Part shown: in pieces, positions 1-64,000 of the stretch
How the letters are laid out: every line of letters starts with the position of its first letter
Position numbering within the stretch: the stretch's first letter is position 1
Source of the DNA: an uncultured Bacteroidales bacterium
Lineage (GTDB): Bacteria; Bacteroidota; Bacteroidia; Bacteroidales; Bacteroidaceae
Direction of reading: 5' to 3'
DNA length: 64,000 nucleotides
NCBI GenBank assembly: GCA_902773055.1
Contig: CACYCZ010000091.1
Location: forward strand, 1 to 64,000
Translations under genes and position numbers: made by a program
The notes under the pieces: generated by a model
Told to the model about the DNA's origin: nothing
The model's input: only the letters and a program-made list of their open reading frames with translations
Database searches by the model: none

Positions 1-1519
1 AATAGAGTTCCTTGACATCATCCGCAGACAGCGCCTTGCCCCATATGCGCGCTATGGACATGTCACCGTTGAAGGGATAGTCGTTGCTGGAGTGGGTGAT
101 GTTGGCACGCGTGTCTGCCATGATGCCGAACCACTGATAGCCGGCAAAGGGGAAACAGAGATTGTCACCGGCATCCAAGGTAGCAGTGTTCTTTAGGGTG
201 CCATTGACATATAGACTTGTGGATTTGCCCAAACGGTCATATACGCCGACAATGTGGCAGTAGTCGTTGACGACAAGCTGTTGTGTCGCCAAGGTTCCGT
301 TGCCTGCACCCATCCTTGATGTAGAGGTATGATAGCCGAAGGTATTGCATACAAAGGTGGGATTTCCTGCCGAACCGCTGAACTGGATACCGATACCGCC
401 TTCCTGCTGGCATGAGAGCGGGTTTTGAGGGTCAGCAGACGGTTTGTTTAATTTGCAGTATACTTCAAAGGAAAAAGCATCGCCGAGTTGCGAGGTAATG
501 GAAGGATCGTAGAAGTAGTCGCGATAGAAGAAATTAAACGGAGTAGGATTTGAACACGTTGCTTCATAACGCTTCTGTTCGGTATTATAACGGGTCTGTG
601 GAGCTCTGTTACTGCCTATGGGGGCGGCATAGGGGGACATGTCAGTAACGGTGCTGTCTTTGCTGAAAAAGGCATCAAGAATAAGGGGATTACCAACAGC
701 GGGTATGGCAGGTTCGGTGTAATATTTGATGTCGTCGACGTAAAGTTTGCTGATTTCTGCGTCGGAAAGTGCTTTTCCGTAGATGCGGGCAAAGACAAAT
801 GTTGCACGGGATGACAACTGGCATGGGCCCGGTGACAGACTGTTGGTATTGTCTCCACCAAGACAGAACCACATGTTTTTCTGCCTCCTGGGATTGCCGA
901 AGTTTCCGTATATGAATTCATCGGCAGAGATATCGATGTCTTTGGCCATCTGTTTGCCGTTGATAAAAATACTGGCTTTATTGGTGACCTTGCTGACTGT
1001 GGCGACAACGTGATAGAATTTTCCTGTCACAATGTTATCCTCAGAGACTGTGATACTGTTTGTCTTGTTTCCCGTGGTGCTGTATTCCAGAGATATGCCT
1101 GTTCCGGAGGTGTACATGATGCTCCAGCCGCCGGCTTCCTGACTACTGAGAATCTTCTTTGTGGTTTTTGTGGCATTCTGCGTTTTCTGATCGTCCAGGC
1201 GGAAGAGTAGTTCCCATGTCACCTCTTTGCAGAAAGTCTGTCCAAGTGCATCGTCGGCGTCATACATGACATAGTAGTACCCGTTCTCATTATTGTCGGT
1301 GGCGCCATAAAACCTGTCGCGTATGGGGTCGTAGATAGTCTGTGCGCTGATAGGGTTATAAGGGGCACCTGTGTGGTTGGGAGCATCTGTGCCTCCGAGG
1401 ATGAGGCCAGACTGCCCAAAACTGATATCTAAGAGTGGTTCAGGGATGGTCTGTGTATTGGCAGAAGAGGGGGCCTTAGCAATACAATAGAGCAGTGATA
1501 TGATTAGGATAAACCTCAT
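1..1519 (-). CDS. LamG/concanavalin A-like jelly-roll protein, 3' end beyond the window
   Basis: I translated this frame by eye. It is open from an ATG at 1519 to the left edge without a stop, giving at least 506 residues. The N-terminus (MRFILIISLLYCIAKA) looks like a signal peptide. Two LamG_3-like jelly-roll modules follow. In each, a strand ending in a description of a small object (FINGKQM about residue 190, LYVNGTLKN about 440) is followed by an aromatic/Ala-Arg segment and the typical closing motif: FARIYGKALSDAEISKLY about 220-237, and ARIWGKALSADDVKELY at the very edge. Such modules bind carbohydrate or fold as spacers in secreted Bacteroidetes proteins; no catalytic motif is visible. 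A -7 motif TATCTTTG lies at 1549-1542. The C-terminus and any sorting tail are outside the window. The frame is certain, the ligand is unknown. Confidence 0.85.
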   Translation of the reverse strand, partial: MRFILIISLLYCIAKAPSSANTQTIPEPLLDISFGQSGLILGGTDAPNHTGAPYNPISAQTIYDPIRDRFYGATDNNENGYYYVMYDADDALGQTFCKEVTWELLFRLDDQKTQNATKTTKKILSSQEAGGWSIMYTSGTGISLEYSTTGNKTNSITVSEDNIVTGKFYHVVATVSKVTNKASIFINGKQMAKDIDISADEFIYGNFGNPRRQKNMWFCLGGDNTNSLSPGPCQLSSRATFVFARIYGKALSDAEISKLYVDDIKYYTEPAIPAVGNPLILDAFFSKDSTVTDMSPYAAPIGSNRAPQTRYNTEQKRYEATCSNPTPFNFFYRDYFYDPSITSQLGDAFSFEVYCKLNKPSADPQNPLSCQQEGGIGIQFSGSAGNPTFVCNTFGYHTSTSRMGAGNGTLATQQLVVNDYCHIVGVYDRLGKSTSLYVNGTLKNTATLDAGDNLCFPFAGYQWFGIMADTRANITHSSNDYPFNGDMSIARIWGKALSADDVKELY

Positions 1520-1541
1520 GCTTCAGAGAACTTTAGCATGA

Positions 1542-1549
1542 CAAAGATA
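1542..1549 (-). promoter_or_regulatory. Bacteroidetes -7 promoter motif for the LamG gene
   Basis: TATCTTTG on the minus strand (caaagata on plus) fits the TAnnTTTG consensus of the primary sigma factor of Bacteroidetes. It sits 22 bases upstream of the ATG at 1519. No clear -33 TTTG is seen. Confidence 0.5.
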
Positions 1550-1563
1550 AATAAAAGTATCCT

Positions 1564-1602
1564 AAAAAAAGAAGGAATCGAGACTTTTGTCCCGATTCCT
1601 TC
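1564..1602 (-). terminator. Rho-independent terminator of the calcineurin-like phosphoesterase gene
   Basis: The 10-bp inverted repeat GAAGGAATCG / CGATTCCTTC (1571-1580 with 1593-1602) is followed on the minus strand by a run of seven T. It lies 20 bases past the stop of the gene that ends at 1622 and before the LamG promoter, so the two genes are separate transcription units. Confidence 0.8.
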
Positions 1603-1621
1603 AAGAAAGAGAGATAAAAAT

Positions 1622-3553
1622 TTATTTTACAAAAAGTTTAGTACTTTCATTATTTACCGTAACGATATAGATGCCTTTCTGTACGGGGAATGTGTTGTGC
1701 CCGTTCTGCAGTTTATGAGTGCTTGTCATGCCATTGACATTGGTGATTTTTACCTCACCTTCTGAAGCAGATTCAACGCAAATGCTGCAGTTGTTGCTGT
1801 ATATGTTGGTCTGGCCCAGTGCATTCATGCGTTTCTGAATATCAGTCAGGATCATCTCTTCGTTGCCGGCTGTGAGGGCTTCAATAGTACAAGGGATAGG
1901 TCGTGTGACCGTTTTCTGATATATGTTGCCGAAGCGGTCGGTGACCTTGACAGTAATGCTGCTGGTGGGGCTGCTTGCCACTGCCCTGAATGAATGCAGG
2001 TTCCAGTTGGTAGCATTGTCTGTAGTGTAGGTGCCTTTGGCTTCAAAGCGTGGAATATCGTAGGTAAGTGTGTGATATACGTCTTCACAGCGCCAGCGTG
2101 TTACGGTGAGTTCCTTGCTGCCTTCAAACATCTGTACTTTCCACTTCGGGTCATAGTTGAATACATTGACCAGGATGACATTGTCTTCCAATGTGGAGTA
2201 GTCCTGACGGGAAGTAAATGTCTTGCGGATGGACTGTATGGTGGCGTTGGTCTTGTAGAATTCTCTGAGTGTATTGCCGTCAACGACACGGAACTGGGCA
2301 TTGCCGTTGTTTTCAAGGTCATGGAATTGCCATGTGATGGTGTCACCGTTAATATAGAACATTTGCCATCCACCGGGGGTTCCGTCGTTGCAGTTGGTGT
2401 GGCCGGAGTAGTAGCCAGCCCACCAGAGGTTGCCGCCTACGGCACCAAGTGTGTGTTCAAAGATATTGTTGAAACCGTAGTTGGTAGGCTCTATGTTGTA
2501 GGTGTTGTGCCTGTGTCCGGAGAGAATGTGAACGGCCTTGAAGTCTTTCATTAGGTTGCAGGCTTTCTGGGTCGTATTGTTAGACAGGATGACATTGGGC
2601 ACGAATGAAGCGTTGAGCCCCCATAGCGGGCAATGTACGCTGAGTATGATGGTGGCATCCTTGGGAACATAGGAAAGGTCTTTTTCCAGCCATGCCAACT
2701 GATCATCGGCAAAGGCCTGGGTGTAGTCTCGGTCACCTACGATGCCGGTAACATAGGAGGCTCCTTCGGTGCGGGTGTTCTTGTAGATGATATCATCCAA
2801 CACAACGTAGTGTATTTTTCCAATATTGTAAGAATAGCAGTTCGGTCCCATAATCTGGCGGAAGCGGGCAGAGGCTGCAAAGTCAGTGTTGTCGCTTTGT
2901 GGAGTAGCTCCGTCGTGGTCATGATTACCCATGACGGCGAAGTGGCGCATCTTAAAGCTGTTGTAGTTGTTGATGAGTGTAGCTTTGTAGTTGGCAATAT
3001 CATAGTTTTTGTAATACCAGTAATAGTCCCATGACAGGTCACCCAAAACGGTTGTATATATAGGTGTGGAGCCTGCTGCAGCTATTTCCTGCTTTGTCCG
3101 TGGAAAGTAGGTCGTCGTATACTGGTTGTAGTCATTGTCATCGCTGCGGTTGCCGACCTGAGGATCAGCCTGGAAGAACATGATATGGTTTTCGTTGTTT
3201 TCAACCTTCAGTTTGAAGTCGTGTTTCTCAACCTTAGAGGGTGTGTTTGGGAATTTCATGGCTTGCCAGAAGGGTGGGAAAATCTTATCTGCCGTTTCTG
3301 AACTGGCGCTGGTATATGGCATGTAACCCGATGGGATGACATAGAAAATATAGCCGTTCTTCTTGTCTGTGTTGATGTAATAGTTTCCTTCAGCATCGGT
3401 CTGTGTGAAATTGTAGCCGTCAGATACGACAACGTCTTTAACGCCTACGCCGGAGCAGGTAATTTTGCCGTAGACGTTATATTCATCTTCTGCGTGGAGC
3501 AGGGTAATGCCCAGCAGTGTGCAAAATAATAATGTAACGTAGAATTTGTTCAT
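1622..3553 (-). CDS. secreted calcineurin-like metallophosphoesterase with a possible T9SS sorting tail
   Basis: A 643-residue protein with a signal peptide (about 1-21). The domain order matches Bacteroidetes calcineurin-like proteins: an N-terminal beta domain (about 25-115), a metallophosphatase core, and a C-terminal beta domain (about 390-560). Metal and catalytic motifs are visible: QADPQ 128-132 (a D-x-Q variant of the usual DxH), GD 171-172, GNHD 209-212, H307 and GHRH 346-349. The last 60 residues (starting ITNVNGM, ending IYIVTVNNESTKLFVK) resemble a type A C-terminal sorting domain of the type IX secretion system. The substrate is unknown; the downstream neighbour in this strand is the LamG protein, and a glycerophosphodiesterase lies 76 bases upstream, so a role in scavenging phosphate esters at the cell surface is plausible inference. 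Confidence 0.85.
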   Translation of the reverse strand: MNKFYVTLLFCTLLGITLLHAEDEYNVYGKITCSGVGVKDVVVSDGYNFTQTDAEGNYYINTDKKNGYIFYVIPSGYMPYTSASSETADKIFPPFWQAMKFPNTPSKVEKHDFKLKVENNENHIMFFQADPQVGNRSDDNDYNQYTTTYFPRTKQEIAAAGSTPIYTTVLGDLSWDYYWYYKNYDIANYKATLINNYNSFKMRHFAVMGNHDHDGATPQSDNTDFAASARFRQIMGPNCYSYNIGKIHYVVLDDIIYKNTRTEGASYVTGIVGDRDYTQAFADDQLAWLEKDLSYVPKDATIILSVHCPLWGLNASFVPNVILSNNTTQKACNLMKDFKAVHILSGHRHNTYNIEPTNYGFNNIFEHTLGAVGGNLWWAGYYSGHTNCNDGTPGGWQMFYINGDTITWQFHDLENNGNAQFRVVDGNTLREFYKTNATIQSIRKTFTSRQDYSTLEDNVILVNVFNYDPKWKVQMFEGSKELTVTRWRCEDVYHTLTYDIPRFEAKGTYTTDNATNWNLHSFRAVASSPTSSITVKVTDRFGNIYQKTVTRPIPCTIEALTAGNEEMILTDIQKRMNALGQTNIYSNNCSICVESASEGEVKITNVNGMTSTHKLQNGHNTFPVQKGIYIVTVNNESTKLFVK

Positions 3554-3629
3554 ATGTTATAGTTTTATCAGTGGTTTTGTGATGGATTTAACAATTCTAT
3601 TTGGCTGTATAGGGTATGTCTGCTGTTGG

Positions 3630-4454
3630 CTAAAGCCCTTGTAATGCCTTCTTGTAGGCTTTTTTGTTAGCTTTGTGTACCTGTAGCAGGCGTTCTGGTT
3701 CATCAGTTGTGATGTAGTTGAAGCCTTGATTCATGAAGTAGAGCATCTCGTCTTCCTTATTGACGACCCAAACGTTGAAGTGCAGCCCCATTTTTTTGAA
3801 TTCAGGCATCCACTCGGGATGGCGTTTGTATTGCTTACTGTGATAGTCAAGGCATTTGATACCCTGCAGACGGATGTTCCCCGGGGTGCATTCGGGATCG
3901 TCTTGCTTCCATTTGCCCAGATAGGCAACGGGGAGGTCGGTGACACTCCGCAGGTTTACACCGGCCGGCATATAGCCGACAAGATATTCAACCCAGTCAT
4001 GGGCGCCCATTTTTTCGACGAGAGCATTTATGGCCAGTGCCAGTTTGATGGTGCGTGGCTTGTCCTTGACGGATGACTTGATGTCAATGATGAGCTTGGT
4101 CTTTTTCTGCTTCAACACTTCGGTGATGTACTCTTGCAGAGTAGGCATGGTTTCGCCGTTGGATAGTTTTTGAGCCCGTAATTCGGCAAATGGAGTTTCC
4201 TCAATCAATTTTCCGTTGCGCTTGCTGTCGTGAAAGATGACCATAGAGTCTTCTTTGGTAAACCATACGTCGCATTCGCTGCCGTGGCAGCCCATGCGTG
4301 CCGCATCGCGGAATGATGCCAGCGAATTTTGAGGGTTACCGGTGTTCTTCCATGCACCACGGTGAGCGATGACGGGATTATCGTTCCATCCCTTGCCGTA
4401 GGCTGATAAAAAGAGGACAAGGGCAAATAGGGTAAATGTAGTTATTTTCTTCAT
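3630..4454 (-). CDS. glycerophosphodiester phosphodiesterase, secreted
   Basis: A 274-residue GDPD-family TIM barrel with a signal peptide (MKKITTFTLFALVLFLSAYG). The family signature HRG is at 31-33, the metal-binding pair E60 and D62 in SECDVW, and the catalytic histidine H75 in FHDSKRNG. These proteins split glycerophosphodiesters from phospholipid head groups into glycerol-3-phosphate and an alcohol. Localisation is probably periplasmic. It lies 76 bases before the calcineurin-like gene in the same direction and may share its transcript. A second GDPD of different sequence is encoded at 36240-37220. The substrate alcohol cannot be read from the sequence. Confidence 0.9.
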   Translation of the reverse strand: MKKITTFTLFALVLFLSAYGKGWNDNPVIAHRGAWKNTGNPQNSLASFRDAARMGCHGSECDVWFTKEDSMVIFHDSKRNGKLIEETPFAELRAQKLSNGETMPTLQEYITEVLKQKKTKLIIDIKSSVKDKPRTIKLALAINALVEKMGAHDWVEYLVGYMPAGVNLRSVTDLPVAYLGKWKQDDPECTPGNIRLQGIKCLDYHSKQYKRHPEWMPEFKKMGLHFNVWVVNKEDEMLYFMNQGFNYITTDEPERLLQVHKANKKAYKKALQGL

Positions 4455-4699
4455 AAACGTATTATGTATTGATGCTCATTAAGTGCGAAAATACAAATAA
4501 AATGTGAAATATAAATGTGGTAAATGAGGAAAAAAGATGTTTTTTTATTGTCAGCCAATAGATTTCCTTTTCATTTTCCGGGTCGGTGTGCAATCTTGCA
4601 TAGCTGTTGTCAGCCCACTCACTGATTGCAGTGTTGTGTATATATGCTAAGGGGAATATGCTCTGTAGGCCATTCTGAGGCGTTATTGGCGCTATGACG

Positions 4700-4789
4700 T
4701 TTATGTTTACCATTGCTGAATGTATGTTCCGCGACGCTGAACGTATATTCCGCAACGGTGAACATATGTTCAGCATCGGTGAATATAAA
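4700..4789. repeat. 90-bp 21-bp-period dyad element, copy A
   Basis: Units in order: TTTATGTTT, spacer ACCATTGCT, GAATGTATGTTC, spacer CGCGACGCT, GAACGTATATTC, spacer CGCAACGGT, GAACATATGTTC, spacer AGCATCGGT, GAATATAAA. The copy is 90 bp long and lies in the 639-bp gap between the divergent GDPD (4454) and surE (5094) genes, where I see no other gene apart from a -7 promoter motif near 5063. The open frame across it at 4462-4884 on the minus strand encodes a heptad repeat caused by the 21-bp period and is rejected as a gene. Confidence 0.9.
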
Positions 4790-5062
4790 ATGTATCGCGG
4801 AGAAAATCCATTTCTGATGGTACAGAGTGTGTTTTTCAGCGGCCTGTATTGAAATGTCATGCTGATGTGCAGTTGCATGTGCATGAGATTTCGATAAAAA
4901 GATATTATGTGACGGGGGCTGTGATTATGGGCTTTGTGAAATGAGCGTCAATTCATTCTGGGTACGGGCCGTCGGGGGAGTATGGCGGAAATATGTATTG
5001 GCCGATCAAGGCATAATTGCACCGACCGAGAGAAGAACCCCTTATGATTGATAGTTTTTTCG

Positions 5063-5070
5063 TATCTTTG
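5063..5070 (+). promoter_or_regulatory. -7 promoter motif for surE-lpxB
   Basis: TATCTTTG matches TAnnTTTG and lies 23 bases before the surE ATG. No TTTG at the expected -33 distance was found, so this is a partial match only. The rest of 4790-5093 holds nothing I can support. Confidence 0.45.
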
Positions 5071-5093
5071 TCAGTAATAATATATATATGTAA

Positions 5094-5852
5094 ATGAAAC
5101 CGCTGATCCTTATATCCAATGATGACGGCTATCTGGCCAAGGGCATCAGATGTCTGACAGAAATGTTGCGCCCTTTGGGAGAGATTGTCGTGGTAGCACC
5201 CGACAGGCCGCGCTCTGCTGCCGGATGCAGTATAACATCGACAGTGCCGATATCGGCCAAAATGGTCAGGAAGGAGGAAGGCATGACCGTGTATGCGTGT
5301 ACGGGAACGCCGGCAGACTGCACAAAATTAGCTTTGAGCCAGTATGTTGACCGTACCCCCGATATCGTTGTTTCCGGAATCAATCATGGAACAAACGCTA
5401 CGATTAATGAACATTATTCAGGTACGGTAAGCATTACGAAGGAAGGTGCGATGCATGGTATACCTTCGGTGGCTTTTTCCTTATGCGATTTTGACGAGGA
5501 TGCAGACTTCAACCCGATGACGTCTTATGTGCAGCAAATCGTCAGGATGGTGCTGGAAAAGGGATTGCCCTACGGCTCTCTGTTGAATGTAAACTTTCCG
5601 CCAGTATCTCCATATAAGGGAATCAAAATATGTAAAATGGCCCTTGGGGTCTGGAAAGATGAGTTTACCAGACATGAAACCTATTATAACAAGGATTACT
5701 ACTGGCTCGGAGGTGTGAATATTGACAGGGATCCGAACGACACTTTGAATGACAACTGGGCGTTAGACCAAGGCTATGTTGCAATCACGCCGATAAAGAT
5801 AGATGAGACTGACTATAGTCTGATGGAAGAAATGGCAGGCTGGAATTTATGA
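5094..5852 (+). CDS. surE: 5'/3'-nucleotidase SurE
   Basis: A 252-residue protein, the normal family length. The metal-binding NDDG motif is at 9-12, followed by the SurE core (APDRPRSAAGCSIT about 35-48, ACTGTPADC about 64-72, VSGINHGTN about 91-99). SurE removes phosphate from nucleoside 5'- and 3'-monophosphates and acts in the cytoplasm in nucleotide salvage. The stop overlaps the lpxB start in ATGA, so the two genes are translationally coupled. This pairing is common in Bacteroidales. Confidence 0.97.
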   Translation: MKPLILISNDDGYLAKGIRCLTEMLRPLGEIVVVAPDRPRSAAGCSITSTVPISAKMVRKEEGMTVYACTGTPADCTKLALSQYVDRTPDIVVSGINHGTNATINEHYSGTVSITKEGAMHGIPSVAFSLCDFDEDADFNPMTSYVQQIVRMVLEKGLPYGSLLNVNFPPVSPYKGIKICKMALGVWKDEFTRHETYYNKDYYWLGGVNIDRDPNDTLNDNWALDQGYVAITPIKIDETDYSLMEEMAGWNL

Positions 5853-7033
5853 AATATTTTCTGATAGCAGGCGAGGCCAGTGGTGATTTGCATGCGTCAA
5901 ATCTGATGCAGGCTATCAAGGAGCAGGATGCTTCGGCCACGTTTGTCTTCTATGGTGGCGACAAGATGACGGCAGTGGGAGGCAAATGCCTGTGCCATTA
6001 CCGAAACATCGCATTTATGGGCTTTATCCCCGTACTGATGCACCTGAAGACAATCTTGAGGGCCATGAAGGCTTGCAAAAAGGCTATCGTGGAGGAAAAT
6101 CCCAATGTGGTCATACTTGTGGATTATCCTGGTTTCAACCTGTCGATTGCCAAGTTTGTAAAAGAGAATACAAGCATACCAGTGTATTACTACATCTTGC
6201 CCAAAGTATGGGCATGGAAGGAAAAGAGAACCGAAAAGATAAAGGCTTATGTGGATGAATGCTTCTCGATATTGCCGTTTGAAGTGCCGTTCTTTGAGGA
6301 AAAGCATCAGTGCAAGATACACTATGTCGGCAATCCTTCGGTAGATGAAATATGTGAATATCAGAAAACGCATCCAGCTGACCGTCCTCAGTTCCTGACC
6401 CGTAATGGTATGAAGGACAAGCCCATCATAGCCTTGCTTCCCGGTAGTCGCATGCAGGAAATCAAGGATAATTTCCTCCGTATGGTCAAGGCCGCCTTGC
6501 CGTATGCCGAAAAGGGATACCAGTTGGTTGTGGCAGGTGCACCCGATATTGCCGACAATGATTACTGGCAATATCTGGACAGGGAGAACATCGCGCTGCC
6601 TCAAGAGAGTTTCTTTATCTTGAGAGAACAGACTTTTGCTATCCTTCAGAATGCAGAAGCTGCACTCGTGACATCTGGAACAGCCACTTTGGAGACGGCA
6701 TTGTTCCGTGTGCCTCAAGTCGTGTGCTATTATATTCCCATGGGCAAATGGGTGAGGAAAATCAAACCTTATTTCCTGAAAGTAAAATATATATCATTGG
6801 TTAATCTGACCGTAAACAAGGAATTGGTCAGAGAACTGATAGGCGATGAGGTCAATCCGGCCATGATGCGGTACGAACTATCCCAGATACTGGTTGATGG
6901 CAATAGGCGCACAAGTGTAGCGGAAGGCTATGACGAGATGACCCGACAGCTTGGAGAGGCCGGAGCTCCTCGCCATGCCGCAGAAATGATATGCAAGTTG
7001 TTGAAAAATAAAGTCTATTCCTTCGGCGCCTGA
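5849..7033 (+). CDS. lpxB: lipid-A-disaccharide synthase
   Basis: A 394-residue GT19 glycosyltransferase, slightly longer than the roughly 380 typical of the family. The N-terminal GEASGDLH (8-15), VDYPGFN (about 91-97), KVWAWK (about 118-123) and LLPGSR (about 197-202) motifs are all present. It condenses UDP-2,3-diacylglucosamine with lipid X to form the lipid A disaccharide at the inner membrane. Its start overlaps the surE stop by four bases. Its 3' end overlaps the convergent histidine phosphatase gene by 19 bases, which is unusual enough to be noted separately. Confidence 0.97.
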   Translation: MKYFLIAGEASGDLHASNLMQAIKEQDASATFVFYGGDKMTAVGGKCLCHYRNIAFMGFIPVLMHLKTILRAMKACKKAIVEENPNVVILVDYPGFNLSIAKFVKENTSIPVYYYILPKVWAWKEKRTEKIKAYVDECFSILPFEVPFFEEKHQCKIHYVGNPSVDEICEYQKTHPADRPQFLTRNGMKDKPIIALLPGSRMQEIKDNFLRMVKAALPYAEKGYQLVVAGAPDIADNDYWQYLDRENIALPQESFFILREQTFAILQNAEAALVTSGTATLETALFRVPQVVCYYIPMGKWVRKIKPYFLKVKYISLVNLTVNKELVRELIGDEVNPAMMRYELSQILVDGNRRTSVAEGYDEMTRQLGEAGAPRHAAEMICKLLKNKVYSFGA

Positions 7034-8292
7034 TTCAGGATGGAGAGATAGTAGTTGCGGACATCTTCCCATTTGTAGTAAGGCGCAGTGGCACTATGCA
7101 GAGGAATGGTCTGCTCACGTTCATTGAGCAATATCTTTACCAGGTCAGGGCTGCCAGCCTTTCTGTAAAACACCAATTGTATGTTCCCTGCCATAGGGTA
7201 GATATTATAGTTGCGCCAGTGTTCTGCAACCTCATCTCCATTGGTACTTGAATAGTCGGTGTCCTTGAGTTTCATCAGACAGGCCAGTGGCAGCAAGTCC
7301 ACCTCATGGCCGAACCGTAATGTTATGTTGTTTTGTGCAGACATCAGGCAGGTGTCGGCCACAGAAATGATATTGCGAAGCAGATAAACTTGAGTGTATG
7401 GAACTTTGTTGTATGTCAGAGGATTGAAAGAATATTCAATGTACCATTTGAAGTTGTCCCTTTTCCATAGACTGAATATTTCTTCAGGCTTGAAGATGTC
7501 GTAGATGTCAAAATTTATACCCTCATTTTGGACCATGTTGGCGAGTGTGAACATTTGCTGCATGAATTCTCTTGGGTTGACATTTTCCTTGATGAATTGC
7601 TCATCGGTAAAGATAGCGTGGACAAACCTGTCGGGATTTATCGTTTTCTTGGTGTATTCTTTCAAGGCCTTGACAGCTTCGGGAGTTTTACGGTATCTGT
7701 ATGCTGTAGCATCTTGGGTATCCATATACCATACGTCATGTTGGGATGCATCTGTCTTGATGGTCAGTTGGGGGCAGCATTCCTTGAGTGTGATGCATTG
7801 GTTCACCATCGACATCATGGTGCGTTGCAGAGGGGTGGACAGAGCGTCAACGTGGGTATTGTTTGTAAATAATTCGGGGAAGTGCTCATAAATCCTTTTG
7901 GCAATGCCCTGATGTTGCCGGGCACCTACGATGGTAAGTTCTCCTATGCGCCCGTGTGCCATTCGCTCAAGGGAGTCAATGACACTCATAGTTCTTTTTC
8001 CCAGTGTTGAGATGCATGCTTTGCTGTATGCTTTTCTCAGCAGCGCAAGAGGTTCCTCATAGTCTTTATAAACCGAGAGATGGCGTGAACCATGCCGGGC
8101 ATACATACTCAAGTAAATGGGCTTGTAGCCTTTAGGAGCATCGGTGTAAACAATGTTCGCAGGCTCAATGTAGCTGCATAGGTTGCTTCCGGATAATTTA
8201 AAGTCAGCGAAGATGGCATCTTTTGCAGTGTGTTGAGCGTGTATCCCTGAAAGTATGCCGATAAAGAGTATGAAGGAAAAAAAGTATTTCAT
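7015..8292 (-). CDS. secreted histidine phosphatase (branch 2, acid phosphatase/phytase-like)
   Basis: I start the gene at the ATG at 8292 (425 residues), because the upstream extension runs antisense into cdsA and lacks sense, while MKYFFSFILFIGILSGIHAQ is a good signal peptide. The phosphohistidine motif RHGSRH is at 66-71, and the distal HE dyad at 329-330, where branch-2 enzymes carry HD or HE. This makes it a periplasmic or secreted phosphomonoesterase; phytase or inositol-polyphosphate activity is possible but not shown. It follows cdsA with a 4-base gap, so it belongs to the rsfS-ftsH-cdsA transcript, and it overlaps lpxB tail to tail. Confidence 0.85.
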   Translation of the reverse strand: MKYFFSFILFIGILSGIHAQHTAKDAIFADFKLSGSNLCSYIEPANIVYTDAPKGYKPIYLSMYARHGSRHLSVYKDYEEPLALLRKAYSKACISTLGKRTMSVIDSLERMAHGRIGELTIVGARQHQGIAKRIYEHFPELFTNNTHVDALSTPLQRTMMSMVNQCITLKECCPQLTIKTDASQHDVWYMDTQDATAYRYRKTPEAVKALKEYTKKTINPDRFVHAIFTDEQFIKENVNPREFMQQMFTLANMVQNEGINFDIYDIFKPEEIFSLWKRDNFKWYIEYSFNPLTYNKVPYTQVYLLRNIISVADTCLMSAQNNITLRFGHEVDLLPLACLMKLKDTDYSSTNGDEVAEHWRNYNIYPMAGNIQLVFYRKAGSPDLVKILLNEREQTIPLHSATAPYYKWEDVRNYYLSILNQAPKE

Positions 8293-8296
8293 ATTG

Positions 8297-9133
8297 TTAC
8301 AAAGGAAAATGAGTGCAATAAATGTAAATAATGGCAGCGGGAATAGCAAACAAAGCGCTGTCAAAGCGGTCAAGAACTCCACCGTGGCCGGGCAGAAATT
8401 TCCCGCTGTCCTTGATTCCGACTTCCCGCTTAATCTGGCTTTCAACGAGGTCACCATAGGTGGCAAAGACACCGATGACTAAAGCAAGACCCATCCACAA
8501 CCATGTAGTAGCGGTGCCTGTGAGATAATGGAGGAGGATCCCTGCTGCAGTTACAATGACGAAGCCTCCGATGCTGCCAATCCAAGTCTTGTTGGGAGAG
8601 ATGTGAGGTGCGAGTTTATAGGGGATAAGGTTGTGCAGCAAACTGCCGCAGAGGTATGCCCCCGTGTCATTCAGCCATATAAAGACGAAGATGCATAGGG
8701 GAATGATGCAGGAGTATCCTTTTTCGGGGGTGTATGCAATGCAGTTGAGCAAGGTGAATGGCAGGGCTATGTATATTTGTCCAGCCAAGGCGTATGCCCA
8801 ATTTGCCAGTGATCTATGATTCTGCCTCTGATATAACTCGCTGGTTATGATAAAGAGCAGAGAAAATAGATAGGGCATGAAGATTATTTCGGAATAGTTA
8901 CGGGTAATATAAAGGAAAACGGATAAAAACAGATATACTCCCGAAATGACATTAACCGTTTTGTTAGGAACGGCCAGTCCGTGCGCTTCGATGATTTCGT
9001 CAAATTCGCTCAGGGCAAGGGCGGTAATAAGGGCAAATAGCAAGCAGAAAGTGTTCTGCCCGAATGCGATGCACCCAACAAGAACGGCAACATATAGAAT
9101 GCCTGAAAGTGTCCGTTTGATAAAATTATTCAT
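8297..9133 (-). CDS. cdsA: phosphatidate cytidylyltransferase (CDP-diglyceride synthase)
   Basis: The start is placed at the ATG at 9133 (278 residues, [10 protein letters not shown]), overlapping the ftsH stop by eight bases; longer readings run through ftsH. About eight membrane segments are visible. The CDP-alcohol signature near the C-terminus is intact (SQIKREVGIKDSG, then LPGHGGVLDRFDS, about 235-265). The enzyme makes CDP-diacylglycerol from phosphatidate and CTP at the inner membrane, the precursor of phosphatidylethanolamine and phosphatidylglycerol. It is co-transcribed with ftsH and rsfS. Confidence 0.97.
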   Translation of the reverse strand: MNNFIKRTLSGILYVAVLVGCIAFGQNTFCLLFALITALALSEFDEIIEAHGLAVPNKTVNVISGVYLFLSVFLYITRNYSEIIFMPYLFSLLFIITSELYQRQNHRSLANWAYALAGQIYIALPFTLLNCIAYTPEKGYSCIIPLCIFVFIWLNDTGAYLCGSLLHNLIPYKLAPHISPNKTWIGSIGGFVIVTAAGILLHYLTGTATTWLWMGLALVIGVFATYGDLVESQIKREVGIKDSGKFLPGHGGVLDRFDSALFAIPAAIIYIYCTHFPL

Positions 9134-11252
9134 CTTCAGTAGATGTTTTGTTGCTGTTGTCTGTTTCTGTTCTATCGCTTTGCGCTGTTTCAGGGTGGGA
9201 TGTTTCTTTTTCCTGCTGCTCCTCTGGAGTGGCAGTCCCGGGTGTAAGGCCAGCGGCCTGAACTCTTCTTTCAGCTTCTTTGATGGCTTCTTGGGCTTCT
9301 TCCTCTTCGCGTTGCTTAAGCAGTCTGTCGTTTTCCTCAATCAGTTCGTCCGACCGGCTCTTCCAAGGGCGTTTCCCAAAGATTTTCTCTACATCTTCAG
9401 CAAATATTACTTCGCGTTCAATAAGCAGTTGGGCTAATTGGGCATGGCCTTCCTGATGCTCTTGCAATATTGTTTTTGCGCGATTGTATTGTTCTGCAAT
9501 CAGTTTCTTTACTTCATCGTCAATTTTCTCGGCGGTGTTTTCAGAATATGGTTTGTCGAAACTGTATTCCTGCTGGGTATTATAGTAGCAGATGTTTGTC
9601 AGTTCCTGGCTCATGCCCAGGTAGGCTACCATGCCGAAAGCCGATTTGTTGACTCTTTCCAAATCGTTCAGTGCGCCTGATGAGATGTGGCCGGTGAAAA
9701 GTTCTTCGGCCGCCCGTCCGCCGAGTGTGGCGCATATTTCATCAAGCATTTGCTCTTTTGTTGTGATGGTGCGCTCCTCTGGCAGATACCATGCAGCTCC
9801 AAGTGCATGTCCGCGCGGTACTATTGTGACTTTGACCAGTGGGTTGGCATATTCCAGGAACCAGGATATTGTGGCATGGCCTGCTTCGTGTATGGCTATA
9901 GTGCGTTTCTCGTCGGCTGTCATTACTTTGGTCTTCTTTTCCATACCGCCGATGATACGGTCAATGGCATCAAGAAATTCCTGCTTGCCGATAGCTGTCA
10001 GGTCACGGCGGGCAGCGATGAGTGCTGCTTCGTTGCAGACATTGGCGATGTCGGCACCGGAGAATCCCGGTGTCTGCCGGGCAAGAAGGTCTACGTCTAC
10101 GGTATCGTCCATTTTGAGCGGTCTCATATGGACGTTAAATATCTGCTTGCGTTCCGGTAATCCGGGTAGTTCTACATGTATTTGTCTGTCAAATCGCCCT
10201 GCCCGGAGCAATGCTTTGTCCAATATGTCAGCACGGTTTGTGGCGGCCAGGACGATGATGCCGCTGTTGGGTACAAAGCCGTCCATCTCTGTGAGCAATT
10301 GGTTCAGGGTGTTTTCTCTTTCATCATTTCCTCCCATGTTCGGATTTCTGCCTCGTGCCCGTCCGACAGCGTCTATTTCGTCAATGAAGACGATGCATGG
10401 TGCCTTTTCCTTGGCCTGTCTGAACAGGTCGCGGACACGGCTGGCGCCTACGCCTACAAACATTTCGACAAAGTCTGATCCTGAGATGGAGAAGAACGGA
10501 ACGTTGGCTTCGCCTGCAACGGCTTTTGCCAGCAGGGTCTTACCTGTCCCCGGAGGGCCTACAAGGAGAATTCCCTTGGGAATCTTGCCTCCCAGCTCGG
10601 TATATTTACGTGGATTCTTCAGGAACTTGACGACTTCCTGAACTTCCTGTTTTGCTTCATCCTGTCCGGCTACGTCCTTGAAGGTGACGTGTACGCCATT
10701 TTCCTTGTCATATATCTGAGCCTTGCTCTTGCCTACATTGAAAACGCCGCCCCCTGCGCCTCCGCCACCGTTCATGCGGCGGAAGAACAGCCAATAGATG
10801 CAGAAGAAGAATATGATGGGTAGCAACAGGTTGATAAGGACGGAACTGAAAATGCTGTTTCCAGATTCGTAGTATACCGGCCCGTTGAAGTGCTTGGCTT
10901 TCTGTTGTTCTGATATGAAGTTGTCAACATTTTCCACGCTGGAGATTTCTGCTGTGACATTGGCATTCTCATCGGCCTGTTTTGCATTGCCGAAAATCTT
11001 GCCTGCCGAATCCTTCTTGACATACATCGTGACGATTCCTTCGCCTTTGTTTACATTGATTTTGCTGGCATAGCCCTTTTCTACATACGACTTGAAGGTT
11101 GAATAGCTGACTTCCTTATGAAAGTTGCTGAAGTTATTGGAGTTGCCGGTAATCAGGAGGTATGCAAGCGGAATGATAATGATGGCATATACCCAGTTCA
11201 GATTAAATCGGGGCATGTTCATCTTATTGTTGTTGGGGTTCTTTGAACTCAT
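9126..11252 (-). CDS. ftsH: ATP-dependent zinc metalloprotease FtsH
   Basis: A 708-residue membrane-anchored AAA+ protease, longer than the E. coli enzyme because of a Glu/Thr-rich tail after about 640. Membrane segments lie at about 20-36 and 137-157 with a periplasmic domain between them. A glycine-rich linker (161-170) precedes the AAA module: Walker A GPPGTGKT 232-239, Walker B FIDEID 289-294, second region of homology [18 protein letters not shown] about 339-356. The zinc-protease motif HEAGH is at 455-459. It degrades misfolded membrane proteins and, in other bacteria, LpxC. It lies 20 bases after rsfS and overlaps cdsA, which suggests one transcript. Confidence 0.98.
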
Positions 11253-11272
11253 ATCTGAAAAAATGATTAATT

Positions 11273-11650
11273 TTATTGGTTGGAAATAGAGTCAGGATCC
11301 GGTATTTCGGTTAAGCGGGCATCTTCCCATAGGTGTTCCAGGTCGTAGAAACCTCGGGTCTGTGGCTCAAAGATATGTACCATGATGTCCCCGTAGTCAA
11401 TGGCTATCCACAGGGCGTTGTTCTCTCCGCTGACGGCAATGGGCTTTTCGCCGGCATGGGCATAGGTATATTCGCCGACATTCCGGGCAATGGCCTCAAC
11501 TTGCGGTCGTGAGTTGCCTTGACAGATGATGAAATGGGTGCAAATGAAATCTGGTATGTCCTGAAAATCAGCTACAACAATATTCTGGCCTTTCTTGTCC
11601 TGAATGGCATCGACAATGGTGTCTACAAGTTTGTTTTTTTTCTTACGCAT
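11273..11650 (-). CDS. rsfS: ribosomal silencing factor RsfS
   Basis: A 125-residue Iojap/RsfS family protein of normal length. Family motifs are present: ICQGNSRPQVEAIA about 43-56 and the WIAIDYGDIMVHIFEP segment about 86-101, followed by YDLEHLW. RsfS binds ribosomal protein uL14 on the 50S subunit and blocks subunit joining in starvation. It is the first gene of the rsfS-ftsH-cdsA-phosphatase group. A -7 motif TAAATTTG lies at 11679-11672. Confidence 0.95.
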   Translation of the reverse strand: MRKKKNKLVDTIVDAIQDKKGQNIVVADFQDIPDFICTHFIICQGNSRPQVEAIARNVGEYTYAHAGEKPIAVSGENNALWIAIDYGDIMVHIFEPQTRGFYDLEHLWEDARLTEIPDPDSISNQ

Positions 11651-11671
11651 TAATAGTCTTTATGTAATTTG

Positions 11672-11679
11672 CAAATTTA
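11672..11679 (-). promoter_or_regulatory. -7 promoter motif for rsfS-ftsH-cdsA
   Basis: TAAATTTG on the minus strand fits TAnnTTTG, 22 bases before the rsfS ATG at 11650. No convincing -33 element is present. Confidence 0.4.
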
Positions 11680-11805
11680 ATCTTTTTCCGGGATTAATTT
11701 ATGATGTAAATTGGAAAATCAGCATGAAATAATAAAACATTAACCATGCCAAAACACCTTCCGTGTAAAAAAAGTTAGGTTATTTGATTTTTTTTCTGAT
11801 TTTAT

Positions 11806-11836
11806 TTTGCGGGAAATGGAAAAGATTGTAATTTTG
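11806..11836 (+). promoter_or_regulatory. promoter of tRNA-Gln
   Basis: TTTG at 11806-11809 and TAATTTTG at 11829-11836 are separated by 19 bases, matching the Bacteroidetes -33/-7 pair TTTG-N19-21-TAnnTTTG. The tRNA begins 14 bases after the -7 box. Confidence 0.7.
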
Positions 11837-11850
11837 CAGGTGATAACGAT

Positions 11851-11921
11851 TGGGATATGGTGTAATGGTAACACTGCAGATTCTGGTCCTGCCTTTCCTG
11901 GTTCGAGTCCGGGTATCCCAA
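11851..11921 (+). tRNA. tRNA-Gln (anticodon CUG)
   Basis: A complete cloverleaf can be drawn by hand. The acceptor stem TGGGATA (11851-11857) pairs perfectly with TATCCCA (11914-11920), with discriminator A at 11921. The D stem is GTGT/ACAC, the anticodon loop TTCTGGT gives anticodon CTG at 11883-11885, and the T loop is TTCGAGT. The pair next to the anticodon loop is an A-C mismatch. CCA is not encoded; the next bases begin a terminator hairpin. A minus-strand open frame (11740-12246) reads antisense through it and is not a gene. Confidence 0.95.
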
Positions 11922-11966
11922 CAGAAATAGGGCGCTGAAAATTTTTCAGTGCCCTATTTCTGTTTT
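11922..11966 (+). terminator. Rho-independent terminator after tRNA-Gln
   Basis: A near-perfect inverted repeat of about 18 bp (AGAAATAGGGC... with ...GCCCTATTTCT, tip AAATTT) starts directly at the tRNA 3' end and ends in TTTT. One G-T pair is the only irregularity. Confidence 0.85.
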
Positions 11967-12075
11967 GCCAATCACCAATGCTATTGTCAGGCAGATATGT
12001 TTTTCTTCTGTTTTCAGGATAGTGGAAGATGTTGTTTCCTGACTGCTTCTCAGAAGCGTCGTCCTGGGGATATTG

Positions 12076-12165
12076 TTTATGTTTACCGATGTTGAATGTA
12101 TGTTTCCCGTTGCTGAACGTATGTTTCGCATCGGTGAATGTACGTTTCGCGATGCGAAACATAGA
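12076..12165. repeat. 90-bp 21-bp-period dyad element, copy B
   Basis: Units: TTTATGTTT, ACCGATGTT, GAATGTATGTTT, CCCGTTGCT, GAACGTATGTTT, CGCATCGGT, GAATGTACGTTT, CGCGATGCG, AAACATAGA. It lies between the tRNA-Gln terminator and the 3' end of the convergent symporter gene at 12227. Same length and unit phasing as the other four copies. Confidence 0.9.
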
Positions 12166-12226
12166 TTTTTCAGGCTTGGAGGATGTCATACCATACTGGT
12201 CAGAAATGACTGACAGGCTGATGTCG

Positions 12227-13183
12227 TTATGATTTTGGATTGACAAGAGGGGATTTGTCTGTTTGGCTCCTTGTGTACAGACGGGCTACGATGGCACCGC
12301 TCAGGTTGTGCCATACGCTGAATACGGCACCGGGAATGGCAGCCATGGGGTAGGCGGCAAAATGGAGTGTGGCGAGACTTGAGGCCAGGCCTGAATTCTG
12401 CATGCCGACCTCGATGCTGACGGCTCGTCGTTTCGTGGCGGTCATACCTGCCAATCTGCCGATGGTATAACCCAGGCAGAGGCCGCATACGTTGTGGAGT
12501 ATCACGACCATGATGATGGTCAGTCCCCCTGCCTGCAGTTTCGGGGCATTGGCGGCAATCACGATGAGCACTATGCTGCAGATGGCCAGTGTCGACAGGG
12601 CCGGCAACCAGGTTGTGGCCTGTTCTGTCAGTTGCGGCCAGAGACGCTTTGCCGTCAGACCGAGCACGATGGGCAGGATGACAACCCAAAGGATGCTCAT
12701 CAGCATGCCTGTGACATTGACATCGACAGCTGTTCCAGCCAATAGCCATACCAGTAGCGGTGTCATCAGTGGAGCCAGCAGTGTGGAAGTGGCGGTCATG
12801 CCTACCGACAGGGCCAGGTCGCCTTTGGCCAGATAGGTAATTACATTTGATGCCGTTCCGCCCGGACAGCAACCTACGAGTATTACGCCAATGGCCAATG
12901 CCTTGTCAAGGGCAAAGACCTGAGCCAGCACCCATGCGAGCAGGGGCATCACCGTGAACTGTGCGGTACATCCTGTTATAATATCCCTGGGGCGGCTGAA
13001 TACAGTACGGAAGTCGGTGAACCTGAGATTCAACCCCATGCCAAACATGATCAGGCCCAGCAGGGGATTAATCAATATGGTCTTCAGGTGGCTGAACAAA
13101 TTGGGTTGCCAGAACGCCAGTACTGCTGACAGCAGTACCAGTAACCCCATGTAGTCTGAAATCAATTTGCAGAGTTGTTTCAT
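12227..13183 (-). CDS. bile acid:sodium symporter family protein (SBF/BASS)
   Basis: A 318-residue polytopic protein with nine or ten membrane segments. The SBF (PF01758) hallmarks are visible: the MFGMGLNLRFTDF segment about 47-59, the GCCPGGTASNVITYLAKGD motif about 102-120 lining the sodium sites, and EVGMQNSGLASSLA about 253-266. Members of this family move bile acids, pantothenate, pyruvate or other organic anions with sodium; the substrate cannot be read here. It stands alone, transcribed away from the metallophosphoesterase gene behind a terminator. Confidence 0.9.
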   Translation of the reverse strand: MKQLCKLISDYMGLLVLLSAVLAFWQPNLFSHLKTILINPLLGLIMFGMGLNLRFTDFRTVFSRPRDIITGCTAQFTVMPLLAWVLAQVFALDKALAIGVILVGCCPGGTASNVITYLAKGDLALSVGMTATSTLLAPLMTPLLVWLLAGTAVDVNVTGMLMSILWVVILPIVLGLTAKRLWPQLTEQATTWLPALSTLAICSIVLIVIAANAPKLQAGGLTIIMVVILHNVCGLCLGYTIGRLAGMTATKRRAVSIEVGMQNSGLASSLATLHFAAYPMAAIPGAVFSVWHNLSGAIVARLYTRSQTDKSPLVNPKS

Positions 13184-13314
13184 TTCATCGTGATAGTGTA
13201 GCGATCGGGATTCCTTCTTGTGCCTATGCGGGGGAATAAAAGTTGATGTATATGTAGGAAATGTGAGTATCGGTATCTGCTTTCTGCCGGCAGGGGCAGT
13301 CTGTGCAAATACAA

Positions 13315-13348
13315 AAAAACAGATTGGCTATAGTGCCAATCTGTTTTT
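13315..13348. terminator. perfect 14-bp hairpin terminator (bidirectional shape)
   Basis: AAAAACAGATTGGC (13315-13328) pairs perfectly with GCCAATCTGTTTTT (13335-13348) around the loop TATAGT. With A-runs on the left and T-runs on the right it can work on either strand; the gene it most likely ends is the minus-strand metallophosphoesterase stopping at 13361. Confidence 0.85.
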
Positions 13349-13360
13349 CCTTTCTTGTTG

Positions 13361-14797
13361 TTATGCTTTCTTGGGCTTAGCTGTGGATACCCAGTCCGAG
13401 CAAATGGGTTCTCCCATCTTGCCGAAGCTGTTGACGGGGCGGACATAGAAACGTACTTTCTTGTTGGCAGCCAGTTCGCTGACGGCAAACGGACAGATGA
13501 CCTCGTCCTCGTCCTTATCTTCACTGAGGTAGAATCCCTTGGAGAATACGCGCTTTGTAGACATAATCTTGCAGGTGTCGTAGTCTTCAATCTCTGCCTG
13601 TATTTCATATTCGAAGGCGCGCGTACCCATGGTCTTCTTGAGTACGGAGGGGAAGTGAACCGTTATTTGGTCTTCTTCCTTGTCCTGACGGTCTTTGCCC
13701 ATGGCCCGTGTCGTGGTAACCTTGGACCCGCTGGAGAATTGAGGCACAGGGGCTGTCTTGGCTCTTCTTTCGAACGATAGTTCGCGGTCGCCGTCGTAGG
13801 GAAGGTTGATAATCCAGTTGTCGGCCAGCTGCTGGTCGTAGACAAACTCGCGTCGTTCCAAGGTGATGTGGTCGCTGTATACTGTCATGAGCTGACCATG
13901 CTTGCCGTCCTTGGTATCAATTTTCTTCATTTGTGAATGGATGACTGATTTGTCACCGGTATGTGTGGAGTTCTCCCTGCCGCCGAAGGGGATGACATAG
14001 GATAGCGAGGCAGTGCCTACGCTGGTGAAGGCCCCTTGCCATATGGTTTTCTCGTCGGTCAGTGGTGTGTGGGAGTGGCCTGAGAAAGAGATGACATTAG
14101 GATACTTGCTCAATGCAGCAGTAGTCTTGCCGTCATCCTGTCCCCATGTCCAGGGAGCGGAACATGTATCCTTGGGATGCATGTGCTGGAAGTAGAAGAA
14201 CGGCTTGTCGGTTGGGAGCTGGCTCTTGACCGAATCCAGAAACTCCTGCAGGTTGTTGATGCCGTCGAAAGTGGTAAAGTGGCCGCCGATGAATTTGTAG
14301 CCTTTGACGTCTTTCATGTAAATGGGTGCCCATTTCTCCTTGAAGAGTTTCTTCCAAATCTCTGCCCGTCTTGGACCGATGGCTTCGGCTTCAGCCTGCT
14401 CGCGGGTGACCTTATATTTCTTCAGGATGGCTTTGGCATCTTTAATGTCGTGGTTGCCGTAGATAAAGAGTTTCTCAACTCTGTGGCCGTCGGGAGCCTT
14501 GTCCTTGGGGAATACGCTGTACCAGGTATCAGCAAACCATTTCAGTTGGCTTTCAAGAGCCCAGTCAGCAATGTCACCGGCTACCAGGACACCATCTACA
14601 TTGTTGTCACGGAAGTATTTTAACGCTTTCTCAAAGTATTTTGTATCCTCCTTATACCTGATGTGAACATCACTGAGAATGCCGATTTTCAGTCGGGGTT
14701 CTCCAAAAGTCTTCACCTTTTCGGCAAAGGCAGGGAAATCCAGACATACAGCTCCGGCAATGGCTGCAGATCTTTGCAAGAAACTTCTACGATTCAT
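13361..14797 (-). CDS. exported metallophosphoesterase with Tat-type signal
   Basis: A 478-residue calcineurin-like phosphoesterase. The N-terminus NRRSFLQRS followed by a short hydrophobic stretch has the twin-arginine form, unlike the Sec signal of the phosphoesterase at 1622-3553. Metal-binding motifs are complete: SDVHI 42-46, GD 74-75, GNHD 114-117 and GHSH about 235. The C-terminal 120 residues look like a beta-rich appended domain. It would act in the periplasm on an unknown phosphomonoester or diester. A full promoter is seen upstream and a terminator downstream, so it is monocistronic. Confidence 0.85.
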   Translation of the reverse strand: MNRRSFLQRSAAIAGAVCLDFPAFAEKVKTFGEPRLKIGILSDVHIRYKEDTKYFEKALKYFRDNNVDGVLVAGDIADWALESQLKWFADTWYSVFPKDKAPDGHRVEKLFIYGNHDIKDAKAILKKYKVTREQAEAEAIGPRRAEIWKKLFKEKWAPIYMKDVKGYKFIGGHFTTFDGINNLQEFLDSVKSQLPTDKPFFYFQHMHPKDTCSAPWTWGQDDGKTTAALSKYPNVISFSGHSHTPLTDEKTIWQGAFTSVGTASLSYVIPFGGRENSTHTGDKSVIHSQMKKIDTKDGKHGQLMTVYSDHITLERREFVYDQQLADNWIINLPYDGDRELSFERRAKTAPVPQFSSGSKVTTTRAMGKDRQDKEEDQITVHFPSVLKKTMGTRAFEYEIQAEIEDYDTCKIMSTKRVFSKGFYLSEDKDEDEVICPFAVSELAANKKVRFYVRPVNSFGKMGEPICSDWVSTAKPKKA

Positions 14798-14834
14798 AAA
14801 TAGATATATTTTTATATGTTTTGTATTCTACTTT

Positions 14835-14863
14835 CAAAGTTAGGAAAACTTTGCTGAAATCAA
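14835..14863 (-). promoter_or_regulatory. promoter of the Tat-type metallophosphoesterase gene
   Basis: On the minus strand TTG (14863-14861) is followed after 18 bases by TAACTTTG (14842-14835), a good fit to the Bacteroidetes -33/-7 pair. The ATG is 38 bases downstream. Confidence 0.65.
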
Positions 14864-14907
14864 GAGAGAAAAAAGTGAAATAATGACATTTAGTCTGAAG
14901 TTTTATT

Positions 14908-14915
14908 TATTTTTG
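14908..14915 (+). promoter_or_regulatory. -7 promoter motif for the symporter/dehydrogenase operon
   Basis: TATTTTTG fits TAnnTTTG and lies 29 bases before the ATG at 14945, divergent from the metallophosphoesterase promoter. The -33 half is unclear. Confidence 0.45.
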
Positions 14916-14944
14916 TCATATCAAAAAAGAACAATCTCATTAAA

Positions 14945-16318
14945 ATGGCGGTGACGACAGCATCAAAAGTGCCGTTCATAAGTAAGATGGCTTATGGGTT
15001 TGGCGATGTGGGATGTAATTTCAGTTGGAGCTTTGTGGTGGCATTCCTGATGATATTCTATACCGATGTCTTTGGTATCGGTATGGCAGCGGTGGCCACA
15101 CTGATGCTTGTGGCACGAGTGTGGGATGCTGTGAATGACCCTCTTATCGGGACCTTGAGCGATATGACCCATTCCCGCTGGGGGCGCTACAGGCCCTGGC
15201 TGCTGATAGGAGCTCCGTTTACGGCCGTGGTCTTGGTGTTGACCTTCTGGGCTCATCCTCAGTGGAGTTCTACAGCCAAAATTATCTACATGAGTGTAAC
15301 TTATTGTATACTTGTCTTGGGTTACACTTGCGTCAATCTGCCTTATGGAACATTGTGTGGTGCCATGACTCAGGATATAGACGAGCGGGCTCAGCTTAAC
15401 ACTTCACGTTCTGTGGCAGCAATGATAGCTATAGGAATAATCAACATTATCACGGTTCCGCTGGTGAAATTCTTTGGTGACGGAACGCTCAGCAGTGCCA
15501 GAGGATTTATTTCCGTGGCTGCAATTTATGGAATGATTTTCCTGTTGTGTCACTGGTTCTGCTTTGCCAAGACGCGTGAGGTTGTTGCCGTTCCGAAAAC
15601 CCAGAGACTGCCACTGACGGTTCAACTGAAAGCCGTGGCGCAAAACCGCCCCTACCAACTGGCAGTGATAGGCCAGTTGTTGTTTGGATTCATATTATAT
15701 GGCAGAAATGCTGATTTGATATACTATTTTAAATATGTAGAAGGTAACGAAGACTTGTTTTCCTTTTTCTCCTTGGTTATTATCATTCCATCTGTTATCG
15801 GGGCAGGTCTCTTTCCCATAGTCTTTCGTTGGACACACAATAAAGGGTGGGCTGCATCGGTCTTTTCCCTCCTGATGGGGGTGAGTATGATACTTCTCTA
15901 TTTCTTCAGTCCACGCACGACCCCCGTGCTGTTTTATGCCTTTGCAGCCTTGGCGCAGTTTTTCTTCTCCGGTTTCAATACGGCAATCTATGCTATTATT
16001 CCTGACTGTGTAGAATATGGAGAATGGAAAACCGGTATCCGTAACGACGGATTTCAGTATGCGTTTATCTCCTTAGGCAATAAAATTGGTATGGCATTAG
16101 GAACCTCCCTACTGGCGCTGGCTATGGATGGTGCAGGCTATGTGGCCAATATGGAGCAGTCTGCTATGGTAAAGGCTGTGGTTCACCATGCATTCAGTAC
16201 CGTGCCGGGTGTGTTGTGGATTATTACAGCAGTTATATTGCTTTTTTACAGACTGAACAAGGAGACCTATAACAAGATTGTACGTGAAATAGCAGAAAGA
16301 AAACAAAACAAAATATAA
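14945..16318 (+). CDS. MFS glycoside-pentoside-hexuronide (GPH) symporter
   Basis: A 457-residue protein with twelve predicted membrane segments. It carries GPH-family features: the N-terminal YGFGDVGCNF (about 13-22), the conserved WDAVNDPLIG (about 60-69) that holds a cation-site aspartate, and SRWGRYRPWLLIGAP (about 77-91). GPH carriers such as MelB and XylP bring in glycosides or pentosides with a cation. The next gene, 9 bases downstream, is a polyol-type dehydrogenase, so a pentose, polyol or related sugar is the likely cargo; this is inference. Confidence 0.9.
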   Translation: MAVTTASKVPFISKMAYGFGDVGCNFSWSFVVAFLMIFYTDVFGIGMAAVATLMLVARVWDAVNDPLIGTLSDMTHSRWGRYRPWLLIGAPFTAVVLVLTFWAHPQWSSTAKIIYMSVTYCILVLGYTCVNLPYGTLCGAMTQDIDERAQLNTSRSVAAMIAIGIINIITVPLVKFFGDGTLSSARGFISVAAIYGMIFLLCHWFCFAKTREVVAVPKTQRLPLTVQLKAVAQNRPYQLAVIGQLLFGFILYGRNADLIYYFKYVEGNEDLFSFFSLVIIIPSVIGAGLFPIVFRWTHNKGWAASVFSLLMGVSMILLYFFSPRTTPVLFYAFAALAQFFFSGFNTAIYAIIPDCVEYGEWKTGIRNDGFQYAFISLGNKIGMALGTSLLALAMDGAGYVANMEQSAMVKAVVHHAFSTVPGVLWIITAVILLFYRLNKETYNKIVREIAERKQNKI

Positions 16319-16327
16319 AAAACTATT

Positions 16328-17377
16328 ATGAAAGGAATGATGAAAGTTGCCGTCATGAACGGCATCGGAAAGATGGGTTATACAGAACGTCCCATCCCTC
16401 AGCCTGCCGATAACGAGGTGCTTGTCAAGTTGGAGTATGTCGGTATATGTGGGTCTGACATGCATTATTATGAGACAGGTCGCATCGGAGATTACATAGT
16501 GAAGCCACCGTTCGTTTTAGGGCATGAACCAGGTGGTACGGTTGTGGAGGTTGGCAAGGCAGTCAGCCACCTCAAGGTGGGTGACCGTGTAGCCCTTGAG
16601 CCTGGCAAGACATGTGGTCATTGTGAATTCTGTCGTCAAGGCAAGTATAATCTGTGCCCGGATGTCGTGTTCTTTGCTACGCCTCCTGTTGACGGCGTTT
16701 TTCAGGAATATGTTGCCCATGAGGCAGATCTGTGTTTCAAATTGCCTGATAACGTAGATACTATGGCAGGGGCGCTCATAGAACCTCTTGCCGTTGGCTT
16801 CCATGCAGCCAATCAAGGACGGGCCCATGCAGGGCAGACAGCCTTGGTTTTTGGCTCTGGTTGTATAGGCCTGGTATCGATGATGGCTCTGAAAGCTGAA
16901 GGTGTAACCCGAGTAATACAGGTAGATATCATGCAGAAGCGCCTGGATAAAGCCAAGGAACTGGGTGCTACGGAAGTAATCAACTCCAAGGAAACAGATG
17001 TTGAGGCTGAGGTCAGCCGGTTGACAGATGGCAAGGGGGTTGATCTGGTTATAGAAACTGCCGGTACGGAGATAACTACGCGACAGGCTATTCGTGTTGC
17101 CAAGAAGGGGGCCACTATAGTTCTTGTAGGTTATTCCAAGTCAGGAGAAATGACTCTGCCTATGAGCTTAGCGTTAGACAAAGAATTGACGTTCAAGACT
17201 GTGTTCCGCTATCGCCATATTTATCCGATGGCTATTGATGCCGTCGCATCGGGTAAGGTTAACTTGAAAGGCATTGTGACAAATGTATTTGATCTTGATG
17301 ATATACAGAATGCCATGGACCAGAGTGTGCACGACAAAGCTAATATCGTAAAATCAGTAGTCAAGATTCAAAAGTAA
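16328..17377 (+). CDS. zinc-dependent medium-chain dehydrogenase, sorbitol/xylitol dehydrogenase-like
   Basis: A 349-residue MDR-superfamily enzyme. Catalytic zinc ligands are visible in GICGSDMHYYE (Cys about 42) and GHEPGG (His and Glu about 66-67), and structural zinc cysteines in CGHCEFCRQGKYNLC (about 96-110). A Rossmann fold follows (VFGSGCIGLV about 175-184). The spacing and HYYETGRIGDY region resemble L-iditol/sorbitol and xylitol dehydrogenases, which oxidise polyols with NAD+. It forms an operon with the GPH symporter. An in-frame ATG nine bases downstream (16337) is an alternative start. Confidence 0.88.
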   Translation: MKGMMKVAVMNGIGKMGYTERPIPQPADNEVLVKLEYVGICGSDMHYYETGRIGDYIVKPPFVLGHEPGGTVVEVGKAVSHLKVGDRVALEPGKTCGHCEFCRQGKYNLCPDVVFFATPPVDGVFQEYVAHEADLCFKLPDNVDTMAGALIEPLAVGFHAANQGRAHAGQTALVFGSGCIGLVSMMALKAEGVTRVIQVDIMQKRLDKAKELGATEVINSKETDVEAEVSRLTDGKGVDLVIETAGTEITTRQAIRVAKKGATIVLVGYSKSGEMTLPMSLALDKELTFKTVFRYRHIYPMAIDAVASGKVNLKGIVTNVFDLDDIQNAMDQSVHDKANIVKSVVKIQK

Positions 17378-17390
17378 GAATGCAATTCGC

Positions 17391-17744
17391 ATGAAGTTAT
17401 TGCCTGTTATCATACTTTTGATGTTCCTGTTCTATGGTTGCAAGTCTGCGGATTCCTTCTCTGGATATAGTGAAGTACCATGGTTGAATTTTTCATAAAG
17501 TGCTGCAGGTGCTGACGCACATGAAAATTTTGAACTGATGCACGTATATGCAAATGGAACAAGCAGATTTGCAAACATAGAGAGTTATGAAAGAAGTCGG
17601 ATAGATGAGTATAAACGCAAAATATCTTATGCTTCTTCCTCGAAAAAAGAAAAGTATGAACGACAGCTAAGACAATATGTAACTTCTCTTCAAAATCAAT
17701 TCAAAAAAAACGTAAATGACCGAATGTCGTTTTTGCTTCTATGA
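17391..17744 (+). pseudogene. decayed small lipoprotein gene with an in-frame stop
   Basis: A frame beginning at ATG 17391 encodes a lipoprotein signal (MKLLPVIILLMFLFYGCK, lipobox cysteine at 17) and stops at TAA 17496-17498 after 35 codons. The same frame then continues without interruption for 81 codons to a TGA at 17742-17744, with a lysine/glutamate-rich, probably helical stretch (KRKISYASSSKKEKYERQL). Together they look like one roughly 117-residue lipoprotein broken by a single nonsense codon. The region is richer in A/T than its neighbours. Alternatives are a genuine 35-residue lipopeptide or a sequencing error. The rest of the gap to 18040 holds only the hairpin listed next. Confidence 0.55.
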
Positions 17745-17979
17745 TGGTGATGACAAAAGAAATCAGGATATGAAATAGGAAACAAAAGAATCTATGCGTT
17801 ATTACAGAATAAGAAGCATTAAACACAGTCTTGTTAAGTATTCCTGAGAGAAATGTTTAAAAAACCTGCCTCGGCTTGAAGGGAAGAAAAATAGTCTTTC
17901 TGCTGGAAGCATGGTTTTAAGGATATTGTTGCAAGAGGGTAAATGGCAGAAATATTGCCGCCTGCCTCGTTGTATAAGA

Positions 17980-18025
17980 CAGTCAAGCCCTGCTATCCCA
18001 TTGCGGGATTAGCAGGGCTTGACTG
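17980..18025. terminator. long inverted repeat downstream of pepD
   Basis: CAGTCAAGCCCTGCTA plus TCCC (17980-17999) pairs with GGGA plus TAGCAGGGCTTGACTG (18005-18025) with a single bulged T. It lies 15 bases past the pepD stop. No T-run follows on the minus strand, so it may be a terminator without U-tract or an mRNA-stabilising hairpin. Confidence 0.6.
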
Positions 18026-18040
18026 TGATTTGTGAAATAA

Positions 18041-19495
18041 TTATTTTTCTGGAATGTTCTTCAGGAGTTCAAGTACGAATTTGTAGTATTTGGCAACTGA
18101 AGGTATGTTACAGCGCTCAAACGGTGTGTGAGGTGACCGCAGAGTGGGGCCGAAACTGATAGCATCCATATTCGGGTTGACGGTCTGAATGATGCCACAC
18201 TCCAAACCGGCATGAACGACTTCAACTTTGCATTCTTCGCCGTTAACCTGCTTGTATACTTTTTCTACGACGGCAACGATAGGAGAGTCATTGTTGGGTT
18301 GCCATGCAGGGTAGCGTCCGCCGAAACTGGTCTGCATGCCTGCCATGGAGAAAGCAGCCTTGACGGCATCGGCCAGATAGTCAAGCATTGTTTCGCATGA
18401 GCTGCGTACCAGGACATCAGTCTCAATCTTTCCGGCAGCGATTTTTACGATGCCCAGATTGCATGATGTTTCCACGATGTGAGGTATGGCTGGTATGTTG
18501 CGCAGTACTCCACAGTGGCATGCCATGACAGCATTGATGATGTTATCGCGTATTTCTGTCGGGACAATTTTCTCAGGCATATCGGTAGCTTCGATGGTAA
18601 GTTCCAGTTCGTCCTCAATACTGCCGTATTCGTTGATGAAGGTTTGTTTCCATTCTGCCACGGCAGCTTCGAATGCAGCTTTGTCTTCAGGATTGATAGT
18701 CAGTACGACTTCGGCTCTGTTAGGGATGGCGTTGCGCATATTGCCACCAGTCCAGCATACGAGGTCAGCGTCAAATTCCTGTACTGCGTCTTGGAGCAGA
18801 CGGGCCATGAGTTTATTAGCATTGGCTCTGCCCAGTGATATTTCCAGTCCGGAATGACCGCCTTTCAGACCCTGCAGGGTAACTTTTATGGCAATGTCGT
18901 CTTCCTCGGCATCGGCTTCCTTGTAATCCAGTTCGCCTGCCACATCCATACCACCGGCGCAACCTATGATAAATTCGCCTTCGGTCTCGTTGTCCAGATT
19001 GAGCAGGATGTCACCTTTGAGTGTGCCTGGTTCCAAGTGGCTGACGCCATACATGCAGGTTTCTTCGTCTACGGTGAATATGGCTTCCAGCGGACCATGT
19101 TCAAGCGTGTTGTCTTCGAATATCGCCATGGCGGTGGCAACGCCCATACCGTCGTCAGAGCCCAGAGTAGTGCCCTTAGCCTTTACCCAGTCGCCATCTA
19201 TATAGGTTTCGATAGGGTCAGTCTCAAAGTTGTGGTTGGAATCGGCTGCCTTTTGGGGAACCATGTCCATGTGTCCCTCAAAGGTTACCATTTTCCTGTT
19301 TTCATACCCTGGAGTGGCCGGTTTGTGCATGACGATGTTTCCTGCATTATCCTTGAAAGCTTCAATATTTCTGTCCTTGGCCCATTGCAGCAGGAAAGCC
19401 TGGATTTTTTCCAGATGTCCTGAAGGGCGCGGAACCTGTGTGAGAAGGTAGAAATTCTGCCAAATGCCTTTTGGCTCAAGATTTTTAATTTCCAT
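18041..19495 (-). CDS. pepD: aminoacyl-histidine dipeptidase (cytosol nonspecific dipeptidase)
   Basis: A 484-residue M20-family peptidase of normal PepD length. The zinc-site motifs are present: FEGHMDMVPQ (about 74-83), TLGSDDGMGVA (about 114-124), the catalytic glutamates in TVDEETCMYG (about 143-152), and the lid-domain GGHSGLEI (about 212-219). A C-terminal LRSPHTPFE motif supplies the last zinc histidine. It cleaves Xaa-His and other unblocked dipeptides in the cytoplasm. No clear promoter is visible; it ends at a long hairpin. Confidence 0.95.
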   Translation of the reverse strand: MEIKNLEPKGIWQNFYLLTQVPRPSGHLEKIQAFLLQWAKDRNIEAFKDNAGNIVMHKPATPGYENRKMVTFEGHMDMVPQKAADSNHNFETDPIETYIDGDWVKAKGTTLGSDDGMGVATAMAIFEDNTLEHGPLEAIFTVDEETCMYGVSHLEPGTLKGDILLNLDNETEGEFIIGCAGGMDVAGELDYKEADAEEDDIAIKVTLQGLKGGHSGLEISLGRANANKLMARLLQDAVQEFDADLVCWTGGNMRNAIPNRAEVVLTINPEDKAAFEAAVAEWKQTFINEYGSIEDELELTIEATDMPEKIVPTEIRDNIINAVMACHCGVLRNIPAIPHIVETSCNLGIVKIAAGKIETDVLVRSSCETMLDYLADAVKAAFSMAGMQTSFGGRYPAWQPNNDSPIVAVVEKVYKQVNGEECKVEVVHAGLECGIIQTVNPNMDAISFGPTLRSPHTPFERCNIPSVAKYYKFVLELLKNIPEK

Positions 19496-19530
19496 AATGA
19501 TGTGTTATTTGTTATATTGTTTTATGATGT

Positions 19531-20535
19531 TCAATGTGGGGTGTCTGCTTGGGATTTGTGTCCAGACAGGGTCAGGGTGAGGTAGCCGTAAATGCCCAGC
19601 ACAATGACGAGTAATGTCTGCAGGGCATGGACAATTAGAGCAAAGAGGATTGCATCGGCAACACTGATGCTGAATTGCATGAGCACTACTTTAACGGCAA
19701 AGTGCCATGGACCGGCACCATTGGGCGTGGGAACCAGTACGGCTACGGTAATCATGCAGAATGCCAGCAGGCCGGCATGTATGCCGAGATGACTGGTGAA
19801 GTCAAAAGCATAGAATGCCAGGAAGAAATGCAGGAAATAGCATACCCAGATGCTGATGGAATAGAAAATATACAGTGGAATGCTGTGTACCTGTCGTACC
19901 GAAGCCAGTCCCTGGGTAAATTTCTTGAAAACATCCTGGAATTTGTTGAATGTCTTGAGTCGGTAAAAGATGTATATCAGTCCGCCGATGATGAGAGTCA
20001 GGCATATTAATGATATGGTGATACCGCCGACGGAGAATTTTTCAAAGAAGCTGTCGGCTGTAAATCCTATGGTGCCAAAGAAGCGCAGGAAGGCAGGCAA
20101 TTCGCATACGAAAGTGACAAACAGAATGAGCAACACCAATGCGGAGTCGATGATGCGTTCTGTGACAACGGTGCCGAGGGAAATGGGAAATGAGGTGCCT
20201 TCCATCTTCTTCAGGGTTGCGCATCGGGAAATTTCACCGATGCGTGGTATAATCAGGCTGGCAGCAAACGACATGTATACGGCTGATATACAGTTGCGGC
20301 GTGAAGGATATTCATGGAGTGGTTCCAAAGCCTGTCGCCAGCGTAGCCCACGCAGTATCTGTGGGATAATGCCAAAGAGGAGTGAGAACAGCATCCAATC
20401 CCAGTGAATGCCGTGGCAGAGGGTATCGGAAACCTGTGAGAAAGGGAAGTCCCGATACATCCAGTACAGTATTCCTGTGGCCAAGGCCAGTGAACAGAAT
20501 ATTTCAATGAGTTTGCGCGGGGTGAGTGTCCTCAT
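19531..20535 (-). CDS. lysylphosphatidylglycerol synthase TM-domain protein (YbhN/UPF0104 family), paralogue 2
   Basis: Start set to the ATG at 20535 (334 residues), overlapping the upstream paralogue's stop in ATGA; longer frames extend through that gene. About eight membrane segments. It shares with the neighbour the N-terminal ILYWMYRDFPF, the GLRWRQALEPL loop, the SLIIPRIGEISRC motif and the VPTPNGAGPWHFAVK motif, all typical of the LPG_synthase_TM (PF03706) family. Members are flippase-like or lipid-modifying membrane proteins, often of unknown substrate. There is no C-terminal aminoacyl-transferase domain, so lysyl-PG synthesis itself is not expected. Confidence 0.85.
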   Translation of the reverse strand: MRTLTPRKLIEIFCSLALATGILYWMYRDFPFSQVSDTLCHGIHWDWMLFSLLFGIIPQILRGLRWRQALEPLHEYPSRRNCISAVYMSFAASLIIPRIGEISRCATLKKMEGTSFPISLGTVVTERIIDSALVLLILFVTFVCELPAFLRFFGTIGFTADSFFEKFSVGGITISLICLTLIIGGLIYIFYRLKTFNKFQDVFKKFTQGLASVRQVHSIPLYIFYSISIWVCYFLHFFLAFYAFDFTSHLGIHAGLLAFCMITVAVLVPTPNGAGPWHFAVKVVLMQFSISVADAILFALIVHALQTLLVIVLGIYGYLTLTLSGHKSQADTPH

Positions 20536-21542
20536 AGGGTATCCTCCTTGCCGAGATTGTTGTTCCTTGGATGGAAAAACTGCAGTGCAAACAGGGCATA
20601 GATGCCTAAGGCAACTATCAGGAGGGTCTGGACGGAGTGTACAATCAGAACATAGGATACGGCATTGATCTGCTCCAGACCATAGAGTACCAGAATGGTT
20701 TTGACGGCAAAATGCCATGAGCCAGCTCCGTTTGGTGTCGGTACGATAACGGCTATACTGCCGATACAGAAGGATATCAGGGCGGCAGTGAGCCCCATGT
20801 CGGTGGTAAAGTCAAAGCAGTAGAAAGTCAGCCAGTAGTGTAGGAAATAGGCTACCCAGATACCAACAGAATAGAAAATGTATAGTTGGATGTTGTGTAT
20901 CTTCTTGAGCGACAGGATACCGTCGATGATGTCTTTGATACCGTCGTTGATTTTCTTGGCTACAGAGAATTGCTTGATGGCAATGAATAACATGACAATG
21001 ATAAGGATGGCGCAGACAATGGTTACAATGATGCCTGTGGTGGTAAATCTGTTCATCAATGCCGAGAAACTGGTCCCTGTGAGGTTGAAGAATTCCATGA
21101 TAACCGGCAGTTGCCACAAGAGGATGGCTCCGGTGAGCAGCATCATGAGGAAACTGTCTACCATGCGCTCGGTGATGACAGTGCCGAGCGACTTGCCGAA
21201 GGATGTGCCGTCATGGGATTTCAGGATACCGCAACGCATGATTTCCCCGCTGCGTGGTATAATGAGGCTGACAGCGTAGGATATAAAGACGGCGTTGATG
21301 CATACGCTCTTACGCGGAAATTCTCCCAGCGGTCCCAGTGCCTGCTTCCAACGCAACCCTCTGAAGACCTGTGCCAGAATGCCCGGTATGAACGACAGGA
21401 ACATCCATTCCCAATGCATCTGATGGAAAAGTATGTCATCCAGATCCGCAAAGGGGAAATCCCGATACATCCAATACAGGATAACTCCGCCTAGGATGAA
21501 GGGGAACAGGATCTTTAATATCGTTGCAATATACTTCTTCAA
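20532..21542 (-). CDS. lysylphosphatidylglycerol synthase TM-domain protein (YbhN/UPF0104 family), paralogue 1, TTG start
   Basis: I propose a TTG start at 21542 (336 residues, read as MKKYIATILKILF). The longer frame runs antisense to ksgA, no ATG lies in frame before residue 25 of the conserved region, and the size then matches the 334-residue paralogue. A minus-strand -7 motif TATTTTTG at 21595-21588 would leave a leader of about 40 bases. Shared motifs: ILYWMYRDFPF, GLRWKQALGPL, SLIIPRSGEIMRC and VPTPNGAGSWHFAVK. The two genes form a tandem duplication in one operon. Function unknown; membrane lipid traffic is the family's theme. Confidence 0.8.
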   Translation of the reverse strand: MKKYIATILKILFPFILGGVILYWMYRDFPFADLDDILFHQMHWEWMFLSFIPGILAQVFRGLRWKQALGPLGEFPRKSVCINAVFISYAVSLIIPRSGEIMRCGILKSHDGTSFGKSLGTVITERMVDSFLMMLLTGAILLWQLPVIMEFFNLTGTSFSALMNRFTTTGIIVTIVCAILIIVMLFIAIKQFSVAKKINDGIKDIIDGILSLKKIHNIQLYIFYSVGIWVAYFLHYWLTFYCFDFTTDMGLTAALISFCIGSIAVIVPTPNGAGSWHFAVKTILVLYGLEQINAVSYVLIVHSVQTLLIVALGIYALFALQFFHPRNNNLGKEDTL

Positions 21543-21549
21543 AACGCCA

Positions 21550-21578
21550 TTGTTAACGGAATAAAATCCGTATCTTTG
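21550..21578 (+). promoter_or_regulatory. ksgA promoter overlapping a divergent promoter
   Basis: TTG (21550-21552), 18 bases, TATCTTTG (21571-21578) on the plus strand, 31 bases before the ksgA ATG. A minus-strand TATTTTTG lies at 21595-21588, so the two divergent promoters share about 45 bp. Confidence 0.6.
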
Positions 21579-21609
21579 TATCAAGTACAAAAATACGAAA
21601 AAGCCGCGA

Positions 21610-22425
21610 ATGAACAGAGTACATCCTAAAAAAAATCTGGGCCAGCATTTCCTTACCGATATGACGATAGCCCGGCGCATTGCCGACACCGTGGATGTTT
21701 GTCCCAATCTGCCCGTATTGGAAGTGGGGCCCGGAACAGGAGCCTTGTCCCTGTACCTGCTGCCCAAGGGGCGCGAGATGAAAGTCGTAGAGATTGATGT
21801 GGAAAGCATTGAATACCTCCATGATGCCATACCTCAGCTGCGTGACAAGATAGTGAAGGGTGATTTCCTGAAAATGGACCTTACGGCTTTGTTTAAGGGC
21901 AGACCGTTTGTGCTGACCGGCAATTATCCTTATAATATCAGCAGTCAGATTTTTTTCAAGCTTCTGGATTATAAGGACCTGATACCTTGTTGTACAGGAA
22001 TGATTCAAAAGGAAGTGGCAGAGCGATTGACCTCAGGGCCGGGAAATAAAGCGTATGGCATACTGAGCGTGTTCCTGCAGGCCTGGTATCATGTTGAATA
22101 CCTCTTCACTGTGCCTGAAACCGTGTTCAATCCGCCTCCCAAGGTCAAGAGTGCCGTGATACGGTTCATGCGCAATGATGTGACGGAGTTGGGTTGCGAT
22201 GAGAAACTGTTTCGCCGACTGGTCAAGGTTGTGTTCAATCAGCGGCGCAAGATGATGAGAGGCTCTATCCGTCCCTTGCTGGCGCAGCTTGACAATGAGA
22301 GGGAATGTCGCAACGATCATGCAGCCCTGCTTGCTGATTCCTTCCTGACGAAGCGTCCTGAACAGCTTAGTGTACAGGATTTCATCAGTCTGACCAACCG
22401 CGTTGAGAAAGACTATATCCAATAA
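21610..22425 (+). CDS. ksgA: 16S rRNA (adenine1518-N6/adenine1519-N6)-dimethyltransferase
   Basis: A 271-residue KsgA/Dim1 methyltransferase of normal length. It opens with KKNLGQHFL, followed by the SAM-binding LEVGPGTGALS (about 37-47), the acidic EIDVES (about 61-66) and the catalytic NYPYNIS (about 104-110). It dimethylates two adjacent adenines in helix 45 of 16S rRNA late in 30S assembly. It is divergent from the YbhN-like pair and ends at a clear terminator. Confidence 0.97.
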   Translation: MNRVHPKKNLGQHFLTDMTIARRIADTVDVCPNLPVLEVGPGTGALSLYLLPKGREMKVVEIDVESIEYLHDAIPQLRDKIVKGDFLKMDLTALFKGRPFVLTGNYPYNISSQIFFKLLDYKDLIPCCTGMIQKEVAERLTSGPGNKAYGILSVFLQAWYHVEYLFTVPETVFNPPPKVKSAVIRFMRNDVTELGCDEKLFRRLVKVVFNQRRKMMRGSIRPLLAQLDNERECRNDHAALLADSFLTKRPEQLSVQDFISLTNRVEKDYIQ

Positions 22426-22441
22426 TTTTTTCCATTAAACC

Positions 22442-22478
22442 AATCCGGACGAAAAGTATGTGTTTCGTCTGGATTTTT
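22442..22478 (+). terminator. Rho-independent terminator of ksgA
   Basis: AATCCGGACGAAA (22442-22454) pairs with TTTCGTCTGGATT (22463-22475), one G-T pair, and is followed by T-rich sequence to 22478. It lies 17 bases past the ksgA stop. Confidence 0.85.
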
Positions 22479-22645
22479 GTATGCTGCAGAAAGAGCTTGT
22501 CCTTAATGGCATAGTTCTTGCGTTGCCGAAATATTTCGTGGCGCAAGGATTATGGGGTTGTCTGCCCTCTGTTGAGATAAAATTGTCCTTACGCCATATC
22601 AGTGGTGTTGTATCGCTTGAAAAGTTATTTTACCTCCCGATGTAG

Positions 22646-22735
22646 TTTATGTTCCCCGATGCTGAACGTACGTTCTCCGTTGCGAAATGTATGTTTACCG
22701 ATGCTGAACGTATGTTCAGCGACGTGGAATATAGA
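22646..22735. repeat. 90-bp 21-bp-period dyad element, copy C
   Basis: Units: TTTATGTTC, CCCGATGCT, GAACGTACGTTC, TCCGTTGCG, AAATGTATGTTT, ACCGATGCT, GAACGTATGTTC, AGCGACGTG, GAATATAGA. It lies in the 472-bp gap between the convergent ksgA and response regulator genes, beyond the ksgA terminator. GAACGTACGTTC is a perfect 12-bp palindrome. I see no gene in the rest of the gap. Confidence 0.9.
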
Positions 22736-22897
22736 ATATATCGGGATATGAACGTATTTCTAAGGCCGTTGTGCCGGATTTCTAAGGAGTGTCGTAAATT
22801 GTTATCATGAAATACTGATGTAGCCGGCTCAAGTATCTTTAAAAGCATTCCTTTTTCCCACAGGTGATGGCTGTCGGTTTCCGCAGGGTTGTTTATA

Positions 22898-23626
22898 CTA
22901 TCTGATGAGTTTATAGCCGATACCTCTGACGTTGATGATTCTTATCTGCGGGTCTTTGGCGAGTTTGTGGCGCAGTTTTGTGATGAATACATGGAGGCTG
23001 CGTGTGTTGAAAAAACTGTTGTTTCCCCAAAGCTCTATGAGTATGTCCCGGATGGATACCACTTCTCCCTGATGACGGCACAGCCGGTGGAGGATTTCGG
23101 CTTCGCGATGAGACAGGGGTATGACTTCAGGGTGTACGGACGCCTCGCCTTGTCTCAGGATGGGATAAAAAACGAGTTGTTGGGTAAGTGTGTCAAGTTG
23201 GTAATTCCCAATGCGGTAACAGTGACCGTCCTGTTGCTTGTCGGGCGCAAGGTAGGCACGCCCCGTAAGTGCCTTGATGCGTATTATCAGTTCCTGCATG
23301 CCGAAAGGTTTGCGGAGATAGTCATTTGCGCCGATTTCAAAACCATGTACGACATCCTTGATGTCGGTCCGGGCCGTGAGGAAAATGACAGGAGTATGCG
23401 TGTCGTGCTGTCGGATGTGGCGTATCATTTCGAAACCATCCATCTTGGGCATCATGATGTCGGCAACGACAATGTCAGGGTGGGATGAGAAGAAGAGATT
23501 CAGACCCTCTGTCCCATCTTGAGCTGTCTGAATGGAGAATCCCTGCTCTTCGAGTGTTTCCTTGATGATGAGCGACAGCGTTGTCTCATCTTCAACAAGC
23601 AAGACGTGTATAGCATTGTCAGTCAT
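22898..23626 (-). CDS. OmpR-family response regulator
   Basis: A 242-residue two-domain regulator. The receiver domain (about 6-120) has the acidic pair E12-D13, phosphoacceptor D56 in VVADIMMPK, the T/S switch in FLTART and the lysine in LRKPFG. The winged-helix DNA-binding domain (about 140-240) contains the recognition region SIRDILIELWG and RSLHVFITKLRHKLA. Its start overlaps the stop of the sensor kinase (ATGA), so both are made together. The likely target is the divergent outer-membrane gene at 25451, whose upstream region holds a direct repeat. Confidence 0.93.
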   Translation of the reverse strand: MTDNAIHVLLVEDETTLSLIIKETLEEQGFSIQTAQDGTEGLNLFFSSHPDIVVADIMMPKMDGFEMIRHIRQHDTHTPVIFLTARTDIKDVVHGFEIGANDYLRKPFGMQELIIRIKALTGRAYLAPDKQQDGHCYRIGNYQLDTLTQQLVFYPILRQGEASVHPEVIPLSHREAEILHRLCRHQGEVVSIRDILIELWGNNSFFNTRSLHVFITKLRHKLAKDPQIRIINVRGIGYKLIR

Positions 23627-25290
23627 GGAATTACTGATATTAGAGTAGTCATAGTCCCAATGAAGCAGAGTGGCGTCCGAAACTGGTTACTGTTCGGTGC
23701 AGGCGGAAATTTCAGGGTAAAGGTGCTGCCCTTGCCGGGTGAACTCAGTACTGATACCGTTCCGCCATGAAGGCGCATCATGGTTGATACATAGTAGAGC
23801 CCAAGGCCATAGCCCTTGACATTATGGAGGTTGCCGTTTGGAACACGGTAGAATTTTTCAAAAATGTGTTTCTGATGTTCCGGAGAGATACCGGTGCCAT
23901 GATCCTGAATGGAGATGGAGACAGTGCCGTCGGTTGTTGATTGTGCGTTGAAAAGAATGGAGACTTCTTGGGGAGAATATTTAATGGCATTGTCTAACAA
24001 GGTGCTGAGCATTTGGGCAAGCTGGTTGCGGTCGGCACAGACAGTCATTGTTGCGGGAATGGAAACGGCCGATATAGTCATGGGACTCATACTCTTTTGC
24101 CTGTGGGTGTCGATGACGCTCTCAACGATGTCCTTAATTATGGCAGTTTCTTTGTTGAGGGTGTATATTTTGGAGGAATCGGCGCTTAGGGCGAGTATTT
24201 GCTCTACCATGCTTTCCAGGCGTTTCAGCTGGTGCTGTGCAACTTTGAGATATTTCTCTCTGGCCTTACTGTCCTCCCATTTTTTGAAATTGAGCAGGGC
24301 ATCATTGGCGGCATAGGCAACCGAAATGGGCGTTTTCAGTTCGTGGGTGATGTTGTGGGTAAAGTCTGTCTTCATCTCATCCAGTGACTTCTGTTTCAAT
24401 AATGTATGGATGAGATACCAGAAAGTGAAAATAAGAATGAAGATGTTGAATATGGATATGGCGATAATACCTTTCAGGGATTTCAGTACACTGGTGTCGA
24501 CAGGTTCTGTCCATAGGCGATAGATGCTGTGTTGGCTGGTTGTGTACTGATAGTCGTAGTGTATGGCCTTGGAGGAAGGAGTGTAGTGAGACGTGGAAAT
24601 GACTTTCAGAGTGTCAATGGTAATGGTGTCAGGGCTGTCGGAGGTCTGCATGTAGAAATGGAGCTGTTCTAATCTGTGGGGAATATTTATATGATGCCTC
24701 ATCAGCCTGATGGTCAGCATGCTGTCAAAGACCTCGGCATCAGGCTCCATGAAAAGGTCAATGCCGTCATGTATACCCTGTTGCATCATCAGTGTCAAAT
24801 CGTTGGCAGATTTCTTGTCTTCGGCGATACTGCCGAAAAGTCCTTCGCCGCCGCTAATCAAGGCTTTGTTCTGTGGCTTTTCCTCTGTAGGATAGGAGTG
24901 GACATTTATGTGCATGTGCCTTTTGCCTTTTTGGGTGTTGCGCTGAATGGTGATGGTGTCGGTCAGATTCTCATCTTTCAAGATGATGGCATCATGTCCT
25001 TTCTCGCGGATGGTTGTGACCGTCCCGGCGGAGACAAACTGACTGTCACCATTGAGCTTGTATCCTGTGGCATAGCTGATTTCGCCATGTTTACTCCCGC
25101 TTTCTGACATATTTGCAATGCGGATAACCATTTCGTTGTAGTCTGTAATACGAAGCGACTCAATGATGTAGTCTGTGATTTCCTGCTTGCGGGTTTGATA
25201 GAGTTTGCACAGCCAGTAGACCTGATAGAGGAAAACGGCTGCAACCGCAGTGCATACAAGAATAGTGATGGTGCGAAGGGGCAGTTTCAT
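23623..25290 (-). CDS. two-component sensor histidine kinase
   Basis: A 555-residue membrane kinase. Membrane segments at about 8-28 and 275-297 enclose a periplasmic sensor domain of about 245 residues without a family I recognise. No HAMP linker is evident. The kinase core follows directly: phosphoacceptor H316 in THNITHELKTP, N box LLDNAIKYS (about 440), G1 DHGTGIS, F box FEKFYRVP and G2 GYGLGLYYV. It pairs with the overlapping OmpR-type regulator. The signal is unknown; its divergence from an outer-membrane barrel suggests envelope or nutrient sensing. Confidence 0.93.
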   Translation of the reverse strand: MKLPLRTITILVCTAVAAVFLYQVYWLCKLYQTRKQEITDYIIESLRITDYNEMVIRIANMSESGSKHGEISYATGYKLNGDSQFVSAGTVTTIREKGHDAIILKDENLTDTITIQRNTQKGKRHMHINVHSYPTEEKPQNKALISGGEGLFGSIAEDKKSANDLTLMMQQGIHDGIDLFMEPDAEVFDSMLTIRLMRHHINIPHRLEQLHFYMQTSDSPDTITIDTLKVISTSHYTPSSKAIHYDYQYTTSQHSIYRLWTEPVDTSVLKSLKGIIAISIFNIFILIFTFWYLIHTLLKQKSLDEMKTDFTHNITHELKTPISVAYAANDALLNFKKWEDSKAREKYLKVAQHQLKRLESMVEQILALSADSSKIYTLNKETAIIKDIVESVIDTHRQKSMSPMTISAVSIPATMTVCADRNQLAQMLSTLLDNAIKYSPQEVSILFNAQSTTDGTVSISIQDHGTGISPEHQKHIFEKFYRVPNGNLHNVKGYGLGLYYVSTMMRLHGGTVSVLSSPGKGSTFTLKFPPAPNSNQFRTPLCFIGTMTTLISVIP

Positions 25291-25312
25291 GTTTCTTTGT
25301 CTGTATGTAATA

Positions 25313-25320
25313 CAAAATTA
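25313..25320 (-). promoter_or_regulatory. -7 promoter motif for the two-component operon
   Basis: TAATTTTG on the minus strand (25320-25313), 22 bases before the kinase ATG at 25290. Confidence 0.45.
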
Positions 25321-25349
25321 GCCTTTTTCGCGGTTCGTTTTTTATTTGG

Positions 25350-25395
25350 TAAGACTAAATAACACTTCTCCTCCGATATGTTAAGATTACATAAC
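25350..25395. promoter_or_regulatory. candidate operator: two direct repeats between divergent promoters
   Basis: TAAGACTAAATAAC (25350-25363) and TAAGATTACATAAC (25382-25395) match at 12 of 14 positions and are spaced 32 bp apart, close to three helical turns. They lie between the -7 motifs of the kinase operon (25320-25313, minus) and the outer-membrane gene (25429-25436, plus). Direct repeats are the usual form of OmpR-family binding sites, so autoregulation plus control of the divergent gene is a fair inference. Confidence 0.45.
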
Positions 25396-25428
25396 TCTAA
25401 AACTTATCCGGCGAGATAGAAAGCAACA

Positions 25429-25436
25429 TAACTTTG
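25429..25436 (+). promoter_or_regulatory. -7 promoter motif for the outer-membrane barrel gene
   Basis: TAACTTTG fits TAnnTTTG. Only 14 bases separate it from the ATG at 25451, implying a very short leader. Confidence 0.5.
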
Positions 25437-25450
25437 CCTCAAAAAAAGCG

Positions 25451-27553
25451 ATGAAGTTATTACTATTGTTGTTTATGGCTGGAATAGTGTCTGTACAGAT
25501 GCCTGCACAGAATGACAGCTTGGATGCCGGGAAAGGAAATGAGAGTGTATTAGACAGTATTATCAGAACATTGCCGGAGATTATGTTGGTCAAGGAAAAA
25601 CCGATAGTAAGAAGCGAGGGCGGAAAACTCGTCTTTAATATGCCGGGACTGCTTAGGGGCAAGCCTGTTACCAATGCCTATGATGCTTTGAAAGAACTGC
25701 CCGGTGTGACGACTGACGGGGATGACGTGAAATTGGGCGGCACCCCGGTGACGATAATGCTGGATGGCAAGGCGACGTCGATGACAAGAGAGCAGTTGAC
25801 AGGTCTGTTGAAAAGTATGCCGGCCGACAGGCTGAAAGACGCAGAAATGATGTATGCAGCACCTGCACACTATGGGGTGAGAGGCAAGCTGATAAATATC
25901 ATATTGAATAAAGAAACTGACCGTGATGCTGCCTTGCAGGGAGAACTGTTCGGCTCGGTTCAGACAGAGCATGAAGCAGCATTTAATGAACGCTTGTCGT
26001 TGGTATATAAAAAAGGAAAATTTTCCGTGGATGCGTTTTGTAAAATGCAGCACGGAAAGGAATACTATACGATGTATAAGACAGGAATACACACACTTGC
26101 TGACGGCAACCGATATGATATTACCATGAACAATGTAACGCATAAGGACTCCCAGCCAAAATATGACTGGCGGCTTGGTGCGGACATGGATTTTTCTCAG
26201 AAACATCGGTTGAGTCTGTCGTATGCCGGGGACTATGCTGACGGCCATGCTGCCAGTGACATGACGGGATTGCAGTGCTCCCGGGTGACGAATGAGAACA
26301 GGCATGTCATGCACAATGGGAATGTAGAGTATAAGCTTCCGACGGGAACCAAGATAGGTGCTGACATCACGTATTACAGCAGTAGTTTCCTGCAGAATCT
26401 GAAGAGCAATATGGGCGGTATTCAGATGGATTTTATCAGCAGCAATGCACAAGGAATAAACCGTTCGAAGGTCTTTATTCAGCAGGAACATCGTTTCCGG
26501 TATGATTGGATGTTGAATTATGGAACGGCATATACCTATACTGTTGATCACAGCAGCCAGAACTATGACGCTGTCGGAAATACCGTTCGGGAGTCATTGC
26601 CGGAAAACCTTAACTCCAGGCGGACGGAAGATACGTGGAATATGTATGTTGGTGGGAATCATTCCTTTGGTACAAAACTCTCCGTGGAGGCTTCTCTGGC
26701 AGCCGAACACTATCATGCTATTGTATGGAATGAGTGGGAACTGTATCCAACTGTCACTGTCTCATTTACTCCGCAGAGCCGTCGTGTCTGGCAGTTCTCG
26801 GTAAGCAGCGATAAGAGCTATCCTGAATTTTGGGCTATGCAGGAAGCAACAAGCTATTACGGAGGGCGATATGATGAAATAGTAGGCAATCCACTGCTGC
26901 ATCCTTCCAAGAGTTATGATATAGGACTGATGCATGTGTATGAGGGCAAATACTTCTTCCGTATGTGGTTCAGCCATGTTAGAAGACGCTTCATGCAGAC
27001 AATGTACCAATCTCCGTTACGTCTTGCCGAGATAGACCAGCACAATAACTCTGATTTTATGCAACAGGTGGGAATGATGGCATCAGTACCTGTTAAAATA
27101 GGGTGGTGGATGGACACGCGCATGAATCTCTTTGGGGTATGGATGCGTGAGAAGGACAGTGACTATTATGATAGTCCTTTTGACCGTAACGTTGCTTACG
27201 GGATGGCCATGTTGCGTAGTACATTCCGCTTTTTTCGGAATCGTGACCTGACCTTGTCGCTTAATGGTTTTATTCGTTCAAAAGCAATTCAGGGCTCAAT
27301 GGACTTGCCGGCATCGGGCGATGTTGATATAGCGTTGTGTTATGCTTTTGCCAGACATAAGGCTGTGGTCAATCTGTATTGCAACGATGTGTTTCAAACG
27401 CGTAGTATCTCGCCGATATGCCGATGGGCAGGCCAGAATCTGCGTACAGAATTTTCTTGTTATCGTGTTGCGGGCATATCTGTAGCATATCAGTTTGGTG
27501 GTTACAAGGAGAAAAAGCGTGGCGAAGTGGATACGTCAAGAATGCGGAAATAA
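25451..27553 (+). CDS. outer-membrane beta-barrel receptor-like protein (OMP_b-brl_3 type)
   Basis: A 700-residue protein with a signal peptide (about 1-19, cut near QMPAQ). A plug-like region (about 40-150) holds the sequence GKPVTNAYDALKELPGV and LDGKATSMTREQL, typical of TonB-dependent-receptor-like barrels of Bacteroidetes, followed by a long barrel of amphipathic strands ending in a terminal strand near ISVAYQFGGYKEKKRGE. There is no carboxypeptidase-like N-terminal domain and no obvious TonB box. It is not a SusC homologue and no SusD partner is next to it. Divergent transcription from the two-component system suggests it is regulated by that pair. Substrate unknown. Confidence 0.8.
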   Translation: MKLLLLLFMAGIVSVQMPAQNDSLDAGKGNESVLDSIIRTLPEIMLVKEKPIVRSEGGKLVFNMPGLLRGKPVTNAYDALKELPGVTTDGDDVKLGGTPVTIMLDGKATSMTREQLTGLLKSMPADRLKDAEMMYAAPAHYGVRGKLINIILNKETDRDAALQGELFGSVQTEHEAAFNERLSLVYKKGKFSVDAFCKMQHGKEYYTMYKTGIHTLADGNRYDITMNNVTHKDSQPKYDWRLGADMDFSQKHRLSLSYAGDYADGHAASDMTGLQCSRVTNENRHVMHNGNVEYKLPTGTKIGADITYYSSSFLQNLKSNMGGIQMDFISSNAQGINRSKVFIQQEHRFRYDWMLNYGTAYTYTVDHSSQNYDAVGNTVRESLPENLNSRRTEDTWNMYVGGNHSFGTKLSVEASLAAEHYHAIVWNEWELYPTVTVSFTPQSRRVWQFSVSSDKSYPEFWAMQEATSYYGGRYDEIVGNPLLHPSKSYDIGLMHVYEGKYFFRMWFSHVRRRFMQTMYQSPLRLAEIDQHNNSDFMQQVGMMASVPVKIGWWMDTRMNLFGVWMREKDSDYYDSPFDRNVAYGMAMLRSTFRFFRNRDLTLSLNGFIRSKAIQGSMDLPASGDVDIALCYAFARHKAVVNLYCNDVFQTRSISPICRWAGQNLRTEFSCYRVAGISVAYQFGGYKEKKRGEVDTSRMRK

Positions 27554-27556
27554 AAA

Positions 27557-27615
27557 AAGAGCCACGGCGACAGAAAGGATAAGTCTCTTGACTTTATTCT
27601 GTCGCCGTGGCTCTT
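27557..27615. terminator. bidirectional terminator between convergent genes
   Basis: A perfect 19-bp inverted repeat (27557-27575 with 27597-27615; core GAGCCACGGCGACAG) separates the stops at 27553 and 27625. A-run on the left side gives a T-run for the minus-strand transcript. Confidence 0.85.
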
Positions 27616-27624
27616 CTAATTCAA

Positions 27625-29022
27625 TCAGAACTTATAGTCAATGCCGATACCGAAGACATTGTTGGTGCGCGAGTAGGTCTCGCTGACGGGAATACTCATG
27701 TATTCGGTCTGGCGTGAATAGTCACTGTATAGTGAGCAGAAATAGGCTATGTTCAGACGGAGGTGTTTGTTGAGGTTTACAGCGCCACCCAATCCTATGG
27801 AGTAACTGTCACAGGCAAACGAGGTGTTGGATTGGTATTGATCACTAAGCCCGTAGTCGGTGCGCTGGCCGCCGAGACTGACGGTAAAAGTCTTGTTGAT
27901 ATCCCATTCCACACCGGCAAGTATTTCACGAGTGCCATGCTTGAGCTCTTTTTGGCGGTTGCCCTGCATCTTGGCATGTCTGTCATCAAACCAGTGATAT
28001 TCCAGTGCTCCGCGCAGTTTGTTGGGGATGAACTCATAACCTGCAGCTAAGGTCAGTAGTGCAGGCATATCGTAGCGGGTCTTCACACCATCCTGATAGG
28101 GCGCAGCCAAGGGCGCAACATTGCCCAGCTGAGGCTGTAGGCTTGGTGCGGCAGTAATGCTTAGTGTCTTGGTGTCGTTGGGGATATTTAGTTTGCTGCG
28201 GAATTCGTAGCGTCCACTTAGGACGAAGCGGTCTAACTTGTAGTTAATGCTGAACAAGGGGTTGATGCCCACACCATTCTGGTCAACATCAAGGTTTAAG
28301 CGCAGCAAATCACTGCTACCCATGGCATTTTGTACGATGGGATTGTCACTGGTAACGTAGACATGGCCACGGTTGAAGCCATTATATATGTTGGCACGTA
28401 ACCCTACGGCTGCCGACCAGTGTTTGTTAAAGCGATAGGTGTAATTAGCTTGTATACCATAAATATATTGTTTGCCTTGCATGTATGCATCTTGGTTATA
28501 AAAGTTGCCTGGAACTTGTGGGTATCCGGCAGGTAGTTGGGCATTGATACCTGCAGCAACTTGGCTCATCATGCCTCCAACGGGTACGGCAAACATGGGG
28601 ATGCCTTCCTTATAGGTTACCTTGCCACCGCTCCCAACGATGCCAGCCATGAAGCCCAAAGCCCAGTTATTATGCTTGTAGGACACAAAAAGGGCGGGTA
28701 CGAAGGGGTCAGCAGTAGCTTTCCCTTTGAACTTATGCCGTTCAATGCCGACAACTGTTGCGTAAGGCTGATTTAGAGAAGCTTCAATGTCGCGGTATTG
28801 AAATGGTTTTTGTACGTTGAATGACAGCTGCCAGCCTTCATGTCCCCAAGCCAGGCCGGCAGGGTTGCTGTAGATGGCATCAATGTCGAAAGTAGTACCG
28901 CGTGCAAACATGCGGTCAAAGGCAATGTGGTAGTTTGTGTTGGTCATCAATCCTCCTGCCATACTGTGAAGTGCATTGAACGGACTGCAAAGGAGAAGGA
29001 GTGCAATGATTTTCTTGGTCAT
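27625..29022 (-). CDS. OmpP1/FadL-family outer-membrane transport protein
   Basis: A 465-residue barrel protein with a signal peptide (about 1-22). The mature N-terminus has the FadL pattern: a stretch rich in Gly/Ala/Asn with DAIYSNPAGLAW (about 47-58) matching the conserved NPA motif of the family. The rest is alternating beta strands ending in IGIDYKF. FadL-like channels let hydrophobic compounds cross the outer membrane by lateral diffusion. A -7 motif TAACTTTG lies at 29058-29051. The adjacent AraC regulator upstream on the same strand may control it, but there is no further evidence for that. Confidence 0.85.
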   Translation of the reverse strand: MTKKIIALLLLCSPFNALHSMAGGLMTNTNYHIAFDRMFARGTTFDIDAIYSNPAGLAWGHEGWQLSFNVQKPFQYRDIEASLNQPYATVVGIERHKFKGKATADPFVPALFVSYKHNNWALGFMAGIVGSGGKVTYKEGIPMFAVPVGGMMSQVAAGINAQLPAGYPQVPGNFYNQDAYMQGKQYIYGIQANYTYRFNKHWSAAVGLRANIYNGFNRGHVYVTSDNPIVQNAMGSSDLLRLNLDVDQNGVGINPLFSINYKLDRFVLSGRYEFRSKLNIPNDTKTLSITAAPSLQPQLGNVAPLAAPYQDGVKTRYDMPALLTLAAGYEFIPNKLRGALEYHWFDDRHAKMQGNRQKELKHGTREILAGVEWDINKTFTVSLGGQRTDYGLSDQYQSNTSFACDSYSIGLGGAVNLNKHLRLNIAYFCSLYSDYSRQTEYMSIPVSETYSRTNNVFGIGIDYKF

Positions 29023-29050
29023 AACGCTCTTATTGTTTTATGTTATGACG

Positions 29051-29058
29051 CAAAGTTA
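29051..29058 (-). promoter_or_regulatory. -7 promoter motif for the FadL-like gene
   Basis: TAACTTTG on the minus strand, 28 bases before the ATG at 29022. It shows that this gene has its own promoter, separate from the AraC gene. Confidence 0.5.
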
Positions 29059-29153
29059 TAAAATGCTTTACTGAAAACGCAATAATATCCTATGAAAACT
29101 TATAGAAATAGATAAAATTAGTCAATTATATCCTATTCGTGTGGAATATAATC

Positions 29154-30011
29154 CTATCCGATGAGCTTTTTCCTGTATTCCTCTGGTGTGAAGCCGATGT
29201 GTTTCTTAAACAGACGAATAAAGTAGGAGGTATCATGAAATCCTATAGATTTTGCTATTTGATTAATACTCAGGTCTGAACTGAGCAATTGCATTTGAGC
29301 TTGTTGTATTTTCTTGCGTGTTACATATTGCAGTGGTGTGATACCTATGCTGCTGTGGAAGGCTCGGATAAGGTAAGATTTTGTCAGGCATGCCTGGTGC
29401 GCCATCTGTTCAATTGTTATCGGCTCTTCTATGTGTTGCTGTATATAGTTTAGCAGTCGGCTGATTCGTTCGTCACTGATGATTGTCTGTGGCTCGGCGT
29501 GTTTCATGAAGTAGGAAAAAATGATTTCTACGAGTCCATGCAATTGCATCCGTTTGTAGTCTTCCATTTGGGTGTAGGCAATGGCGTAGTCGCGGTAGGC
29601 TGGGTGCCGGTCAAATGCTTCAGCGTTACTGGTTGGCAGATGAAGTTGTGGATAGAGCATGCAGTAGTTCTCAAAAAGCAGCCGGGCTGCTTCGTTGGAG
29701 CGTACTTCTGTGGGGAAGTGGTATTTGTCGAAAGGGCTTTCCTGAAGTGAACGTTGGTATACAAAAAGATAATAGAAGTCAAATCCGGGGTCGCATTCAT
29801 AAGAATGGGGAATGTAGGAGGGAATGAGATACATGTGCCCGCCAGTAGCTTCCATGTCACCTTGAGGCAAATGCAGGATGGCGCGTCCAGACTTGACATA
29901 ATATATGCGGATGAAGGGTGACGAGATGTCCTTGTTCCCCCAGGGATGTATGGTGCGGGCATGTCCCAGATTGAGCACGATGAAGTCTATGGCGTTTATG
30001 AATTTTACCAT
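29154..30011 (-). CDS. AraC-family transcriptional regulator
   Basis: A 285-residue protein with an N-terminal cupin-like ligand domain (about 20-150; SGRAILHLPQGD, LIPSYIPHSYEC) and a C-terminal double helix-turn-helix (about 185-285) with the family signature IAKSIGFHDTSYFIRLFKKHIGFTPEEYRKK. These regulators commonly bind sugars or related metabolites and activate nearby transport or catabolic genes. Its neighbours are a FadL-like porin and a DUF349 gene, so the regulon is not evident from context. Confidence 0.92.
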   Translation of the reverse strand: MVKFINAIDFIVLNLGHARTIHPWGNKDISSPFIRIYYVKSGRAILHLPQGDMEATGGHMYLIPSYIPHSYECDPGFDFYYLFVYQRSLQESPFDKYHFPTEVRSNEAARLLFENYCMLYPQLHLPTSNAEAFDRHPAYRDYAIAYTQMEDYKRMQLHGLVEIIFSYFMKHAEPQTIISDERISRLLNYIQQHIEEPITIEQMAHQACLTKSYLIRAFHSSIGITPLQYVTRKKIQQAQMQLLSSDLSINQIAKSIGFHDTSYFIRLFKKHIGFTPEEYRKKLIG

Positions 30012-30055
30012 GTGCAGAAATTTGTGGTCTAATATGTGATATTAGCTTTAGTGAA

Positions 30056-30101
30056 TGAAAAAATGACGTCAGTCATGTCACGGAGGCAAAACTGACGCCA
30101 T
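30056..30101 (-). terminator. Rho-independent terminator of the DUF349 gene
   Basis: ATGACGTCAGT (30063-30073) and ACTGACGCCAT (30091-30101) form an 11-bp stem. The one non-Watson-Crick pair is G-U only in the minus-strand RNA, and a T-run follows on that strand, so it serves the gene ending at 30124. Confidence 0.75.
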
Positions 30102-30123
30102 ATTATGATGGAAGGGAACTGTT

Positions 30124-32208
30124 TTAGTTCTCTTCCTGTTGGGAGTTGTTTTCTTCTGCAGGAGTTGCTTCTGTTGTTTCTGCAGCTTTTTTCTGGGCTT
30201 GCTGTTCCTCCTTTATTTTCTCCATGATGCTCTCAACTTCAGCCTTCAGTGAGTCTATTTTCTTCTGCATGCTGTCAATCAAGGCATTTCCTTTCTTAGA
30301 ATTGGTTGTAAGGAATGAGAAGTTTGTTTCATAGGTTGTCAGTTCAGCCTTTTTGGTTTCATACAGGCGGAACAGATTGTTGCCGTCGGTTGCCTTGTCG
30401 GTGTTTCGGGGGGCATTGTAACCCTGTCGATGTTGGCGCAGGTTGAACTTGGCATATAGTTCATCGCATACTTCCTTGTAGGCATTGTAGACTTTATCTT
30501 TGCTCTTGAAGGGGACATGACCAGTGTTATTCCATTCTGCCTGTAGTTCCTTGACTTTATCAGCTACAGCGTCGCTGCCAGTTTCTACAAGGGCTTTGAG
30601 TTTTTCTATGATTTCGTTTTTGGCGCTGAGATTGCTTTGCTCTTCTTTCTTTTGGTCACCTAAGGTTTTCTTCTTCTGGTCAAAGAAAGCATTGCACGCT
30701 GCGTTGAAACGTTCCCACAGTGCGACAGAACTCTTGTGGGCAACAGGGCCGATTTCTTTCCAAGCTTTCTGGAGGGCAATGAGGGCTTCGGTTGTCTTGT
30801 TCCATTCTGTACTGTCCTTCAAAGCTTCGGCCTGTTCGCAAAGTTCTATTTTTTTTGCTACGTTTTCCGAGAATGTCTTGCGCTGGGTCTTGAAGAAATC
30901 AGCTTTTTTGTTGAAGAAGTTGTCGCAGGCTGCACGGTAGCGCTCATAGATTTTGTTGTTCATTTTCTTTGTTGCGCGCCCAATAGTCTTCCATTCTGCC
31001 TGCAGTTCTATAATCTTTTTAGAGATGTCATCCCATGACGAGAAATTCTTGAGGTTGGCTGTCTCAATGTTTTCAATCTTCTCGCAGATTTCGGTCTTCT
31101 TCTGGAGGTTTTCTGTTTCCTTTTCCTTGAGTTGCTCAAAGTATTGTGCATGACGTTTGTTGATAGCCGATGAGGCTGTCTTGAAACGATTCCACAGTTC
31201 TTCTCTCAGTTCTTTGGCTACAGGGCCTATTTCGCGGAACTCCTGATGCAGTTCCTGTAAGATGCGTGAAGCGCGTACGATATCAGGATTGTTTTGTAGT
31301 GCTTCGGCTTCTTCGCACAACTTTGTTTTTGCCTCAAGGTTTTTCTTGTAGTCATAGTCGCGCAGGGCATTGTTGGTCTTCAGTAGGTCATAGAATTGCT
31401 CTACGACTAACTGGTATTTTTTCCATATCTCATTGGCTGCAGCAATAGGAATGGGCTTGATTTCTTTCCATTCGTTTTGCAGACCGCGTACAATCTCATA
31501 GGCTTTGTTGGCATCTTCGGGACTTGTCAGATATTGCTTGATGCGCTCTATGATGACTTTCTTTTTCTCAAGATTCAGTTCCTTTTGTTTTTCTGCTGCT
31601 ATCAGTAGTTTGTTGCGCTGTTCCTTGATGGCGCTCATAATTTTCTTGAATTCCTCTTCCAAAGGATCATTTTCAGGCTGATAGTCTTCTTCTGTACCGC
31701 CGTTCTTGATGAATTCGGCGTGTGCTTGGCTCTTTTCTTCCTTGAGGCGTTTATAGAATACTTGTTTCAGAACGTCAAGTTCAGCTTTCTCGCTTTGTTC
31801 TGCATTTTCAGCCAATGTTTTAAGGCGTTCAATAATACCTTCATTAGTATCGGGCACGGTTATTTCTTTTTCTTCCTCGTCATCCTCAATGTTGGGTATT
31901 TCGATGTCATCAACCTCTGTCTCGGCAGAATCGTCAGGAACGGGTATAGGGGTTTCCTCGGCGTTAGGTTTGGCCTCAGTCGATTCTGTTTCAGTTTTTT
32001 CTGTCTTGGGTTCGGCAGAAGATGTATCAGGCTGTGATTCTGCAGTTTCTTCGGCTTGAATGGGTTCAGGGTTGGTCACTTCTTTAGGAGTCTGAGATTC
32101 TGCAACTGTTGTGCCTGCCTCGGCCTCTGGCGCAGGGGTGTCACTGGTAGGAGTGGAGGACGTCTGGAGCTGTTGCTCTTCCGTTAGTTCATTAGGAATA
32201 TTTTCCAT
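30124..32208 (-). CDS. DUF349 domain-containing protein
   Basis: A 694-residue, highly charged, probably mostly helical protein. The first 130 residues are a low-complexity Glu/Thr/Pro tail. After it come about five DUF349 repeats of roughly 70-75 residues, each with a tryptophan-lysine motif (LQNEWKEIKPI, LQAEWKTIGRA, LQKAWKEIGPV, LQAEWNNTGHV) and an aromatic W/Y-x-x-F segment (ELWNRFKTA, ALWERFNAA). The C-terminus is a coiled coil (residues about 630-694). The family is conserved in Bacteroidetes; its cellular role is not established to my knowledge. No signal peptide, so cytoplasmic. Confidence 0.9.
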   Translation of the reverse strand: MENIPNELTEEQQLQTSSTPTSDTPAPEAEAGTTVAESQTPKEVTNPEPIQAEETAESQPDTSSAEPKTEKTETESTEAKPNAEETPIPVPDDSAETEVDDIEIPNIEDDEEEKEITVPDTNEGIIERLKTLAENAEQSEKAELDVLKQVFYKRLKEEKSQAHAEFIKNGGTEEDYQPENDPLEEEFKKIMSAIKEQRNKLLIAAEKQKELNLEKKKVIIERIKQYLTSPEDANKAYEIVRGLQNEWKEIKPIPIAAANEIWKKYQLVVEQFYDLLKTNNALRDYDYKKNLEAKTKLCEEAEALQNNPDIVRASRILQELHQEFREIGPVAKELREELWNRFKTASSAINKRHAQYFEQLKEKETENLQKKTEICEKIENIETANLKNFSSWDDISKKIIELQAEWKTIGRATKKMNNKIYERYRAACDNFFNKKADFFKTQRKTFSENVAKKIELCEQAEALKDSTEWNKTTEALIALQKAWKEIGPVAHKSSVALWERFNAACNAFFDQKKKTLGDQKKEEQSNLSAKNEIIEKLKALVETGSDAVADKVKELQAEWNNTGHVPFKSKDKVYNAYKEVCDELYAKFNLRQHRQGYNAPRNTDKATDGNNLFRLYETKKAELTTYETNFSFLTTNSKKGNALIDSMQKKIDSLKAEVESIMEKIKEEQQAQKKAAETTEATPAEENNSQQEEN

Positions 32209-32367
32209 GTCGTTACTTTTGAAAGTTATTAATATCGTTGGTCTCGGGTATACCTTAACAAGTTACAAAAGAACAAATAAATTTTCAAATATCCAAAAAA
32301 AAAGGCATTTTTTTTTGATAATGGTGTTCTGAAAGTCCGAAAAAGGGTGCAAGGGTATGGGTGAGCC

Positions 32368-33294
32368 TTATACCCAGGAGCGGCGGCGGAAAATGAAGAG
32401 CGATACTCCGGCAACGACAAGTGAGATGATGCAAGCTAGTGGGAAGCCCCACCATGTCTCCTCCATACCGTTGATGAGATTCATTCCGAACAAACTGGCA
32501 ATCAACGTTGGGAACATGAGAATGATGGAGAAAGATGTCATGGTTTTCATGACGCTGCTCATGTTGTTGTTGATGATGTTGGCATAGGTATCCATCGTTG
32601 TGTCAAGGATATTGGAGTAGATGTTTGCGGTTTCGCGTGCCTGATTCATCTCAATGGTAACGTCTTCAATCAAATCGGCGTCAAGTTCGTCGACGGGCAG
32701 TTTGAATTTCAGTTTTGACAGCAGGGTTTCATTGCCGCGTATGGAAGTAATGAAATAGGTCAGGCTATCTTGCAGGCGTAGCAGGCCAATCAAGTCATCG
32801 TTGCTGATTTTATGGTCCAGTTTACGTTTGGATTCTTCAATCAGGGTGTTGATCTGCTTCAGTCTTTTCAGATACCAGACAGCGGCAGAGTAGAACAGAC
32901 GGAAGGTCAAGTCAACGGAATCGATGAAACCTACGTTGCGCTTCTGCTGGTATGATACGAAGTCAATCATCATGTTGGTTTCCCAGTTGCAGATGGTGAT
33001 ACAGACATCTTTCTTGATGATGATACCCATGGGCACTGTGGTATGGGGCGTGCGAGAGCGTATCTCTTTGACATAGGGGATGCGCAGGATGATGAGCACC
33101 CATCCGTCATCAAAGTCGTAACGAGAGCGTTCATCCTTATCCTTAAGGTCTTCAAGAAAGTAATCGGGGATTTTAAGTTCTTCGAGAAGATATTTTTCAT
33201 CTTCATCGTTGGGGCATGTTATCTGAATCCAGCAATTGGGCTGCCATGCTCGTAACGCGCTAACTGTACGATTAATATTCCAAAATGTTCGCAT
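32368..33294 (-). CDS. CorA-family magnesium/divalent cation transporter
   Basis: Start set at ATG 33294 (308 residues) because GGAGGA lies 8-13 bases upstream of it; a longer frame begins at 33339. The protein has a cytoplasmic domain, a long coiled helix and two C-terminal membrane segments. The pore signature GMN is in SLFGMNLINGMEE at about 269-271, followed by a second membrane helix and a basic tail (FRRRSW). CorA channels carry Mg2+ (also Co2+/Ni2+) into the cytoplasm as pentamers. The gene lies alone between the DUF349 gene and the NhaC gene. Confidence 0.92.
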   Translation of the reverse strand: MRTFWNINRTVSALRAWQPNCWIQITCPNDEDEKYLLEELKIPDYFLEDLKDKDERSRYDFDDGWVLIILRIPYVKEIRSRTPHTTVPMGIIIKKDVCITICNWETNMMIDFVSYQQKRNVGFIDSVDLTFRLFYSAAVWYLKRLKQINTLIEESKRKLDHKISNDDLIGLLRLQDSLTYFITSIRGNETLLSKLKFKLPVDELDADLIEDVTIEMNQARETANIYSNILDTTMDTYANIINNNMSSVMKTMTSFSIILMFPTLIASLFGMNLINGMEETWWGFPLACIISLVVAGVSLFIFRRRSWV

Positions 33295-33448
33295 TGTGTA
33301 TTCCTCCAATAATGAAAAACCAGAACGGGGTGAACACACTGGTGAACATCCTGTTCTATTACTCTAAGTTTTCCGCGTAATAATCGTCCATAAACTGTTG
33401 ATAAATTATTTTAACAATGCAAAATTAAAGAAAACCGCGGAATATTCT

Positions 33449-34897
33449 TTACGTCCCGATGCTTTTTTTGCTATTTTTTTCACCGGTGTGGTATATCTTC
33501 CAGCCGATTGATGCCACAAGGATGCTCATCAAGGGGCTCAGGTAGTTGAAGATGCAATAGGGCAGGTAGGTTAGTGTGGAGACACCGAGCACGGTGCTTT
33601 GGGTCAGGCCGCAGGTGTTCCAGGGTATCAGTACCGAGGTGACTGTGACACCGTCTTCTGTTGTGCGGCTAAGCAGCCGGTTCTCCAGTTTCATGTCTTG
33701 ATAGGCTTTCTTGTACATGTTGGCTGTGATGATGATGGAGAGAAACTGGTCTCCTGTTGCGATGTTCATCAACAGGCCTGAACCAATAGTGGAAGAAACC
33801 AGCCCTATGGTGTTTTTGACATATTTCAGAATGGTCAGTGTGATGCTCTCCAGCATACGGCTGGCTACCATGACGGCACCAAAAATCATGGCGCAGATAA
33901 TCAGCCAAATGGTATTCAGCATACCACTCATGCCGCCTGTTGCAACGAGTTCGTTGACGGCCTGACTGCCTGTTTCCAGCGATGTGGAAGTACTGAACAT
34001 GACGATGATCCCTTTGAGCAGTGATAGCTGGTTATGGTCTCCTGCGATGTCGTAGAGAATATCTGGTTGGAGAATCAGGGCGCAAACGGCACACATTGCC
34101 GATGATACGAACAGTGTGACCAAGGATGGTATTCTGTTGATGATGAGAATGGTTGTCAAACAGGGAATAATGAGTGTCCACAGTGAAATGTGGAAAGTGG
34201 ATGCCAGATGGCTGGTGTATTCTTCTATGTGGGTTTCTCCGTTGCCGGAAAGTGCCAAGCCGGCAATAAAAAAAACAATCAGTGAAATGGAAAACGAGGG
34301 TATGGTTGTGAAAAGCATGTAGCGGATATGGGTGAAGAGCTCTGTGCCGGCGGAACTTGAGGCGAGGATAGTGGTGTCGCTCAACGGCGAAATCTTGTCT
34401 CCGAAATATGCTCCCGATATGATGGCTCCGGCTGTCCAGGCGACAGAGATACCCAAGGCTTCCCCTATGCCCATCAGGGCCACGCCGATGGTTGCGATGG
34501 TGGTCCATGAACTGCCGGTCATGACGGAGACGAGTGCGCATATCAGGCATGTCATGAACAGAAATAGTTTAGGGCTGATAATCTGAATGCCGTAGTAAAT
34601 CAGTGTAGGCACTATGCCGCTGAGCATCCAGGACGCAGAAAGCATACCAATCAACAGCAGTATAACGATGGCAATAGCAGAATTACCGATGGTGTTGATA
34701 ATTTCTTCTTCAAAAGTTCTCCATGAATATTTATATACTCCCACTGATATAGCAACGCAAAGCGCTGTGCTAAAAAGTAGGGAAATCTGACTGCTTCCCA
34801 TCAGAGCATCATTGCCGAATATCCAGATAGATAACGAGATGAGGACAATCAGCGTGGCAAGAGGTATCAGGGATACCAGCGGATGTGGTTTTTTCAT
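33449..34897 (-). CDS. NhaC-family Na+/H+ antiporter
   Basis: A 482-residue protein with about twelve membrane segments. Sequence features fit the NhaC family: SASWMLSGIVPTLIYYG near 90, TGSSWTTIATIGVALMGIGEALG near 130-150, and GAYFGDKISPLSDTT near 165-180. It exchanges sodium for protons at the inner membrane. It follows the OPA-type transporter with a gap of 23 bases, so it may be the last gene of the operon starting at 39067. Some family members carry organic substrates such as malate/lactate, which cannot be excluded. Confidence 0.88.
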   Translation of the reverse strand: MKKPHPLVSLIPLATLIVLISLSIWIFGNDALMGSSQISLLFSTALCVAISVGVYKYSWRTFEEEIINTIGNSAIAIVILLLIGMLSASWMLSGIVPTLIYYGIQIISPKLFLFMTCLICALVSVMTGSSWTTIATIGVALMGIGEALGISVAWTAGAIISGAYFGDKISPLSDTTILASSSAGTELFTHIRYMLFTTIPSFSISLIVFFIAGLALSGNGETHIEEYTSHLASTFHISLWTLIIPCLTTILIINRIPSLVTLFVSSAMCAVCALILQPDILYDIAGDHNQLSLLKGIIVMFSTSTSLETGSQAVNELVATGGMSGMLNTIWLIICAMIFGAVMVASRMLESITLTILKYVKNTIGLVSSTIGSGLLMNIATGDQFLSIIITANMYKKAYQDMKLENRLLSRTTEDGVTVTSVLIPWNTCGLTQSTVLGVSTLTYLPYCIFNYLSPLMSILVASIGWKIYHTGEKNSKKSIGT

Positions 34898-34920
34898 GTT
34901 TTTTGTAGCAGGGAATTGTT

Positions 34921-36243
34921 CTATCCGTGAATGTAACCGTCATCTTTGATATTCCACAATGTGCTGACTAAAACCCCGCCTAAAAGGGCGACGCCTGCCA
35001 TGAGAATATAGAGGTTTCCCCAACCGAATTGATCGGAGAACCAGCCTAAACCGATGCCTGTGAACAGAACTGAGCCATAGCTCATCAAACCAATAAATCC
35101 TACGGCTGAAGCGGCAGCCTTCTTAGTGGCTTGTTTGAATGCCACCACACCGAGCAGTACTTGTGGGCCATAGAGGAAGAATCCTGCCAAAGCGAGAATA
35201 AGCAGGAACAATACAGGACTGATGGTGTCAGGGAGGATATGCAGGATTATCATGCAGACGGCAACGAGGATCATGTTTATGGCGCAGACCCTTTGTGCCT
35301 TACCTGCAAAAATATGGTCGGAAATCCATCCTGCGGCAATCATTCCAAAGCATCCTGCAGCTTCAAAGATACCGATTGTCCACCCCGCAAGTTCTGGCGA
35401 AAGTGGGTTGTCACGTTGTTGAAGAAACGTAGGCCCCCAATCTAATATTGCAAAACGCACAATGTAGACAAAGAGGTCAGTCAAGGCAAGAATCCATATG
35501 ATTGGATTGGCGAAAACTTTCTTGCGAAGATAGGCTTTGAAGGCTTGAGGACTGTCGTCGTCGTCAATTTCTGTCTTGGTGTCAGGCAGTTCCGGCAGGC
35601 CGACGGAACTTGGGCTGTCTCTCAAAGTATAAAGGATAAAGAAGACGCCTATTGCAGCGATAATGCCGGGAATCCAAAAACAATAACGCCAGTTGTTTGT
35701 CGTGGCAATGAGATAGCCGCATAGCACCGATACGATGCCGGCGCCAATGGAGTGGGAAATATTCCATACGGAGGCTTTAGTTGCCAATTCGTTCTGCGGA
35801 ATCCAGTGTACTTGCAATCGGTTGCATGGTGCTGCACCGCAACCTTGGAAAACATTGTTGAGAACCAGCAAGGCACCCATAATGACAATCATAGTGTTGA
35901 TAAAATCGGCACCTTGTGTGTCACCGGTAATCAATGTGCTGAGTTTGTCACTCCAACTGAAAAGAAAGTTGAGTAAAACGCAAATGGACAGTCCTATGAC
36001 CAAATGCCAGCGTGCGTTGGCTCTGTCTGCGATAATGCCGTTAACCAGTTTGGAAAGACCGTAGATAATTCCTACAAGCGACAGGATGATGCCGAAACTG
36101 GTGTTGGTGATACCATATTCATCGGACAAAGCTGGCATGGCAAAAGAGAAGTTCTTGCGTACGAAATAGAACATGGAGTAACCTATCATCGAGCAGATGA
36201 TGACTCGCCATTGCCAGTAGTTAAACGATTTCGTGGTTTTCAT
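34921..36243 (-). CDS. OPA-family organophosphate:phosphate antiporter (GlpT/UhpC-like)
   Basis: A 440-residue MFS protein with twelve membrane segments. The OPA hallmarks are visible: MFYFVRKNFSFAMPAL (about 24-39), GLSKLVNGIIADRANARW (about 63-80) and the central GCGAAPCNRLQVHW segment (about 134-147). Such carriers exchange glycerol-3-phosphate or sugar phosphates for inorganic phosphate. The upstream gene (overlapping by four bases) is a glycerophosphodiesterase, which releases glycerol-3-phosphate; this context favours glycerol-3-phosphate as substrate. Confidence 0.9.
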   Translation of the reverse strand: MKTTKSFNYWQWRVIICSMIGYSMFYFVRKNFSFAMPALSDEYGITNTSFGIILSLVGIIYGLSKLVNGIIADRANARWHLVIGLSICVLLNFLFSWSDKLSTLITGDTQGADFINTMIVIMGALLVLNNVFQGCGAAPCNRLQVHWIPQNELATKASVWNISHSIGAGIVSVLCGYLIATTNNWRYCFWIPGIIAAIGVFFILYTLRDSPSSVGLPELPDTKTEIDDDDSPQAFKAYLRKKVFANPIIWILALTDLFVYIVRFAILDWGPTFLQQRDNPLSPELAGWTIGIFEAAGCFGMIAAGWISDHIFAGKAQRVCAINMILVAVCMIILHILPDTISPVLFLLILALAGFFLYGPQVLLGVVAFKQATKKAAASAVGFIGLMSYGSVLFTGIGLGWFSDQFGWGNLYILMAGVALLGGVLVSTLWNIKDDGYIHG

Positions 36244-37220
36244 TTTCTGAGAGATTTTAACGTCTTGCGGTCAGTAGGAAGTCCTATCCATTGGGCAGGA
36301 TAGTCTGTCTCAATGAGGTCGGGCTGGTCTACCAATGTCCGGAGGTAAGCTGTGTGGCGGTTACGCTCATTGGAAATTTTGTCATCGCTTTGAGTGACGG
36401 AGACGATAATCATAACCCCTCTGTCATGGAGTTGCTTATATAAGCCTTTCAACCTGGGGTCCATTGCTGTCCGGCTTGAAGCGATGATGTGATCCCAGGG
36501 TACGGGACTGGCCTCAATGGCGTCAAATTGCTCCTGAGAACTGACTTCCATGCAGAACATCAGGTCGTGTACTCCATTATTCCAGTACATCATCATTTCA
36601 TCCATTGACCGTGGACAGACAAACATGTTGTGGTATTTTGACCAGTCGCCACCAGGCAGAAATTGTTTGATAAAATACTTCATGGCGCGGTCTTTGTCCG
36701 CTTGGCCGATTCCTTTGGTGTTCATATATTTGTTATCGAAGTTGAAAGCAACTTTGCCCTTTCCCCATTCCAGTACCTCAAGCAATGTCGGGATTTTATA
36801 TTTGGTTACATTGCCATTGCGGTCAACGAGATTGAATTGTTGTAATTCTTCATACGTATAGTCAGCCACACGTCCTTTACCATTTGTGGTCCGGTCGATG
36901 GTCATATCGTGCATGAGCACCATGACGGAATCCTTGGTAAAACTGAAATCCAATTCTATGAAGGTTGGCATTTGCCGGACAGTCTTTTCACATGAGGCAA
37001 TGCAGTTTTCGGGATACCCCTCCTGCATGCCGCCACGGTGAGCGGAAATGATGATGTCTCTGTCGGGATAGTAATGAAAATATGCCTGCATATCTTTAAA
37101 TGAAGAAATGTTGACATAATTGTTTTTGTCAGGAACAGGATATGGTTTGTTCCTCTTTGCTGTCAAGGTGGCGCATACTCCAAAGCATAGGCATATGGTA
37201 AACAGTTGAATGTATTTCAT
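36240..37220 (-). CDS. glycerophosphodiester phosphodiesterase, exported
   Basis: A 326-residue GDPD-family enzyme with a signal peptide (about 1-21). Catalytic motif HRGG at 61-64, metal ligands E89 and D91 in FIELDFSFT, and H104 in LMHDMTIDRTTNGKG. It splits glycerophosphodiesters in the periplasm. Start and stop overlap its neighbours by four bases each (mtlD upstream, OPA transporter downstream), so the three are translationally coupled. It differs from the GDPD at 3630-4454 in length and sequence. Confidence 0.92.
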   Translation of the reverse strand: MKYIQLFTICLCFGVCATLTAKRNKPYPVPDKNNYVNISSFKDMQAYFHYYPDRDIIISAHRGGMQEGYPENCIASCEKTVRQMPTFIELDFSFTKDSVMVLMHDMTIDRTTNGKGRVADYTYEELQQFNLVDRNGNVTKYKIPTLLEVLEWGKGKVAFNFDNKYMNTKGIGQADKDRAMKYFIKQFLPGGDWSKYHNMFVCPRSMDEMMMYWNNGVHDLMFCMEVSSQEQFDAIEASPVPWDHIIASSRTAMDPRLKGLYKQLHDRGVMIIVSVTQSDDKISNERNRHTAYLRTLVDQPDLIETDYPAQWIGLPTDRKTLKSLRK

Positions 37221-38359
37221 TGGTTGAGTAAATTATATTTTTCTGTAATTTGTTGAACGACAACGGGGTCTGTGTGCCCAGTGATATCTGTAATGGCCTG
37301 TTTTAATCCTTTCTGGAGGATAAGCTGCTTAATCTCTTTGCATTGAGGGTCTCCGCTGATTTCTTCTGTCATTCCCGCTGCAATCGCAAGGGCCAGCTTG
37401 TCGGTTGGAAGATGAAAAGACAATGCCATGGAGATGGGATAGGAGAAATACAGTGTCGGCCCTAACTTACGCTTGGGGTCGTGCCCCACGCGGCTGGTCA
37501 AATCTTTTATATGGGGATTGGCAAAACGCTCCAATACGATATTGATATATCTCTCCTGAGCTTGACGGTCAAAATGGAATTTGGCAATCAGTGCGTCACC
37601 GCTTTGCCGCATGATATCTTTTATTGTAGCTTTGAGCTTGGTGTCGGCAAGACACTCATGAATGTAGGTATATCCGCTGAGATTACCTAAAAAGGCTGTT
37701 GCACAGTGACCTGTGTTGACGGTAAAAAGTTTGCGTTCAATATGTGCGGTCAGGTCGTCAGTAAGATGTAACCCTGAGATATCTGGCAAGACGCCTTTAA
37801 TTTGTGTTTTGTCAACATTCCATTCGTAGAAGGCCTCAACGGCTACATCCAAAGGATTGTCGTATGTGGTAATTGGCACAATGCGATCTACAGAACTGTC
37901 TGCAAAACCGATATATCTGTCAGCCCATATCCTGTATTCTTCATCGAGGAGGGCATATACCATGGTTTTGATTTGACTGGTTGCCCGTATGCCATTTTCA
38001 CATGCCACGATATTCAAGGGAGTCGTATTCTGTATAGCCATTCTGTGTTTTATGCCGTTGGCTATAATAGGTGCAATGGCAGGAAGCACTTTCATGCTTA
38101 CGGCTGTGGTAACGATATCGGCTGTGGCAAAATTATTAAGAAGTTGTTCGGAAGAAGTATGAACAGCGCTTACACCGTCAATGAAGTCGTCATATTTGTT
38201 AATGTCAAGAACGTGGACAACATAGTGCTTTTCGGTGTTAATGAGGTCAATGAGCTTCGTGTTTATATCAGCGAAACAGATGTCGTACCCTGATTTTCTT
38301 AGTACTGCACCGATAAAGCCTCTGCCAATTTTCCCTGCACCAAATAGAAGGGCTTTCAT
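37217..38359 (-). CDS. mtlD: mannitol-1-phosphate 5-dehydrogenase
   Basis: A 380-residue member of the polyol-specific long-chain dehydrogenase family, close to the E. coli MtlD length. It starts MKALLFGAGKIGRGFIG with the NAD-binding GAGKIGRG at 8-15. The central NTGHCATAFLGNLSGYTYIHE (split around residue 216-236) carries the catalytic region, including the conserved GH. It interconverts mannitol-1-phosphate and fructose-6-phosphate. No PTS mannitol permease is nearby; the coupled OPA carrier could bring in a phosphorylated substrate, which is inference. Confidence 0.93.
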   Translation of the reverse strand: MKALLFGAGKIGRGFIGAVLRKSGYDICFADINTKLIDLINTEKHYVVHVLDINKYDDFIDGVSAVHTSSEQLLNNFATADIVTTAVSMKVLPAIAPIIANGIKHRMAIQNTTPLNIVACENGIRATSQIKTMVYALLDEEYRIWADRYIGFADSSVDRIVPITTYDNPLDVAVEAFYEWNVDKTQIKGVLPDISGLHLTDDLTAHIERKLFTVNTGHCATAFLGNLSGYTYIHECLADTKLKATIKDIMRQSGDALIAKFHFDRQAQERYINIVLERFANPHIKDLTSRVGHDPKRKLGPTLYFSYPISMALSFHLPTDKLALAIAAGMTEEISGDPQCKEIKQLILQKGLKQAITDITGHTDPVVVQQITEKYNLLNQ

Positions 38360-38365
38360 GACAGG

Positions 38366-39067
38366 TTATTTTCTTAGTTTCTGTATAACCGGCAGTACGA
38401 GGCTCTCCATGACGGCATAGCCTTCGGCATTGGGATGCACACCGGGGGTGTCCTTGGCATAGTTGGCTTTCATGGCTGTGCCTTCGGCATTGACCATGGC
38501 ACTGAAATAGTCGATGTATGGAATCTTGTTCTTGTCGGCATAAGTTTTTACACGGGCATTCAGGTGGCGTATCTTGTCCATGGCTCCAGTGATGCTTTTC
38601 CTCCAGCCGAAACCTTCAGCAGGCAGGCATGATGTCAGAATAACCTTGATGTTATTGTAGCGTGCCAGTTCCACCATGGTGATGACATTCTCATAGGTCA
38701 TGTCTTCAACATAGGGCCCTGTGTTCTCTGCAATGTCGTTAGTACCGTAATTGATGACTACGACAGCAGGTTTGAGGTTGATGACATCCCGGCGGAAACG
38801 CAACAGGAACTGGTAGCTGGTCTGGCCGCTGATGCCGCGGCCAATCAGGTTGTTTTCCTTGAAAAACCCGGGGCGAGTCTTGGGCCATCCGTCCGTAATG
38901 GAGTTGCCGAGTAATACGACACGTTTTTCTCCTTTGGCAGGCTTGCCTAACTGGGCATTGGCTTCTGCATAGCGCCCAAATTGGGCAAATTCGTATTTCT
39001 GGCCGATGGCGGGAATTGCCATGATGGAAACAATTCCTAACAATAGAAATTTTATAAGGGACTTCAT
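38366..39067 (-). CDS. secreted GDSL/SGNH-family hydrolase
   Basis: A 233-residue protein with a signal peptide (about 1-22). SGNH blocks: block I LGNSITDGW (nucleophile Ser56), block III YGTNDIAEN (about 106-114) and block V HPNAEGY (about 212-218) with the catalytic His. Related Bacteroidetes enzymes are acylhydrolases or carbohydrate esterases. It is the first gene of the operon with mtlD, GDPD, the OPA carrier and perhaps the antiporter. As a lipase or esterase it could feed deacylated phospholipid to the phosphodiesterase two genes on. Confidence 0.88.
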   Translation of the reverse strand: MKSLIKFLLLGIVSIMAIPAIGQKYEFAQFGRYAEANAQLGKPAKGEKRVVLLGNSITDGWPKTRPGFFKENNLIGRGISGQTSYQFLLRFRRDVINLKPAVVVINYGTNDIAENTGPYVEDMTYENVITMVELARYNNIKVILTSCLPAEGFGWRKSITGAMDKIRHLNARVKTYADKNKIPYIDYFSAMVNAEGTAMKANYAKDTPGVHPNAEGYAVMESLVLPVIQKLRK

Positions 39068-39277
39068 AGTTAATATTGTTTTTACAAAAATACGAACAAC
39101 TTCTGATATTCTCCCCCAAATGTAACAGATTATTTTTCAAGTGGGCTTGCGGAGCCTTCGGAGATGTCGATGTTTGTTTCTGTAAGATAATTGTATGGAA
39201 AGTCGTCTGCAGATTTTATCTGCCCTGAGAGGATACAATTACTATAGTGTGGCAGACATCATTGTGTGCCTGTCGGG

Positions 39278-39367
39278 GTTATGTTTACCGACGCTGAACG
39301 TACATTCACCGATGCGAAACATACGTTCACCGATGGTGAATATACGTTCAGCATCGGTGAACATAAA
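39278..39367. repeat. 90-bp 21-bp-period dyad element, copy D
   Basis: Units: GTTATGTTT, ACCGACGCT, GAACGTACATTC, ACCGATGCG, AAACATACGTTC, ACCGATGGT, GAATATACGTTC, AGCATCGGT, GAACATAAA. The left and right halves are near reverse complements over the full 90 bp, so this copy could form one long hairpin. It lies in the 386-bp gap between the alpha-galactosidase 3' end and the GDSL gene start; nothing else is seen there apart from a minus-strand TATTTTTG at 39092-39085 upstream of the GDSL operon. Confidence 0.9.
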
Positions 39368-39453
39368 ATTCAGAGGACTGAAAATACTTTTTTAACGGTT
39401 GTTATGTTTTATTTCTGCGCCTTGAGGAGACAACATGGCATGTTGCGGAGAAT

Positions 39454-41037
39454 TCAGTTCCTGTGCAGTTTGATGCAGTCTATGGCAGGCATGGCCTTTG
39501 GACACGACAGGCGGATACTGTTAAACCCTTTCTTCAGTGTCACGTTGTCTCTGGCCGATACTGGCTGACCATTTACCGTCAGGATGATTTCTCCTGTCTC
39601 TGTGTTTTGTGATGTGGGGAAAGTGGCGATGTTAATACTGTATGTTCCTCCCTTGTAAGAATAGATGTCGCTCCATTCAATGTTGTTGCCTTCACCACCC
39701 AGGCCATCGGCAACCATTCTGCCTGATGCCTCTTCCTGGGGGCGGTAGGTGGGGCCTGCTGCTATGGCTGTGAAACGGGGCATGTATGCCCATTCGGCTT
39801 CATAGCATGTCTGTTCTCTGCGTTTGCCGTTGGTCTTCAGCATTTGTACGCCGTGTGCAGGGACGGTCAAACTGATATTGTCAGTAGATGTCAGGTCGGT
39901 ATGTTTCAACAGGTCTCTGACCTTCATGGCCCCTTCGTAGCCCAATTCATCGGCTGTGACGGAAACCATTTGCGGCATGTCGGTGGGGTTGTACAATGCA
40001 ACAGCCCGTTGGGGGCCTTCATGCCTGAGCAGGTCTTTGGCAAAGACATAGGTGCTGCCGGTATGTTGTACGACATGGGCCTGCAGTCCAAGCGGGTCTT
40101 GGTCCAGAGCAATGAGTTCCTTGTTTTTCAGCAGGTTCAGGGAACGTTGAGGAATGCCTTCAATCTTGCAGCCTATCAGCAGTGGTGATGCCATGATACA
40201 CCATATTCCGAAGTGGGCATCTTCCTCGTCATCGTTGAGATAGTCTTTTGTAATGTCAAAAGCGCTCTTGCCACCCAGGCCGGACTGGTTTCCCTTGTAA
40301 CCTATGGCCAGCATGTCCATGTCGTTATAGTGCCCATTACGTGCATAGGCCGACAGGTACATGTTTTTTGCAATGATGCCACTTACAGATTTCCAATTAG
40401 GGCGTATGTCGCCTGTTGTGCGCCATGAATCACCCACTTCGGTTACCCATGTGCCGGGATAAGCCCATCGGCAGATGTTGATGGATATGGGCTTGTGGGC
40501 TGTGGCATCAATGTTGCGGCGTATTTCTCTGTAACGGGCCTCTTCGTTCAGTTTGGCGTGACGGCCGCCGCAATAGTCAATCTTGATAAAATCAAAATTC
40601 CATTCATTGAAGTAAAGTTCTGCATCCTGTATGTCGTGGCGGTATAGTCCGGCACCTACTCCTATGGTGTCGTGATTATACTGTGAGCCACAAGTGTTGT
40701 CACCGGCGTCAGAGTAGATACCAGCCTTCATCTTCTTGCTGTGGATATACTCTACGATGCCTTTCATCCCATTTGGAAAGCGGGTGGCATGGGCAGTCAT
40801 CTTGCCCTCTGCGGTTCGCTTGCCGAAAAAACCGTCATCAATGTTGATTTGGGCATAACCGGCGTCGCGCAGTCCGCTTTTGACCATCTGGTCAGTCTGA
40901 AAGCGTATGATGGAGTCGGAGATATTGACCATATAGGCATTCCAGCTGCTCCATCCCATCAGTGGGGTTTTATGTTTTGCTTGAATACTGGCAGACAGGC
41001 AGAGAAATGCAGAAATGGTGAACAGGATATGTCTCAT
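39454..41037 (-). CDS. alpha-galactosidase, GH27-like, with C-terminal carbohydrate-binding domain
   Basis: A 527-residue exported enzyme (signal peptide about 1-20). The GH27 barrel starts with TPLMGWSSWNAY (24-35) and NIDDGFF (65-71). Nucleophile D154 is in IKIDYCGG and the likely acid/base D210 in WRTTGDI. A beta-sandwich follows (about 330-395), then a CBM35-like module (about 400-527; CYEAEWAYM, DGLGGEGNNIEWSDIYSYKGG). It would release terminal alpha-galactose (or alpha-N-acetylgalactosamine or beta-L-arabinopyranose in relatives) in the periplasm. The next gene in this direction of the cluster region is a double-domain esterase, also exported, 111 bases upstream. Confidence 0.92.
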   Translation of the reverse strand: MRHILFTISAFLCLSASIQAKHKTPLMGWSSWNAYMVNISDSIIRFQTDQMVKSGLRDAGYAQINIDDGFFGKRTAEGKMTAHATRFPNGMKGIVEYIHSKKMKAGIYSDAGDNTCGSQYNHDTIGVGAGLYRHDIQDAELYFNEWNFDFIKIDYCGGRHAKLNEEARYREIRRNIDATAHKPISINICRWAYPGTWVTEVGDSWRTTGDIRPNWKSVSGIIAKNMYLSAYARNGHYNDMDMLAIGYKGNQSGLGGKSAFDITKDYLNDDEEDAHFGIWCIMASPLLIGCKIEGIPQRSLNLLKNKELIALDQDPLGLQAHVVQHTGSTYVFAKDLLRHEGPQRAVALYNPTDMPQMVSVTADELGYEGAMKVRDLLKHTDLTSTDNISLTVPAHGVQMLKTNGKRREQTCYEAEWAYMPRFTAIAAGPTYRPQEEASGRMVADGLGGEGNNIEWSDIYSYKGGTYSINIATFPTSQNTETGEIILTVNGQPVSARDNVTLKKGFNSIRLSCPKAMPAIDCIKLHRN

Positions 41038-41148
41038 AATATAGTGTCTTTTGAAGTTTCTTTTTCAGTACAGAATGATGTGTTGTTGTTTCTGCGTATG
41101 TTTATGGGCTGAGGCCATTGGGGGATGAGGCCAGAGCATTAAAAACTC

Positions 41149-42879
41149 TTATTTGTTGTATCCCTTGTGAGTCATGAATTCCCAGATGCGATCCAGATAT
41201 GTATAGCTGCCGGTGCCTGGAACAGCCTTGGCCTGGAAGCAATGGGGACGCAGTGCCAATGTGTGCAGTTCACTCTGGATACCCATGCTGCGCATCTTTT
41301 CCCATGTTTTGACAGAATTCATGGCTGCCCATTTGTCGGCATCACCATGGACGAAAAGCATGGGGACGGTCTTTAAATCAAAGGAAAAATCTGGTACCAG
41401 CACGTCGGAGTCTTCATTGCCTCCGTTAATGTTGGGCTTCATGGCACCGTCGGTCAAGGCATAGGCTGGATAAATACCGATGCCCCATTGTACGTTGCAG
41501 GGTTGCTTGTCGATATCATCAATGGGGAGATATGCCTGGTGCATGGAAGAGGTTACCCCCATCAGGGTAAGGTGACCACCTGCCGAACTGCCCATAATAC
41601 CTATCCTCTCGGGATCCAGGCCACGTTGTGCAGCTTCGCTGCGGACTATTCTGATGGCACGTTGCAAGTCTTGCCAGGCTGTGGTGTGCTTTGCCAGACC
41701 ACTTTCGGGAGTAGGACGGGGAGTACGGTATTTCATGGTTACTACAGTCATACCTTTCTCGTTGAGGTAACGCCGGGCAGGGGTTACCTCAAAGCCATCG
41801 GGGCTGTTGCTGTTGTAGCTCCCGCCAGAGTAGATGATTTGTATAGCTTTTGTCTTGAGCTCCTTGGGAAGATGCCATTCAAGGTAGGGTTTGCATTGGT
41901 TTTCCTGTACATCGGGCATTTTGCCTTCCGGCCAAATATCCTCGGTGATTTTTTCTGTGCGCGCATCGTCACTGGCATAGCGATTCATGAGTTCCTCTTG
42001 GGGTGCCAGCTGGCCGAGATATCCCATTTGGCGCATGAATTCCACCGCACGCTCAAAACCATAGACACCATGAGGCATATCCGGGTAAAGATGTAACTCG
42101 GCAGGAATGTTCATCTTGCGCAGTTGTCTGTAAACCAAAGTGGATGCCATGGGTGAATACTTGTCGTTTCCACCATGGAGCAGGCACAGGGAACAGGTTT
42201 TGTCATCAAACTTGAAGATGTTGCTCAGTTTTACATCAATGCCATATCCCAGACGGGAATTGGGCGTTCCTTTTTCACTGTCGTTGGTGGCATAAGCCGG
42301 TGAGTTGACGATTCCCCAGTTGATATGGCAACTTACCGTGTCGAGTTTATCAATGGGGGCATATGCAGGTGTGAGTGAACTGGTAGCCAACAGTAATGCA
42401 AGATGAGAACCTGCTGATTGTGAGATGACTCCTATCTTTTCAGGATCGTATCCGCGTTTCTTGGCTTCATGGCGTACGATTCGTACAGCACGCTGACCAT
42501 CTTCCCAGGCCGTCTGGTAGACAGGAAGGCCTTCGGGACGAGGGGTGCGGTAAACAAAGTTTACGCATTGGAATCCCAGTTTGGTGAGTTCGGAGTGCCA
42601 TTGTTTGATGAATTGCATGTCACAGCAAGTATTATATCCGCCTCCACTGATGAGAATCATGCAACCACCATTAGGCTTGTCTGGTTTCTCATACCATTCA
42701 AGGTATGCTATTTTATGGTCTTTGGCTTTGAAATTCGCCTGCTTTGCTTCATCAAGCATTGCGGCAATTTGTTTTTCCTGACTATTGGGCATCTTGCCTT
42801 TGGGCCAAACAAATTCTCTTTCCCATGCGAATGCTCCTATACAATATAGGATAAAGATAAGTGTGACAATTTTTCTCAT
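41149..42879 (-). CDS. exported protein with two tandem alpha/beta-hydrolase (esterase) domains
   Basis: A 576-residue protein with a signal peptide (about 1-18) and an internal duplication. Each half begins with a W-PxGKMP motif (FVWPKGKMPNSQE about 24-36; DIWPEGKMPDVQE about 315-327), then an oxyanion GG (ISGGGYN; YSGGSYN), YRTPRP, an SxSAG nucleophile elbow (ISQSAGSH; MGSSAGGH), and a catalytic His (MPHGVY; RPHCFQ). Both halves therefore look active, with minor changes. The form resembles BD-FAE-like and acetyl xylan esterase relatives that deacylate plant polysaccharides. Placement beside an alpha-galactosidase supports glycan breakdown. A -7 motif TATATTTG lies at 42913-42906. Confidence 0.85.
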   Translation of the reverse strand: MRKIVTLIFILYCIGAFAWEREFVWPKGKMPNSQEKQIAAMLDEAKQANFKAKDHKIAYLEWYEKPDKPNGGCMILISGGGYNTCCDMQFIKQWHSELTKLGFQCVNFVYRTPRPEGLPVYQTAWEDGQRAVRIVRHEAKKRGYDPEKIGVISQSAGSHLALLLATSSLTPAYAPIDKLDTVSCHINWGIVNSPAYATNDSEKGTPNSRLGYGIDVKLSNIFKFDDKTCSLCLLHGGNDKYSPMASTLVYRQLRKMNIPAELHLYPDMPHGVYGFERAVEFMRQMGYLGQLAPQEELMNRYASDDARTEKITEDIWPEGKMPDVQENQCKPYLEWHLPKELKTKAIQIIYSGGSYNSNSPDGFEVTPARRYLNEKGMTVVTMKYRTPRPTPESGLAKHTTAWQDLQRAIRIVRSEAAQRGLDPERIGIMGSSAGGHLTLMGVTSSMHQAYLPIDDIDKQPCNVQWGIGIYPAYALTDGAMKPNINGGNEDSDVLVPDFSFDLKTVPMLFVHGDADKWAAMNSVKTWEKMRSMGIQSELHTLALRPHCFQAKAVPGTGSYTYLDRIWEFMTHKGYNK

Positions 42880-42905
42880 ATCGGTTGATGTTATTGATTT
42901 TGCTA

Positions 42906-42913
42906 CAAATATA
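42906..42913 (-). promoter_or_regulatory. -7 promoter motif for the esterase gene
   Basis: TATATTTG on the minus strand, 26 bases before the ATG at 42879, downstream of the nuo terminator. Confidence 0.5.
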
Positions 42914-43000
42914 GAGAAAAAGTCTATTGTTTAGCGGCTGAAAATGAATAAAAATGAAAAAATCATAAAAAAAGTTTGTCCGCGGTAGAGTCTGTTTTAC

Positions 43001-43036
43001 AAAAAAAGCGCTACGACCTATAAAAGGTGTAGCGCT
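43001..43036 (-). terminator. Rho-independent terminator of the nuo operon
   Basis: AGCGCTAC plus ACCT (43007-43019, one bulged G) pairs with AGGT plus GTAGCGCT (43025-43036). The A-run at 43001-43006 becomes the T-run on the minus strand, 24 bases after the nuoN stop. Confidence 0.85.
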
Positions 43037-43060
43037 CTCGGATGGATATAGTTTATTTTT

Positions 43061-44527
43061 TTACATGCCGTAGCTCAGATTGCTCAGAATATCAATATAT
43101 CCGTAGATACAGCTGATAATGCCTCCGAAAACGACACCCAAGGTACAGATGACGATGGCAATCTTGCTGTAGGAATCGCTTTTGAACAGGGCAATTGGCT
43201 CATTACTCTTCATAATATACATGGCTTTGACAATGAGCAGATAGTAGTACAGGGAAATAACAGTGTTGACCAAAGCTATGAACACGAGTACGGGAAAACC
43301 TGCGTTAAAAGCTGCCATGAAGATGAAAAATTTGGAGAAGAAACCTGCAAAGGGTGGTATGCCCGCCAGAGAGAACAGGCAGAGTGTCATAATAAACGAC
43401 AATTTGGGGTTAGTCTGGTAAAACCCGTTGTAGTCGCTGATGTTGATTTTTCCGCTATTCTGTTCGGTGACGTTGATAATGAGGAAGACTCCAAGGTTGG
43501 CTACCATGTAAACAAAGAGGTAGTAAACCAAAGATGTCATGCCTTGAGCTGTTCCTCCCATGACACCAAGGACCAAATAGCCAGCTTGGCTTATGGCAGA
43601 GAAAGCCATGAATCGTTTGATGTTATTCTGGCGTACGGCAAAGATGTTGGCAATGGTGATGCTGAAAATGATAATCCACAGCATAATGATGTCCCACTGC
43701 TCAATCATAGGTTGAAATACCTTGAAAAGAATGGTAAATAACACAAATGCTGCAGCACCCTTGGAAATAACACTGAGATAGCCGGTTACTGTAGTTGGAG
43801 CTCCTTGATAGGTGTCGGCTGTCCACAGATGAAAAGGAACAAGTGAAATCTTGAAGCCGATACCGCTGATGAACAGTACAAGGGCAACTAATTGCAAAGT
43901 GTTGTTTGTATCAAACTTGCAGGCAAGTTCATTGAAGTACATAGTTCCGCAGGTACCATAGATAAGCGAGATGCCATATAGCAGCAGACCACTGGAAAAA
44001 AGTGCCGTAAGAATGTATTTCGCAGCAGCTTCGGCTGATTCCTGATTATTCTTCGTATAGGCAATGAGAGCAGTCATGGGAATGGATGCCAGTTCAAGGC
44101 CGATAAAGAACATGAGGAAATGACCAGACGACATCATGTAGTACATACCGAGCAGTGTAGAAAGAGTCAGCAGATAGAATTCCCCTTCCTTGACTTGGTT
44201 CTCAGGGCGTTTCAGCCAATTGTTAGCCATGAGGAATACAATGATGGTGCCGATGTTGAGAACAACCTTGACTAGGGTCATCATGGGAGTGTTGTGGTAC
44301 ATACCTCCGAAGGCATCAACAATGCCGTTACCGCAGGGACAGATTAAGGCCGATGCGATATATGCGGTCTGGAGAAGCAAAAGTCCAGAAGGAAGTAAGG
44401 ACATAGCCTTGGATGCCATCTCGGACTTGTGTTCTCCGCAGAGAAACAAATCTGCTAAAAACAGGATGACGATGACAGCAATGAGAGATATCTCGTCATG
44501 CATATTTAAAAATTGAGAATAATCCAT
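43061..44527 (-). CDS. nuoN: NADH-quinone oxidoreductase subunit N
   Basis: A 488-residue antiporter-like membrane subunit with about fourteen segments. Family features include [17 protein letters not shown] (about 140-156) with the conserved Glu, the central lysine region [18 protein letters not shown] (about 228-245) and [15 protein letters not shown] (about 310-324). It is one of three proton-pumping subunits of complex I and the last gene of the operon, 20 bases after nuoM. Confidence 0.96.
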
Positions 44528-44547
44528 TTCTTTTTGATTTTAAGTGA

Positions 44548-46071
44548 TTACATAAAGGGATTGGATTGTGAGATTAAGTGACCAACGGTTTTTACGTTGT
44601 CAATGACTGGAGCTACGCTGTGGCTGATAAGCTCGCTGAGCCATCCTGGAGCCATACCGATGCCTGCAATACAGCAGATCAGACAAATGACAGCAAAACG
44701 TTCTTCCCAGTGGGCATCATGAATCTTGGCATGCTCGGGATTCTGGTTGACACCATAGAGAATCTTGCCAATCATGCGCAAAATATATACGGCAGCTACA
44801 ACAATACTTGTTGTGGCCATGATGGTGAGTATGCGGTGGAAAGTGTCAGCATTCTCAAAAGAACCGACGAAAATGGTCATTTCGGCAACAAAACCGCTCA
44901 AACCTGGTAATCCCAAGTTGGCCAGACCGGCAATGGCGAATCCAACAGAGAGGAAAGGTACGATGCGCATTAGCCCATTTAATTGACGGATGTCACGTGT
45001 ATGTGCACGGTGATAAATCATACCGATGATAGCGAAGAAAAGGGCTGTCATTAATCCATGGCTGAGCATTTGGAGAATGGCACCAGTTGATGCCGTAGTG
45101 GTCAGCATAAGGATTGCGAAGAGTACCATGCCACAATGAGACACAGAAGAATAAGCATTAAGATATTTCAAGTCAGTCTGTACACATGCACTCAAAGCTC
45201 CATAGACAACACCTGTTGCTGTGAGGATAAGGAATATCCAACTTAACTCATTAGCGGCTTCTGGAAGAAGATAGATTGCAATGCGGAAACAGCCATAGCC
45301 TCCTAACTTCATCAGTACACCTGCATGAAGCATGGATACAGCTGTAGGTGCTGACGCATGACCATCTGGACTCCATGTATGGAATGGGAACATGGCGCCA
45401 AGTACACCGAAACCAATAAAGGTAAATGGGAACCATATACATTGTTTGGAAAAGTCAATGATATGGGCACCACCGGTGTGATTGGCAATATCAACGACAT
45501 TCATGGTCTGACCACCGGCACCATAAAAGATGCCGAATATACCAAGCATCAGGAAAGCAGAGGCTCCCATCAGCATAAGAGTCAGTTTCATTGCAGAATA
45601 TTCTTTATGGCCAGAACCCCATACTCCGATAAGCAAGTACATGGGAATGAGCGCAATTTCATAGAACATGAACATCATGAACATGTCAACGGAGATGAAA
45701 AATCCAAAAACGCCCATTGAAAGGAGGGTAAACCATAGGAAATATTCTTTGCACATATCCCAGGAAACAAATGTACCCGTGAATACGATGACGCCCGAGA
45801 GTAGCAGCATAGCTACGGATATGCCGTCAACGCCGACGGAGTAACTGATGTGTAATGGCTCAAACCATACGAAACTTGCGGTGTAGAGCATTTCAGCGGT
45901 AGCTCCTCCTGAACGGTCGCTGATAAATTTGAGTGTCAGGGCGATAGCTAATGCCAAAAGGGCAGAACTACCGACGACCATGACGGTACGGATGCCTTTT
46001 TGCTCCTTTGCCAACCATAGACCAAATAGCATAAGGAGCGGAATCAATACAAATAATGATAGAAAATTCAT
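44548..46071 (-). CDS. nuoM: NADH-quinone oxidoreductase subunit M
   Basis: A 507-residue membrane subunit. Proton-channel residues are visible: the Glu in FMFYEIALIPMYLLIG (about 134-149), the Lys region FPFHTWSPDGHASAPTAVSM (about 226-245), and SSVSHCGMVLFA (about 312-323). It belongs to the membrane arm of complex I. It follows nuoL by 13 bases. Confidence 0.96.
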   Translation of the reverse strand: MNFLSLFVLIPLLMLFGLWLAKEQKGIRTVMVVGSSALLALAIALTLKFISDRSGGATAEMLYTASFVWFEPLHISYSVGVDGISVAMLLLSGVIVFTGTFVSWDMCKEYFLWFTLLSMGVFGFFISVDMFMMFMFYEIALIPMYLLIGVWGSGHKEYSAMKLTLMLMGASAFLMLGIFGIFYGAGGQTMNVVDIANHTGGAHIIDFSKQCIWFPFTFIGFGVLGAMFPFHTWSPDGHASAPTAVSMLHAGVLMKLGGYGCFRIAIYLLPEAANELSWIFLILTATGVVYGALSACVQTDLKYLNAYSSVSHCGMVLFAILMLTTTASTGAILQMLSHGLMTALFFAIIGMIYHRAHTRDIRQLNGLMRIVPFLSVGFAIAGLANLGLPGLSGFVAEMTIFVGSFENADTFHRILTIMATTSIVVAAVYILRMIGKILYGVNQNPEHAKIHDAHWEERFAVICLICCIAGIGMAPGWLSELISHSVAPVIDNVKTVGHLISQSNPFM

Positions 46072-46084
46072 ATCGCGGTAGTTT

Positions 46085-48058
46085 TTAAAGAATCATTAAT
46101 ATTAGAACCAATATACCGATGAGGAATACGAGGGCGTATTGCTGTACACGACCACTTTGGAAACCTTTGATGTTGTTGCTTAGTGTGTGTGTGCCCCATG
46201 CAAGGAAGTTGAAGAATCCGTCAATGACGTGACGATCAAACCATGCAATAGGACGGCTTACATATGCAAAAATGATTCTATGGGTTATAAATTGATATAC
46301 TTCATCCATATAGAAACGTTTGTATGCCCAGCGGTGCAGGCGTGGAGCAGCATTGTACATTCTGTCTGCAACGGGTTGTGTCTCTCCTTTGAAAATGTAT
46401 GTAGCCAATGCAATGGAGCAAATAGCAATAATAGTGGAAAGACTTGCAACAGAGGGGTCAAAGTGTATGCGATAATCTTGCCCGTCGGCGCTGATGAGGC
46501 TGCCGAAGCTGTAACCTTCAAACAAGCCGAAACCTGCCAGAGTCGTATAGATACCGACACCAACGGTGATGATACTCAGTATAACGAGAGGTGCCGTCAT
46601 GATTGTTTCCTCATGTGGGGTATGTTCTGTGTGCAGTTCCTTGTTTTCTGTTCCCCAGAATATGCCGTAGTACAGACGGAACATATAGAATGCCGTCATG
46701 GCGGCGATGGCTGTCATGATGTATCCTACAGCGGGACTGTAAGCCATACATGCTGTAATAATCTCATCCTTGCTGCTGAAGCCGGAGAAGAATGGAATGC
46801 CACTGATAGCCAAGCAGCTGATGAGGAATGTGGCATGGGTGATGGGCAGATATTTGCGCAGACCTCCCATGGCTACCATTTCATTGCTGTGAACTGCATG
46901 GATAATGCAGCCGGCACCGAGGAATAGACAAGCCTTGAACATGGCATGTGTAAACAGGTGAAACATTGAAGCCATGTAACCGATGCTTCCGGCATGTTCA
47001 TGCCCAGTGGTTATTTCTGTGCAGACGCCGAGGGCAACCATCATGAAAGCAATCTGTGAAATAGTAGAGAATGCCAAGACGCGTTTGATGTCGCTCTGTG
47101 CGCATGCTACTGATGCTGCATAGAAGGCGGTAAATACACCGACCCAGATGATGATGGGCATCCAGTCTTGTGCATAGGTTACCCACAAGGGAAACAATCG
47201 TGCAACTTGGTATACACCTGCAACCACCATGGTAGCAGCGTGAATCAGTGCACTGACAGGAGTCGGACCTTCCATTGCATCGGGCAGCCAAATGTGGAGT
47301 GGGAACATAGCACTCTTGCCGGCGCCACCAATAAACATGAGTGTCAGTGCTGTCGGTAGGATAAATCCTCCGGCTGCTATAGCCTTGTCTATACCGCATG
47401 GAATGAAGGGCGTCGTGCCTTCTGCCATCTGTAGGTTATTAACGAAGTCAAAGGAGAAACTGCCAGTGTAGTAACCGAAGATTAGGATACCAATGAGGAA
47501 ACCTAAATCAGCAAAGCGCGTTACGATGAAAGCTTTCTTACTTGCCGCAACGGCTGCAGGCAGGGTGTAATAAAATCCGATAAGTAGATAGGAACTGACA
47601 CCTACCAATTCCCAGAAGAGGTACATCTGGAAGATATTGGTTGCGACAACTAGTCCCAGCATGGACATGGTGAAAAGGCTGAGGAATGCGTAGTAGCGTT
47701 GGAAACCGCGTTCACCTTTCATGTAGCCGAAGGAGTAGATGTGAACCATGAATGATACTGTCGTAATGACAATGAGCATCATGACAGAAATAGGGTCAAG
47801 CAATATACCTAAATCAAAGTTTAAGTGTCCGAGGGGTAGCCAAGTTGCGTTGTATGGTACTAATGTGGCATAGGAGCCATCAGCACAACGGTCGGCAGTG
47901 AAATACGTGTATGCAGTGCAATAGGAGAGAATGGTAATGGCAGCAAGTACTGTGGTTCCAATCAGTCCAGAGGTGCGATGGCTAAGCCATTTTCCTGCAA
48001 GTCCCAGGAAGAGGAAAGAGAGAAATGGCAATAGCAGAATGAGAATTGTATATTCCAT
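46085..48058 (-). CDS. nuoL: NADH-quinone oxidoreductase subunit L
   Basis: A 657-residue protein, the distal proton-pumping subunit. Conserved segments: FWELVGVSSYLLIGFYY (about 148-164), GKSAMFPLHIWLPDAMEGPT (about 250-270), FSTISQIAFMMVALG (about 336-350). The C-terminal long amphipathic helix and final membrane segment (ALVFLIGILVLILMIL) are complete, so the subunit is full length. Confidence 0.97.
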   Translation of the reverse strand: MEYTILILLLPFLSFLFLGLAGKWLSHRTSGLIGTTVLAAITILSYCTAYTYFTADRCADGSYATLVPYNATWLPLGHLNFDLGILLDPISVMMLIVITTVSFMVHIYSFGYMKGERGFQRYYAFLSLFTMSMLGLVVATNIFQMYLFWELVGVSSYLLIGFYYTLPAAVAASKKAFIVTRFADLGFLIGILIFGYYTGSFSFDFVNNLQMAEGTTPFIPCGIDKAIAAGGFILPTALTLMFIGGAGKSAMFPLHIWLPDAMEGPTPVSALIHAATMVVAGVYQVARLFPLWVTYAQDWMPIIIWVGVFTAFYAASVACAQSDIKRVLAFSTISQIAFMMVALGVCTEITTGHEHAGSIGYMASMFHLFTHAMFKACLFLGAGCIIHAVHSNEMVAMGGLRKYLPITHATFLISCLAISGIPFFSGFSSKDEIITACMAYSPAVGYIMTAIAAMTAFYMFRLYYGIFWGTENKELHTEHTPHEETIMTAPLVILSIITVGVGIYTTLAGFGLFEGYSFGSLISADGQDYRIHFDPSVASLSTIIAICSIALATYIFKGETQPVADRMYNAAPRLHRWAYKRFYMDEVYQFITHRIIFAYVSRPIAWFDRHVIDGFFNFLAWGTHTLSNNIKGFQSGRVQQYALVFLIGILVLILMIL

Positions 48059-48084
48059 AATTTAAATTCTTATTTTTAGTGTTA

Positions 48085-48435
48085 TTACCATTTAAGTTTG
48101 TCAAGATTTCCAACGAAGTTGTTCTTCAGATTGCGGTAGATGTTAATCATTACGGCAATAGCAATGGCTGTCTCTGCTGCTGAAATTGCGATGGAGAACA
48201 GTGTGAAGATATAACCTTCTTGTCCGTTGGGGAAAAGCAGGCGGTTGAATGCAGCGAAGTTGATGTCGGCGGCATTCAGCATCAGTTCGACGGAAATCAG
48301 AATGGCCAGTGTGTTTCGGCGGGTCAGGAAGCCATAGATGCCGATAAACATCATCAGGGCCGATAGAATGAGAAACCATGAAATGTCAACGTGGATCCCC
48401 AATACAATATTTAATATATCATTTAATCTATCCAT
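48085..48435 (-). CDS. nuoK: NADH-quinone oxidoreductase subunit K
   Basis: A 116-residue protein with three membrane segments, longer at both ends than the usual roughly 100. The membrane glutamates of the proton path are present in LISVELMLNAADINF (Glu about 50) and SAAETAIAIA (Glu about 87). The start gives MDRLNDILN; an internal start would cut off the first dozen residues, but no other ATG is near the first helix. It follows nuoJ by 12 bases. Confidence 0.95.
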   Translation of the reverse strand: MDRLNDILNIVLGIHVDISWFLILSALMMFIGIYGFLTRRNTLAILISVELMLNAADINFAAFNRLLFPNGQEGYIFTLFSIAISAAETAIAIAVMINIYRNLKNNFVGNLDKLKW

Positions 48436-48447
48436 GTCTTTTGATTT

Positions 48448-48957
48448 TTAATGTTTACGGGCAATGATAAGACTGCCGACAATACATGCTAAAAGTAAGA
48501 TACTCACAATTTCAAAGGGAAGGAGATAGCCGAATTTGTCGGATGAGAGCAACTGTTCTCCGAGGAGGCTGACTGGTGTTGTCTGTTCTGACGGAGGTGT
48601 GAGGATGTTCTCGGCAAATTGGTGTGTAATGATGGCGAAGAGGAATAATCCTGCACCGCAGAGTGATGCAACCAATGCTGCAAACTTCTTTGCCAGTGAA
48701 ACGGTGGGATTCTTCTTGTCTTGGCGTCCTGTAAGCATCAGGGCGAAGATGTAAAGCACTACTACACCTCCGGCATATACCATTACCTGAACTGAGCCTA
48801 GGAAAGTGTATCCCATGAGAAAGTATAGTCCGGCTGTACCGAACAATACAAACATCAGATATGTGGCGGCGCGCATGATACGCTTGGTTGTTACCGCCAT
48901 GATACCGCAGCCTAAGATGATGGCTGCAAGAATGAGAAATATTATTGTCTGTGCCAT
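48448..48957 (-). CDS. nuoJ: NADH-quinone oxidoreductase subunit J
   Basis: A 169-residue membrane subunit with five segments and the conserved YFLMGYTFLGSVQVMVYAGG block (about 45-65; pi-bulge helix TM3). It couples quinone-site changes to the antiporter subunits. It lies 3 bases after the nuoI stop. Confidence 0.95.
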   Translation of the reverse strand: MAQTIIFLILAAIILGCGIMAVTTKRIMRAATYLMFVLFGTAGLYFLMGYTFLGSVQVMVYAGGVVVLYIFALMLTGRQDKKNPTVSLAKKFAALVASLCGAGLFLFAIITHQFAENILTPPSEQTTPVSLLGEQLLSSDKFGYLLPFEIVSILLLACIVGSLIIARKH

Positions 48958-48960
48958 AGG

Positions 48961-49578
48961 TTAGTCCTCCTTTTTTGTTTCTATTGGTTCTGTGGCGGCA
49001 ACTTTTTCCTGCTGTGGCGTTTCGCCAGTTTCAGTTTTGGGCTCACCTGTTGTTTGTGTTCCGGCAGGTTGGCCCTGGGGTGTTGCAGTTGGTTTGGAAG
49101 CTATGACAGGTTTTGGCCTTTCCTGGCATTTGCTGCCGGGGTGGTTGAGAACCTTTATCAGTTTGCTCTTATCAAATACAGCCTGTTCAAATTCTTGATT
49201 GAATTGGATGGCGCCCTGTGGACATGCTGTAACACAGAGGTTACAGAACATGCATTGACCAATATTGTATTCATACTTAACGAGCTGTTTTTTCTTTTTG
49301 CCGTCTTCGGTTGTAACCATTTCGCTTGTTACTGTGATGCTGTCATTGGGACAGGCCATCTGGCAGAGTCCGCAGGCAATACATTTGTGCTCGTTGTTTT
49401 CGTTGTGTGGCATTTCCAGACAGAAGCGGTTCCTGTCTGTGAATGTCAACGTAGCTCTGTTTTCGGGGTATTGTTCTGTTTCGTGGTGCTCGAAAAAGAC
49501 CTTGATGGATGTTTTCAATCCAATTGTAAGGCTCTTAACGGCATCAAGAATACCACCAAAATATGTGTTGTTGTTCAT
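48961..49578 (-). CDS. nuoI: NADH-quinone oxidoreductase subunit I with extended C-terminus
   Basis: A 205-residue ferredoxin-like subunit. Two [4Fe-4S] cluster motifs are complete: CIACGLCQMACP (about 66-77) and CMFCNLCVTACP (about 109-120), which bind clusters N6a and N6b in the peripheral arm. After about residue 150 there is a 50-residue tail rich in Pro, Thr, Gln and Glu (TPQGQPAGTQ, TGETPQQEK) that ordinary NuoI lacks. The tail may be a flexible docking segment; this is inference. Confidence 0.95.
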   Translation of the reverse strand: MNNNTYFGGILDAVKSLTIGLKTSIKVFFEHHETEQYPENRATLTFTDRNRFCLEMPHNENNEHKCIACGLCQMACPNDSITVTSEMVTTEDGKKKKQLVKYEYNIGQCMFCNLCVTACPQGAIQFNQEFEQAVFDKSKLIKVLNHPGSKCQERPKPVIASKPTATPQGQPAGTQTTGEPKTETGETPQQEKVAATEPIETKKED

Positions 49579-49594
49579 AATGTCTGTCCTTGAT

Positions 49595-50680
49595 TTACAA
49601 TGTCAGGCCGAAGCATACGACAATGGCCATGAGAATAATGTTAAACATACTGATAGGCATCAGGTATTTCCATTCGAGTGACAACAGCTGGTCTATTCGC
49701 AGGCGCGGATAAGTCCAGCGTATCCACATGAGAAGGAATACTACGAAGAATGCCTTGCCGAAGAACCAAACAAATCCCGGAATATAGCTCATGATAGTGT
49801 TGAAGCCGTCCAGTCCGGGAAAATAGAGTGGAGCCCATCCTCCCAGGAATATGGTGGCTGCCATGGCGGCGCATATAAACAGGTTGAGGTATTCTGCCAG
49901 ATAGAAGAAACCGAATCCCATACCTGAATACTCCGTATGGTAGCCGGCTGTCAGTTCGCTCTCTGCTTCGGGGAGGTCAAATGGACCACGGTTGCATTCG
50001 GCGTTGCCGGCAATGAGATAAATGATGAAAGCCAGGACAGCGGGTACATGTCCTCTGACGATATTCCAGCCGTAATCTGCCTGCTGTTGGACAATTTCTG
50101 ACAGTTGCATTGTTCCGCAGAGCAGCAACATGGTGAGCATGGTCATGCCTATACTCAGTTCATAACTGATGAGCTGTGCACCGCTTCGCATGGCACCGAT
50201 CATGGGATATTTGCTGTGGCTGGCCCATCCTGCAAGAAGGATGCCTATTACTCCGATGCCCGACACGGCAATGAAGAAGAAGATGCCTACGTTGAAATCC
50301 AGGATCTCCAGCCCTTTGTTCCATGGAATGCAGGAGAATGTCAGGAATGATGCTGTAAGGATAAAGAAGGGAGCCATGTCGTGGAGCATACGGTCGGACT
50401 GGCGCATCTTGATAATTTCCTTTGAGAGCATCTTGAATACGTCGGCGAAGACTTGCAGCAATCCCCATTTGCCAACACGGTTGGGACCGATGCGGCATTG
50501 GAAGAAAGCGCATATCTTGCGCTCAAGATAAATCAGTGCTATGGCCAGAATGGCATATAGCACAATGATGAAGAGCAGTACGATGACACACTCTATACCA
50601 ATGACCAGCCACTCGGGAATGAAATCTGTCAGCAGGTCATGAAACCATTTTGAAACTATACTAAAGTCAAACATACTCAT
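49595..50680 (-). CDS. nuoH: NADH-quinone oxidoreductase subunit H
   Basis: A 361-residue membrane subunit with about eight segments. Quinone-channel motifs: [24 protein letters not shown] region (about 53-76) and [24 protein letters not shown] region (about 228-251). It closes the quinone site together with NuoB and NuoD. Confidence 0.97.
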
Positions 50681-50685
50681 TCTTT

Positions 50686-52251
50686 TTAGCGGTCAATATC
50701 GGGGATTACAAAGTCCATGGATGCTCCGATGGCGATGAGGTCGGCAAATTTCTGCCCGCGGCATGCTGTATCCATGGCGTTGGCCAATGGCAGGCTGCTG
50801 CTGCGGTAGTGTACGCGGTAAGGTGTCTTGTCACCCTTGCTCTCGATGAATACGCCGAGTTCTCCACGGCTGGATTCAACGGCTTGGTAGTAGCTGCCTT
50901 CCGGCAGTTTGATGATAGGCTTGCGTTTTGCCTGGTATTCGCCTTCGGGAATGTTGTCGATGAGCTGGTCAATGATGTTGAGGCTCTCCAGTATTTCTTC
51001 CATACGGTTCCAATGGCGTGCGTTGGTGTCGCCCTCTGTGCGGATGATATCCTTGAATTCTACGTTTTCGTAGAGTGCATATGGATGGCGTCGGCGCACG
51101 TCGTTCATCCAGCCGCTGGCACGGCCTACAGGACCGGTAGTGCCCAGCGAGATGGCATCTTCGCGGCTGATCTTGCCTACTCCGATCATGCGGTTTTTGG
51201 CGATGATGTTGCCCGTATAGATGTCCTGGTATTCGTGGAAGCGCTTGCGGATGTTTGCCGAAACTTTCTTGACTTCTGCGGCAAAGTCGGGCTGAATGTC
51301 ATACATGACACCGCCTATGGTATTGTAGTTCTGGATGACGCGCCCTCCGAAGTTGTCCTCAAATATCTTGCATATTTCCTCGCGTTCACGGAAGGTGTAG
51401 AAGAATGCGGTGAGCGCACCTGTATCCATGGTCATACATGCATAGTAGATGAGGTGGGATGCCACGCGCTGAAGTTCATCCATGATGGTACGTATATATT
51501 GTACGCGTGGGGAAACCTCAAGTCCCATGGCTTTTTCAATACACATGCACAGGGCATGGCGGTTCTGCATGGCGCTGAAGTAGTCCAGACGGTCGGTGAG
51601 GGCGAGCAACTGCGGGTAGGTCAGGCTTTCGCTGATTTTTTCTACTCCGCGGTGGATATAGCCCAGGACTAAGCCTACTCTCTTGACGACTTCTCCGTCA
51701 AGGCTTGCACGCATGTGGAGCACGCCGTGCGTGGACGGGTGTTGCGGGCCGACGTTGACAACATATTCATCGGCACCCCATACGGTATTGGTCTTTTCTG
51801 CGACTTTGCCATCGGGGGTCAGGAAGTATTCTTTTGTAGTGTCACTGAGTGGCGCATCGCTCATTCTCAGCTTGTTCAGCAGTTCTGTCTGGTCGTCTTT
51901 GCGCAGGGGATAGCCTACCCAGTCTTCGCGCAGGAATATTCTGCGCATGTCGGGGTGGTTGAGAAATTTGATGCCGAAGAAGTCATAGACTTCTCTCTCA
52001 TAGATGTTGGCTATCTGCCACAGGTCGCTGACGGTGGGGATATACGGGTTCTGACGGTCTTCGGCAACGGTCTTGATGTTGATGGTCTCGCCGGTTTCGG
52101 TTGATTCCAGCATATAGATGACGCCGAGTCCTTCTTCTCCCCAGTCCATACCGATGAGGTTGACCAGAAAGTCCATCTTCTGCTCGTTTTTCTGTCGGAG
52201 CATCTCAGCATGGAGCTCCGAGGGTGCGATAGTTGTAAATTCCAGTGTCAT
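50686..52251 (-). CDS. nuoCD: NADH-quinone oxidoreductase fused subunit C/D
   Basis: A 521-residue fusion. The N-terminal part (about 1-120) is a short NuoC 30-kDa domain with [22 protein letters not shown] (split around residue 83-105). The NuoD 49-kDa part begins near 160 ([15 protein letters not shown] about 168-182, quinone-site histidines) and ends [13 protein letters not shown]. The fusion is as in E. coli and common in Bacteroidetes. It overlaps nuoB in ATGA. Confidence 0.97.
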
Positions 52252-52886
52252 GCCTCTTGTTCTGTGTTAATAACTTCTTTTTCTTTCTTTTCCTCTTCGC
52301 GCTTGTAGGCGTCGATTTCCTTGCGGTTGACGGTGCCGAAGTAGTTTTCTATCTTCATTTTGCGCTGCAGCTGCATCATGCCGTAATAGAATGCTTCGGG
52401 TCGCGGGGGACACCCCGGGACATAGACATCGACGGGCAGTATCTTGTCAACGCCTTTTACTACATGATAGCTCTTGGTGAACGGTCCGCCGGTGCAGGTG
52501 CATCCGCCGATGGCTATGACATACTTGGGGTCGGCCATCTGGTCATACAGACGTTTCAGCACCGGTGCCATCTTGTAAGTGATGGTGCCGCATACCAGTA
52601 TGAGGTCGGCTTGTCGTGGACTGGTGCGGGTTACCTCGAATCCGAAGCGCGCCATGTCAAAGCGTGCGGCGCCCATGGCCATCAGCTCTATGGCGCAGCA
52701 GCTTGTGCCAAAGTTCATTGGCCATACACTGTTGCTGCGACCCCAGTTCATCAGTTGGTCGGCCGTAGTGACAATCACGTTGGTCCCATTCTCGTTGAGT
52801 TGGTCAATCATCTGCTCAAGGGTCTCGTTGTCCTTGAACTCCTCGTAGGGAATGGATTTGATATTTGGTTTCTTGATCAGTGCCAT
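52248..52886 (-). CDS. nuoB: NADH-quinone oxidoreductase subunit B
   Basis: A 212-residue subunit carrying the terminal N2 cluster. The adjacent cysteines are in [12 protein letters not shown] (about 58-69); the others are in [12 protein letters not shown] (about 95-106) and [12 protein letters not shown] / [11 protein letters not shown] (about 122-160). The last 30 residues are lysine/glutamate rich. It overlaps nuoA by ten bases and nuoCD by four. Confidence 0.97.
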
Positions 52887-53227
52887 TTCAACGCTCCTTT
52901 CCTCCAGGCATAGGCTAGGCCCAGAACTAAGATGAAGAGGAAGAACAGCACGGCAAACAGCCCTTGCGGGCCTAAACTGCGGGCAACGACTGCCCAGGGA
53001 AACAAAAACATTGTTTCAACGTCGAACATCAAGAAGAGGATGGCAAACAGGTAGTATCCCAGGTGGTAGTGGCCCCATTGGTCACCACGGGCAGGGATAC
53101 CACATTCGTAAGGCTCTTCTTTCATCTTGTTGTAGCTTCGTGGGGCGATAAAATAAACCATTATCAGCACGATAAGCACGAACAAAATGGCTGTCAGTAC
53201 GACTGTGGCTAAAAGCGTAAAGTTCAT
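52877..53227 (-). CDS. nuoA: NADH-quinone oxidoreductase subunit A
   Basis: A 116-residue protein with three membrane segments and the conserved loop [13 protein letters not shown] (about 36-48), which holds the cysteine exposed only in the deactive state of complex I. It is the first gene of the ten-gene operon (eleven subunits). A -7 motif TAACTTTG precedes it at 53285-53278. Confidence 0.96.
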
Positions 53228-53277
53228 GACTTCAATTGATTATATGATAAAATATGTTGTTTCCTGTAAAAAACATA

Positions 53278-53347
53278 CAAAGTTAACTTTTTTTTGCCTA
53301 ATATCGGTCGTGAAACTCATTCTTTTAGACGAAAATATTTAACTTTG
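53278..53347. promoter_or_regulatory. divergent promoter region nuo / DUF2461
   Basis: TAACTTTG occurs on the minus strand at 53285-53278 (51 bases before the nuoA ATG) and on the plus strand at 53340-53347 (17 bases before the ATG at 53365). The two boxes are identical in sequence. Neither has an obvious -33 TTTG. Confidence 0.55.
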
Positions 53348-53364
53348 TACTAAAACGTAAACCG

Positions 53365-54054
53365 ATGCAAAAACTTCTGTCCAATGAACAGGTATCCTTG
53401 ATTCTGGATTTTCTCAGTCAAATCAGGGACAATAACAACCGCCCTTGGTTTCTGGCCCATCGTGATGAATATGACCATGTGAAGGATGTCTTTGAAACTG
53501 TTGCTTCGCAGTTCATTATGCGCCTTGCAGAATTTGATGAGAGCGTGCGCCACCTGACGGTAAAAGACTGTACTTACCGATTTTACCGCGATACCCGTTT
53601 CTCTTCTGACAAATCGCCCTATAAACGCCATATGGGCATCTATGTTTCTGCTCAGGGAAAAAAGTCGTTTCACGGAGGCTACTACCTGCATTTTGAGCCT
53701 GGCCATTGCATGCTTGCCGTGGGCTGCTACTGCCTGCCGACCAACATACTCAAGGTGTTGCGGCAGGTTATCGTTGATGATGTGGAGACGTTCAGTTCAA
53801 TAGTCGAAAATCCGGCTTTCAAGTCGGTATACGGCAGTCGGCTGACCATGACTCCCCTGAAGGTCCTTCCTGCAGGACTTCCCCGCGATTTTGTCCATCC
53901 GGAGTATCTCAAATGCAAGGACTATCTTGTATGGACAGACTTGAACGACAAAATGTTCAGCCTCAACGGCTGGATGGATGAAGTCATCTGTCAGGCAAGG
54001 CTGGCCAAGCCTTTCCTGGATTTTCTCAATGACGTGGTGGATGACTATATCTGA
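53365..54054 (+). CDS. DUF2461 (TIGR02453) family protein
   Basis: A 229-residue cytoplasmic protein. Family features are clear: NNNRPWFLAHRDEY (about 23-36), the YRFYRDTRFSSDKSPYKRHMGIYVS block (split about 71-95) and GGYYLHFEPGHCMLAVGCY (about 104-122). Proteins of this family are widespread but lack an established biochemical role. It is monocistronic and its leader would be only about ten bases long. Confidence 0.9.
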   Translation: MQKLLSNEQVSLILDFLSQIRDNNNRPWFLAHRDEYDHVKDVFETVASQFIMRLAEFDESVRHLTVKDCTYRFYRDTRFSSDKSPYKRHMGIYVSAQGKKSFHGGYYLHFEPGHCMLAVGCYCLPTNILKVLRQVIVDDVETFSSIVENPAFKSVYGSRLTMTPLKVLPAGLPRDFVHPEYLKCKDYLVWTDLNDKMFSLNGWMDEVICQARLAKPFLDFLNDVVDDYI

Positions 54055-54148
54055 AAATCGGAATAGGCCTTATCATTGTTTTTTTTGTCTGCATACCGAC
54101 GGGAAAGTGGGGTAATGCCTTCATGGATGGAGCATTATGCCGATATAT

Positions 54149-54238
54149 TTTATATTCCCCGATGCGGAATGTACGTTCCCCAATGCGAAACATACGTTCA
54201 GTATCGCGGAACATACATTCACCGACGCTGAATATAAA
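54149..54238. repeat. 90-bp 21-bp-period dyad element, copy E
   Basis: Units: TTTATATTC, CCCGATGCG, GAATGTACGTTC, CCCAATGCG, AAACATACGTTC, AGTATCGCG, GAACATACATTC, ACCGACGCT, GAATATAAA. It lies in the 297-bp gap between two convergent genes (stops at 54054 and 54352), where no other feature is evident. Confidence 0.9.
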
Positions 54239-54351
54239 CTTCCAGGGGGATAAAGACAATTTTTGTCGGCATTACTCTCATCTCTTCTCCTCCATGCTCG
54301 GGAATGTCAGTTCAGCCAGACTCCGCAGGCAAAGTCTTGAAGATGTAGCCT

Positions 54352-56238
54352 TTATGGTAAAGGAGTATCACCAGGGGAAGACGTCCGTCTGATGATATGT
54401 TCATAGAGTTTTTTGTAGAAAGTATGATGTGAGAGGGTGGCGCTGTTGCCTAGAATGATAAGTTTCATGCGGGCTCGGGTCATGGCTACGTTCATGCGAC
54501 GCAGGTCAGAAAGAAAGCCGATTTTCCCCTCTTGGTTGGAACGGACAAGGCTGATGATGATGATGTCGCGTTCCTGACCTTGGAAACCGTCAACGGTGTT
54601 GATGCTGATAAGATTCCTGAATGGCTTGATATCCTTGTGATTTTTGACCATGCAGCGCAGTTTCTGTACTTGAGCTTTGTAAGGAGATATGATGCCTATG
54701 CTGATGCGCTCGTCCAACAGACGCCTGGGGGTTATCTTGCCGATGAGTTCCTGAAGGATGTGGACGGTGAGCGTTGCTTCGGCCTCGTTGATTCTGCCAT
54801 AGGTGTCTCCAATGAATTTTTCTTCCGCATTCTCAATACTCGACGTGTCAATCCATTCCAGTGGCTTTTCCAGTTCAAGGATAGTCTGATATTTTACCGT
54901 TGGGGCACTTTTGACCTTTCCCTCATAGAACCATTCAGAGGAAAAGTGCATAAGTGTTTCACTCATGCGGTATTGTATCTGCAGGAGACTGACAGCCTGA
55001 GGCTTGTTGGATACGATGGTTTCCATAAGCGTCTTGGCCAACCCCTGCTTCTCGGCGTCATAGCATTTTATTGTGGGTGGCAGCTGGCAATGGTCACCGG
55101 CCAGTATGACGCGGTCGGCTTTCCGTATGGCAATCCAACATGCTGCCTCCAGGGCTTGTGCAGCCTCGTCAATGAAGACGGTATGATAGTGCTCGCCCGT
55201 GAGAAGCGGATTGCCAGCTCCGGCCAGTGTGCATGCAATGACCCTGTTTTGTTCAAAGAGATGTTGGCGGATGCGCAGCTCTATCTCGTTGGCTTTATCC
55301 TTCAACCGATTGATTTTCTGGTGAAAAGACGCACCTCGTTTTTCGCGTGCTGTATTGTATAGTTGGCGGATGCTTCGTCGGATAGCCCATAGCTCAGGGT
55401 AATCAGGATGGCTTTCAAACTGTTTTTCGTAAGTATAGCTCAGCATTTTGTCGTTTACCCTGCTGGGATTGCCTATGCGCAGCACATTGAGCCCTCGGTC
55501 TGCCAGTTGCTCGCTGATCCAGTCAACGGCCATGTTGCTCTGAGCGCATACCATTACCTGGCTTTCCCTTCTCAGCACTTCGTAAATGGCTTCAACGAGA
55601 GTCGTTGTCTTTCCAGTGCCGGGAGGACCGTGCACGACAGCCACATCCTTGGCTCGGAGGATTTCATTTACGGCATGTTCCTGTGTAGGGTTGAGCCAGG
55701 GAAAGCCAACGGGATTCATGGTGAGCTTGTGAAGTGGGGCGGAGGTGTGGAAAATGTCGCGCAGTTCTGCAATGCGGTTATCCTTGGCATTGATGACAGC
55801 GTCGAGAGCATCAAACATCAACCGATAGGTTTGTTCATCGAAGTAGAGCTGAATTCCCAGCCAGTTTTTGCCTTGCAGTGAAAGTAGTGCATCCTGGCTG
55901 GGCAATGTGACGACCATGCGTTCATCCTCTGCATAGCTTACGGTACCGAGGGTGGCAAGGTATGTTACTTCGCCGTTACCGTTCTGGTAGAAAAAACAAA
56001 CAGGTTTTCCGTATTCAAAATTATGGCTAATGTCTTCGTCCTGTTGGCGAAAGACTTCAACGGTGAAACGATTCAGGGAGTTGTACCGTCCTTGTCCCAG
56101 AGTGATGGGAAACCAGCAGTCACCGCGTTTGACCTTTCGGCCGATGCCCATAGTCTGAGTTTCCTTGCGGAAAGTGTCCCGCTCAAAGTTATACTCCATC
56201 TGGAGCAGTTCCCGGTGTCTGGCAAGTTCCTTAATCAT
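54352..56238 (-). CDS. SF1 helicase, UPF1/IGHMBP2-like
   Basis: Start at the ATG at 56238 (628 residues); the frame extends 20 codons further but overlaps more of the upstream gene. An N-terminal OB-like region (about 30-120) precedes the helicase core. Motifs: Walker [12 protein letters not shown] (203-213), motif II FIDEAAQALE (about 375-384), motif III GDHCQLPPT (about 397-405), QYRMSE (about 445-450), motif V/VI DGFQGQERDIIIIS and AMTRARMKL near the C-terminus. Such enzymes unwind DNA or RNA 5' to 3'. The start overlaps the EamA gene stop by eight bases, so they are probably co-transcribed. Confidence 0.92.
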   Translation of the reverse strand: MIKELARHRELLQMEYNFERDTFRKETQTMGIGRKVKRGDCWFPITLGQGRYNSLNRFTVEVFRQQDEDISHNFEYGKPVCFFYQNGNGEVTYLATLGTVSYAEDERMVVTLPSQDALLSLQGKNWLGIQLYFDEQTYRLMFDALDAVINAKDNRIAELRDIFHTSAPLHKLTMNPVGFPWLNPTQEHAVNEILRAKDVAVVHGPPGTGKTTTLVEAIYEVLRRESQVMVCAQSNMAVDWISEQLADRGLNVLRIGNPSRVNDKMLSYTYEKQFESHPDYPELWAIRRSIRQLYNTAREKRGASFHQKINRLKDKANEIELRIRQHLFEQNRVIACTLAGAGNPLLTGEHYHTVFIDEAAQALEAACWIAIRKADRVILAGDHCQLPPTIKCYDAEKQGLAKTLMETIVSNKPQAVSLLQIQYRMSETLMHFSSEWFYEGKVKSAPTVKYQTILELEKPLEWIDTSSIENAEEKFIGDTYGRINEAEATLTVHILQELIGKITPRRLLDERISIGIISPYKAQVQKLRCMVKNHKDIKPFRNLISINTVDGFQGQERDIIIISLVRSNQEGKIGFLSDLRRMNVAMTRARMKLIILGNSATLSHHTFYKKLYEHIIRRTSSPGDTPLP

Positions 56239-57175
56239 AATGTTTCTCTTGGGGAGACCGGCAGCCTTTAAACTCCTCTTCAGCAAGCTGCTGGGCACGG
56301 CTCTTGCTCTTCATGACTAAGATGACGCCCGAAATAACAAGCAGGACAGCCATGGCATGGACAAAGCCGAAGACGCCTAATCCGAGGGCTACGCTCACGA
56401 GGCAGGCTACAATGGGTTGGATGTAGTTGTAGATGCTGACAACGGTGGGCCGCAGTGCTTTTTGGGCAGCCATGACAAATAGATAAGAGAAAAAGGTGGC
56501 ACCGATAACTACAAAGGCTATGCCTGCCCAAAAATCAGTGGAGTGGCCACTCCATTGAAACTGTTGGAAAGACAGTCCTGTAAAGAGAGCGGCTGCCAGA
56601 CCAAAGGTAAACATCCATTTCATGATGGTGATGCCATGGTATTTCGGCAGGAAATTCTTAAACAGAGTGAGATAGAAAGCAAAACTGAGTTGAGCTACAA
56701 TGACTAAAAGGTCTCCCCAGATATTACCTGCTTTTTCGGAATTGCCGTCGCGGCTATGAAGAATGATGAGAATGACACCGGTAGCTCCCATAAGGATGCC
56801 TAAGGCTTTTTTCCATGTAATAGGTTCAAGGAGAATAAAGAAAGCCAGAAACATCGTAAGGAGAGGCATCGTCGTTGTCATGATAGCGGCATTGACGGGT
56901 GAAGTTAGGTTGAGGCCGACAGTGAATGATATTTGATTGATGATGACAGCCAGACAACCTGCACCGGCAAGTTTCAGGTAGTCGGCCCGAATTACTTTTT
57001 CGTGTCTGACAAACAGTGAGGCCAGCCAGAACAGAAGACATGCACCGGCAATGCGGAATGTTACAAGCTGCAAGCCTGTAATGCCCTCGTTCATGACCAT
57101 CTTTGATACAGGAGCTGATAATCCCCAGAATATTTCAGCAGCTAAAATGCTGACATGCGCTTTGATGACGTTCAT
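56231..57175 (-). CDS. EamA/DMT-family transporter
   Basis: A 314-residue protein with ten membrane segments in two EamA repeats (about 5-140 and 152-300). Typical features: WGLSAPVSKMVM (about 18-29), the glutamate-containing LEPITWKKALGILMGATGVILI (about 114-135) and the second-repeat YNYIQPIVACLVSVALGLG (about 251-270). Family members export amino acids or metabolites; the substrate is unknown. It lies 13 bases after the small barrel-like gene in the same direction. Confidence 0.9.
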   Translation of the reverse strand: MNVIKAHVSILAAEIFWGLSAPVSKMVMNEGITGLQLVTFRIAGACLLFWLASLFVRHEKVIRADYLKLAGAGCLAVIINQISFTVGLNLTSPVNAAIMTTTMPLLTMFLAFFILLEPITWKKALGILMGATGVILIILHSRDGNSEKAGNIWGDLLVIVAQLSFAFYLTLFKNFLPKYHGITIMKWMFTFGLAAALFTGLSFQQFQWSGHSTDFWAGIAFVVIGATFFSYLFVMAAQKALRPTVVSIYNYIQPIVACLVSVALGLGVFGFVHAMAVLLVISGVILVMKSKSRAQQLAEEEFKGCRSPQEKHYD

Positions 57176-57188
57176 TATGGTGTTGCAA

Positions 57189-57806
57189 TTACCAGTCTTT
57201 TACCGTGCCGGTGCCGATAGATACCTGCATAAAGAAATTGTCATTAAATTTAAAGTTGACGGCACCGCCTACATAGCTGTCAAGATTCATCATGAAGGGA
57301 GATGCGTAGTGATAATGGTAGTAATAAGGAGATAGCCTGTCAGGGTGAACAAGTTCCTTGTAGCCCATGATACTGAAAGAAACTTGGTCACTGTGGACAT
57401 AATTGAGTTCGCCGCCTATTGTCATCTGGTTCCATTGCAGACTGCCCCATTTCATGTTGTGCATGTTGGCAGCCAAGGTGTAGCGCCAACGGTCGGACAA
57501 GGAATTGGCATAGGCAAGATTAATATCTTTCCCGAAGCCAACACCTTTAGGCCTGTTATGCCCTATCCCGAAAGATGCATAAAGACTGATAGTGGAGTTA
57601 AGCCCCTGATGGAGAGGTGATAGGCTGAAATGTTCCCACGTGGGTAATGCAGGATAAAATAATATGGAATCCCGATTGGTGTGGATAGAATTAAAATGGT
57701 TGGAACGTGCTGAATCCTGTAGGAATGAACCATTCTCTGGAACTGACTGAGCTGTTGCTCCAACGGATAAGGATATCATCAGTAATGCGGTGAAAAACGT
57801 CTTCAT
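57189..57806 (-). CDS. small exported beta-rich protein, probable outer-membrane protein
   Basis: A 205-residue protein with a signal peptide (about 1-19, MKTFFTALLMISLSVGATAQ). The mature part shows alternating hydrophobic/polar strands rich in Tyr, Gly and Asn (STISLYASFGIGHNRPKGVGFG about 71-92, YTLAANMHNMKWGSLQW, GGAVNFKFNDNFFMQVSIG) and ends with a tryptophan-final strand TGTVKDW, consistent with a small barrel. I do not recognise a named family. A -7 motif TATTTTTG lies at 57839-57832. It appears to head an operon with the EamA and helicase genes. Confidence 0.7.
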   Translation of the reverse strand: MKTFFTALLMISLSVGATAQSVPENGSFLQDSARSNHFNSIHTNRDSILFYPALPTWEHFSLSPLHQGLNSTISLYASFGIGHNRPKGVGFGKDINLAYANSLSDRWRYTLAANMHNMKWGSLQWNQMTIGGELNYVHSDQVSFSIMGYKELVHPDRLSPYYYHYHYASPFMMNLDSYVGGAVNFKFNDNFFMQVSIGTGTVKDW

Positions 57807-57831
57807 TATTTCTGAAATACGATATTCGATG

Positions 57832-57839
57832 CAAAAATA
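57832..57839 (-). promoter_or_regulatory. -7 promoter motif for the barrel/EamA/helicase operon
   Basis: TATTTTTG on the minus strand, 25 bases before the ATG at 57806. Confidence 0.45.
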
Positions 57840-57915
57840 AGGATTTTTAAGGCATAAGTCATAATAATAAATGTAAATCTTTCATGAAGAGCGTTAATAG
57901 TAATTGCAAAAATAT

Positions 57916-57923
57916 TATCTTTG
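57916..57923 (+). promoter_or_regulatory. -7 promoter motif for the ATPase/DUF4435 pair
   Basis: TATCTTTG fits TAnnTTTG and lies 19 bases before the ATG at 57943. It also shows that the theoretical TTG start at 57904 lies inside the promoter. Confidence 0.55.
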
Positions 57924-57942
57924 CTTTGACTTAATTATTAAC

Positions 57943-58791
57943 ATGAATATGGCAAAGTTTGCACAGTATATCAAGAGTGTGGAGATTAAGAGCCTTTGGA
58001 ACGGCAGGAAACATATAGTTTGGAATTTGAACCCCGAAGTCAATGTCCTCAGTGGCGTGAATGGTGTGGGCAAATCTACCATTCTAAACAAAATGATCAG
58101 TGTGCTCAGACAGAAGGCTGACCATAGTAAGTATGTCAATGGCGACTTCCCTGGAGTGACGGTTGAGTTTGAGCCTGCAGATGCTGTCATGGTGCATTTT
58201 GATATTATACGCAGTTTTGACAGTACTTTATTGTCGGGTAATGTCGTGGATAGGATTGCTGATGGGCATATACGCTCCGAGCTTGACTGGAACTTATATG
58301 AACTGCAACGCCGATATTTGAACTATCAGGTTAATATAGGTAACAAGATGATAGCCTTGTTAAGCAGTACCGACGAAAATGCACGTCAGGCAGCCATGGA
58401 TGTGTCCAAGGCTAAGACGAATTTCCAGGATATTGTTGATGACTTGTTCTGTGACACGCAAAAGAAAATAGATCGCAATAGTAATGAATTGCAATTTGTG
58501 CAGTTTGGTGAAAAACTTCCTCCCTATAAATTGTCATCTGGCGAAAAACAACTGCTGGTTATATTGCTGACTGTTTTGTTGGAGGAGAATGAGCATTACG
58601 TACTTTTGATGGACGAGCCTGAAATCAGCCTTCATGTGGAGTGGCAGCAAAAATTGGTTAATATTATTCGTCAGTTGAATCCTAATGTGCAAATCATACT
58701 GACAACGCATTCTCCGGCTGTCATTATGAACGGATGGCTTGATGCCGTGACGGATGTTGCTGATATTACCATGGACGAAACTGTTAAATAG
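57943..58791 (+). CDS. SMC/RecF-like ATPase partnered with DUF4435 (PARIS AriA-like)
   Basis: Start at ATG 57943 (282 residues); the ATG at 57949 is an alternative. It is an ABC-type ATPase without membrane domain: Walker A SGVNGVGKST (37-46), ABC signature LSSGEKQ (197-203), Walker B LLMDEPEISLH (221-231) and switch TTHSPAVI (254-261). The insert between Walker A and signature is only about 150 residues, so there is room for a short helical arm. The next gene, 10 bases downstream, has a Toprim-like DUF4435 domain. ATPase plus DUF4435 is the composition of the PARIS anti-phage system (AriA and AriB). Against it, AriA proteins are usually longer and this locus lies among core genes. Confidence 0.75.
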   Translation: MNMAKFAQYIKSVEIKSLWNGRKHIVWNLNPEVNVLSGVNGVGKSTILNKMISVLRQKADHSKYVNGDFPGVTVEFEPADAVMVHFDIIRSFDSTLLSGNVVDRIADGHIRSELDWNLYELQRRYLNYQVNIGNKMIALLSSTDENARQAAMDVSKAKTNFQDIVDDLFCDTQKKIDRNSNELQFVQFGEKLPPYKLSSGEKQLLVILLTVLLEENEHYVLLMDEPEISLHVEWQQKLVNIIRQLNPNVQIILTTHSPAVIMNGWLDAVTDVADITMDETVK

Positions 58792-58801
58792 TCCTTTTGC
58801 A

Positions 58802-59788
58802 ATGGCTCGTAGGTTATCGGGAAATCTGAATAGCGACTATTTGGCTGCAGCTCAAAGGCTCAGGCCAAAGAATGCTAAAAGAAAGATTGTTGTTTATGTA
58901 GAAAGTTATGATGATATTTTTTTCTGGCATTCATTGCTTTCTGAGATAGAGATTCCAGATGTTTTTTTTGAGGTGATGTTGCCTTCACGGACTTCTCTTG
59001 GAAAGGGCAAGAAGGTTGCCTTGATGAATGCCTTGAGTGAGGGATTAGGGAAGAACCTTATTGCCTGCGTCGATGCAGACTATGATTATTTGCTTCAAGG
59101 TGCGACGGAAATTTCTCAGATGATATGCAATAATCCGTATGTATTCCATACGCAGGCATATGCTATAGAGAACTATCAGTGCTATGCTTCGTCGTTGCAT
59201 ACGGTATGTGTCATGGCTACGTTGAATGATAAGTCTGTGTTTGACTTTGAAGCTTTTCTGACGGCTTTTTCCAAGTTGATTTTCCCATTGTTCGTGTGGT
59301 CTATATGGTGCTACAGATACAATTGTTATAATAAGTTTAATTTACATGATTTCGGCCAGCTATTCCGTTTGGAGGAAATTAAACTATCTCGGCCTGATAA
59401 GATGCTGTATGTGTTGCAGCGGAAAGTTAACCAAAAAATAGCATGGCTGCAACGTCATTTGCCTGAGGCTCATGCTACTCTGAAGAATGTTGAAGCTGAT
59501 ATCAGACAATTGGGCGTCACCCCTGAAACGACATATTTGTTTATGCGTGGACATGATATTTTTGAGAGCGTCGTGCTTCCCCTGGTAGAGCGGGTTTGCA
59601 GGGAACTGACGAGCGACAGGGAGCGAGAAATAAGACAACTGGCACTCCATGAAACGCAAAAACATAATGAACTATTGGCTTATGAGCATTCTTCAGCACC
59701 TGTTGTTGAGATGTTGAAGAAGCAGACAAACTATAAGCGTTGTCCCTTGTATCAGAAAATTATTGAAGAGATTAAAGCGGTTATTTGA
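58802..59788 (+). CDS. DUF4435 protein with Toprim-like motifs (PARIS AriB-like)
   Basis: Start at ATG 58802 (328 residues, MARRLSGNLN), because the 16 codons before it overlap the ATPase gene. Toprim-type acidic motifs are visible: VVYVESYDD (30-38, with E34) and ACVDADYDYL (88-97, DxD at 91-93), followed by the DUF4435 hallmark YAIENYQCY (120-128). In PARIS, AriB is the toxic effector released from the ATPase complex and acts as a nuclease on tRNA; whether this relative does so is not known. The C-terminal half is helical and charged. The pair is co-directional and isolated from neighbours by its own promoter and a 3' hairpin. Confidence 0.75.
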   Translation: MARRLSGNLNSDYLAAAQRLRPKNAKRKIVVYVESYDDIFFWHSLLSEIEIPDVFFEVMLPSRTSLGKGKKVALMNALSEGLGKNLIACVDADYDYLLQGATEISQMICNNPYVFHTQAYAIENYQCYASSLHTVCVMATLNDKSVFDFEAFLTAFSKLIFPLFVWSIWCYRYNCYNKFNLHDFGQLFRLEEIKLSRPDKMLYVLQRKVNQKIAWLQRHLPEAHATLKNVEADIRQLGVTPETTYLFMRGHDIFESVVLPLVERVCRELTSDREREIRQLALHETQKHNELLAYEHSSAPVVEMLKKQTNYKRCPLYQKIIEEIKAVI

Positions 59789-59789
59789 A

Positions 59790-59811
59790 CTTTTACGGGT
59801 TTAAGTAAAAG
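59790..59811. terminator. short hairpin between convergent genes
   Basis: CTTTTAC (59790-59796) and GTAAAAG (59805-59811) form a 7-bp stem directly after the DUF4435 stop and before the NigD-like gene stop at 59821. It is weak and lacks a clear T-run. Confidence 0.35.
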
Positions 59812-59820
59812 AGTTGAGTG

Positions 59821-60456
59821 TCAATACTGATAGGTAAATGTTTTGTTTTTGCCTATGGTCTTGATGGAAAGGTATATGCTATCCTGCCCTCTGGTAAGAG
59901 TGTCAGCGTATGCGCGGAGCGGGAGGGATACATATGCCGTGGAATTGAATGCCGCAATATCTTGTTTGCTGTCATGGTACAACTGTATGTGGGCGATTTT
60001 CTGCCCCATACTGTTGGTCGTGATGCTTTTTTCTACAAATCCTATTACATGTTTTTTGTCTTTGTTGGGGATTAACAGTGTGGCATTAATATAGTTGTTT
60101 GTCTTCCATACGCTTTGAATGCTGACGGGGTCACAGTATATGCTGTCCTCTGCCATTGTGACGGGGCGTGGTGCTATGGCTTGGCTACATTGGGATATGT
60201 TGATGTGTTGTTCTTTGCGGGTGTATATGGCAACAAATCGGTAAGTGGTGTCATTTTTCAGTCCTTTGACGGGATTGTCTATAGTCAGCAATTCACCTTC
60301 GTCATTGATTGCTTGTACTGCAGCGCCTGTAGCGTCAGTCACGAAATCCATAAGATCCATTTGGTAGTTGTCTGCCCATGAATTGTTATCGTCCTCGCAT
60401 GAGCATAGAATACAGAGGGCCAATAGGCCGGCGAACAAAGTGTGGTATGGTTTCAT
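59821..60456 (-). CDS. NigD-like lipoprotein
   Basis: A 211-residue lipoprotein: signal MKPYHTLFAGLLALCILCSC with lipobox cysteine at 20. The mature part fits the NigD-like family of Bacteroidales (an N-terminal OB-like domain with NDEGELLTI and VKGLKNDTTYRFVAIYT, then a C-terminal beta domain with YVSLPLRAYA). The name comes from a bacteriocin-linked gene of Prevotella nigrescens, but most members stand alone with unknown function. It follows the acyltransferase gene by 5 bases and ends the operon. Confidence 0.82.
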   Translation of the reverse strand: MKPYHTLFAGLLALCILCSCEDDNNSWADNYQMDLMDFVTDATGAAVQAINDEGELLTIDNPVKGLKNDTTYRFVAIYTRKEQHINISQCSQAIAPRPVTMAEDSIYCDPVSIQSVWKTNNYINATLLIPNKDKKHVIGFVEKSITTNSMGQKIAHIQLYHDSKQDIAAFNSTAYVSLPLRAYADTLTRGQDSIYLSIKTIGKNKTFTYQY

Positions 60457-60461
60457 GTTGT

Positions 60462-61616
60462 TTATTGCTCCTTGGCTTTTAAGTGGTTATAGAGTGGATT
60501 GGCATACATTTCCAGCATTTTCTGCTTGAGGAAAGTGTAATCGGGTTGTGGCAGGGTTATTCTGTTCAACTGTGTCTGCAGATATTGGCAGAAGCGTTCT
60601 TTTTCTTCGGTTGAATAGAGGTTCTTGAAGTTGTCTTCGCCTTTCAGCATGTCTGCGGCGATGTAGTTGTTGGCATATATCCTGTAATTGCTATGGATAA
60701 TGTGGTCAATGCGGTGTGCGATGCGGGTGAAAAACTCATTTTTCGGCGTGTCGTCGGGTATACATTCCAGCCACTTGTTGAGGCTTTCACCGGCTTGATA
60801 ATGAATGTGGCCCTTGTAACCGAACATGCCGGTTTTCATACTGAAGATGTCATCGTCGCGTGTCTTCTTGTAGTCTGGGGTGTCACGTTTAAGCTGAAAT
60901 TCTTGAGCTTTGAGGAAGTCGCAAGGGTCAAATTCATAGGAAATGGCCAATGGTACAATGTTCAGTTCCATGATAGACTCTTTGGGGTTGCCTGTTCCTC
61001 CCATGCTCAGCATTTTTATGATGGACTCCTGTGTCATGTCGTTGGAGTCTTTGGCGCGTCCTTCGCGTTGGGCGATCCAGACATTGTCATGTTTCTGTGT
61101 AATGACGTAGTGAATGTATTGGCTGAGTTCCTTGCTGCTGACCAGCTGTTCGCGCAGGCCGAGTGCCCGTTTTACAATGATGCCTTTGTTGAGGCGTACA
61201 AGTTTCTTAATCCAGGGTACAATCAGAAGGTTGTCGCCTGTGCATAGTTCGGCAGTCTTGCTGAATCCGTTGTCTACCATCATCTCGCTGAGCAGGGCGG
61301 CATCCAGCACGATGTCGCGATGGTTGGAAATAAAGATGAAGTTTTCGTTCCTGTCAAGACTGTCGGCCTGCATGTCAATGCCCTCTGACAGTTTGGCGAG
61401 GAGGTTCTTCAGGAAGGAGTAGACAAAGGTCTTCTGTATTTCCAGCAGGCTTTTGCATTGTTTTGCCTTTGCTATGATAGCTTCAAACGGAATGTCGGGC
61501 AGAGCCTGAGTAATGGCGTCTTTAAACAAAGGGTCATTTGCCAGTTCGTTGACGACTGAGGGGATTTCCTCAGGGTTGTAGGGACGTATGTCATCAAATT
61601 CAGCAGGTGTAGTCAT
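60462..61616 (-). CDS. PlsC-like glycerol acyltransferase
   Basis: Start at ATG 61616 (384 residues); a frame 12 codons longer exists. The acyltransferase block I is FISNHRDIVLDAA (about 95-107), with His and Asp separated by five residues instead of the usual four, a form seen in a Bacteroidetes subgroup as far as I recall. Block III-like REGRAKDSND (about 206-215) is present. It probably acylates a glycerol-phosphate or related lipid; the exact acceptor is unknown. It shares an operon with ddl and rluD-like genes, 42 bases after ddl. Confidence 0.82.
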   Translation of the reverse strand: MTTPAEFDDIRPYNPEEIPSVVNELANDPLFKDAITQALPDIPFEAIIAKAKQCKSLLEIQKTFVYSFLKNLLAKLSEGIDMQADSLDRNENFIFISNHRDIVLDAALLSEMMVDNGFSKTAELCTGDNLLIVPWIKKLVRLNKGIIVKRALGLREQLVSSKELSQYIHYVITQKHDNVWIAQREGRAKDSNDMTQESIIKMLSMGGTGNPKESIMELNIVPLAISYEFDPCDFLKAQEFQLKRDTPDYKKTRDDDIFSMKTGMFGYKGHIHYQAGESLNKWLECIPDDTPKNEFFTRIAHRIDHIIHSNYRIYANNYIAADMLKGEDNFKNLYSTEEKERFCQYLQTQLNRITLPQPDYTFLKQKMLEMYANPLYNHLKAKEQ

Positions 61617-61658
61617 AGTGATTCTGCAATTGAATTTTGTTTCTGGATACAAAGTTAA

Positions 61659-62648
61659 TCAAAATTTGTTCTCAATGATACTGCTCAGGACATTTCCGAT
61701 GTTTAGTCCTGCGGCGCGTATCTGCTGTGGAATGAAACTTGTTGCTGTCATTCCGGGTGTGGTGTTGATTTCCAACAGGTTGATATCTTCTTCCCCATCT
61801 GTGCCTGTCAGGATGTAGTCAATGCGAATAATGCCTTCACAGCCCAGTATGTCGTATATTTCCGATGTGAGCCTACTTACTCTGGAGGCAGTCTGCGGGC
61901 TGATTCTGGCTGGTGTGATTTCTTCTACGGCCCCATTGTATTTGGCGTCGTAGTCAAAGAATTCGTTCTTGCTGACTACTTCGGTAATGGGGAATACCCG
62001 GCTTTCTGTCCTGGTCTTATAGCAGCCGCATGTTATCTCCCTGCCGTTGATGAAACTTTCAATCATTACTTGACAGTCCTCTTTCATGGCCTTGGCTATG
62101 GCTGGGCGCAATTCTTCTGGCTTGTTGACCTTGGAAACGCCGAAACTGCTGCCGTCGTTGCTGGGTTTGATGAAACAGGGCAGGCCGATACGTTCTATAA
62201 TATCCTCATCGGTCCATTCATTCTCTTTTCCGTGGCGTATCAGGATGCTGTCGGCTATGCGCACGTTGAATGCCTTAAGAAACTGGTTGAGAAAATACTT
62301 GTTGAAGGTGAGCGACTCTACCAGTACGCTGCTGGTGGAATAGGGCATGTGTATCAGGTCAAAGTAGCCTTGTATGATGCCGTTTTCGCCTGGTGCGCCG
62401 TGTATGGTGATGTAGGCAAAGTCGGGGCGGATGGTCCTGCCGTCTTTTTCAAAGGTAAAGTCAGCCTTGTTGACGGGAATCATGCTGCCGTCGGTCATGT
62501 TGACGGTCCATGCCTGTCCTTTTATTTCGATGATGTAACATTCGTAAAGGTCTTTGTCCATGAAAGAATAGATGCCTTGTGCGCTGCGTAATGACACGTC
62601 GTGCTCAGAAGAGTCGCCTCCGGCTACGATTGCAATAATTCGTTTCAT
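61659..62648 (-). CDS. ddl: D-alanine--D-alanine ligase
   Basis: A 329-residue ATP-grasp ligase. The N-terminal GGDSSEHDVSLRSA (10-23) corresponds to the family signature with the catalytic Glu and Ser; the second signature is HGAPGENGIIQGYFDL (about 83-98). ATP-grasp metal ligands are in IRIDYILTG and LLEINTTPGMT near the C-terminus. It makes the D-Ala-D-Ala dipeptide of peptidoglycan. It lies 34 bases after the rluD-like gene. Confidence 0.96.
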   Translation of the reverse strand: MKRIIAIVAGGDSSEHDVSLRSAQGIYSFMDKDLYECYIIEIKGQAWTVNMTDGSMIPVNKADFTFEKDGRTIRPDFAYITIHGAPGENGIIQGYFDLIHMPYSTSSVLVESLTFNKYFLNQFLKAFNVRIADSILIRHGKENEWTDEDIIERIGLPCFIKPSNDGSSFGVSKVNKPEELRPAIAKAMKEDCQVMIESFINGREITCGCYKTRTESRVFPITEVVSKNEFFDYDAKYNGAVEEITPARISPQTASRVSRLTSEIYDILGCEGIIRIDYILTGTDGEEDINLLEINTTPGMTATSFIPQQIRAAGLNIGNVLSSIIENKF

Positions 62649-62682
62649 TGTCGTTGTGTTCTGTTATGGTTATAATTTATAG

Positions 62683-63735
62683 TTATTCCTGATGGCTGTA
62701 TTCTTCCCACAGGTCTACGAGCTGTTGCATATCCTGTGGCAAGGGTGAGGTGAAATCCATCCATTTGTCGGTGTGCGGATGGGTGAATCCCAGTGTGCGG
62801 GCATGCAGGGCCTGTCGTGGGCAGGTGTCGAAGCATTTGCGGATAAAGAGCCTGTAGCTGTTGTCTGTAGTCCCCCTCAGGATCTGTTCTCCGCCGTAGC
62901 GTTCATCGTTAAACAGCGGATGGCCTATGGATGCCATGTGTGCGCGTATTTGGTGGGTCCGTCCTGTTTCAAGACGGCATTCTACCAAGGTGGTGTGCCG
63001 GTAGCGCCTCATGATGCTCCAATGGGTGACGGCAGGTTTGCCTGTTTCACTGTCAGGGGGAAATACGGCCATGCGGAGCCTGTTTCTGGGGTCCCGGCCT
63101 ATGTTGCCCTCGATGCGTCCTTCGTTTTTCCCGGGGTCGCCCCAGATGAGTGCGTTGTAGCGGCGCGATGTGGTCTTGTTGAAGAACTGCAGTCCGAGCC
63201 TGGTCTTGGCATTGGCTGTCTTGGCAATGACCAGCAGGCCTGATGTGTCCTTGTCTATCCTGTGCACAAGGCCAACTTCGGGGTTGTTGATGTTGAAGTC
63301 GGGGTCGTCTTTCAGATGCCATGCTATGGCATTGACCAGTGTGCCGCTGAAATTGCCGCAGCCCGGATGGACCACCATGCCAGCTGCCTTGTTGACAATG
63401 AGCAGCTCGCTGTCTTCGTAGACGATGTCGAGTGGAATGTCTTCGGCTTCTATCGTGGTGTCAAAGGGAGGGTGATCCAGCCATACGGTGACGGTGTCCA
63501 GAGGCTTGACTTTGTAGTTGCTCTTCACCTGCCTGTCGTTTACGCGGATGAATCCGGCATCGGCGGCCTTTTGTATCCTGTTGCGTGAGGTGTCGGCAAG
63601 GTGCAGGTACAGGAACTTGTCTACGCGGAGTGGTGACTGGCCTTTGTCGGCCTGGACTCTGATGTGCTCGTAGAGCAGGTTCTCTTCGTCGTCTTGGGAA
63701 CCTGGTATCAAGATGTCTTCGCTGTCTGAATTCAT
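62683..63735 (-). CDS. RluA-family 23S rRNA pseudouridine synthase (RluD-like)
   Basis: A 350-residue protein with an N-terminal S4 RNA-binding domain (about 35-90; RVDKFLYLHLADTSRNRIQK) and a synthase domain. The catalytic aspartate D161 is in HRIDKDTSGL, and the ETGRTHQIRAHMASIGHPLFND motif (split, about 250-271) follows. RluD makes the pseudouridines of helix 69 in 23S rRNA; the S4 domain and gene order with ddl favour that member, but RluC-type targets are not excluded. It follows the PASTA gene by 9 bases. Confidence 0.92.
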   Translation of the reverse strand: MNSDSEDILIPGSQDDEENLLYEHIRVQADKGQSPLRVDKFLYLHLADTSRNRIQKAADAGFIRVNDRQVKSNYKVKPLDTVTVWLDHPPFDTTIEAEDIPLDIVYEDSELLIVNKAAGMVVHPGCGNFSGTLVNAIAWHLKDDPDFNINNPEVGLVHRIDKDTSGLLVIAKTANAKTRLGLQFFNKTTSRRYNALIWGDPGKNEGRIEGNIGRDPRNRLRMAVFPPDSETGKPAVTHWSIMRRYRHTTLVECRLETGRTHQIRAHMASIGHPLFNDERYGGEQILRGTTDNSYRLFIRKCFDTCPRQALHARTLGFTHPHTDKWMDFTSPLPQDMQQLVDLWEEYSHQE

Positions 63736-63744
63736 GGCTTGGGT

Positions 63745-64000
63745 TTATAGTGGCTCGACGTCAGACCCATCATAGTTGTCAATCATGATGCTGTCGATTG
63801 TTTCCTCGGTATCGTTATAGTCTACGTCGCTGTCAAAGTATGTACCGTCGCCTACGACCAGTGTCACCCTTGAGTCGGGTGTGATGCGTTCGCCTGCACT
63901 GACATTCCTCCCGTTTACCTTGACGGCATAGACCCAGTCTTTTTCTCCGTTGATATATTCCTGTGATGCCAGTTTTAGTCCCAGGACGGTGAGTTTCATC
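63745..64000 (-). CDS. PASTA-domain protein, 5' part beyond the window
   Basis: The last 84 residues of a frame that is open to the right edge. A Met codon at 63999 is in frame, but the sequence MKLTVLGLKLASQEYINGEKDWVYAV reads as the middle of a PASTA repeat, so the real start is outside. The visible repeat ends with SRVTLVVGDG, followed by an acidic tail (DVDYNDTEETIDSIM). PASTA domains bind peptidoglycan; membrane-anchored PASTA proteins precede rluD and ddl in many Bacteroidales, which fits. Confidence 0.8.
   Translation of the reverse strand, partial: MKLTVLGLKLASQEYINGEKDWVYAVKVNGRNVSAGERITPDSRVTLVVGDGTYFDSDVDYNDTEETIDSIMIDNYDGSDVEPL

Follow-up and report, generated by a model that had tools for sequence, protein, structure and literature searches.

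The sites of Noc, SlmA and MatP are tens of single palindromes of ~13–20 bp spread over a chromosome, and REP/BIME elements, which go with RAYT transposases, are dispersed intergenic palindromic repeats present in many copies. A recognised and unsolved puzzle is posed by repeats that keep a constant size of two helical turns while their sequence changes. Specifically, Subirana and Messeguer described non-coding tandem repeats with a constant size of 20–23 nt and a variable sequence, and a protein that polymerises on DNA and stabilises the nucleoid has been proposed to account for them (PMC8161180). BrickBuilt of Porphyromonas gingivalis has a 23-nt unit, 1 to 22.8 repeats per element and 19 copies, and has been classed as a MITE whose ends are small inverted repeats (PMC4596501). 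The two papers searched on constant-size 20–23-nt repeats make no mention of Bacteroides or Prevotella.

The window, that is, the whole 64,000-nucleotide stretch of Bacteroidaceae DNA analysed here, carries a repeat that invites comparison with these systems. The original prediction described four inverted AYRTTY-N9-RAAYRT pairs spaced by 21 bp, or two helical turns, and both statements hold: the four pairs lie at exact 21-bp steps in positions 4702–4787 and form a real four-unit array (array A). Array A shows no mismatch to the sequence grammar of the element and sits between the divergent genes for a glycerophosphodiester phosphodiesterase-like protein and SurE, and promoter and terminator scans around it place nothing inside the array. 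The phenomenon is far larger than first described, with five arrays in the window and ~85 in the genome; Tandem Repeats Finder, which is blind to the grammar, returns array A together with four further 21-bp arrays in the window, near 12078, 22648, 39283 and 54155. The features are as follows:

4702–4787, minus strand: array A, the element first described; four units of 21 bp, both ends capped
4632–4701, no strand assigned: weak dyad arm on the low side of array A; from the pooled arm profile, with signal to ~69 bp from the array
4788–4857, no strand assigned: weak dyad arm on the high side of array A; from the pooled arm profile
4462–4884, minus strand: 140-aa ORF spanning array A, judged spurious, a heptad-repeat reading of the array
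12078–12163, minus strand: array B, four units; downstream of tRNA-Gln and the 3' end of a transporter-like gene
22648–22733, plus strand: array C, four units; between convergent genes
39280–39365, plus strand: array D, four units; between tandem genes
54151–54236, plus strand: array E, four units; between convergent genes, one mismatch to the grammar

An 84-base search pattern derived from the window's five arrays, with up to three mismatches allowed, finds 85 sites in the 2.6-Mb draft genome (153 contigs), and the reversed control finds none. In a position-weight scan without a mismatch limit, which covers 1.34 Mb of the genome in 34 contigs, 66 copies score between 73 and 166 bits and the best non-element sequence scores –61 bits, a gap of 134 bits between the lowest element and the next best sequence. 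Forty-three of these copies have no mismatch, 17 have one and five have two, and the remaining copy, which is the lowest-scoring one, is cut by a contig end. Because nothing else rises above –61 bits, the scanned 1.34 Mb holds no relics, partial copies, solo units or three-unit forms. The 59 aligned copies share one architecture: four units of pattern TRTTYNNCNNNGNNRAAYRTA at a constant 21-bp step, three complete RAAYRTAYRTTY cores, and capped ends TTTATRTT...AATATAAA. The element centre, GCGAAACATACGTTCACC, is asymmetric, which gives each copy an orientation. With the copies turned accordingly, the consensus and the pooled arms reveal weaker dyad-symmetric flanks, in which G+C peaks at –11, –33 and –55 mark 22-bp steps of weak half-sites; as these flanks extend to ~69 bp on each side, the feature totals ~220 bp.

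Among described systems, the repeats of Subirana and Messeguer are the closest kind, with which the present arrays share the two-turn repeat length, a 20–23-nt size that is constant across arrays, sequence families that are specific to a species yet have a short signal in common (here RTAY and CRWYG-type centres) and the absence of protein coding. They differ from those repeats in the invariable four units per array in this genome, the capped ends and the symmetric arms, in a dyad grammar with transition-only positions, and in their even chromosomal spacing. In the same order, BrickBuilt is the nearest system: it is likewise Bacteroidales, intergenic and built of tandem units of about two turns with a flanking leader and tail in non-identical copies, whereas its unit is 23 rather than 21 nt and its unit number varies. 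REP/BIME elements resemble the arrays in dispersal, palindromic character and copy number, but here the array is phased at 21 bp and has neither a RAYT (Y1) gene nor a covarying hairpin. Similarly, Noc, SlmA and MatP sites are also tens of palindromic sites over a chromosome, but each present locus is a phased four-unit platform.

The pattern of substitution points to constraint. Divergence was measured in 17 recently related pairs, recognised by their related arms; these derive from a handful of copies, so that the counts are not independent. In the arms, 146 of 850 positions differ (~17%; 100 transitions and 46 transversions), and a similar proportion is seen at the free positions of the array (82 of 476, 17%). 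In contrast, the 36 fixed positions differ at only one of 612 comparisons (~0.2%), and the R/Y positions differ at 63 of 374 (17%) by transitions only. Invariant positions are kept in every copy, and columns vary independently. The copies compared were found by pattern, a concern that is answered by the weight scan with no mismatch limit.

A folded and a coding element were also considered. Array A has a strong predicted hairpin (z –6.25), yet column-shuffled chimeras fold as well as the real copies do, which makes the hairpin a by-product of the dyad consensus. No pairing register holds a Watson–Crick excess, mutual information inside the array stays at the chance level, and an apparent anti-pairing signal proved to be an artefact of unoriented copies. 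Because columns are independent and folding shows no excess, the element is better read as a double-stranded binding site than as an RNA or a cruciform. On each strand, most copies are by chance open in two frames and closed in the third, and the copies lie between genes. In the window, these open frames yield spurious heptad-repeat ORFs at 4462–4884 and 11740–12246. A coding heptad repeat was rejected: array ORFs have no Pfam match over the cut-off, and R/Y positions fall in all codon positions.

Placement along the chromosome is intergenic and even. Not one of the 59 contexts inspected falls within a convincing gene, and the few ORFs that overlap a copy score low or start at the array; copies occur between tandem, divergent and convergent genes, and their neighbours are ordinary housekeeping and surface genes. 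Arrays are spaced more evenly than by chance, a result obtained separately in each of two contig sets. Among the 18 intervals of the first set the minimum is 6.9 kb (P ~0.0004 under uniform placement and 0.0007 when placement is restricted to intergenic gaps), and the smallest of 14 is 6.6 kb in the second (P below 0.00005). With both sets pooled, 12.7 of the 32 intervals would be expected to fall short of 6.8 kb and only one does; their coefficient of variation is 0.46, where 0.86 is expected. The contigs were picked for holding elements, but the simulation fixes the element number per contig, so the regularity is not created by contig choice. Arrays recur roughly every 7–20 kb, with a longest measured interval of 35 kb. 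This even spacing was found in this genome only; copies in Ca. Avibacteroides are sparse, with three within 13.5 kb of one contig, and are too few for a spacing test.

The element is restricted in its distribution. No copy is present in any of 18 congeners, even with a looser pattern, and the grammar occurs in 13 of 399 family genomes (this one included) and in 9 of 30 genera. In a scan of named genomes, matches come from Ca. Avibacteroides avistercoris, rumen Bacteroidaceae MAGs, Segatella copri iA622, Parabacteroides faecalis and a Bacteroides MAG with a 12-unit form. Arrays in other genera mostly have four units and nearly all keep the 21-bp step; their arms differ by genome, and RTAY and CRWYG-type centres are common to arrays of different genomes. 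The 12-unit array lies near clpB in an uncultured Bacteroides MAG (L083:258-509) and is made of nearly identical 21-bp units, evidence that tandem duplication can lengthen the repeat. In the rumen MAG RUG14251 (L073, L074, L079, L087 and L099), the arrays have small palindromes such as CCCTTAAGGG on their flanks, and three units is the score that most of them receive.

The arms record how the copies arose. Some copies share their arms out to ~75–80 bp and then diverge, forming subfamilies, from which it follows that copies spread by copying; this fits a mobile element as well and counts against our own model. At upp–groES, the one locus on which the empty-site comparison rests, ~75 bp separate the aligned blocks in congener G004 versus 427 bp here, and G004 is without ~350 bp that include the element, with promoter-like sequences kept on both sides. 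No enriched direct repeat that could be a target-site duplication is found at fixed or variable offsets among 62 copies. The dyad arms are weak and have no sharp consensus ends. Since there are no decayed copies, we argue that copies are retained for function. An origin from viruses, plasmids or phages was rejected, as the collections of viral contigs, plasmids and phages searched hold no array copies. At contig ends, the copies L036, L042, L047 and L061 have ~75–150 bp of one flank in common, which suggests duplication of an upstream region beside an assembly-breaking repeat.

Domain searches for a partner yielded no specific binding protein, and no gene among the LexA, ParB, Y1 transposase and HU-HIG searches follows the presence of the element. 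ParB is single-copy in 12 of 13 genomes searched, array-free ones included, and a Noc-like second ParB was rejected because this genome, like its congeners, has a single ParB. The array at L064:1986-2071 (G000 C1:13285) lies ~2.3 kb from the genome's single parB gene. HU-HIG genes lie 41 and 52 bp from arrays L081:7344-7427 and L089:4253-4336, in Parabacteroides faecalis and a rumen MAG, respectively; HU-HIG was rejected as the partner because its copy number does not track the arrays. On the other side of the L081 array, at this one locus, a serine recombinase gene ends 80 bp away.

Several explanations other than a dedicated binding protein have to be weighed against these data. The strongest competitor is a non-autonomous MITE-like element, in which the 21-bp units would be transposase sites, like those that occur in multiples at some transposon ends, and target immunity would produce the even spacing. 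The absence from 18 congeners, the ~350 bp missing at upp–groES in a close congener, the subfamilies with common arms and the regular spacing all accord with it. We nevertheless regard it as unlikely, because a target-site duplication appears at no offset, relics and partial copies are absent from 1.34 Mb, fixed positions change ~100-fold more slowly than the arms, unlike those of a freely decaying element, and the viral, plasmid and phage collections gave no hit. Plain MITE and RAYT models fit poorly. The related view of a REP/BIME-like, RNA or cruciform hairpin (a RAYT-linked repeat, terminator or transcript stabiliser) draws on the dyad symmetry and the long hairpin predicted for array A. 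It is largely refuted, and we consider it very improbable, since compensatory covariation exists in no register, folding equals that of chimeras, the genome has no match to the Y1 transposase domain (PF01797) and Rfam returns no match. The arrays might instead be operators of a large regulon controlling adjacent operons, given that many copies are divergent or upstream and that position-specific conservation fits a regulator. This is quite improbable: other copies sit between convergent genes and at a distance from gene starts, the adjacent genes have no function in common, the conserved promoter-like sequences at upp–groES are intact on both sides outside the insert, and regular spacing is not expected of a regulon.

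The remaining alternatives concern which protein would bind. The elements could form a platform for a general protein, such as gyrase or a member of the HU family, as their dyad symmetry, weak periodic flanks and ~220-bp length suggest and as the HU-HIG genes directly flanking arrays in Parabacteroides faecalis and the rumen MAG would allow. The chance of this is slight, however, because a 21-bp rather than 10.5-bp period with invariant bases is unusual for wrapping proteins, HU-HIG copy number is uncoupled from the arrays, and congeners, which must have gyrase too, are without the element. A LexA/SOS operator array had also been suggested, and the core GAAC-RTAY-GTTC does look like the Gram-positive LexA box. 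This proposal finds almost no place in the data: searches found no LexA DNA-binding domain (PF01726) in this genome or in the six further genomes with arrays that were tested, inspection of the flanking genes by eye recognised none as an SOS gene, as the original prediction itself had remarked, and there are ~85 sites of four phased boxes each. Taken together, the invariant positions, independent columns, defined ends and fixed unit number make a phased, cooperative protein-binding array, as originally put forward, the best reading, while the recombinase offered there as an example has gained nothing positive.

Most likely, then, the elements mark the binding sites of a putative DNA-organising protein, and the role is most likely chromosome organisation rather than regulation of neighbouring genes. 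We propose that a putative dimeric protein recognises a half-site of about RTTYNNC, eight of which would alternate in orientation along each element. Because half-sites alternate about every 10.5 bp, four dimers would sit on one face of the helix, two turns apart, and the weaker half-sites at ~22-bp steps may extend the complex into both arms, over ~220 bp in all. The ~85 intact platforms, placed roughly evenly between genes, would then organise the chromosome by anchoring, bridging or domain marking. The data establish the architecture of the DNA, its conservation, the independence of its columns and its intergenic, even and species-restricted placement, from which protein binding, the dimeric and cooperative nature of the protein and the chromosomal role are inferred. 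That the element is a fixed DNA platform for such a sequence-specific dimeric protein, likely a chromosome-organising one, is in our judgement an evenly balanced proposition. More tentatively, and with less confidence than doubt, we picture a dedicated chromosome-organising system in which the dimeric protein acts on identical four-unit platforms, roughly every 7–20 kb and never closer than ~6.6 kb, while the specificity of protein and site co-evolves differently in each array-bearing Bacteroidaceae lineage.

For the wider puzzle of two-turn repeats, this genome offers ~85 intact copies of fixed architecture, a readable contact grammar, even spacing and array-free near relatives, and these properties make the explanation by a protein on DNA directly testable by pull-down and ChIP. 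A new means of domain marking on the bacterial chromosome could come to light here.
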